From Verrucomicrobiota bacterium (GTDB taxonomy: Bacteria; Verrucomicrobiota; Verrucomicrobiia; Opitutales; UBA2995): DNA of 35,916 nt. The stretch lies in NCBI GenBank assembly GCA_027622555.1, contig JAQBYJ010000058.1:1-35916 (forward strand). The letters are read 5' to 3'. Of this stretch, positions 1 to 35,916 are shown piece after piece. The translations under genes and the position numbers were made by a program. The stretch's first letter is position 1. The number at the start of each line of letters is the position of its first letter. The notes under the pieces were generated by a model that ran no database searches, had not been told where the DNA came from, and was given only the letters and a program-made list of their open reading frames with translations.

Positions 1-2700
1 ACCTCTCCCGGAGAGTCCTCAAGCCTGAACTACGAACCAAAAAAAAGAAAACCTTCCTTCCGGAAGGCTTTTCGAACAGGGTCTAGCACGGAAGGCTTCT
101 CTCAAACGGATCCCAAAATCAGTCTCCAGCGCACGGGCACCAATGCGCTGGAACTCCACATATCGGCAGCAGCAGGTGAATCGTTTCATATCGATACCTC
201 TCCCGACCTGAAAGGGTGGGAGGGTTTGGTCGATGTGGTTACCGGAACAGAACCAACAACGATGGTCATCCCGCTCGGCCCCACTCCCCGGTTTTATCGC
301 CTGACCACAGCCGATAGTGTCTACCTGATCGGCACCCCTGGAGATGATACCATTAACGGCGGCCGCGGAGATGACCAGATTGATGGTGCCGGAGGGAACG
401 ATACGCTCAGCGGGGGATCGGGCAGGGACCGTTTTTTTTATACTTCGGGCGATGCCGATGGGAGCACAGACTTGATCACCGACTTTGTTCCGGGAGAAGG
501 TGGAGACGTCCTGGACCTCACGGGTGTCCTCGATGGAGCCACAGTGGAAAATTTAAACGCCTTTCTGCGAGTAACCAATGACGGTTCCAGCTCCTTGATC
601 AGCATCAACCGGGATGGTCAGGGGGAAGTTTTCGACGACCTCGCCATCAGACTCGAAGGGCACGCTATAACCCAGTCCGACCTGGCAGAATGGTATTCAA
701 ACGGAAATCTCATTATTTCAGAGTTATTCAACTGGGAACCTTCCGGAGGTGACGCCACGATAGACGGGGGTCCCGGGATGGATGTGGTAACGGTCAAAAT
801 CCCGGAACCCGGGCCGGAACAATTACCCTTGGCATTACGTGTTTCGGCTCTACCCGACGGCCGTATAGAAATCAAGCTGTCCGACGATTCCATCCTTATC
901 GTCGAAAACGTCGAAGATCTCATAATCATTGGTACCAGTTTCGATGACCATGTTCTTGTCTCCGGTGATTTCGCCCAAACAGACCTTGCACCTGATACGA
1001 TCCTTATCCAGGGATCCGACGGAGACGACCTCCTGGAGGCCGTTGAACTGACATCCGACCACCACGTTATCATTCGGGGCGAGGGCGGAGATGACACCCT
1101 CATCGGCGGTGCCTCGGACGACGAGCTTGTCGGGGGACCCGGGAACGACCAATTGACCGGCTCCACCGGCTTCGACATCGCGGATTACCCGAACGAATCC
1201 GTCTGGGATTTCATCGTTTCAGACCTTGCACTGGGGAGCGCCTTTGTCACCGATATCAATACGGCCAACGGAGACCTGGGTGTAGATACGCTTGAAGAGA
1301 TTGAAAGAATTTCCTTCAGTGATGCCTTCATTGATCTCGATGGCTTAAATCATGCACCCTTCATCCGTGAGCTCGAAGTAGAAGTCGCCGAAAACGAGCC
1401 TGCGGGACCGATTGGAATGGTGAGCGCTCTGGACGTGGATGGAGATGACCTGGCCTTCGAGATCGTGGAAGGCAACGATGCGGGATTGTTTGCGCTGGAC
1501 AGTTCGACCGGACAACTCTCCACGACTACTGGGTTGGACTATGAGACCTATGGGCGGCACAAGCTGAGTATCCGGGCGGTTGACCCAGGAGGGCGATCAG
1601 TCACAGGCCGGGTAGTAGTCGATGTTTTGGACCGGGCTGACGCAAACGATTCCCTTGCCCCCACACGGCTAGCCGAGATCATCAAGGTTGCCGTCGGCAC
1701 GGGGTCTGACCGGGCACTGGAATCGGTCGCAGGACGCGATGGCGGTTGGTTCCGAGTGGGCTACCAGCAGTACGACATGGACCGATTATTGGTCCAGTCT
1801 TTTGATCCATTCGGTGACCTTTCCCAAAATCCCCATGAGGTGGGTAATTTGAATGTTGGTGGTATCGGGCCAATTAGAACGCTCGATATGTATGACCAGT
1901 TGGTTGGGATCGCCTATCTTGATTTTACGAGCGACTCTGAAGTGCATGCTCGAGTGGAAAGTGGATCCCTTAAACCCGTACAGGGAGGCGCAGCCCTGGA
2001 CATCGAGACTATTCTCCAACTTCAACCGGATTTAATTCTAACCAGTATCACCGGTGAAGGAATCTATGACGACCATCCGAAACTGGAGCGGGCAAACCTT
2101 CCGGTCGTATTGACGGCAGGGTATATGGAATCCCATCCATTAGCCCGATCGGAATGGATAAAAGTAGTCGCAGCGATGGTTGATAAAGAAGATGAGGCAG
2201 GAGCGTTCTTCAACCAGGTTGCACAAAAATACGAATCTCTTAAGGCACTGACCCAGGCCGTTGAAAGGAAACCGACCGTGTTCTCCAACGCCCCCTATGC
2301 CGGAGTATGGCACATCCCCGGGGGAGCAAGTTACAATGCTCAAGCGTTTGCTGACGCAGGATCAAATTACCTATGGGCCACCAACGATTCTCCCGGAGGA
2401 GTCCCTTTGGACTTTGAGGTCATTTTAAACAAGGCAGCCAATGCAGATATATGGTTGAATCCTGGCGCTTATAAAACAAGAGCATCTCTTCTTACGCTTG
2501 ATTCCCGCTTCACTGGCTTTCGATCATTCCGAGAAGGAACCATATTCAATAACTCGCTACGTGTGAACGCACATGGAGGGAACGATATGTGGGAAAGAGG
2601 TATCAACCACCCAGAAGAAGTCCTGGCTGATTTGATTAAGATTTTTCATCCTGAGCTATTACCGGAGCATGAGTTTATTTACTACGAGAAACTGAAATAA
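1..2700 (+). CDS. RTX/cadherin surface protein fused to periplasmic corrinoid-type binding domain (5' partial)
   Basis: The frame is open from the first base with no stop before 2698, so the gene starts upstream; the TTG at 226 is not a convincing start. About 899 residues are visible. In order: a Verrucomicrobia-like beta domain ending in FYRL (residues ~40-100); four RTX nonapeptides (GTPGDDTIN, GGRGDDQID, GAGGNDTLS type, ~111-146) followed by a serralysin-like TDFVPGEGGDVLDL stretch; a second RTX block (~359-394); a cadherin-like domain (~454-545, with AENEP and LDYE motifs); and a C-terminal Peripla_BP_2 (PF01497, BtuF/FepB/FhuD type) domain (~554-895). RTX and cadherin domains bind calcium and occur on secreted or surface proteins; PF01497 domains deliver corrinoids, haem or siderophores to FecCD permeases. 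The permease and ATPase genes follow, so this is probably the transporter's capture protein. Export would need an N-terminal signal outside the window. The ligand is inferred to be corrinoid from the adenosyltransferase downstream; an iron complex is the alternative. Confidence 0.85.
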   Translation, partial: TSPGESSSLNYEPKKRKPSFRKAFRTGSSTEGFSQTDPKISLQRTGTNALELHISAAAGESFHIDTSPDLKGWEGLVDVVTGTEPTTMVIPLGPTPRFYRLTTADSVYLIGTPGDDTINGGRGDDQIDGAGGNDTLSGGSGRDRFFYTSGDADGSTDLITDFVPGEGGDVLDLTGVLDGATVENLNAFLRVTNDGSSSLISINRDGQGEVFDDLAIRLEGHAITQSDLAEWYSNGNLIISELFNWEPSGGDATIDGGPGMDVVTVKIPEPGPEQLPLALRVSALPDGRIEIKLSDDSILIVENVEDLIIIGTSFDDHVLVSGDFAQTDLAPDTILIQGSDGDDLLEAVELTSDHHVIIRGEGGDDTLIGGASDDELVGGPGNDQLTGSTGFDIADYPNESVWDFIVSDLALGSAFVTDINTANGDLGVDTLEEIERISFSDAFIDLDGLNHAPFIRELEVEVAENEPAGPIGMVSALDVDGDDLAFEIVEGNDAGLFALDSSTGQLSTTTGLDYETYGRHKLSIRAVDPGGRSVTGRVVVDVLDRADANDSLAPTRLAEIIKVAVGTGSDRALESVAGRDGGWFRVGYQQYDMDRLLVQSFDPFGDLSQNPHEVGNLNVGGIGPIRTLDMYDQLVGIAYLDFTSDSEVHARVESGSLKPVQGGAALDIETILQLQPDLILTSITGEGIYDDHPKLERANLPVVLTAGYMESHPLARSEWIKVVAAMVDKEDEAGAFFNQVAQKYESLKALTQAVERKPTVFSNAPYAGVWHIPGGASYNAQAFADAGSNYLWATNDSPGGVPLDFEVILNKAANADIWLNPGAYKTRASLLTLDSRFTGFRSFREGTIFNNSLRVNAHGGNDMWERGINHPEEVLADLIKIFHPELLPEHEFIYYEKLK

Positions 2701-2709
2701 GAGAAGGAG

Positions 2710-2739
2710 TAACCGCAGAAAGCACAAGAGGCACAAAAT
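2710..2739 (+). repeat. Left inverted-repeat arm of GxxExxY cassette
   Basis: A 30-bp arm rich in CACAAGAGGCACAAAA. It matches the reverse complement of 3126-3155 at 28 of 30 positions. The ATG of the GxxExxY gene begins at 2738, so this arm supplies the translation start region. It begins 9 bp after the fusion gene stop. Confidence 0.85.
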
Positions 2740-3112
2740 GGAAGAAACGAATATCAACAAATTAGCGGACACGATTAGAGAAATGGCATTTGCGGCGCAT
2801 ACACATTTCAAGAATGGTTTTCTCGAAAAGGTTTATGAGAATTCGCTAAGGAATAGGTTGCGAAAACAAGGATTAAAAGTGGACCAACAGGTTGCAATTC
2901 CTGTCCTGGATGAAGACGATTCTGTGGTTGGAGATTATGTTGCTGACCTAATTGTGGAGGATACGATCCTTATCGAATTGAAAGCCGTTAATGCCATTAC
3001 CAACGAACATTTTGCTCGAGTCCTCACCTATTTGAGAGCCACAAATATTCGTCATGGGATGCTCATAAACTTTGGCTCCACAAAACTCCAAATACGTAAA
3101 TGTATCCAATAG
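2738..3112 (+). CDS. GxxExxY family protein
   Basis: A 124-residue protein with the family signature GFLEKVYENSL near residues 28-38 and a conserved C-terminal half containing YVADLIVEDTILIELKAV and HFARVLTYLRATN. This matches the GxxExxY family (PF13366). The acidic and lysine positions in DLIVE...IELK resemble a PD-(D/E)XK-like core, but biochemical function in this family is not established. It has no signal peptide or membrane segment. It is enclosed by 30-bp inverted repeats (2710-2739 and 3126-3155) and lies between a binding protein and its permease, where no such protein belongs functionally. That points to a mobile or repeat-associated cassette, not a transporter component. The start is the ATG at 2738, inside the left arm. 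Confidence 0.9.
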   Translation: MEETNINKLADTIREMAFAAHTHFKNGFLEKVYENSLRNRLRKQGLKVDQQVAIPVLDEDDSVVGDYVADLIVEDTILIELKAVNAITNEHFARVLTYLRATNIRHGMLINFGSTKLQIRKCIQ

Positions 3113-3125
3113 CCTTCGAAACACT

Positions 3126-3155
3126 ATTTTGTGCCTCTTGTGCATTCTGTGGTTA
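3126..3155 (-). repeat. Right inverted-repeat arm of GxxExxY cassette
   Basis: Its reverse complement matches 2710-2739 at 28 of 30 positions. It ends 7 bp before the permease ATG at 3163, so any ribosome-binding sequence of the permease must lie in or next to cassette-derived DNA. Confidence 0.85.
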
Positions 3156-3162
3156 AATAAAA

Positions 3163-4227
3163 ATGTCTTACCAGTCTCAAGCAACATCCAAGCGGAACCC
3201 GGTCGTACTATTCACCGGTCTTGCCTGGTTGTTGCTGGGGCTTTTCGTGGCAAATGTGGGCCTAGGCTCCGTTTTGATTTCGTTTGGAGATCTTTTTCAA
3301 ATACTAACCGGCAGTTCATCGGCTGACCCAGTGCTAAAACAGATTGTGGTAGATTTTCGACTCCCACAGGCATTGACCGCTCTGCTCTCGGGATCAGCAC
3401 TATCAGCATCCGGATTGTTGATGCAGACTATTTTTCGCAATCCTTTGGCTGACCCATTCGTACTCGGGGTGAATTCGGGAGCAAGTCTAGGTGTGGCGAT
3501 AGTCATTCTAGTCGTAGCTCCAGCTGGACTCGCTTTAACGGAAGGATTGGGACTCAGTGGGAACCTGCTAGTAGTTGTAGCAGCAAGCACTGGCTCAGCA
3601 GGAGTCTTACTCCTTATATTGATTCTGGCCCGAAGCATGGACGTGATGTCGATTCTCATCCTTGGACTCATGATAAGTTACGGAGTCGGGGCTGTGGTTA
3701 GCCTGCTCATGTTTTTTAGTATGCCGACTAAACTTCAGTCGTTCATTACCTGGTCGTTCGGCAATTTCGGAAACGTTACCTGGAGTCAACTTTCCGTATT
3801 CCTCCCGGTTATATTGATAGGGACGCTATCCACACTGCTACTATCGAAACCATTGGATGCTTTGCTGATGGGCGAAAACTATGCTGCCAGTCTGGGAACT
3901 CATGTTAGGCGAATACGCTTTTTCTGTCTCTTAGCTGCCTCTGTCCTGGCTGGAACGGTAACGGGATTCTGTGGTCCCATCGGATTCCTAGGCATCGCTG
4001 CACCCCACCTTTGCCGTTACCTATTTCAGACCTCCGCTCACCGATTGCTCATTCCTGCCTCACTAATAGCCGGAGCTAGCCTTGCTCTTGGAGCGGACCT
4101 TATCGCCAAGGCTCCAGGCTACAGTACCGTCTTGCCACTCAACGCCATCACTGCCCTCTTCGGAGCACCTGTGATTATTGTAGCACTCATCAAGCAGGGT
4201 AGCCTGCGAAACCTTTTTGGGAAATGA
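3163..4227 (+). CDS. btuC: FecCD/BtuC-type ABC transporter permease
   Basis: A 354-residue, strongly hydrophobic protein, normal length for the FecCD family (PF01032), with about nine to ten membrane segments. Family landmarks are visible: [21 protein letters not shown] near the start, [18 protein letters not shown] (~residues 90-107), [15 protein letters not shown] mid-protein, and [17 protein letters not shown] (~267-283), which corresponds to the cytoplasmic coupling loop that contacts the ATPase. It moves corrinoid or a chelated metal across the inner membrane. It overlaps the ATPase gene start by 4 bp (ATGA), indicating translational coupling. The btuC assignment rests on the adenosyltransferase in the same operon; FecCD permeases for haem or siderophores look much alike. 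Confidence 0.9.
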
Positions 4228-5255
4228 ATTCAAAAGAGGTAACTTTAGAAGCAAAAGGTCTCACAATCGGCTATGCAGCTAAACGACAAAACCGACTGAT
4301 TGCTGACAAGCTCTATCTTAAATTGAAACCCGGACGGTTCGTATGCCTACTTGGACCCAACGGAACCGGCAAATCCACCTTGATCCGCACCCTGGGAGGA
4401 CTTCAACCAAGCCTGGCAGGTAAGGTGCTTTTAAACAACACTCCTATCGAAGATTTAGAACCCCGAGATCGGGCAAAAATGGTGAGCCTGGTGTTAACTG
4501 ACATGCTTCCGGTCGGAATCTTTTCCGTCTTTTCATTCGTGGCATTGGGTCGCCACCCTCACACTCGCTGGAATGGCTCTTTGACTGAAATCGACCATGA
4601 AAAAATTGATTGGTCCATCAAGGCGGCCAAAGCAGACTCACTAACAGAAAGGCACGTTGGAGAACTAAGTGATGGTGAGCGGCAAAAAGTCCTAATGGCC
4701 CGTGCATTAGCACAAGGGTCACCCATTATGCTACTTGATGAGCCGACGGCCTTTCTCGACATCGTAAGGCGGATCGAATTAATACATACCCTTCGTAACC
4801 TGGCGCATCAGGAATCCATGTCCATTTTGCTTTCCAGTCACGACCTCGAACTCGCATTACAATGTGCAGATGAGTTGTGGCTGCTTTCAGAGGATGGGAG
4901 CATTTCCACGGGATCACCTGAACACCTGGCATTAACAGGAAAACTAAATGAGCTTTTCGGAAGTGAAGCGCTCGATTGGGACTCAAGCCAAGGCTCCTTC
5001 CAAGCCCGTCAAAAGCCATGTTTGCATGCGCGCTTGAGCGGCGAAGGTCCGGAATATCTATGGACTCAACGCGCGCTCAAACGCTTGGGATACGGATTAA
5101 GCGAAACCGAACCCGCTTATTTGGAAATCAAAATTTCAACACACCCGTCCACAAACAAGTGGACGGTCACTTTCGGAAAAGATGAAGTTTTGTTCGAGTC
5201 CCTGGAGAGCTTTACAAATTGGCTCGAACGCAAAAGTAAAACAGAACCCATTTAG
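4224..5255 (+). CDS. btuD: ABC transporter ATP-binding protein (BtuD/FepC type) with C-terminal extension
   Basis: A 343-residue nucleotide-binding subunit for the preceding permease. Walker A GPNGTGKS is at residues 44-51, the ABC signature LSDGE at ~148-152, Walker [13 protein letters not shown] at ~168-179 and the H-loop SSHD near 206. The catalytic core ends around residue 245. About 95 further residues follow ([16 protein letters not shown]... to [10 protein letters not shown]) that are absent from E. coli BtuD and look like a small alpha/beta domain of unknown function. The start ATG overlaps the permease stop by 4 bp, and the stop is 5 bp before the adenosyltransferase ATG. ATP hydrolysis here powers uptake. 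Whether the substrate is B12 is inferred from context. Confidence 0.9.
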
Positions 5256-5260
5256 ATCCC

Positions 5261-5842
5261 ATGAAAGGAAACATTTCTACAGGAGCTGGAGACAAAGGAA
5301 CCACCGGCATATTTGATGGAACTCGCGTACCCAAGAATAATATACGCATCCATTGCCTGGGCGATCTTGACGAAGCTAACAGCTTTCTAGGATTACTCCG
5401 CAGCAAACTATCAGACACCCATGATTGGGAAGAACCGCTGCGCCGCATACAGACAGAGCTAATGAATCTCATGAGTCATGTGGCCACACCATCCACCGCA
5501 AAGACACCCTCCTTACCGTTACCGGAGGAAGCCGCTCGACGAATGGATGAATGGATGGCGGCCATTGAACAATCCCTAGGAAGCGTAACCGAGCATTTCC
5601 TCCTGCCAGGTGGAACAGAGATTTCGGCCCTATGTCATGTAGCTAGAACCGTGGTAAGACGCGCTGAAAGAAATCTGGTAGAACTAAACCAAGTCGATCC
5701 GCTCGACCCTAGTATTCTTCAGTTTGTAAATCGACTCTCAGACCTCATGTTTAAGTTGTGCCGTCAAGAGACACATCGCTCAGGAGTAAAAGAGGAGCGA
5801 TGGCATTTATTTCGATCAGAACTTAAATCTGGTGGTGAGTGA
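5261..5842 (+). CDS. pduO: Cob(I)yrinic acid a,c-diamide/cobalamin adenosyltransferase, PduO type
   Basis: A 193-residue cytoplasmic protein of the PduO/MMAB family, which transfers the adenosyl group of ATP to cob(I)alamin to make coenzyme B12. The N-terminal ATP-binding motif TGAGDKGTTGIFDGTRVPK (residues ~7-25) and the following GDLDEANSFLGLLRS are diagnostic. The C-terminal block RTVVRRAERNLVELNQ and FVNRLSDLMFKLCR carries the conserved RxxxRRAER and NRLSD elements. The length is typical for a single-domain PduO protein. It is the strongest evidence that the transport genes around it handle corrinoids. Its stop overlaps the next gene's start by 8-11 bp. Confidence 0.93.
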   Translation: MKGNISTGAGDKGTTGIFDGTRVPKNNIRIHCLGDLDEANSFLGLLRSKLSDTHDWEEPLRRIQTELMNLMSHVATPSTAKTPSLPLPEEAARRMDEWMAAIEQSLGSVTEHFLLPGGTEISALCHVARTVVRRAERNLVELNQVDPLDPSILQFVNRLSDLMFKLCRQETHRSGVKEERWHLFRSELKSGGE

Positions 5843-6755
5843 CCCAAGAATTATTTCCTTAATCGCAAGTAGCACTGAAACTATATGTGCACTGGGTTTC
5901 GAGGATCAATTAGTCGGGCGTTCGCATGAATGCGACTACCCTCAATCTATTCAGCATCTACCAGCATGTTCAGAGGCAAAATTCGATTTAGACGGAACTA
6001 GCTCGGAAATAGATCAGCGCGTCCAGGATACTCTGCAAAATGCGATTTCCGTATACAGGGTATTTGCGGATGAGCTGGAACGCTTGCGTCCCACTCATAT
6101 CATTACCCAGGATCAATGTGAAGTGTGTGCAGTCAGTTTTAAAGATGTGGAAGCCGCAGCGAAAGAACTCATAAGTTCTTCCCCAATAATAGTATCATTA
6201 GCACCCAATAGTCTTGAGGATATCTATGGCGGCATCATCGAGATCGCGGAATCTTTAGAAGCAAAAAACAGAGGCGAAGCGCTGGTTTCAAAAATGCGAG
6301 AACGGTTGAAAAAACTGGCACAACTAACATCCCCAATCATTCTGAAACCCAAGGTAGTTTGCGTTGAATGGATCGACCCATTCATGGCAGCTGGCAATTG
6401 GGTACCGGATCTGGTTCACATGGCAGGAGGACAAGATCTTCTCGGCCTTCCTAATGAACATACTCCTAAAATAGATGTGTCAAAATTGGTAGAAGCAGAT
6501 CCGGACAAAATCGTCGTAATGCCCTGCGGTTGGGATATTGAGAAGAATCGATCCGAAATGGATGAGGCGCTACAGACTGCAACTTGGCAATCACTGAGAG
6601 CTGTTCAAAGCGGTGAATTGTACATCACCGATGGGAATCATTACTTCAACAGACCAGGCCCCAGAGTTGTTGAGTCCGCTGAGATACTTGCCGAAATTTT
6701 TCATCCGGAAATCGCAGATTTCCGACATGCTGGCTCTGGGTGGGTAAAGTATTAA
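5832..6755 (+). CDS. BtuF-like binding protein without signal peptide
   Basis: A 307-residue Peripla_BP_2 (PF01497) protein. It starts directly with the domain, RIISLIASSTETICALGFEDQLVGRSHECDYP, and has no hydrophobic leader. Other features are the THIITQDQCEVCAVS stretch (~residues 91-105), the VCVEWIDPFMAAGNWVPDLVHMAGG motif (~175-199) typical of cobalamin-binding members, and GNHYFNRPGPRVVES near the C-terminus. GTG codons at 5832 and 5835 are both possible starts and both overlap the adenosyltransferase stop. Without a signal it should be cytosolic, unless exported by an unusual route, so it probably does not deliver ligand to the permease as BtuF does. The operon already has a binding domain in its first gene. 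Role unresolved: a cytosolic corrinoid-binding or sensing protein is a guess. Confidence 0.85.
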   Translation: MVSDPRIISLIASSTETICALGFEDQLVGRSHECDYPQSIQHLPACSEAKFDLDGTSSEIDQRVQDTLQNAISVYRVFADELERLRPTHIITQDQCEVCAVSFKDVEAAAKELISSSPIIVSLAPNSLEDIYGGIIEIAESLEAKNRGEALVSKMRERLKKLAQLTSPIILKPKVVCVEWIDPFMAAGNWVPDLVHMAGGQDLLGLPNEHTPKIDVSKLVEADPDKIVVMPCGWDIEKNRSEMDEALQTATWQSLRAVQSGELYITDGNHYFNRPGPRVVESAEILAEIFHPEIADFRHAGSGWVKY

Positions 6756-6812
6756 AAGAAAGCCCACACACTGCTTGCAGGCTTCGGTTCAATCAAATTA
6801 CAAATTCGGCAA

Positions 6813-7529
6813 TTAGTTCCGGCCACGTATCAGAATCAAATAAACCAAGTTCATTAGCGAACTCGCAAACGCCGCCACGTAGGTCCAACCAGCTGCGTCT
6901 AAAGTCTTGGCAACTCCTGGAGCCTCGTCGGCAGAAATAATCCCCAAACTATCGAGTTCGAGTTTGGCTCGCTTGGTTGCGTCAAACTCAACCGGCAAAG
7001 TTACCAAATGAAACAGAGTGAGGAGTGCGTATATAATAATGCCCAAATCAATGGCCAACCCCCAAGGAAGTAGCCGGAGGACCAATCCACCAAAAATGAC
7101 GATGGGCAAAAACCCCGCAGCGATGTTTACCACTGGTGCCATCGTTTGACGAATGTTCATCATTGAGTATCCCACCTTGTGTTGGATTGCGTGACCTGCT
7201 TCATGGGCAGCCACTCCGATCGCCGCAAGGCTCGAGCCTCTGTAATTGTGATCACTCAACGCCAGCCTCCGATTTACGGGATCGTAATGATCCGTAAGTA
7301 CACCGGGAACCTGGACGATCTCGACATTGGTTATCCCGGCTTTGCGCATGACAGCCTCTGCTGCTTCATAACCGGTGATGCCTCCACGAGATGGAACCTT
7401 GGAATATTTATGGTAGGCAGATTTAACTTTTGCCTGCGCCCACATCGCGAATGCAAATGCGGCTATGAAAAGAATGATCCCGGACCCTCCCGGCAAAATC
7501 ATAAATGCAAATTGAGTAGTATGAATCAT
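6813..7529 (-). CDS. Neutral zinc metallopeptidase, YugP family, membrane protein
   Basis: A 238-residue protein of the PF04298 (YugP/Zn-peptidase_2) family. An N-terminal membrane segment (IILFIAAFAFAMWAQ) precedes the catalytic part, which contains the zinc-binding HEAGH motif at residues 109-113 in VAAHEAGHAIQHK. Two or three hydrophobic segments follow (AAGFLPIVIFGGLVL, GLAIDLGIIIYALLTLFHLV) and a last one at the C-terminus. The PVEFDATKRAKLELD segment is typical of the family and supplies the third zinc ligand region. The physiological substrate is unknown. It is monocistronic, transcribed towards the B12 operon end, with 57 bp between the two convergent stops. Confidence 0.9.
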   Translation of the reverse strand: MIHTTQFAFMILPGGSGIILFIAAFAFAMWAQAKVKSAYHKYSKVPSRGGITGYEAAEAVMRKAGITNVEIVQVPGVLTDHYDPVNRRLALSDHNYRGSSLAAIGVAAHEAGHAIQHKVGYSMMNIRQTMAPVVNIAAGFLPIVIFGGLVLRLLPWGLAIDLGIIIYALLTLFHLVTLPVEFDATKRAKLELDSLGIISADEAPGVAKTLDAAGWTYVAAFASSLMNLVYLILIRGRN

Positions 7530-7782
7530 AATGAAATTGGTTTAAGTAGTTTTTAATTTAGATATCAAACAAGCAAACAAGGTTCCAATTCAAAAGCACG
7601 GCATAATTTTCCTAACTCGTTGACAATTCATACTATTCAGAAGCGTTGCCGATGTGAACTCCGATTTGGTTTCACTCATATTGTCCCGTTTCCGTAGTTT
7701 CCGTGTCCATTTGTCACATAAACAAAAGCCCGATTCGCCCTTATTCTGGACTTTGACACACTCGCAGTTTTAAAAATAGCGG
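7530..7782. other. Divergent intergenic region
   Basis: 253 bp between the divergent YugP and DUF1080 genes. It must hold promoters for both. A TTGACA hexamer occurs at 7620-7625 but has no good -10 partner at normal spacing, so no promoter is assigned. No repeat or small gene is seen. Confidence 0.5.
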
Positions 7783-8487
7783 ATGATTCGTATCCAACTT
7801 TTTATTGTGATTATTCTATGTGCTTCTTTCACCGCATCTAAGTCGTATGGCACTAGTGAAAGTGGATTCGAGTCAATTTTCGACGGAAGAACACTTTCGG
7901 GCTGGACTGCGGCACCAGAAACGAGTGCCAATGATTGGTCAGTTGAAAAGGGAGTTATTTTGGGCAATAGCACGCAAAAGCAGCAGGTGTTCCTAGTTTA
8001 TGATGACCACGATCTACGTGACTTCGAGCTCAAATTCAGTTATCGTTTAAACGGAAAGGGAAACACTGGCGTCGATATCCGAATTCGCCAGGACCATACA
8101 GGAAAACGACTCTTCGAGGCTTACCACGCAGACATTGGTCATCCAGGCATTGGATCTCACATCCTGGGAGCCTGGGATTTCCATTTTGCAACCCGCAAAG
8201 AGTACCCCTGCAGACGCGGGACAAAGCTCGTTATCTTTCCTAACGGCGAAACAAAACACACCACAATTCCAAATGCTTTAACCAAAGAGGACGTCAAGAT
8301 GGATCAATGGAATCACGTTCACGTAATCGCAATTGGGAATTCGTTTAGTTTTTATATTAACAGCAAACTCTCCTCTGAGTTCACAGATAACTTCAGTAAT
8401 TATTTTGCGGAAGGTTCCATCGGACTACAAATCCATGATCCGGGCGTGAAAGTAGAATTTAAGGACATCCTTCTAAAACGGATATAG
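7783..8487 (+). CDS. Secreted DUF1080 (3-keto-disaccharide hydrolase-like) protein
   Basis: A 234-residue exported protein. Residues 1-23 form a signal peptide (hydrophobic FIVIILCASFTA, then SYG). The rest is a single PF06439 domain (concanavalin-like fold) opening with FESIFDGRTLSGWTAAPE, the family hallmark FDGxxLxGW. It includes LRDFELKFSYRLNGKGNTGVDIRI and ends with EGSIGLQIHDPGVKVEFKDILLKRI. Members are abundant in Verrucomicrobiota and Planctomycetota; some hydrolyse 3-keto-glycosides, others are of unknown activity. It stands alone between a divergent peptidase gene and a convergent oligopeptidase gene, so context gives no substrate. Confidence 0.88.
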   Translation: MIRIQLFIVIILCASFTASKSYGTSESGFESIFDGRTLSGWTAAPETSANDWSVEKGVILGNSTQKQQVFLVYDDHDLRDFELKFSYRLNGKGNTGVDIRIRQDHTGKRLFEAYHADIGHPGIGSHILGAWDFHFATRKEYPCRRGTKLVIFPNGETKHTTIPNALTKEDVKMDQWNHVHVIAIGNSFSFYINSKLSSEFTDNFSNYFAEGSIGLQIHDPGVKVEFKDILLKRI

Positions 8488-8507
8488 TCGATAAAAGTAC
8501 CGGTTCG

Positions 8508-8555
8508 CTCGCCGAGCCGATGGGAAACGCCGTATACATCGGACGACTCAGCGAG
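8508..8555. terminator. Imperfect inverted repeat between convergent genes
   Basis: Arms at 8508-8522 and 8537-8555 pair imperfectly (CTCGCCGAG...CCGATG against CATCGG...CTCAGCGAG) around a short loop, between the stops of the DUF1080 and M3 peptidase genes. The left arm also contains the small palindrome GCTCGCCGAGC. There is no T tract, so it is either a bidirectional transcription-end structure or an extragenic palindromic repeat. It resembles in base motif the hairpin at 25421-25441. Confidence 0.45.
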
Positions 8556-8563
8556 GCATCCTT

Positions 8564-10660
8564 TTAACCTAATAACAACCCTTCTCTCCTGAGCAAGGCA
8601 TCTGGATCAGGCTCTCGGCCCATAAAATGAGTGAAGAGCTTATAGGGATCTTCCGAGTTTCCTTTGGAGAGTATTTTGTCTTTGAAATCTTTACCCGTCT
8701 CGGAATTCAGAAGACCTTCCTTTTCAAACCGGGTAAACGCATCGGCATCGAGGACTTCCGCCCACTTGTAGGAATAATAACCAGCAGCGTATCCGGTTGG
8801 GTCAGAGAAAAGGTGGCCGAAGTTGTAGAGGTAAACAGGTACTTTCCGTTTTCGCTTTGCCGAGTAAGGTTCAAGGATCTTCTCCAATTCGCTTTCGAGT
8901 TCCTTGTCTTGAAGCTCAGAGTATCGCAAGTGTAGCTCCAGGTCCATTTTCCCGAATGACAATTGCCGCATGGCGAATGAGGCGGCATTGAAATTTTTTG
9001 CAGCCAACATTTTTTGGAAGAGCTCTTCGGGAATGGTCTCACCGGTTTCATAATGCCGGGCAAACAGATCAAGCCCCTTTCTGTCCCAGCACCAGTTCTC
9101 CATAATCTGTGATGGCAGCTCCACAAAGTCCCAGGCAACATTGACGCCATTGAGCGACTTGATTTCCACATCGCCAAAAAGGTGATGGATCAGGTGACCG
9201 AATTCATGAAAGACCGTCTCAACATCGCGGTGGGAAAGAAGAGCCGGTTTCCCATCGGTCGGTGGACTCATGTTGCCGTGAATCATTCCCAGGTGTGGCT
9301 CTTTTTTCCCATTTGAGCGGTCACCGGTAATCGAATAGTTCATCCAGGCGCCACTGCGTTTCGATTCACGCGGAAACCAGTCCGTATAGAAACTACCTAT
9401 GTGTTCTTCGTTTTCACTAAACAGTTCGAAAACTTTCACATCATCATTCCAGACTTCGTACCCGTTTTTTGAATCTGTATCGGAGGGTGACTCCGAGTAA
9501 ATCGCCTCGGCTTCGCGTATGGTAACCCCAAACAATTTTTGAGTGATCTCAAACATCCCATCCAACACGCAATCAACCGGAAAATAAGGTCGAAGCTCTT
9601 CTTCATCAAAGTCGTACTTAGATTGTCGGTACTTCTCCACCCAGTAAGCCACGTCCCAAGGCTCCATATACTCGCGTTCAATACCCAGTTGCTCACAACG
9701 GAAAGCATCCAACTCTGCGTTCTCCTCATCGAATCTGGATTTTATTTTCGCATGCATCTCATCTTCGAATGCAAGAGCCCGACTACCGTCATGCGCCATG
9801 CGACGTTCGAGAACAAGATCCGCGAAATTCGCAAACCCGAGCAGTTCGGCCTTCTCCTGGCGGAGTGAGAGTACCTGCCCGACTAAGTCATGGTTGTCAT
9901 GAGGTTCCCTAGTCCCAACTTCATTGTAGGCAAGCCAACAGGTTTTTCTAAGTTCTTCCTTATCCGCATACTTGAGAACAGGCATGAGCGATGGGGCCTG
10001 AAGCGTAAATCTCCATTTGAGTAGATCTTCCGAACCAAGTTTCTTCGACTTTGCAGATTGCAGGGCCTGCGCCACAGCCAATTCCGGTAGGCCTGATAAA
10101 TCGGCTTCATCCTCCACGATCCATTCCCAGGCGTTGATCGCATCGAGACAATTTTCAGAATATTTTTGGGTCAACATTGCCAACTCAGCTTGTATATCTT
10201 CCATGCGTTGCTTCTTCTCCGGTTGTAGATCCGCACCACTGCTTTTGAAGGAGGCCACCGTTTCATCGAGAAACCGTTTGCGAATTCCGGTAAGCGATTG
10301 TGCTTCCTCTGATTCAGAGTAAGCCTTTATGCGTTTCCAAAGCCCCTCATTCAAAGGAACCTTCGCACTGAACTCAGATACTTTGGGCAGCATGGCATTG
10401 TATGCGTCCCGAAGCTCTTTCGAATCTTTCACGCTATTAAGGTGCCCCACTTTCCCCCAGGCAACACTCAGTTGGGAATCGGCCTCTTCGAGCGCAAGCA
10501 ATGTGTTCTCAAAAGTTAGGTGTTCAGGTAGTTCACCTGCGAGCGAATCGATGTTCGCCTGAGCAATTTGAAGAGCATGAGAAATATCCGCCTCAACTTG
10601 ATCCGGTGTCAATCGACTCCAGTGAATGCGAAAGTTTTCTTCTAAAAACGGTTGTTCCAT
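8564..10660 (-). CDS. prlC: M3 family oligopeptidase (oligopeptidase A type)
   Basis: A cytosolic zinc oligopeptidase of about 698 residues (E. coli PrlC is 680) that degrades short peptides, including cleaved signal peptides. The zinc motif HEFGH in ETVFHEFGHLIHHLFG is near residue 485, and the supporting region AWDFVELPSQIMENWCWD follows 30-40 residues later, matching the M3A family. The C-terminal SDPTGYAAGYYSYKWAEVLDADAF block is also diagnostic. I take the ATG at 10660 (MEQPFLEEN...) because homologues begin close to the FRIHWSRLTPDQV segment. An upstream in-frame TTG at 10699 would add 13 residues, and neither start has a clear Shine-Dalgarno. It is monocistronic. Confidence 0.93.
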   Translation of the reverse strand: MEQPFLEENFRIHWSRLTPDQVEADISHALQIAQANIDSLAGELPEHLTFENTLLALEEADSQLSVAWGKVGHLNSVKDSKELRDAYNAMLPKVSEFSAKVPLNEGLWKRIKAYSESEEAQSLTGIRKRFLDETVASFKSSGADLQPEKKQRMEDIQAELAMLTQKYSENCLDAINAWEWIVEDEADLSGLPELAVAQALQSAKSKKLGSEDLLKWRFTLQAPSLMPVLKYADKEELRKTCWLAYNEVGTREPHDNHDLVGQVLSLRQEKAELLGFANFADLVLERRMAHDGSRALAFEDEMHAKIKSRFDEENAELDAFRCEQLGIEREYMEPWDVAYWVEKYRQSKYDFDEEELRPYFPVDCVLDGMFEITQKLFGVTIREAEAIYSESPSDTDSKNGYEVWNDDVKVFELFSENEEHIGSFYTDWFPRESKRSGAWMNYSITGDRSNGKKEPHLGMIHGNMSPPTDGKPALLSHRDVETVFHEFGHLIHHLFGDVEIKSLNGVNVAWDFVELPSQIMENWCWDRKGLDLFARHYETGETIPEELFQKMLAAKNFNAASFAMRQLSFGKMDLELHLRYSELQDKELESELEKILEPYSAKRKRKVPVYLYNFGHLFSDPTGYAAGYYSYKWAEVLDADAFTRFEKEGLLNSETGKDFKDKILSKGNSEDPYKLFTHFMGREPDPDALLRREGLLLG

Positions 10661-10800
10661 GGTGGGGACATTAGAAGCCTGGTCCTTCGGATCTAGCAAA
10701 AAAGCATGCGTGTTATCTGTCGCTTCTAAATTGCGGACTAGTGTCGATTCCCATATTTAATTTGCCAGTTAATAGTTCCAGTCACTAATCGTCATATACG

Positions 10801-11874
10801 ATGCCACACCTAAAAGACGCTTGGACAGCATCCAAGCAAGCTGCCTGCCACTATAAATGTTCTGCAATAACCCGTTTTATTAAGCTAATCTATCTAAGGG
10901 TCGTATATGGGTATAGGATAAACGAGGCTAGAAAAAGGAACTTACTTAAACCGGGGGTGAGGATAACACCAGAAACGGTTTGGAGCGGTAAACACTACGC
11001 AAAATATACTCACTTTCTAAATCCTCCGGAACACATAGCCGAAACCGATGACAAAATCAGATTTGCCAAAATCTGTTTAATGGAAAATCTAAGCACTCCG
11101 GCAATTTGCGGAATCTTTAATCCGGGCGGAGGATATCACGGCATAAAGGAGGAGACACAATCAGGCCTAACTTGGGAAGAATTTTTGGACGCCTGTGTCT
11201 GCGATGAGTTCGTTGTTAAACCTCAATTCGGGTATGGAGGAAATTTGGTCTATTTGTTTCGCAAGGGAAATGGCAAAATTGAAAGCTCCCAATTCGGCTC
11301 GATGAGCCCGATTGAATTCCGCGAAAAACTCAAAGAGATTTACACCATTTGCCCAGCCATTATTCAGAAAAGAGTCTACAACCATCCTACACTAATCGAG
11401 CAATTTAAGATAGATGTTTTGACAACCTGCCGACTCATTTTAATTCGGGAAGGACCGGGCACTGACCGAATCATTTTCGCTCACATGAAATTTCCTGGAA
11501 CTGGCAGGGAGATTGATAATTTCAATTGGGGTGTACATGGAGGAATTAAAGCAGAAATGAACTTTGAAACCGGTACCATCGAAGCACCGAATAAAAGCGG
11601 TAAAAATCAGTTTGGTTTCGAAATCATCACTCATCATCCAGAAACGGGCGTGCTCCTTAAGGGTGCAAAAATCCCATTATGGGAAGAGACATGCAAGTTG
11701 GCGTTGAAGGCATCGCGAGCAATGAATAACATGCGTTCGGTTGGCTGGGACATTGCAATTACCCCGGAAGGTCCCTGTTTGATTGAAGGTAATTCTGCTT
11801 GGGGTTTCCCGAATACAGAAAAAAACATCCAAGGCATCCAGTCAGAATTAGTGAAAGTCTGCGGAAAACTTTGA
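10801..11874 (+). CDS. Sugar-transfer associated ATP-grasp protein
   Basis: A 357-residue protein matching the ATPgrasp_ST family (PF14397). The ATP-grasp core is seen as FVVKPQFGYGGNLVYLF (~residues 138-154, the phosphate-loop lysine and glycine-rich segment) and VGWDIAITPEGPCLIEGNSAWGFP (~316-339, the metal-binding Asp, Glu and Asn positions). The N-terminal 90 residues (FIKLIYLRVVYGYRINEARKR) are basic and probably lie near the membrane or bind a partner. Family members occur in polysaccharide loci and are predicted to form amide or ester bonds on sugars, but activity is not established. No glycosyltransferase is nearby, so the pathway cannot be named. It is divergent from the oligopeptidase gene, 101-140 bp away depending on that gene's start. 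Confidence 0.82.
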   Translation: MPHLKDAWTASKQAACHYKCSAITRFIKLIYLRVVYGYRINEARKRNLLKPGVRITPETVWSGKHYAKYTHFLNPPEHIAETDDKIRFAKICLMENLSTPAICGIFNPGGGYHGIKEETQSGLTWEEFLDACVCDEFVVKPQFGYGGNLVYLFRKGNGKIESSQFGSMSPIEFREKLKEIYTICPAIIQKRVYNHPTLIEQFKIDVLTTCRLILIREGPGTDRIIFAHMKFPGTGREIDNFNWGVHGGIKAEMNFETGTIEAPNKSGKNQFGFEIITHHPETGVLLKGAKIPLWEETCKLALKASRAMNNMRSVGWDIAITPEGPCLIEGNSAWGFPNTEKNIQGIQSELVKVCGKL

Positions 11875-11879
11875 TCCAT

Positions 11880-11900
11880 GGAGGCACGGAACCTCCGTTT
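11880..11900 (+). terminator. Weak hairpin with short T run after ATP-grasp gene
   Basis: GGAGG, a seven-base loop and CCTCC are followed by GTTTT, starting 6 bp after the stop codon. The stem has only five pairs, so this is a possible, not a strong, intrinsic terminator. Confidence 0.35.
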
Positions 11901-12026
11901 TAGGATAATTAAGATAGGGAAAATCGAGCTGCTTAAGGACTTGAAGTCCAATACAGTCCTCATCACGCTACTGCCTCCTAAGATTTCCTCTAATTATACC
12001 AAAATAGCCGTTTTATCGGAAAATAA

Positions 12027-14708
12027 ATGCCCCAAAGAGCAATAACACTTTTTTTTTCAAACTGCCGGCGTTCGCATGCATTTGCAGCGATTCTGCTTAC
12101 ATTGTCTTTGCCAGGATTCCTAACCGGACAGTCACTGACCATTGAATCTCCCTTACACAAGCTAGTCACAAATTATTGTATTAATTGCCACAACCCTGAA
12201 GAGACAAAAGGAGAATTGGATCTAGAAAGTCTCCTTGGTGCTGATATGGGGGAGCATTTCGACATCTGGGACGAAGTATCCTGGATGCTGGCTGAAAGGG
12301 AAATGCCGCCTGTAGATCAACCGGATGAACCGCGCCCAAGTGAGGAGGAATACGTTGAGGTAGAAAAATGGATCAACACTGCTCTAGAACAACTCAGTTC
12401 GCGGAATATCCATGAAGGAGTCATCTCATCGAACCAACTGCTGGTGAACAAATATTGTATCAGTTGCCACAACGCGGATGAGACAGAAGGAGGGTTGAAC
12501 CTGGAGATGGTACAATCGGACGAGATTGCGGAAAACCCTGAGATTTGGGAGCATGTCATAACCCGGCTTCAATCACGCCAGATGCCTCCTCCTGATCGTA
12601 AACGACCCAGCGAGGAAACGTATGAGGCAGTAGTGTCTCAATTATCGGAGACCCTCGATTTGGCTGCGAAGAAGCATCCCAACCCCGGGCGTGTGGATAC
12701 CTTTCGGCGTATGAATCGCACAGAGTATCAAAATGCAATCCGGGATCTACTCGAACTGGAAATCGATGCTACAAGTTTGCTTCCGAACGATGAAGAAAGC
12801 CATGGGTTTGATAATATTACGGTCGGCAATCTTTCGCCAAGCCTGCTCGACCGGTATATTTCTGCAGCACAAAAAATCAGTCGACTGGCCGTGGGTACGC
12901 CCCTGAATCAACCTCAAGGACACACCATTCGGATCCCGGCGGAAGTGACTCAGGAAAAACATGTGGAAGGCTTACCGATCGGTACCCGGGGCGGAACCCT
13001 GTTGCCCTATACGTTTCCACAAGACGGCGAATACGAAATAGAAGTCAGTCTCGCGCGGGACCGCAATGAGCATGTCGAAGGACTTAACGAATCACATGAA
13101 ATGGAGATCCTTCTGGATAAAGCGATTGTCAAACGTTTCACGGTAGCCCCATCAAAAGAGCGAAGAGACCATAGTATGCTGGATAAGCATCTCAAAGTAC
13201 GTAGCTACATAACAGCCGGACCCCACAACCTTGGAGTAACTTTCATTAAAAACCCCACCTCCTTGTTAGAAAATAAGCGTCAACCCTTTGAAGCCCATTT
13301 CAATTTTCATCGCCACCCCCGCTTGTCACCAGCGGTTTATCAGGTTTCCATCACGGGACCATTTAATCCGCTGGGCGCTGGAGACACACCCAGTAGAAAG
13401 AAAATATTTATAAAATACCCGGAAAACAATCGGGATAATGAATCGGCAGCTCGGGAAATCCTAACCGCGCTTATGAAACGTGCCTACCGCCGCCCTACGT
13501 CGAGGCAGGACCTGAAAAGGCCCTTAGCTTTTTATCGGGAAGCCGAAAAGGAACAAGGATTTGAAGCGGGTATTGAGGCAGCCCTTTCATCGATCCTCGT
13601 CAACCCCGAGTTTATCTTTCGAATCGAACGAGAACCAAAACGAAGTAGACCAGGGCAAGCTTATGAAATAAGTGATCTAGAACTCGCTTCCCGCATTTCA
13701 TTTTTCCTTTGGAGCAGCTTACCCGATGACGAACTACTTGCCGAAGCGATAGCCGGTAACCTCAGAAAACCTGCTGTGCTTGAAAAACAAGTCCGCCGTA
13801 TGCTGGCAGACGAGAAGTCCATCAGCTTAGTGAATAATTTCGCAAATCAATGGCTCCATCTCCGCAATCTGGATTCGGTTACACCAGACTTGAGGTTGTT
13901 TCCGGACTTCGATGATAACTTGCGCCAGGCATTTCGTACAGAAACTGAACTATTTTTCGAGGACGTCCTTCGTGAAGATAAAAATGTATTGAGTCTACTT
14001 AAGGCCGACCACACGTACCTGAATGAACGTCTCGCTCATCACTACAGTATACCGAATATTTTTGGCAGTCGTTTTCGCAGGGTTGAACTCGAACCGCAAT
14101 ACCACCGAGGCGGTATCCTAAGACACGGAAGTATTTTGACCGTTACCTCTTATGCGACACGAACCTCTCCGGTGATTCGAGGGAATTGGGTTTTGGAAAA
14201 TATCATGGGAACTCCAGCTAAGCCACCCCTGCCAGATGTCCCTTCCCTGGACGAAAATAAAGTAAATGCATCACTACCCATGCGGCAACGTCTTGAGCAA
14301 CACCGGGCCAACCCGGCATGCGCGAGTTGTCACAATCTGATGGATCCTCCCGGGTTTGCTCTTGAAAATTTCGATGCGATAGGCCGATGGCGAGAATATG
14401 AGTTTGGAGAACCGGTTGACGCATCAGGGGGACTTCCCGACGGAAACGTCTTTGTAGGGATTGAAAACCTCGAAGATGGCATTCTCCAGCGCCCCGAATT
14501 ATTTGTTAGAACCTTGAGTGAAAAACTGCTTACATTTGGATTAGGCAGAGGCGTTGAAGTGTACGACGCTCCTGCTGTGCGAAAAATTGTAAAAGAAGCT
14601 AAAGCAAATGATTATCGCTTTTCTTCCGTCATTCTAGGTATTATTAATAGTGTTCCTTTTCAGATGAGAGCTACGTCAGAAGACGAAATAGCCTCTATCA
14701 ATCCCTAA
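12027..14708 (+). CDS. DUF1592-class planctomycete-type cytochrome with tandem haem domains
   Basis: An 893-residue exported protein. After a signal peptide (AFAAILLTLSLPGFLTGQS, residues ~18-36) come two Planctomycete cytochrome C-like domains with haem motifs CINCH (51-55) and CISCH (144-148). The order continues with DUF1587 (FRRMNRTEYQNAIRDLL), DUF1595 (REILTALMKRAYRRP), DUF1592 (SDLELASRISFFLWSSLPDDE), DUF1588 (RGGILRHGSILTVTSYATRTSPV) with a third motif CASCH (765-769) in NPACASCHNLMDPPGFALENFD, and DUF1585 at the C-terminus. This is the family's usual order and length, except that the N-terminal haem domain is duplicated. The family is periplasmic and its enzymatic role is unproven; partnership with the DUF1552 protein encoded 13 bp downstream is near-universal. 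Confidence 0.92.
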   Translation: MPQRAITLFFSNCRRSHAFAAILLTLSLPGFLTGQSLTIESPLHKLVTNYCINCHNPEETKGELDLESLLGADMGEHFDIWDEVSWMLAEREMPPVDQPDEPRPSEEEYVEVEKWINTALEQLSSRNIHEGVISSNQLLVNKYCISCHNADETEGGLNLEMVQSDEIAENPEIWEHVITRLQSRQMPPPDRKRPSEETYEAVVSQLSETLDLAAKKHPNPGRVDTFRRMNRTEYQNAIRDLLELEIDATSLLPNDEESHGFDNITVGNLSPSLLDRYISAAQKISRLAVGTPLNQPQGHTIRIPAEVTQEKHVEGLPIGTRGGTLLPYTFPQDGEYEIEVSLARDRNEHVEGLNESHEMEILLDKAIVKRFTVAPSKERRDHSMLDKHLKVRSYITAGPHNLGVTFIKNPTSLLENKRQPFEAHFNFHRHPRLSPAVYQVSITGPFNPLGAGDTPSRKKIFIKYPENNRDNESAAREILTALMKRAYRRPTSRQDLKRPLAFYREAEKEQGFEAGIEAALSSILVNPEFIFRIEREPKRSRPGQAYEISDLELASRISFFLWSSLPDDELLAEAIAGNLRKPAVLEKQVRRMLADEKSISLVNNFANQWLHLRNLDSVTPDLRLFPDFDDNLRQAFRTETELFFEDVLREDKNVLSLLKADHTYLNERLAHHYSIPNIFGSRFRRVELEPQYHRGGILRHGSILTVTSYATRTSPVIRGNWVLENIMGTPAKPPLPDVPSLDENKVNASLPMRQRLEQHRANPACASCHNLMDPPGFALENFDAIGRWREYEFGEPVDASGGLPDGNVFVGIENLEDGILQRPELFVRTLSEKLLTFGLGRGVEVYDAPAVRKIVKEAKANDYRFSSVILGIINSVPFQMRATSEDEIASINP

Positions 14709-14721
14709 ACATCACAAAGCC

Positions 14722-16068
14722 ATGAGATTCATCACCAAAAAATCCATACCCCGTAGAACCTTTCTTAAAGGAGTAGGCGCATCCCTTTCCTTGCCACTTT
14801 TGGATTCCATGGTTCCAGCGGCAACTGCATCGGTCAATACGCCGGCAACGGCTGTCAAACGACTAGGATATGTCTTCATGCCCATGGGCTGTGACCAATC
14901 TCGCTGGACACCAGAGAGCGAAAAAACTTTAGAAAAATTATCACCCATCCTCAATTCACTGGAACCGGTCAAAAATCAGACGACTATTTTAACCAACATG
15001 GAACTGAGAAACGCCTATCCCGGTTCTCACGCCACGTCGAATTCATCATTTCTAAGCGCCGCAAAAGCGAAGGTAACGGAAAGTTCCGACTACTACCTGG
15101 GAACAACGGCAGATCAATTAGCCGCTCAGCAAATCGGGCAGGCGACGCAACTCCCTTCACTCGAGCTCGCCATGGATCTGCTACAGTTAACAGGTCAATG
15201 TGATAACGGGTACGCCTGCGTTTATCAAAACAACCTTTCCTGGTCATCGCCAACAACACCTCTTCCGGCCGAAGCGCATCCACGCCTCGTTTTTGAAAAC
15301 CTGTTCGGAGAAGGGGGCACAGCTGAAGAACGGCAGACCGCTTTGCGTAAACGTGCGAGCCTCCTCGATTCAATTGCGGACAATATTAATTCCTTAAAAC
15401 GAAGTCTTGGAGCCAACGACCGGGCGCGTATTTCTGACTATCTGGATTCTGTGCGAGAAGTAGAACGTCGCATTCAAACAGCCGAGGCGGATACAAAAGA
15501 CAATCCCCTCCCCGACTTGGATCGACCGATGGGTGTTCCAGCAGCCTATGCGGACCACGCTCGCCTGATGTTCGACCTCCAGCTTCTCGCCTACCAAGGT
15601 GATATCACTCGCGTTTCCACTTTCCAGATTGCACGAGAAACCAGTAATCGGTCTTACCCTGAGATTGGGATATCCGATCCCCACCATCCGCTTTCACACC
15701 ACGGGGACGATCCAGAAAAGATCGAACGCATGTCCAAAATCAATACCTTTCACGTGTCATTGTTTGCCGAATACCTGGAGAAGCTGAAGAATACTCCTGA
15801 AGGCAATGGCTCGCTGCTCGATAACGTTTTAATCCTTTACGGAAGTGGTATCGGCAATCCCAACGTTCATGACCACACGAATCTCCCGATCATAGTGGCT
15901 GGCGGAGCAGCCGGCGGTATGCAAGGTAATCGTCATATCCGCTTCAAGGATGTCACACCTTTGGCAAACCTCCACCTCTCTTTGTTAGACAAGGTCGGCG
16001 TAAACATCGAATCATTTGCCGATAGTACTGGAAAAGTGGATGACCTGTTTGTGCCGTTGTCAGTGTAA
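14722..16068 (+). CDS. DUF1552 Tat-exported protein
   Basis: A 448-residue PF07586 (DUF1552) protein. A twin-arginine leader, PRRTFLKGVGASLSLPLLDSM, spans residues 10-30. Family segments include RLGYVFMPMGCDQSRWTPESE and ISDPHHPLSHHGDDPEKIERMSKIN; the latter carries the conserved histidines of what looks like an alkaline-phosphatase/sulfatase-like fold related to DUF1501. Near the C-terminus LDNVLILYGSGIGNPNVHDHTNLPIIVAGG is also typical. It starts 13 bp after the DUF1592-class gene and 20 bp before the ankyrin gene, so the three are probably one transcript. The Tat leader suggests it folds, perhaps with a metal, before export. Reaction unknown. Confidence 0.92.
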   Translation: MRFITKKSIPRRTFLKGVGASLSLPLLDSMVPAATASVNTPATAVKRLGYVFMPMGCDQSRWTPESEKTLEKLSPILNSLEPVKNQTTILTNMELRNAYPGSHATSNSSFLSAAKAKVTESSDYYLGTTADQLAAQQIGQATQLPSLELAMDLLQLTGQCDNGYACVYQNNLSWSSPTTPLPAEAHPRLVFENLFGEGGTAEERQTALRKRASLLDSIADNINSLKRSLGANDRARISDYLDSVREVERRIQTAEADTKDNPLPDLDRPMGVPAAYADHARLMFDLQLLAYQGDITRVSTFQIARETSNRSYPEIGISDPHHPLSHHGDDPEKIERMSKINTFHVSLFAEYLEKLKNTPEGNGSLLDNVLILYGSGIGNPNVHDHTNLPIIVAGGAAGGMQGNRHIRFKDVTPLANLHLSLLDKVGVNIESFADSTGKVDDLFVPLSV

Positions 16069-16088
16069 ACGCCTCACCCATCTAGCAT

Positions 16089-17615
16089 ATGTTCAAACAT
16101 AAACTATTGATTTCGATTTTTTGGTTTACTTTTCGGATTTCTCTCAACGCCGACTCAGCCTCGCTTGCCGATGCTGTCGAGAAAGGAGAGACCTTCCAGA
16201 TACAAGCTCTTCTTTCCAAGGACATCGATGTCAATGAACCGCAGATTGATGGCATGACAGCTCTGCACTGGGCCGCTGAACAAGATAATACAGAACTTTC
16301 GAAACTACTGATTGATCGCGGGGCCAATGCAACTGCCCCAAATCGTTACGGTGTCACGCCGCTGTACCTTGCATGTGTGAATGGTAATGGAGACATCGTT
16401 CAGCAGCTTCTTGAAGCGGGCGCTGACCCCAATACGAAAATTGTTGGAAACGAGACGGCATTGATGACTGCATCTCGTACCGGGAAGCTAGGCGCGGTTG
16501 AAGTGCTGCTGAAAGCAGGTGCAGACTTCGATGCGAGAGAACGTGAAGGTCAAACGGCGATCATGTGGGCTGCGGCAGAAGGACATGTTGATGTCGTTCG
16601 AAAATTGATTGAAGTGGGTGCGGATTACCAAACGCCTTTAAAATTTGGATTCACCCCCTTTTACTTTGCGATTCGTGAAGGACACGCGGAGATCGTGAGA
16701 TTGTTCCTCGAGCTTGGAGAAGACGCCAACGGAGCAATGAATTTTGAAAAGACATATAATAAGGGTGTAATGAACGGCACTAGCCCATTGATTCTCGCCG
16801 TTGAAAATGGCCATTACGATTTGGCAGTTGAGCTCCTTGAAGCGGGCGCTGACCCCAATGATCAAAGAACCGGCTATTCTGCACTTCACGCCCTGACCTG
16901 GATCCGCAAGCCGGATATTGGCGAGTCGGCCAATGGGGCTCCACCTCCTCATGGCTCTGGCAGGCGAAATAGCGAACAATTCATTCGCGAACTGGTGACA
17001 TTTGGAGCAGACGTAAACGCCCAGCTTACCCGAGGTCGTAAAGGTGGAAATGGTCGCGTTAGTAACATAGGTGCAACACCCTTTTTTATGGCTTCTGACC
17101 GAGCTGACCTTTCTTACATGAAGCTATTATTGGAATTGGGAGCGGATCCTTTCATCCCCAATGAGGACGGCTGCACATCCCTGATGGTTGCGGCAGGCAT
17201 CGGGAGTACTGCTCCTGAAGAAGAAGCAGGTTCGGTTACGGAGTGCCTTGAAGCTGTGAAATTTCTTTTTTCACTTGGCGCTGAATTAAATACAGTAGAT
17301 GCAAACGGTGAAACTGCCATGCATGGAGCGGCTTATAAAAACGCACCAGGGGTTGTGAGATATCTACATGAGCAAGGTGCCAAAATAGAAATTTGGAATT
17401 CCAAGAATAAAAATAATCGGACGCCCTTATTGATTGCGGAAGGGTTTCGACCAGGGAATTTCAAGCCGTCGTTTGCCACCGTTGATGCGATCAAAGAAGT
17501 TATGATTTTACAAGGGGTTCAACCACCAACCGGACCCAAGCCGAAACATACGAATTACAATATGGTTAAACCGCCTGTTGCCCCAAAACCGGTTACCGCG
17601 AAACAAGAAATCTAG
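16089..17615 (+). CDS. Exported ankyrin-repeat protein
   Basis: A 508-residue protein with a signal peptide (FKHKLLISIFWFTFRISLNA, residues 2-21) followed by about ten ankyrin repeats. Clear examples are GMTALHWAAEQDNTELSKLL, GVTPLYLACVNGNGDIVQQL, NETALMTASRTGKLGAVEVL, GQTAIMWAAAEGHVDVVRKL and GETAMHGAAYKNAPGVVRYL, with longer insertions around residues 210-240 and 275-320. The last ~45 residues (GVQPPTGPKPKHTNYN...VAPKPVTAKQEI) are proline/lysine-rich and probably disordered. As third gene of the DUF1592/DUF1552 unit it is a likely periplasmic scaffold for those proteins (inference). Its TAG stop shares the CTAG at 17612-17615 with the stop of the convergent DUF1501 gene. Confidence 0.9.
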   Translation: MFKHKLLISIFWFTFRISLNADSASLADAVEKGETFQIQALLSKDIDVNEPQIDGMTALHWAAEQDNTELSKLLIDRGANATAPNRYGVTPLYLACVNGNGDIVQQLLEAGADPNTKIVGNETALMTASRTGKLGAVEVLLKAGADFDAREREGQTAIMWAAAEGHVDVVRKLIEVGADYQTPLKFGFTPFYFAIREGHAEIVRLFLELGEDANGAMNFEKTYNKGVMNGTSPLILAVENGHYDLAVELLEAGADPNDQRTGYSALHALTWIRKPDIGESANGAPPPHGSGRRNSEQFIRELVTFGADVNAQLTRGRKGGNGRVSNIGATPFFMASDRADLSYMKLLLELGADPFIPNEDGCTSLMVAAGIGSTAPEEEAGSVTECLEAVKFLFSLGAELNTVDANGETAMHGAAYKNAPGVVRYLHEQGAKIEIWNSKNKNNRTPLLIAEGFRPGNFKPSFATVDAIKEVMILQGVQPPTGPKPKHTNYNMVKPPVAPKPVTAKQEI

Positions 17616-19021
17616 GCGATAATATCGTGCCAGACTTTTCCGTGCACATCAGTTAGTCGCAAGTTTCGTCCGCCGTATTGAAAAGTCAGCTGCTCGTGGT
17701 CGACTCCTAAAAGGTGTAACACTGTGGCCCATAGCTCATAGATATTTGAAACCTTATCCACGGCATTATAGCCGAACTCATCGGTAGCACCCATAACTGT
17801 TCCACCTTTTACTCCACCTCCCGCAAACCAGGCACTGAAGCCTTGCGGATTATGGTCTCGTCCAATACCTTGAGCAAAGGGGTTGCGCCCAAATTCTCCC
17901 GTGAAAACGACAAGCGTATCCTCAAGTAACCCACGTTGTTTCAAATCCTGGACCAAGGCAGCAATCGGTTTATCGACCTGCGAAGCCATGGCCCCATGCC
18001 CTATCTCGATCTTGTTATGTTGATCCCACGGATTTGCGCGTTGAACGCCCTTTTCAAACGGGCAGCAAGATAGTTCCACAAAGCGTACACCACGCTCGAC
18101 AAGACGTCGCGCCATCAAGCATTGACGTGCATATTCGGATTTATACCACACCGAATCATTCACTCCGTACATGTCCAAGGTGCTTTCCGACTCACCAGAG
18201 ATATCAGTGAGCTCTGGAACTGCTTCCTGCATCAAATAGGCTGTCTCAGCGTTCTCTACCGAGGACATTACTGCGTCTTTTGCAGCCGTCCTTTCAGCAA
18301 ATCCAAAATCAAGAGACTTAATAATATCCAGTGCTTTTCGTTGCTCATGCTTCAGAAGCGAAGGTGCTATATTTGGGACAGCTTTTGAACCGGATACATT
18401 AAAAATTGAACCACCATTCGTTGCTGGAAGAAACGCATTTCCAAAAATACTCACACCCCCGTGGGGGCTACCTGAATTTTCGGACTGTAGTACCACATAT
18501 CCGGGCAGGTTTTCATTTTCAGATCCGAGCCCATAATTTACCCAAGCACCTGCGCTTGGGTAACCCAGGAACGGAAACCCGGAATGCATGAAAAAGTTTC
18601 CCTGGGCATGCTCGCTAAACTTGGCAGTGAGCGACCTTACAATTGCCAGGTCATCCGCCAACTCAGCGATATCGGGAAAGAGATTCGTCATCTCAATGCC
18701 AGACTCTCCATACTTTTTGTGCTCCCAGAAAGAAGCCATGATGTTTCCAATCTGATCGAATTGCGTCCTGGCCAACTTCATCGGCATGGGCTGGCCATGC
18801 ATCTTCTTCAACAATGGTTTGGGGTCAAATGAATCTATATGCGAAACACCACCCGACATGTAGAGAAGTATAACCGACTTGGCTTTCGGCTCATGGTGTA
18901 GCTTGGGTAGATAAGAGGTACTCGCTGAAACTGAGTTTATCAAACTCGACAACGCTAAAGCACTGACTCCCTGAGAAGATAGTTTCAAAAACTGGCGCCG
19001 ATCAAAGTGATTAGTAGACAT
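17612..19021 (-). CDS. DUF1501 Tat-exported protein
   Basis: A 469-residue PF07394 (DUF1501) protein with a Tat leader (DRRQFLKLSSQGVSALALSSL, residues 7-27). The AKSVILLYMSGGVSHIDSFDPKPLL segment near residue 45-70 is the family hallmark and corresponds to the metal-site strand of the alkaline-phosphatase superfamily. LEDTLVVFTGEFGRNPFAQGIGRDHNPQGFSAWFAGGG near residues 360-400 holds further conserved Asp/His positions. It pairs with the PSD1-class cytochrome encoded just upstream: the two genes overlap by 11 bp, the standard arrangement in this lineage. Suggested roles in sulfated or modified polysaccharide breakdown are unproven. Confidence 0.92.
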   Translation of the reverse strand: MSTNHFDRRQFLKLSSQGVSALALSSLINSVSASTSYLPKLHHEPKAKSVILLYMSGGVSHIDSFDPKPLLKKMHGQPMPMKLARTQFDQIGNIMASFWEHKKYGESGIEMTNLFPDIAELADDLAIVRSLTAKFSEHAQGNFFMHSGFPFLGYPSAGAWVNYGLGSENENLPGYVVLQSENSGSPHGGVSIFGNAFLPATNGGSIFNVSGSKAVPNIAPSLLKHEQRKALDIIKSLDFGFAERTAAKDAVMSSVENAETAYLMQEAVPELTDISGESESTLDMYGVNDSVWYKSEYARQCLMARRLVERGVRFVELSCCPFEKGVQRANPWDQHNKIEIGHGAMASQVDKPIAALVQDLKQRGLLEDTLVVFTGEFGRNPFAQGIGRDHNPQGFSAWFAGGGVKGGTVMGATDEFGYNAVDKVSNIYELWATVLHLLGVDHEQLTFQYGGRNLRLTDVHGKVWHDIIA

Positions 19022-22000
19022 AGATAAACTCCTTCGTGTTCATTAGCGCAAATGCGATGTTCTTAAGAGCCGTATCCGAGTCTTCTAAACTCTTATAGTA
19101 TTCGGATAAAGTCTCTAATTCCGTTTCATTGGGTGATCGCGCGAAGGCATCCAAAAAGAGTGCGCCGATCTGTGATTCCATTGACTGACCTTTTGTCGCA
19201 ACTTTGACACTCTCAGCCCATTGCTCAGATGCGTTCTGAACAAATTCTCCGTTCATCATACTTAGTGCCTGTGCAGGCACGTTGGTGCTGTCGCGGCTAC
19301 TCACCGTCGTCGTGGGAACCGGCAAATTAAACGTGGTTAAAAACGGATCTAGTTGGTTGCGGATTACTGTAAGGTAAACGCCGCGTTCAAACTCGTCTCG
19401 AGCAAGAGTGTTAATCGAATCCATAATGGCCTCCGCATCCAACCTTCGAGGCGGGTAATGCGACAGATACAAGTTTTCCGGATCCTTGTCTGCCACACCC
19501 AGCGGAGCAGTGCTTGCCGAACGAAAGGTCCGAGATGTCACCATTTGCCTGAGAGCATATTTTATCGACCAGCCATTTTTCTCAAAATCCAAAGCCAGGT
19601 AATCCAGAAGCTCCGGATGCGTAGGCTCTTTACCGAGGCGTCCGAAATTATCGGTGGTGGAAACAATGCCACGCCCAAAAACATAGCCCCAAAGTCGGTT
19701 AACCAATACGCGTGATTTCAGAGTGTTGGTTTTCCCAACTATGTCCTCTGCCAACTCCAACCTGCCAGAGCTTTTTTGGCTATACGGTTTGTTGGCGAAT
19801 ACTTCGAGGAACTGGCGAGGCACAAGTTCATCGGGTGTTTTGTATTCTCCGCGGATGAGTAACGGCTGATCAACAACGTCGCCTTCCAGGAAGGCAGGAG
19901 CTCGAGTCGGAAAGGGAATCTCATTTTCCATTTCACGGTATTGACCGACCAATGAAAGTAGCTTTTCGGGGAGCGTATCAAATCGATTGGGAAGTATATT
20001 GAAACGAATAAATGCGCTTAGGAATTCAGCCTGTGCATCTGTGATTTTATTCCTCTTCCAGGCAAGGATCGATTCCCCGAGGGCTTGTTTATAAGCCTCC
20101 AAAAGAGAAGCTTGATCTGCAATCTCGATATCGTCTTCAAGAACGGTGAACAAAGGATTGCCCAATTCTTTCAACTCAACATTCCCACCAATGACTTCGG
20201 TAACACCGAACCAGGAGCGTCCTTCTTCCCCGTTAACAGGTTTGTCGCCATGGGTTGAAATCTGGTAATGGACCTGTTCCTCATTCCAAAATTTGTATTT
20301 CTTAAGCGGGAACCACTGCATGGTGCCTGTCTCAGCCGTTTCATAGGGATGCAATCCCTGTTCCAATGGGTAATTTCGCGCAGACATGCGAATCGCACCA
20401 TTGAGACCTGCTGCCCGCATATAGCTCCAGTCCCCATCAGCAATATGGTTGGGCGATGCCACGGTGCCGTTGTGCTTATCGGAAATAAGGTGACTGTAAA
20501 CACCGCGAGGGAAAATGCCATTGATGGCATAAAAACCTTCTCCGGCCACAGCAAACGATCCAGCTGGACTCGGCTTGAAACTTAACCCATTTCCTTCCAA
20601 AAGCCAGGAATCGAGCGTTTTCTGGTCACGGAGATCTGCATAAAAGGCCGCATTCTTTTTAGCCTCTTCGTAATCCTTCAAGTCTTGAGCGTATTTCTCC
20701 CTTTGCTTGCTCCATTCTGTCACGAATTCATCAACGGGTTTATCGATCCAAAGCTTTAACGGTGCAAGAGGATGGTACTCGCCGACCTGACTCACTTCTC
20801 TCTTCAAGTAAAGTAGATTAAGGAGATTCGGATCACTTGGTAATTCCGTCTTCCGCTTTCTGGAAGCTTGATTAAGGTCTGCAATTATTTTCTTCTCCTC
20901 GGCGGTTTCCTGAAAAGAAATGGAAGCGACCTTTTCAACAGCTTCATCCACATGAGCTAGCCAGAAGACGGTAAACTCATGTTGAATCTTTTGTTTCAAT
21001 CTTGCAAGTGCTCGCTTATTAAGTGCCTGTTTTTCCGGAGTATCTACGTTACGGATACCCGGACGATTACTGATCATGATGCCATACAGTCGGTAGAAGT
21101 CTTTCTGGCTGATTGGGTCAAATTTATGGTTATGACATCGGGCACATGAAACGGTGATCCCCAACATCGCTTTGGAAACTACATCGATCTGATTATCCGT
21201 ATAGGTAATTTGCTCCTGGTAGGCATCGACCACACCAAAGCCATAGGGCACCATCCGAAAATGTGCAGGTGCAATCGCAGACTCATTTACCCCAAGCTCC
21301 TTATTGATCCGTGGGCGCTTCAATAAATCTCCGGCGATGTGTTCCTTCAACAATTGATCATAGGGTACATCTTCATTCAAAGCGCGGATGATATAGTCGC
21401 GGTAAATGGATGCGTAAGGAATTTTCGGATCCCCTTCACTACCGTGTGATTCAGCGAATCGGTACCAATCCATCCAGTAACGACCCCATCGCTCACCATA
21501 GGCTTTGGAGGCGAGGAGCTTATCGACCAAAGCGGAGTAGGCCTTTTCGGACGGATCCGCTAGAAAAGCCTCAACAATTTCTGCTTTCGGCGGTAGACCT
21601 GTCAGAATCAAATGCAAGCGCCGAACCAATGTTTCCGGACTTGCTACCGCCTGAGGAACAAGGCTTTGCTCTTCAAGCGAGGCGTAGACAAAGCGATCAA
21701 TCGCACTTGCGTTCCAATCTTCAATAGTAGCTTCCGGAGGCCGCACTTTTCTGGGCGGTTGAAATGACCACCATTTACTTCTTTTTTCTAAAAGGGTAGT
21801 CCAAGAAACGGCATTGTCCAAATCCAGTTGCGTCGGTTTTTTGTCTCGAGGATCGGGAGCACCCATCCGGACCCATTCTTCAAAATCCGCAATCACATGC
21901 TCATCCAGCTTTGGACCGGTATCTGGCATTTCAAAACCGTCCTGATGACGAATGGCCCAAATGAGCACACTCTCCTTTGGGTTTCCAGGAACAATCACTG

Positions 22001-22208
22001 GACCTTCATCACTTCCCGCGAGAACTGCATCCCGGTAATCGAGTGCCAAGCCTGCTTTTGATTTGTTCACGCTGTTATGGCATTCGTAACAGGTCTCTGC
22101 TAAAACAGGACGAATCTTATTCTCAAAAAATTCAACCTGTTCAGGGGGCAAACCAAACACAGAAGCAGCAACAACAAGAATCGCTCCGATAAAAATGCTG
22201 AATTTCAT
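19011..22208 (-). CDS. PSD1-class cytochrome, DUF1549 and DUF1553 domains
   Basis: About 1065 residues from the ATG at 22208, chosen because it gives an immediate signal peptide (MKFSIFIGAILVVAASVFG). An upstream in-frame TTG at 22292 would bury that leader behind 28 residues. A Planctomycete cytochrome C domain carries CYECH (residues 40-44). DUF1549 follows (AIDRFVYASLEEQSL... and ASKAYGERWGRYWMDWYRFAE), with a second motif CARCH near 352 in SCARCHNHKFDPISQKDFYRL. The middle region includes a beta-rich stretch, and DUF1553 (LKSRVLVNRLWGYVFGRGIV, ALRQMVTSRTFR) fills the C-terminal third. The protein is periplasmic, presumably haem-bearing, and pairs with the overlapping DUF1501 gene. It follows the Gfo/Idh/MocA gene after 80 bp. 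Confidence 0.92.
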   Translation of the reverse strand: MKFSIFIGAILVVAASVFGLPPEQVEFFENKIRPVLAETCYECHNSVNKSKAGLALDYRDAVLAGSDEGPVIVPGNPKESVLIWAIRHQDGFEMPDTGPKLDEHVIADFEEWVRMGAPDPRDKKPTQLDLDNAVSWTTLLEKRSKWWSFQPPRKVRPPEATIEDWNASAIDRFVYASLEEQSLVPQAVASPETLVRRLHLILTGLPPKAEIVEAFLADPSEKAYSALVDKLLASKAYGERWGRYWMDWYRFAESHGSEGDPKIPYASIYRDYIIRALNEDVPYDQLLKEHIAGDLLKRPRINKELGVNESAIAPAHFRMVPYGFGVVDAYQEQITYTDNQIDVVSKAMLGITVSCARCHNHKFDPISQKDFYRLYGIMISNRPGIRNVDTPEKQALNKRALARLKQKIQHEFTVFWLAHVDEAVEKVASISFQETAEEKKIIADLNQASRKRKTELPSDPNLLNLLYLKREVSQVGEYHPLAPLKLWIDKPVDEFVTEWSKQREKYAQDLKDYEEAKKNAAFYADLRDQKTLDSWLLEGNGLSFKPSPAGSFAVAGEGFYAINGIFPRGVYSHLISDKHNGTVASPNHIADGDWSYMRAAGLNGAIRMSARNYPLEQGLHPYETAETGTMQWFPLKKYKFWNEEQVHYQISTHGDKPVNGEEGRSWFGVTEVIGGNVELKELGNPLFTVLEDDIEIADQASLLEAYKQALGESILAWKRNKITDAQAEFLSAFIRFNILPNRFDTLPEKLLSLVGQYREMENEIPFPTRAPAFLEGDVVDQPLLIRGEYKTPDELVPRQFLEVFANKPYSQKSSGRLELAEDIVGKTNTLKSRVLVNRLWGYVFGRGIVSTTDNFGRLGKEPTHPELLDYLALDFEKNGWSIKYALRQMVTSRTFRSASTAPLGVADKDPENLYLSHYPPRRLDAEAIMDSINTLARDEFERGVYLTVIRNQLDPFLTTFNLPVPTTTVSSRDSTNVPAQALSMMNGEFVQNASEQWAESVKVATKGQSMESQIGALFLDAFARSPNETELETLSEYYKSLEDSDTALKNIAFALMNTKEFIYVY

Positions 22209-22288
22209 ATTCAAAGGCAGATCATAGGTAGAAAAACCAATCAATGCCCACCCAGTGTTGGTTGCCCACGAAAGGGGGGCAATCTTTT

Positions 22289-23599
22289 TCAAACCATAGA
22301 ATAGTCCCAGGGCTTGCGCATTTCTCTAGACGCCGTTGCGGCAGCTTCAGGGTCGCCGATATATTTTTCTTTAACCGGATCCCAATTCAATTTGCGTCCC
22401 AGCCGAACAGCGGTAACTCCGAGGTGGCACATAGTGGACGACCGATGACCAATCTCCGCATCGCAAATCGCTTTTTTCCTGGAGCGTATCGATTCAATAA
22501 AGTTTTCCATATGATCATTACTCGCATACAGTCGCTCCGCGTTTGATGGTAATGGTTCTGTCAGGATTTCCGGAATGCTGGATTCGATAGCTCCTCGCGT
22601 TACCCAGATCCAACCGTTCGTTCCTTGAAGTCGAACGCCGTGCTGCTGGCCGAAGGGTTTAACGACTCGCCCATTCCAGGCGTTGGCAGTGGTACTCTTA
22701 CAGCGATGGACTACGCCGTTCGGATAAACATACTCCAACTCGTATTCGCTAGCCGCTGTAAATCCTCCCGGAATCATGTCTACTAACGTTCGTCCTTTTG
22801 CCGAGACAGGGCCACTTCGTTCGAAGCCGGTAGCCCAGAGTGCAATATCATTATGGTGTGCGCCCCAATCTGTCATAGTCCCGCCTGAGTAATCCCACCA
22901 ATACCTGAAATACAAATGAGTCCTCTCTTTCACATAATCCAAAGCCGGAGTCTGACCTTGCCACATATCCCAATCAAATCCGTTTGGAACAGGCGTGGGG
23001 GCAAAAGGGCCTTCGCGCTGTCCGGCCGGCAAATACACATCGATTTCTTTTAGTTCCCCTATCCGCTTATTCCGAACCAACTCACAAGCCAGGCGGAATT
23101 TCGGATCGCTGCGTTGTTGGGTTCCCGTTTGGAGAATGCGACCCGATCGCTTCTCTTCTTCAACCAGATGCTTCCCTTCGTCAATATACAGGGTCAGTGG
23201 TTTTTCACAGTAAACGTCTTTTCCTGCTCTCATCGCCGCGAGGGAAACCAGGGTATGCCAATGGTCGACCGTCCCGCAGATCACTACGTCCACATCGTCC
23301 ATCTCCATCACCTTTCGAAAGTCTTTCACCCCCCTCGCCTTGGGCCAAATCTCCTTTGCCTTGGCAATTTGTGTATCGTCCACATCGCAAACCGCAACCA
23401 TGTTTCCATAGTAAGCGGCATTGCGTGCATCACCGGTGCCACGACCACCACAACCCACCAATGCGATCCCGATTCTGTCGTTCGCCATCTTGGGTTTGGC
23501 TACGGTGGGTTGAGCCAATAATTCTTCGGTAAACCACCCCGGTAATGTTGATGCGCCGGTGGCCAGCCCGGCGGTTTTTATAAATGTTCGTCGTTTCAT
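22289..23599 (-). CDS. Tat-exported Gfo/Idh/MocA family oxidoreductase
   Basis: A 436-residue NAD(P)-dependent oxidoreductase-like protein. The Tat leader KRRTFIKTAGLATGASTLPG spans residues 2-21. The Rossmann motif IGIALVGCGGRGTGDARNA (~43-61) and the EKPLTL segment (~133-138), with its catalytic-type lysine, identify the Gfo/Idh/MocA family. The C-terminal half (YWWDYSGGTMTDWGAHHNDIALWA) matches the subfamily that is common in Planctomycetota and Verrucomicrobiota. Tat export implies cofactor loading in the cytoplasm and action in the periplasm, as for glucose-fructose oxidoreductase. It heads the minus-strand unit with PSD1 and DUF1501, suggesting a shared carbohydrate substrate (inference). 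Confidence 0.92.
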   Translation of the reverse strand: MKRRTFIKTAGLATGASTLPGWFTEELLAQPTVAKPKMANDRIGIALVGCGGRGTGDARNAAYYGNMVAVCDVDDTQIAKAKEIWPKARGVKDFRKVMEMDDVDVVICGTVDHWHTLVSLAAMRAGKDVYCEKPLTLYIDEGKHLVEEEKRSGRILQTGTQQRSDPKFRLACELVRNKRIGELKEIDVYLPAGQREGPFAPTPVPNGFDWDMWQGQTPALDYVKERTHLYFRYWWDYSGGTMTDWGAHHNDIALWATGFERSGPVSAKGRTLVDMIPGGFTAASEYELEYVYPNGVVHRCKSTTANAWNGRVVKPFGQQHGVRLQGTNGWIWVTRGAIESSIPEILTEPLPSNAERLYASNDHMENFIESIRSRKKAICDAEIGHRSSTMCHLGVTAVRLGRKLNWDPVKEKYIGDPEAAATASREMRKPWDYSMV

Positions 23600-23741
23600 G
23601 GGGTTTGAGATAAAAGTTTTTTCGAGGATTGCCCGAAACCTACATGGAAGTCGACGAAATCCTTAATAATGGACGGGAAATGAGTGAAATTCATAGTGCG
23701 GCGTATATCACACAGTAGCGATGTTTCCACCTGACTTGGTT

Positions 23742-23867
23742 TTAGAGTTCAGAAACTGAATGTAGCATGGGTGGTGACACCAATGATTGTATGTAGAGAG
23801 GTAACCGAATGGTCCATGGTGTCACCACAATGGCTACTTGAACAATCCAGACTCAGAATAGCCCAAT
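23742..23867 (+). repeat. Palindromic repeat element, copy 1
   Basis: 126 bp, roughly 88-90 percent identical by eye to 25043-25169 in the same orientation. Inside it GGTGGTGACACC and GGTGTCACCAC form inverted arms around a ~40-bp centre. It lies just after the 3' end of the aldolase gene. No coding potential is evident. It looks like a MITE-like or extragenic palindromic element. Confidence 0.75.
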
Positions 23868-23885
23868 ACCCAAAGGCGGCATCCT

Positions 23886-24695
23886 TTAATCATAAAGATC
23901 CGGCTGAGTGGATGATATCTCATCAAACACGGTTTGGAAATGTAGCCATCCGATATACTCACTTCCAATATGCTCATGAGAATAGCGTGCCTTGTCTGGT
24001 GGGACCATTTTTGGTTTAAGACCTGAAGCTTCCACGACTAATTGTTGCTGGCAGCAGCGCTCCAGGGCTGAGAACCAAAATGCCGCGGCATCTATACTGT
24101 GTCGGCTAGCGGTTAGGAGACCGTGATTTTGATGAATAGCCGCCTTGTTGTTTCCAAACGCTGCCGATACTTCATAACCTGCCTTCGCCTCCACAGCCAC
24201 CTTACCTCCTTCATCGGCAATCACCACGTGATCTTCATAAAAAGCACAAGCATCTTGGCTGATGGGATCGAGCTCCCGGCCTGTCGCGGCCCAGGCGGTT
24301 CCATAAACCGTATGGGCATGACACATAGCCAGGATTTCGGGATGCTCTTCATGAACTGCTCCGTGCAAAACAAAACCGGCCTGATTTATGGCAAAGTCAC
24401 CTTCAATTACTTTTCCCTTGTGGTCGGCCAAAATCAAATTCGATACACACACTTTCGAAAAAGGCACCGCCATCGGATTGGTCCAATAAAGTTCCGGCCG
24501 TTCCGGATCTCGTATCGTCAGATGACCTGCAAAACCAAAATCAAACCGACACTTGTGAAAGAACCGGCATGCGGCCGCGAGGTGCACTTTCAAATGTTGC
24601 CTGTGCTCCTCGGCGGTTTCAAAGGAAGGTTCTTCAGGGAAAATTAAATCCTCTTGATCAGGTTGGTAAAGTGACACCTTCTCTCGTTCGATCAT
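23886..24695 (-). CDS. Class II aldolase/adducin family protein
   Basis: A 269-residue protein of PF00596, the family of fuculose- and rhamnulose-phosphate aldolases and ribulose-phosphate 4-epimerases. AACRFFHKCRFDFGFAGHLTIRDPE opens the domain (~residues 40-64). The zinc ligands are seen in MCHAHTVYGTAWA (HAH, ~128-130) and in the NHGLLTA block (~197). The length and C-terminal region resemble the Ara4-like/ketone-side subgroup, so the substrate is not predictable. It is the only gene between the two copies of the 127-bp palindromic repeat and has no close operon partner, so it may have been mobilised as a unit. Confidence 0.9.
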   Translation of the reverse strand: MIEREKVSLYQPDQEDLIFPEEPSFETAEEHRQHLKVHLAAACRFFHKCRFDFGFAGHLTIRDPERPELYWTNPMAVPFSKVCVSNLILADHKGKVIEGDFAINQAGFVLHGAVHEEHPEILAMCHAHTVYGTAWAATGRELDPISQDACAFYEDHVVIADEGGKVAVEAKAGYEVSAAFGNNKAAIHQNHGLLTASRHSIDAAAFWFSALERCCQQQLVVEASGLKPKMVPPDKARYSHEHIGSEYIGWLHFQTVFDEISSTQPDLYD

Positions 24696-25042
24696 AGTCT
24701 ACTATCGTTAACTTTAGTCGGAATTGGGCAATAACTTCTGCGAATTTTTACTACCCGTAAATTTTGTTTTCCAAAATCGTTTATAGTTCCTGGCGATCCC
24801 GTCGGATAGCCACAGTCTGAGATTGTCCTCAAGTGCAGGCCCGACTCAACGTAGCGATCATAAGACCGATTAGATTCTTCGGTGCATTGCGAATTGCAGC
24901 ATATTAACCTTATTCCGTCGTTGAAAATGATTGGGTGGTTGAGGTTTATTTGTCGAAATCCAAGATATGACCCCCCGATTCTAATGCTCAACGACGGTTC
25001 AATTTATTTTGGACAGTAGTGATGACCCCCGATTCTATGACC

Positions 25043-25169
25043 TTAGAGTTCAAAAACTGAATGTAGCCGTTGGTGGTGACACCCATGATTGTAGGTTGAG
25101 CGGTAATCACCTGGTCCATGGTGTCACCACAATGGCTACTTGCACAATCCAGACTCAGAAGAACCCAAT
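25043..25169 (+). repeat. Palindromic repeat element, copy 2
   Basis: Directly repeats 23742-23867. Inverted arms at 25063-25083 and 25119-25139 match at about 19 of 21 positions with one gap (GTAGCC...GTGGTGACACC and its complement). The pairing continues weakly outward, so almost the whole 127 bp could fold as one hairpin. Confidence 0.78.
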
Positions 25170-25380
25170 GGGCGACAGCGAAGCATACAACAACCGCCGA
25201 TTCCACGACGGCTCGCTCGGCATGTTCAGACTCCCTGCCTAAATCAGCCTGGATGCGACTAGTAATAGTCAAACTGCGTTAGAGTGATGTATTGGAAATC
25301 ACACGAATATGTAAATCCATCAACATCGCATCGCTTGATACCTTGGATGGCGCCATATGGTTCTTCCTGCGGTGAGGTCC

Positions 25381-25401
25381 GAGGCATTGTTGCCTCTTTT
25401 T
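25381..25401 (+). terminator. Intrinsic terminator-like hairpin on plus strand
   Basis: GAGGCA, loop TTGT, TGCCTC, then TTTTT. The form is that of a short Rho-independent terminator, but no plus-strand gene precedes it within 600 bp. Confidence 0.45.
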
Positions 25402-25420
25402 GTTAAGAGTCATCTGAAGC

Positions 25421-25490
25421 GGACCGCTCGGCGATCGGTCCCTACCCTAGATTTGTCTAACTCAGGTAGGGCGGTTTTGCCAAAACCGCC
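25421..25490. repeat. Cluster of extragenic hairpins
   Basis: Three nested or adjacent perfect inverted repeats: GGACCG with CGGTCC (25421-25441), CCCTACC with GGTAGGG (25440-25471), and a nine-pair stem GGCGGTTTT/AAAACCGCC with loop GCC (25470-25490). Dense palindromes of this kind are typical of dispersed extragenic palindromic repeats. Confidence 0.6.
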
Positions 25491-25677
25491 GACAGGGATT
25501 TACCCCGTAGAAAGAATCATGCCCTGATACCTTCGGTAACAGGATTTGGCTTTGCCAAAGCAAGATGACATCCCAGAATTTCTGTTGGCATAGCGATCCT
25601 GTTGCCGCCAGGGGCGGATAGAGCGACTGAAAGGAACGTTGTTAGATTAAATATTAAGAAACTTCTGTAACACCACA

Positions 25678-28600
25678 CTAGCTTGTGATGCTCCCGGTTG
25701 AAGCCAGCTCCTCCTCTTCTTTGTGCGCCCCGGGATCGATTTCATAAAGCTTGCACATGAACTGATGGAAATCGTTGAAGATAAGTATTAGCACTGGCAC
25801 AAGCAGCAGTGTTATCGTCGTGGCGAAGACTATCCCCCATCCTAGGGAAATGGCCATTGGGATCATCCATACCGCTTGAGGGCTATCCTCAAACATCAAA
25901 GGCATCAGTCCGAAAAATGTAGTTAGAGAAGTCAGCAGAATCGGCCGGAATCGTCGTTCGCCAGCACGCCTCACCACTTCCCCAATTGGAATTCCTTTTT
26001 TTAGTTGCTGGTTCATAAAGTCCACTAATACCAAACTGTCGTTCACCACCACTCCACACAGTGCCATCATTCCCATAATCGAAGTTTGAGTGAGAACCGG
26101 ATTACCATTATTAAACCCAAATATGGACGCCATTATCCAATGCCCGGCAATACCTCCAACTACTCCGAATGGAATTGCGGACATGACAATAAGCGGCTTG
26201 ACGTAACTTTTTAAGGGAATGGCCAGGATTGCATAAATTAACGCAATCACTATAAAAATGCCTCGGACCATCCTTGCATTGTCCTTGTGAATTTTGGCAG
26301 CTTTCCCGGTCGTTTCAAAAGTCATGCCAGGGTATTTAGTCGCAACCAATTGGGGCAGGTATTCGAGCAGGATTTCATTTTCCATGCTCATGACATCGAG
26401 TTTTTCGGGATCACCGTTGGCATTAACAGTGACGACCCTTTTTCGATCCATTCTTTTAATTGAAGGCAGGCTTCTATCGGTCGAGATAGTTGCTACGGTT
26501 TCGAAAGGAACCTCCGTTCCATTGGCCGTACGAATCATCATTTTATTCAGGGAAGCCAGCGAATTTCGATCCTTTTCGGGATAACGAACCATCACCTGGA
26601 TTTCATCTCTGCCACGTTGGATGCGCTGCGCTTCCGTACCGTAAAAGGCCGTCCGCACTTGTTGTGCAAGATTCACGGCAGTGACACCGAGATACTCAGC
26701 TTCTGGTCTTAGATCCAGGTTGAATTGCTCGTTGGAACGTTCATACGAATCCTCGATATCGTATAGCCCGGCAAAGGAGTTGAGCTTCTGTTGAAGGTCG
26801 ATCGAAGCTTCCTTGAGTTTTTCCACATCATGAAAAGCCAGGTTGAAAGACAGCACCTGTGACTCATCCTTCATAAAGGAAAAATTAAATTGTTCGGCCT
26901 CAGGAATAGGTGGCACCAGGTCGCGCAGCTCGTTCACTAGATCCTTACTGCTGTAATTGACCTCACTCAATTCTGAAGGTGTGAGTTCAATCAAAATCTC
27001 TCCCAGTTCCGCGACTCCGGCCGATGGTCCCTTGGTTTGATAACCTGCATTCTGGAACGGCATTCCTCCAGCCGTAGCAAAAACATTTTTTATGACTGTG
27101 GTGCCAAACTTTCTGTTGAGGTCGGCTTTAAATTTCAGAGCGATCCCCTCTATCATATTCACTTTTTCCTGAGTCACTTCGAAGTTGGTTCCTGCCGGCA
27201 TAAGGAGCGTGATCGTAGTCGTGTCACTCGGAGCACTCACGGATGATCGGTAGCTGATTCGATCACCCAGAACCAGGCTTACAAAAATAAGAAGCAGGCC
27301 AAAGAAAACCGAAAAGGTAACATAACGGTGAACCAAAACGTAGTTAAGAAAGGGTCGATAGTACTTGGAAATGAAACGTTCCAAGCCACCAGAAATACTA
27401 CGCTGAAAACGGGAAAACGGTCCAAGTTTCTCTTTGGTAATTCTAAGGCTTTTAGTATGGCTGAGATGGGCCGGAAGAATCAGCTTGGATTCTACGAGGG
27501 AGAAAAAGAGTACCGGGATAACCACGACAGGCACACTGCCGTAAATGGCGCCCCTTGTGCCCGTCAAAAGGAACAGAGGTAAAAAAGCAACCATCGTTGT
27601 AATCACGCCAAAAAACACTGGAATGGATACTTCGTTGGTTCCATTGATTGCAGCACTCAAGGGCTTCCCTCCCCGCTGCATGTGCTGGAACACATTCTCC
27701 CCCGTCACGATGGCATCATCCACGACAATTCCGAGTGTCAGGATAAATGCGATCAGGGTGCCGATATTTAAAGTAATCCCCATATAGGGGAGTAGAAAAA
27801 ACGTACCTCCAAATGCGATGGGAATTCCAAGAGCCACCCAGAAAGCCAGAATAGGTCGAAGAAAGAGGGAGAGAATTATGACCACCAAAACAAAGCCCAA
27901 GATAGCACTATCTTTGAGAGTCGTTAAGCGGACCTTTATCCGTTCCGAATCATCGTCCCAATAGTCGACGAATATCCCTTCAGGAAACTGAGCCTGTTTC
28001 GACTCGATAAATGCTTTTACGCTTTCACCAATTTCAATGGCGCTTTGGCTACCGGATCGGTAAACATCAATCGCGATGGCACGTTTGCCGTTATATTTTG
28101 AGACGATGGGAATTTCACTGAAGCCGTCCTTTACATCTGCAACATCCGATAGTCGGATTTGAGTGCCATCTGACCGCGTGAGAACAACGATCGAAGCGAA
28201 ATCTTCCTGATGGTAGGCCTGCTGATTGGTTCGCAGCAGAATCCGGCCTGTTTCGGTTTTTACACTCCCTGCGGATAAATCCACTGAAGAGGTTCTTATG
28301 GCTCGGGCTATTTGGTCGAAAGTGAGGCCGTACTGGCGCAGCGTGGATTCAGAGACTTCTATCGCAATTTCGTAAGGTCGAACCGCCTTGAGCGTAACGA
28401 TGGAAACATCCGGAAGGTTAGAAACTTCATCGCGCAACTGTTCCCCCAGAATCTTGGATTCCTTTTCCGTCAAGTCACCGGATAGAACGATAGTTATAAC
28501 CCGTTGCAGGACGGAATAGAGATTGATTTGAGGTTTCTCGGCTTCCGGGGGAAAGGTCCGGATGGCGGAGACCCGGTTGGTCACCTCGTCCAGTTTTTCA

Positions 28601-28908
28601 CTCAGATTGTAGCCATCCTCAATTTCCAGGCTAACTGTTCCCTTGCTCGCATTGGCTCTCCCTTGAAATTCCTCAATACCTTCAATATCGAACAGTGCTT
28701 CCTCCAGCCGCGTAACAATTGCCTGCTCGACTTCTCCCGGTGTGGATCCACGGTAAGTCACCGACACGTCAATCCTGCGAAAAGGTCGGTCGGGATATTC
28801 TTCCAGAACAATCTGGCTGGCACCATAAATCCCACCGGCAATCAGCGCAACCATCAGCAAATTGGCGGCGACTCCGTTGCGGGCAAACCAGGCGATGATT
28901 GAGTGCAT
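25678..28908 (-). CDS. RND-family (AcrB/HAE1-like) efflux or transport protein
   Basis: A 1076-residue inner-membrane proton-driven transporter (PF00873), normal length for the family. The N-terminal FARNGVAANLLMVALIAGGIYGA is transmembrane helix 1. Transmembrane helices 2-6 follow near residues 335-490 and contain LGIVVDDAIVTGENVFQHMQRGG, whose paired aspartates belong to the proton relay. The last helix bundle includes GMMALCGVVVNDSLVLVDFMNQQ and RRFRPILLTSLTTFFGLMPLMFEDSPQ. Two large periplasmic loops carry the porter domains. No membrane-fusion protein or TolC-type gene lies beside it in this window, so its partners are encoded elsewhere. Substrate unknown; the drug-efflux or metabolite class cannot be separated from sequence alone. 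Confidence 0.93.
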   Translation of the reverse strand: MHSIIAWFARNGVAANLLMVALIAGGIYGASQIVLEEYPDRPFRRIDVSVTYRGSTPGEVEQAIVTRLEEALFDIEGIEEFQGRANASKGTVSLEIEDGYNLSEKLDEVTNRVSAIRTFPPEAEKPQINLYSVLQRVITIVLSGDLTEKESKILGEQLRDEVSNLPDVSIVTLKAVRPYEIAIEVSESTLRQYGLTFDQIARAIRTSSVDLSAGSVKTETGRILLRTNQQAYHQEDFASIVVLTRSDGTQIRLSDVADVKDGFSEIPIVSKYNGKRAIAIDVYRSGSQSAIEIGESVKAFIESKQAQFPEGIFVDYWDDDSERIKVRLTTLKDSAILGFVLVVIILSLFLRPILAFWVALGIPIAFGGTFFLLPYMGITLNIGTLIAFILTLGIVVDDAIVTGENVFQHMQRGGKPLSAAINGTNEVSIPVFFGVITTMVAFLPLFLLTGTRGAIYGSVPVVVIPVLFFSLVESKLILPAHLSHTKSLRITKEKLGPFSRFQRSISGGLERFISKYYRPFLNYVLVHRYVTFSVFFGLLLIFVSLVLGDRISYRSSVSAPSDTTTITLLMPAGTNFEVTQEKVNMIEGIALKFKADLNRKFGTTVIKNVFATAGGMPFQNAGYQTKGPSAGVAELGEILIELTPSELSEVNYSSKDLVNELRDLVPPIPEAEQFNFSFMKDESQVLSFNLAFHDVEKLKEASIDLQQKLNSFAGLYDIEDSYERSNEQFNLDLRPEAEYLGVTAVNLAQQVRTAFYGTEAQRIQRGRDEIQVMVRYPEKDRNSLASLNKMMIRTANGTEVPFETVATISTDRSLPSIKRMDRKRVVTVNANGDPEKLDVMSMENEILLEYLPQLVATKYPGMTFETTGKAAKIHKDNARMVRGIFIVIALIYAILAIPLKSYVKPLIVMSAIPFGVVGGIAGHWIMASIFGFNNGNPVLTQTSIMGMMALCGVVVNDSLVLVDFMNQQLKKGIPIGEVVRRAGERRFRPILLTSLTTFFGLMPLMFEDSPQAVWMIPMAISLGWGIVFATTITLLLVPVLILIFNDFHQFMCKLYEIDPGAHKEEEELASTGSITS

Positions 28909-29044
28909 CTTTATGGGGAAAGCGGGGTTGGCAGGTGGAGTATTTTTCGTCAGATTGAAAGAAATCGTTACATTTATGCCATAGACCCCTCACGCTCAAA
29001 GCAACATCAAAAGACCATTTAACCAACACCTAAACACAGAAACC

Positions 29045-29830
29045 ATGACCCAAAGAACCCATAACGACAAGGTTGCACTGATCACTGGAGCAGGCCGAGG
29101 AATCGGACGTGCGATAGCTGAACGCCTGGCTAAAGATGGTGCCACCGTTGTAATTGCGGATCTCGATTCATCCAACGCTCAGACTACCGCTGAGGCGATC
29201 AAGGCATCAGGTGGAAATTCCGTTGCCGTTACTATGGATGTAACGAACGAGGAAAGCGTCCAGGAAGCCGTGGCCAAAGTATGGGAGTCATGTGGTCCTA
29301 TTTCCATACTGATCAACAATGCCGGCTTGTTTGCATCCACCCCGCACTGTCTGAAACATTGGACGGTTGGCACACCAGTCTGGCCGTCATGCTCACCGGT
29401 CCACTACTTTGCGCACGAGCAACGATTCCTGACATGATAAATCAAGGTTGGGGACGTATCGTGAATATATCGTCCGTGATGGCATTCATGGCATACGGAC
29501 AGGACGTCGGTTACTGCACAGCCAAATCCGGAATACTGGGACTCACACGTTCGCTCGCAGTAGAATTGGGAAAACATGGGATTAACGTAAATGCTATTTG
29601 CCCAGGACACATTCGAACACCGATAGCTGGAGGCTACCGCCAAGCATGTGGAGCAACGGGACGGAACGTCTCCAGAACAGTTTTATGAGGAACTCGTCGG
29701 CACTATTCCAACCGGTCGATTAGGAGAAGTCGAAGATATCGCAGCGATGGCATCCTTTCTTTGTTCCACGGACGCAGATCATGTAAGCGGCCAATCCATG
29801 CACATAAACGGCGGCTCGTATCTGACCTAA
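29045..29830 (+). pseudogene. Short-chain dehydrogenase/reductase with two offsetting frameshifts
   Basis: Three overlapping frames together give one complete SDR of about 261 residues. Frame 1 (from 29045) holds the NAD(P) motif TGAGRGIG and NNAG. A loss of one base in the C run at 29340-29344 moves the reading to the frame with ALSETLDGWHTSLAVMLTG, the catalytic Ser in NISSVM and the YCTAK Tyr/Lys pair. An extra base near 29626 returns it to the first frame for LEATAKHVEQRDGTSPEQ through INGGSYLT. All catalytic residues survive and there is no other lesion, so this is either a very recent pseudogene or two sequencing errors. It lies upstream of a cluster with ALDH and monooxygenase genes, so an alcohol dehydrogenase role is plausible. 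Confidence 0.82.
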
Positions 29831-29860
29831 TCGATTAAATTAAAAGGGTGAGAATCTTGA

Positions 29861-30594
29861 TCAGTTGAGTCCCCCGCCGAATACTTCTTTATAAATCGGA
29901 TCGAGATTTCGCAGCATTTCTTCTCCATCGCCTCTGAAAGTCGAGCCATGCATTATAGCGAGCGTTTTGGGTTTAAAATCAGCTAGCTCATTCAATATAC
30001 GATGGGTGTTATGCGTGTAGGGCATATAATCCATCAAAGGTCCCGACTGATAGCCAACAACGGCATCCCTCGCTCTATCAAGTAGTCCATTTGATTCAAT
30101 AAGCGGTTCAACCTTTCCTACTTGATGAAACAAGTCTGAACAAAACAGAGTTCCGTTGGTTTCTTCAAATAACATACCCGCATCCCAACCATGCGGAAGA
30201 TGAGGAGTTGGATGGAAACGGAACCGATGATTTCCGGTCTCAATTATTTCGCCTTTTTCGAGGCCTCGAGGAGGTCTGTCAGCAAAGTCATTCAAGTTCA
30301 CTAGCGCTCCAACCAAGCTGCAAGCGGCTGAGCCCTGGGTGCTACCTTCAGCCAATCGTTGAGTCCGCCTACTTCATCAACCTCGAAGTGACTCCAACTA
30401 ATCCATCGAATGGTTGAAGGATCTATCAATTTCGATACCGCTTCAAGGAGTTCGGGAAACATCCCTCGCATTCCAGCATGGTAAAGAAGAGGTTCTTCGT
30501 CTTTGACCAGAAAATGATTAAATTGCAGATCAAACTGGTCTACATAAATGCTAATGCGGTAAACGTCGGGTGCGATTTCATCAATGGTTGTCAT
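29861..30594 (-). pseudogene. MBL-fold metallo-hydrolase, frameshifted
   Basis: The 5' part (30594 down to about 30320) encodes MTTIDEIAPDVYRISIYVDQ through [25 protein letters not shown]. The 3' part (to 29861), in another frame, continues with [20 protein letters not shown] through [15 protein letters not shown]. Joining them near 30319-30324 needs one (or four) missing bases and gives about 245 residues. The metal site is of the flavodiiron/ODP-like type: SHFEVDE in place of HxHxDH, then HLPHGW, CSDLF and a late MHGSTF histidine. The reaction is unknown. It is divergent from the tetR gene across a perfect palindrome, so probably its regulated target. The break could be real decay or an assembly error. 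Confidence 0.78.
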
Positions 30595-30624
30595 GAGCTA
30601 TTAAGAATAGGGATTAAAATAATA

Positions 30625-30656
30625 TATTTAAGTAAACAGTAATGTTTACTTAAATA
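30625..30656. promoter_or_regulatory. Probable TetR-family operator
   Basis: A perfect inverted repeat with 14-bp arms, TATTTAAGTAAACA and its complement, separated by GTAA. It lies between the divergent MBL-fold gene (start 30594) and tetR gene (start 30704), a standard place for autoregulation and control of the divergent target. Confidence 0.75.
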
Positions 30657-30703
30657 GAGATCGCCTTTTCAAATAGCCTTGTCAATCATTTTATTAATCA
30701 TAC

Positions 30704-31309
30704 ATGTTCACTGAAATGAAAAAACAGACTCGGTCCTACGTGCAAACGGCGCGCCGCCAATCGCAGGAAAAGACACGAACGCGAATTGTTAAGGCTCTGG
30801 TTGAGCTTCATCAAGAAGTGGGTCCCAAGAATACGACCATTGCCGCAGTCGCAAAACGGGCAGGAGTTCAACGACTGACGGTCTATCGCCACTTTGAGGA
30901 CGAAACCGCCATGCTACAGGCTTGTTCCGGGCATTGGTCGATGCAAAATCCTCCACCCATCGAGGAAGATTGGGCCGAAATAGTTGATACCGATGACCGG
31001 ACACAGGCTGCCTTACTCGCGATTAACACGTATTTTTCCGACAAGGAGGGAATGCTAACGAAAGTGTACAGAGACGCACCCGAGATACCCGCATTGGGAC
31101 TTATCATGCAAGGGTTCGATGATTATTTCTCCACAATCGCAGACAAGCTGACTTTGGATCTATTGAATGGAAAATCCAATCCTCAGCTAAGATCTGTGGC
31201 TCGCCACCTTGTTCGATTTTCCACTTGGCAATCACTTTCAAAGGAGAACCTGACGGTAAAAGAAATTGCTCTGCTGGGATGGGCGTGGCTGAAAAAGCTA
31301 TCGAGTTAA
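30704..31309 (+). CDS. TetR/AcrR family transcriptional regulator
   Basis: A 201-residue regulator. The N-terminal helix-turn-helix is clear: RTRIVKALVELHQEVGPKNTTIAAVAKRAGVQRLTVYRHFEDETAML (~residues 26-72), with the recognition helix in VQRLTVYRHF. The C-terminal ~125 residues form the ligand-binding helical domain and match no specific subgroup I can name. The ATG at 30704 is used; a second ATG at 30716 (MKKQTRSY) is equally possible, and neither has a clear Shine-Dalgarno. The palindrome at 30625-30656 is its likely operator. Neighbouring genes suggest it responds to a ketone, alcohol or related hydrophobic substrate, which is inference. Confidence 0.9.
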   Translation: MFTEMKKQTRSYVQTARRQSQEKTRTRIVKALVELHQEVGPKNTTIAAVAKRAGVQRLTVYRHFEDETAMLQACSGHWSMQNPPPIEEDWAEIVDTDDRTQAALLAINTYFSDKEGMLTKVYRDAPEIPALGLIMQGFDDYFSTIADKLTLDLLNGKSNPQLRSVARHLVRFSTWQSLSKENLTVKEIALLGWAWLKKLSS

Positions 31310-31447
31310 TCAAAACGTTGTCTCTTGCCTGAAGTTGGTTGAAACACACCCGAGGCATTTATCGCGTGTGCATATTTCGACTATCCCTCGATAATGGATG
31401 TAGTAGGGAAACCACAATCTTGAAGGATTGTTTTGTCTCAGACGCTT

Positions 31448-31522
31448 TTTTTAATTGATGAAATTTTGCTCAGCGCACTGAGTAGTAGGAACCCCCGAAT
31501 TTGTAATTCTATCAATTAAAAA
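31448..31522 (+). promoter_or_regulatory. Candidate structured 5' leader of aldehyde dehydrogenase gene
   Basis: Perfect 12-bp arms (TTTTTAATTGAT at 31448-31459 and its complement at 31511-31522) enclose 51 bp that include a small hairpin CTCAG-CGCA-CTGAG (31470-31483). The right arm directly abuts the GAGG Shine-Dalgarno of the next gene, so the fold could affect translation. An operator or terminator function is also possible. It matches no riboswitch class I recognise. Confidence 0.5.
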
Positions 31523-31534
31523 GAGGACTCCAAT

Positions 31535-33088
31535 ATGTCTACAGCCACTATCGCTCCAGAAACTATTCAAGCATTCACCGCCGATGACTTCTCGGCACCC
31601 GACAAATTTACGCAATTTTGTTCGAACGGTGGAAAACCACTTAAGGGCCTTATTGGGGGTGAAGAAGTTCCCGGGTCCATGAACGCGGTTATCGATGTGA
31701 TCAACCCCGGCACCAAGGAGGTTCTCGCACGGGTTTCCGAGATGGGATACGACGAAGTGAACCTGGCGGTTCAAAGTGGCTACCGCGCTTATCATGGAGG
31801 GTGGAACACTACTTCGGTCGAAGAACGTGCCGCGCTCATCATGAAATTGGTCGAACTGTTTGAGCGGGATAAAGAAGTATTTATGGCCTGCGAAATCCTG
31901 AACGGAGGAAAGGTTTCAGAACTAGCAGCGGGTGATATGGGAACCGTACGGGCATGTGCCGAATATTTTGTCGGGGTAGCCCATAAGACACGCTTTGGTG
32001 ATAGCGACATCATGCATGTTGAAGCCGGAGTAGATGCCTATACCTACGTTGAGCCCTGGGGAGTCGTAGCTGGTATTATCCCATGGAATTACCCCGTAGT
32101 GCTCACGGCATGGTTTATGATTCCCGCCCTTCTTGCTGGGAATTGCATTCTCGTAAAACCGAGTGAAGAGACGCCACTGAGTGCACTTTACTTTGGAAAG
32201 TTAGCCCAGGAAGCAGGATTTCCTCCCGGCGTAATCAACGTGCTACCCGGACGCGGTGAACTATCTGGCAAGTTTATCGCCGAACACCCAGGTGTTCGTT
32301 ATATCGCTTTCACAGGTTCTCCGGGTGTCGGTCAAAGTATTCTTCAAGCGGCGGACAAACACGGCACACGCGTAAAACGCGAGATGGGTGGCAATGGCTC
32401 TGCAATTGTCTGTGCGGATGCCGATCCAGAGTTGGTGGCGCGTATGATTGGTCGGAACGTGAATCAACACTACGGTCAAACCTGTTGCACGATCCACCGC
32501 GTATTTGCCGAGCGTTCCATTTTCGATGATTTTCTCGAAGCGTCGGAAGCGTTTTTTAAAGAACTCAAAATTGGCAATCAGGCCGAAAAAGGAACCCAGC
32601 TCGGGCCGGTTGTAAACTCACGCCAGCCGCTCCGAATTCTCCAGGGAATCGAGTTCGCGAAAGCGAATGGTGCTGAAGCCATTCTAGGAGGAGGCCATGC
32701 AACCGTACCCGGATGCGATGGTTTCTACATGAAGCCTACTCTCCTCAGATCTCAAACGGGGTCGGACTGCAACCCAGGGGAAGTCTTTCACACCTTTGTA
32801 AATGTTCAGCCCGTCGATTCAGTTGAACAGGCCATTCAATGTGCGAACAATACCAAGTATGGTTTGGGTTCAAGTGTTTGGACTAAAGACCTGGAGCTTG
32901 GCAAACGGGTAGCGAAACAATTCCGGGACGGAACGGGCCAGGTAAATTGTCACAATATGGGAGCCTATGGCATCCCTTACGGTGGCCAGGGAATTTCAGG
33001 TGGTCCTGGCGGCGGCGTTAACTGTGAAGAAACGCTGCACGATTATCTACAGGTCAAGGCGATTTACGTTAGCGATTATCCATCGTAG
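31535..33088 (+). CDS. NAD(P)-dependent aldehyde dehydrogenase
   Basis: A 517-residue ALDH-superfamily enzyme (PF00171), oxidising an aldehyde to its acid. Landmarks are the nucleotide-binding region IIPWNYPVVLTAWFMIPALLAGN, FTGSPGVGQSI, the general-base Glu283 in EMGGNGSAIV and the nucleophile Cys317 in HYGQTCCTIHRV. The usual EIFGP cofactor motif is altered to EVFHTF while the Glu and Phe are kept. NNTKYGLGSSVWTKD and PYGGQGISGGPGG complete the fold. It is closest in appearance to betaine/gamma-aminobutyraldehyde-type ALDHs. A good ribosome-binding site (AAAAAGAGGACT) precedes the ATG. It converges on the monooxygenase gene, 53 bp apart, and would fit the aldehyde step after ring or chain cleavage. 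Confidence 0.93.
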   Translation: MSTATIAPETIQAFTADDFSAPDKFTQFCSNGGKPLKGLIGGEEVPGSMNAVIDVINPGTKEVLARVSEMGYDEVNLAVQSGYRAYHGGWNTTSVEERAALIMKLVELFERDKEVFMACEILNGGKVSELAAGDMGTVRACAEYFVGVAHKTRFGDSDIMHVEAGVDAYTYVEPWGVVAGIIPWNYPVVLTAWFMIPALLAGNCILVKPSEETPLSALYFGKLAQEAGFPPGVINVLPGRGELSGKFIAEHPGVRYIAFTGSPGVGQSILQAADKHGTRVKREMGGNGSAIVCADADPELVARMIGRNVNQHYGQTCCTIHRVFAERSIFDDFLEASEAFFKELKIGNQAEKGTQLGPVVNSRQPLRILQGIEFAKANGAEAILGGGHATVPGCDGFYMKPTLLRSQTGSDCNPGEVFHTFVNVQPVDSVEQAIQCANNTKYGLGSSVWTKDLELGKRVAKQFRDGTGQVNCHNMGAYGIPYGGQGISGGPGGGVNCEETLHDYLQVKAIYVSDYPS

Positions 33089-33141
33089 TAGCTGATACTT
33101 TGATAAGGAAACCCGTTAAGATGGGCGATCCGGATTAGGGA

Positions 33142-34752
33142 TTAGGATCTAAGATCAAACCCTTCATACCCGCTTGCCGCGACCTTATTGCATTTTTTCA
33201 CATAGAGCGGGAACCCGATGTATGGCATGAAAACACGTGGTTTTCCAGGTACGTTTGCACCGGTGTACCATGAATTGCATGCGGGAAATAAAGTTTTGTC
33301 TGCCACCTGGTTTACATGTTTCACCCAGGAGCCTTCCGCTTCAAGGGTAGCTTCAATTGTGAGGAAATTTTCGCTGCGCATATAGGCAATGCAATCGGCA
33401 ATCCATTCCACGTGTTGCTCGATCGACGGCACCATATTGGAAAGCACCGACGGACTTCCCGGTCCGGTAACGGTAAAGAAATTGGGGAAGCCTTCAATCG
33501 CCAGGCCGAGATAGGTCAGTGGTCCGTCCACCCATTTTTCCTTGAGCGTCCTGCCACCGCGTCCACGAATATCGATGCGGAGCAAGGCACCCGTCATCGC
33601 ATCAAATCCCAAAGCAAAAACAAGAGCATCTAATTGGAATTCTTTCCCGCCGACAACCATCCCGGACTCAGTTATTTTTTCGATGGGTGCGCCACTCAGG
33701 TCGACAAGATCTACGTTGTCGCGGTTGAAGGTCGCATAATAATCCGTATCGACGCACAGCCGTCGGCAAAAAACAATGCTGTCCGGTGACAACAGCTTTG
33801 CCACCTCAGGGTCCTCAACAATTTCCTCTATTTTACTACGAATAAAATCCCCGGCGGTATTGTTTGAATCCACATTTTCCATGATATCCTGGAAAGCCCC
33901 GGAGAAGGGCAAACCACCATACTCCCAAGCCGCTTCATAGACGTTCCTCCGCTTCTCTTCACTCACCGCCATGGCAAATTTCTCGGACGGTTGGACTCGA
34001 ACGCCGAAGGGCATTTCGCTATTCTCCTTACGGAAATTTTTGTAGTCCGATTTGATGGCCTGCACACGATCGGGATCCAACGGCTTATTGCGGGCAGGCA
34101 CGGTATAGGCAGGTCTTCTTTGGAAAACAGTAAGATGCTCGGCTTGTTTAGCGATTTGAGGAATCGCCTGTATCCCTGAGGATCCGGTACCGACCACACC
34201 CACTTTGAGTCCGGTAAAATCTACGCCTTCATGCGGCCACCTACTGGTCATATAAGTGTCACCCTTAAATGATTCGAGGCCATCAAACATGGGTTCATTC
34301 GCGGCCGATAAACACCCGGTTGCCATAATACAAAACCTGGCATTAAAACGCTCGCCGCTTTCGATGGCGACCGTCCAAAAACCACCATCGTCGTTATAGT
34401 GGGCTTCACTGACGCGGGTATTAAATAAGATATCAGGCCGAAGCTCAAAACGACCAGCTACATGATTAAGGTAGCGGAGAATTTCGGGTTGAGTCGCATA
34501 GCGTTCGGTCCACTCCCATTCCTGCTGAAGCTCCTCGTCGAACTGATAGGAGTACTCCATACTTTCCACATCGCATCGCGCACCAGGATACCGGTTCCAA
34601 TACCAGGTGCCGCCCACGTCTCCAGCTGCCTCAATAACCCGGACTCTCAATCCCATTTGTCGAAGACGGTAAAGCATGAAGAGACCGGCGAACCCGGCGC
34701 CTACAACAACCGCATCAAAGTCAAGGGTTGGAGAAGTGTTCGTATGCGACAT
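33142..34752 (-). CDS. Flavin-binding monooxygenase, Baeyer-Villiger type, with altered fingerprint
   Basis: A 536-residue FAD/NADPH monooxygenase. The FAD motif GAGFAG is at residues 18-23, the BVMO-specific GGTWYWNRYPGARCDVES at 48-64 and the NADPH motif GTGSSG at 188-193. The fingerprint FxGxxxHxxxWP is present at 162-173 as FKGDTYMTSRWP, so the normally invariant His is Met168 (codon at 34249-34251). BVMOs insert oxygen beside a ketone carbonyl to give esters or lactones. Length and all other motifs are normal. With SDR, hydrolase and ALDH genes nearby it would supply the central step of a ketone degradation route. The substitution may lower or change activity. Confidence 0.92.
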   Translation of the reverse strand: MSHTNTSPTLDFDAVVVGAGFAGLFMLYRLRQMGLRVRVIEAAGDVGGTWYWNRYPGARCDVESMEYSYQFDEELQQEWEWTERYATQPEILRYLNHVAGRFELRPDILFNTRVSEAHYNDDGGFWTVAIESGERFNARFCIMATGCLSAANEPMFDGLESFKGDTYMTSRWPHEGVDFTGLKVGVVGTGSSGIQAIPQIAKQAEHLTVFQRRPAYTVPARNKPLDPDRVQAIKSDYKNFRKENSEMPFGVRVQPSEKFAMAVSEEKRRNVYEAAWEYGGLPFSGAFQDIMENVDSNNTAGDFIRSKIEEIVEDPEVAKLLSPDSIVFCRRLCVDTDYYATFNRDNVDLVDLSGAPIEKITESGMVVGGKEFQLDALVFALGFDAMTGALLRIDIRGRGGRTLKEKWVDGPLTYLGLAIEGFPNFFTVTGPGSPSVLSNMVPSIEQHVEWIADCIAYMRSENFLTIEATLEAEGSWVKHVNQVADKTLFPACNSWYTGANVPGKPRVFMPYIGFPLYVKKCNKVAASGYEGFDLRS

Positions 34753-35192
34753 GGTTGGTTATTAAGAAATAATCGAAGATACTGTAAGAGCGTAAGTATT
34801 CTGGGTGCAACCCTTGCTCTACTGCTTATCCGGATATTATGATAAGGCTTAGTCAAAAACAATTTAACCATTTTCATCATGCTAAACTTCCAATCAATTT
34901 TCCTTCCGGGAATTATTTAAATCTGTACCAACACTGCCTATGCGGTGTCGCCATTACCCAAATCACTTTTTCGAAGACTCGCAATCAAGGGCTAGGACCT
35001 CGTCAGCTACTTCAACGATTCAAATGCGACCAAGGGAAACAAAAAGTTATACTTAAACTACAACAAGTCCGTTCAAGAGGGGCGGGAAAAAGACCATGAC
35101 GCGCTTATAGTAAAGGGTCACGAGAATTGGCCGGAAATGTTAAAGGAATAACGCTAAGCTCTTCAATACAGAGGCAGGAAATTAGGTGTGGA

Positions 35193-35220
35193 AACCACAA
35201 GAAGCTCAGAAGGCACAAAG
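35193..35220 (+). repeat. Degenerate relative of GxxExxY cassette end
   Basis: The sequence (AACCACAAGAAGCTC, then AGAAGGCACAAAG) resembles the left arm at 2710-2739 with several substitutions. No GxxExxY gene is nearby, so this is a solitary or decayed end. Confidence 0.5.
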
Positions 35221-35600
35221 TCTGACACCAAAACCCGCGTGTCTGGATTTGGAGCGGCGTCTTGTTGGAATTTGAGTAGTTGATCTTACGCCGTCGTTGA
35301 AGAACTATGGCGAGATCTGCGAGAAGGGTTCATGGTCATGGGGGAAATCTATCTTTCAGTAGTGGAGATCTAGATGGCTCGACGCAAACAAGATTTAGGA
35401 TCCTGATTTATTTTTTCTCTTCTTTTATTCAACCACCGATGACAGTTAAATTTATATAGCCTAACCATTTCGTGGATCAGTGTGAATTCGTACTACTATC
35501 CGGTAGAATCTTGTTTTTAAAGCAACGTTTTCGTATCCCAGCTCTTCACCACGAACTTCGCGAAAAGCTGGTATTAAAATACGTTCAAAGAAAAATGTTT

Positions 35601-35723
35601 TAACTACGAAAAGCGCAGAATTACGCAAAAAACTGAAAGCAGGCTCCCTTTGAAAAGCATAAACTAACCACCAATGGACGCGGATAATTTGGTCGTTTCT
35701 CATCAGTGAAAATCTGTGCCATC
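35601..35723 (+). repeat. Further cassette-end-like sequences
   Basis: Three short stretches in series: TAACTACGAAAAGCGCAGAA (35601-35620) extending to 35634, AACCACCAATGGACGCGGAT (35666-35685), and GTGAAAATCTGTGCCATC (35706-35723). All resemble the ACCACAGA/ACGCGAAT/AATCTGTG family of dispersed repeats that accompany GxxExxY genes. Confidence 0.5.
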
Positions 35724-35730
35724 AGCCGTG

Positions 35731-35764
35731 CCGTGGCGTAGCCTTGGCGGAGACTGGTGGTTAA
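35731..35764 (+). repeat. Direct repeat unit 1
   Basis: 34 bp (GGCGTAGCCTTGGCGGAGAC core, ending GGTGGTTAA) repeated at 35861-35894, exactly 130 bp downstream, with four mismatches or so. Confidence 0.7.
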
Positions 35765-35860
35765 AATTTGTATCTTTTCCTTTTGAGAAATTGATTCGCT
35801 AGAGGAATGCGGGAATAACCCTTTATGCTTTTTCTCCGAGTCTCAAGGCACTCCGCCGGG

Positions 35861-35894
35861 CCGAGGCGTAGCCTTGACGAAGACAGGTGGTTAA
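35861..35894 (+). repeat. Direct repeat unit 2
   Basis: Repeats 35731-35764. Its GCCTTGA (35871-35877) also pairs with TCAAGGC at 35843-35849, so this copy can form a hairpin. Confidence 0.7.
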
Positions 35895-35916
35895 GTTTTT
35901 TCATTTCCAACAGGAG

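Follow-up and report, generated by a model that had tools for sequence, protein, structure and literature searches.

The GxxExxY proteins form a frequent family without an assigned role, described by the curated models TIGR04256 and PF13366 (PDDEXK_3). Cas4/RecB-family nucleases (SSO0001, LHK-Exo, lambda exonuclease and MGME1) resemble them in fold, in the E/D/ExK catalytic set and, for most GxxExxY members, in a QxxxY-type motif. Several kinds of dispersed element are also comparable. Insertion sequences and transposons are recognized by terminal inverted repeats, empty sites, a transposase gene and target-site duplication, and many classes of them make no such duplication. REP/RAYT systems and MITEs, which are associated with HUH or DDE transposases, have short inverted repeats, gene-less pairs and dispersed intergenic solo copies. 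Free-standing homing endonuclease genes are selfish single nuclease genes in intergenic sites. Finally, 23S rRNA intervening sequences (IVSs) carry an S23/four-helix-bundle ORF; the Coxiella IVS, a selfish element 428 nt long, contains one ORF, has a terminal stem of 28 bp and is cut by RNase III (PMC4990558). In the open-access literature we found a passing mention of GxxExxY, no description of arms or mobility for these genes, and nothing on such cassettes in connection with PDDEXK_3, Cas4 with inverted repeats or miniature repeats in Verrucomicrobia; an earlier description may exist elsewhere.

We analyzed a GxxExxY gene in a 35,916-nt contig (the window) of a Verrucomicrobiota bacterium, whose genome (G000; 6.0 Mb, 238 contigs) we compared with congeners including G001, G004 and G005. 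The gene lies in a plausible operon encoding, in order, an RTX/cadherin-Peripla_BP_2 binding protein, GxxExxY, a FecCD permease, an ABC ATPase, a PduO-type cobalamin adenosyltransferase and a second Peripla_BP_2 protein. A first-pass annotation of the window had described a GxxExxY gene enclosed by 30-bp arms that match at 28 positions, a cassette parting the binding protein from its permease and ending 7 bp before the permease start. The boundaries in Table 1 bear this out.

Table 1 Features of the cassette and its host genes in the window
Feature	Positions	Strand	Basis or remark
RTX/cadherin-fused periplasmic binding protein, Peripla_BP_2 domain (upstream host gene)	226..2700	+	Domain matches
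Left flank, GAGAAGGAG, SD-like	2701..2709	+	From sequence
Left arm	2710..2739	+	TAACC, then three degenerate units GCAGAAA-GCACAAGAG-GCACAAAA
GxxExxY gene, PD-(D/E)XK nuclease fold	2738..3112	+	124 aa; ATG at 2738-2740
Right arm	3126..3155	-	Inverted copy of left arm, 28/30
Right flank, 7 bp, ahead of permease ATG	3156..3162	+	From sequence
FecCD/BtuC-like permease (downstream host gene)	3163..4227	+	Domain matches; ATG at 3163

The same annotation called the host a B12 operon. The domains of the neighboring genes make a role in corrinoid uptake plausible, though they do not prove it. An Rfam scan of the window gave no match, and hence neither a B12 riboswitch nor an rRNA was found. The binding protein itself has an architecture unusual for a B12 or siderophore binding protein, with fused N-terminal RTX nonapeptide and cadherin domains.

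The two arms are 93% complementary and stand 386 nt apart; the left one reads TAACCGCAGAAAGCACAAGAGGCACAAAAT. The GxxExxY start codon begins with this arm's final two bases, A and T, so that the gene's ATG, previously placed wholly within the arm, lies there except for its G. AGAGG within the left arm, at an SD-like distance, could serve as a ribosome-binding site, and with the cassette removed the left flank would stand near the permease start. The arm pair reached a local alignment score of 25.0, compared with maxima of 13.0 in shuffled downstream sequence and 19 in 510 same-length intervals from related loci, and a chance inverted repeat was rejected on these grounds. GxxExxY is the only sizeable ORF between the arms, and no recognizable transposase gene was found inside.

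By the curated models the window protein is a clear member of its family (TIGR04256, E 5.4e-36, 123.5 bits against a curated cut-off of 35; PF13366, E 2.9e-32). It keeps the whole catalytic set, E30, D70 and E80-x-K82. In a family alignment of 42 sequences, E30 and D70 were invariant, E80 was present in 40 (D in the other two) and K82 in 41. The QxxxY motif is also widely kept (Q94 in 39/42, Y98 in 40/42) and is intact, for example, in the G005 protein from site B (L101); the window copy has R94. The structure model of the window protein (pLDDT 95.3) best matched the Cas4-family nuclease SSO0001 (Foldseek E 8.3e-4 to 4ic1_B; for 4ic1_G, VIA Z 9.9, rmsd 4.3 over 101 residues), and the remaining matches were middling and mean little beyond the superfamily. 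The predicted fold of GxxExxY is that of a Cas4/RecB-like PD-(D/E)XK nuclease. Unlike Cas4, the window protein is encoded outside a cas locus, has R in place of Q94, and contains a single cysteine in its 124 residues, which excludes the Fe-S cluster that Cas4 holds with four conserved cysteines. A link to Holliday-junction resolvases was considered and rejected: T7 endonuclease I topped the sequence search at a non-significant E of 0.3-0.6, and Hjc reached only a middling Z of 7. PADLOC gave the window protein no defence annotation. GxxExxY genes were present in 45 of 88 order-level relatives, at up to 10 per genome; Rubritalea, a genus with cultured species, is among the carriers. The dN/dS for the pairs that allowed computation was 0.10-0.19, indicating that the protein is under purifying selection.

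Are the arms a property of this copy or of the family? We scored inverted arms around 86 GxxExxY copies, taken both within the order and in other phyla, and in 510 intervals of the same size from the same loci. At a threshold of 13, arms were found around 67 of the copies (78%) and in five of the control intervals (1%); about a fifth of the copies show none. The best internal self-match fell at 9 or 10 bases in 88/122 arms and in 133/800 random 30-mers; the arms consist of about three degenerate 9-10-bp units. Arm similarity followed protein similarity (Mantel r 0.475, reached in 0/2000 permutations), with a correlation of 0.38 when close pairs were removed and of 0.12 (6/2000) among distant proteins only. 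Between species, arms at the same site retain 83-94% identity even though the genes between them are largely saturated at synonymous sites, an indication that the arms, too, are functional. For concerted evolution of left and right arms the signal was ambiguous, in that identity within a copy did not consistently exceed identity between species.

Further copies within the window's own genome, which had been proposed as a check, were sought with the arm and with the protein. Arm-like 25-mers with at most three mismatches occurred at 15 places, and a reversed control pattern at none. The genome has five GxxExxY matches, three of them full-length. The two other full copies have 30-bp inverted arms of their own, of a different type from the window's (ACTACGAAAAACGCAAAATTACGCGAAAAC), and two fragments are likewise flanked by AACCAC-type sequences. 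One pair of copies (C38 and C192) is 85% identical over 481 bp, a similarity limited to the arm-bounded unit, the flanks being unrelated. In an all-against-all comparison, the window cassette resembled copies at another site (site B) in G001, G005 and G007 from about -28 to +42..+52 around the gene, which is to say to the arms and no further. The terminal inverted repeats bound the unit of similarity, as is required of an insertion sequence or transposon. Gene and arms have evidently been inherited and relocated as a unit. In G006, two copies 2.3 kb apart are 95% identical (dS 0.13). At that locus, two unrelated upstream ORFs (L114:3-1553 and 3185-3871) run on into the left arms and end in a common C-terminal tail, GIDSRK(D/E)RKER; the 9-nt period of the arm preserves the frame.

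The annotation had also called for a search for empty sites. We compared occupancy across species with one genome each, which is not strain-level polymorphism, and most of these genomes are metagenome-assembled drafts in which some sites are obscured by contig ends and Ns. The window site (site A), defined by permease orthologues in G001, G004 and G005, is occupied in G000, G001 and G004 and is empty in G005 only, where the permease gene comes immediately after the stop codon of the binding protein. Site B is occupied in G001, G003, G005 and G007, and the cassette is absent in G000 and G002. Site C, whose flanking genes we take from their peptides to be gatA and gatB, is occupied in G001, G002 and G003, holds a gene-less remnant in G000, and is empty in G004, G005 and G007; the flanks of the empty G005 site are 91 and 93% identical to those of G001. 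Site D is occupied in G001 and empty in G005 (flanks 89%). At a fifth site, with flanks 83-89% identical, the cassette lies in opposite orientations in G001 and G005, reflecting either inversion between the arms or a separate insertion. G005 has probably lost the cassette from sites A and C, as both are occupied in its sister G001 and in congeners further removed. Where site B lacks the cassette, a different palindromic repeat is found, GGAGCGTAGCTTGC-like or AACAGGCAAGATGCCTGTT-like (L177 in G000:C101; L183 in G002:C528), as if this intergenic spot attracted small repeats.

The proposal of a movable unit was supported: the same arms surround other copies, similarity between unrelated loci runs from arm to arm, and some sites are empty. 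The relatives do not all carry the gene, and the arms are not confined to this locus. The picture of a clean, fresh example was not. At site A the copies of G001 and G004 are nearly saturated at synonymous sites. The window copy, which these two congeners have in common with it, is old and not a fresh insertion. It has also lost the conserved Q of QxxxY, and target-site duplication, which was to be looked for, was undetectable among 60 cassettes, whose best match of 0.39 did not exceed the maximum under permutation (0.39-0.43). Its absence is not fatal to a mobile-element reading, because many element classes have none. The gene tree gave no date for the site A insertion. A phage collection yielded no match and plasmids only eight records, which does not establish spread between cells.

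Arms also occur without the gene. A near-perfect gene-less pair with a 24-nt loop lies in G000 (C124:6651-6737) and another with a 10-nt loop in G001 (2795305-2795370); G000 has further pairs on C8 (5810-5917) and C53, and in G007 one gene-less unit is identical at at least three places. These are MITE-like, having the same ends. In G000 and G007, intergenic regions are full of solo arms and of nested arms belonging to several types. Some stretches of G007 (L227 and L228 on C266, L207-L218) carry stacked nested arms of several types, in part mirrored about a gene-less center. In the stretches examined around the 15 arm matches of G000, the only partnered pairs were the window cassette and one gene-less pair.

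On this evidence we consider it fairly probable that the cassette in the window is a minimal mobile element, with ~30-bp inverted arms as its ends and a single GxxExxY nuclease gene whose product would act on them. The nuclease, from this or a related copy, would recognize or process the DNA of the arms, probably in the form of a hairpin, a cruciform or some branched intermediate. Copying into AT-rich intergenic sites would then be finished by the repair or replication machinery of the host, and no target-site duplication would be left. Arm pairs without a gene would represent non-autonomous derivatives, and a cassette between the binding-protein gene and the permease would be tolerated in the operon. 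Like insertion sequences and transposons, the unit has terminal inverted repeats and empty sites; it differs in having neither a transposase gene nor a target-site duplication. The last holds against REP/RAYT systems and MITEs as well, from which the cassette is further set apart by arms of three 9-10-bp units and by a PD-(D/E)XK nuclease in place of an HUH or DDE transposase. Unlike homing endonuclease genes, GxxExxY travels with its arms. That gene and periodic inverted arms form one movable unit gives the family concrete, testable biology, accounts for a large class of the intergenic repeats that these genomes contain, and points to a possible transposition route based on a lone PD-(D/E)XK nuclease. 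More tentatively, GxxExxY elements could constitute a distinct, widespread class of transposable element, driven by a lone Cas4/RecB-like nuclease that recognizes pairs of arms, each with three 10-bp-spaced units, and copies the whole unit without a known transposase; the class would have MITE-like derivatives of its own.

The arm-bounded unit might instead be moved in trans by another enzyme, with GxxExxY as cargo aiding the host or the element in defence or repair. Gene-less pairs and solo arms are common, as with MITEs driven in trans, the GxxExxY fold is that of a nuclease and of no known transposase, and some members of the group weakly match defence-associated PD-(D/E)XK/Cas4 models. Since arm type tracks GxxExxY type, and since a limited search of the 15 arm matches in G000 turned up no transposase cassette among partnered pairs, we regard such a passenger role as unlikely.

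A different role for the arms, which we hold to be quite improbable as the main account, is in RNA: they would pair into a long stem once the operon is transcribed, and RNase III cutting would remove or isolate the insert, as in 23S rRNA IVSs. Pairing of the arms is indeed predicted for the folded RNA (z -4.6), and the RNase III-cut Coxiella IVS is a precedent, alike in having one small ORF, inverted repeats, a stem of ~28-30 bp and a length of about 430-450 nt (PMC4990558). Yet an RNA stem follows from any DNA inverted repeat, and solo arms, dispersal and relocation of the unit are left unexplained; the cassettes also differ from IVSs in lying in protein-coding operons, here in a window with no rRNA match, and in their PDDEXK_3 ORF. 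Such a stem may nonetheless be the reason why the cassette is tolerated in its operon, and in this respect RNA processing may coexist with the mobile element that we favor. That an ordinary vertical gene has REP-like hairpins on both sides by chance fits the location shared with G001 and G004 and their near-saturated synonymous sites, but is scarcely credible and already contradicted by the excess of arms over control intervals, the arm-to-arm similarity at unrelated loci and the empty sites.

Other repeats were seen in the same genomes. A longer dispersed repeat with an arm-like core (gctaagctct..AACCACAAGAAGCKCAGAAGGCACAAAG..CTGACACCAAAACCCGCG..) occurs at positions 35140-35330 of the window and, with L006, L007, L010, L012 and L014, has at least five copies in G000. 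Genes of the four-helix-bundle family TIGR02436 (L142, L137, L147, L141 and others, in G000, G001, G002, G004 and G005) often lie between inverted arms as well. Many of these arms are built of 7-nt units (for instance AGGTGTC four times, GGTTCAGC-like), and about 8 of 19 genes scored at least 13. The GxxExxY and TIGR02436 cassette families, whose arms differ in period, may spread in a common way.
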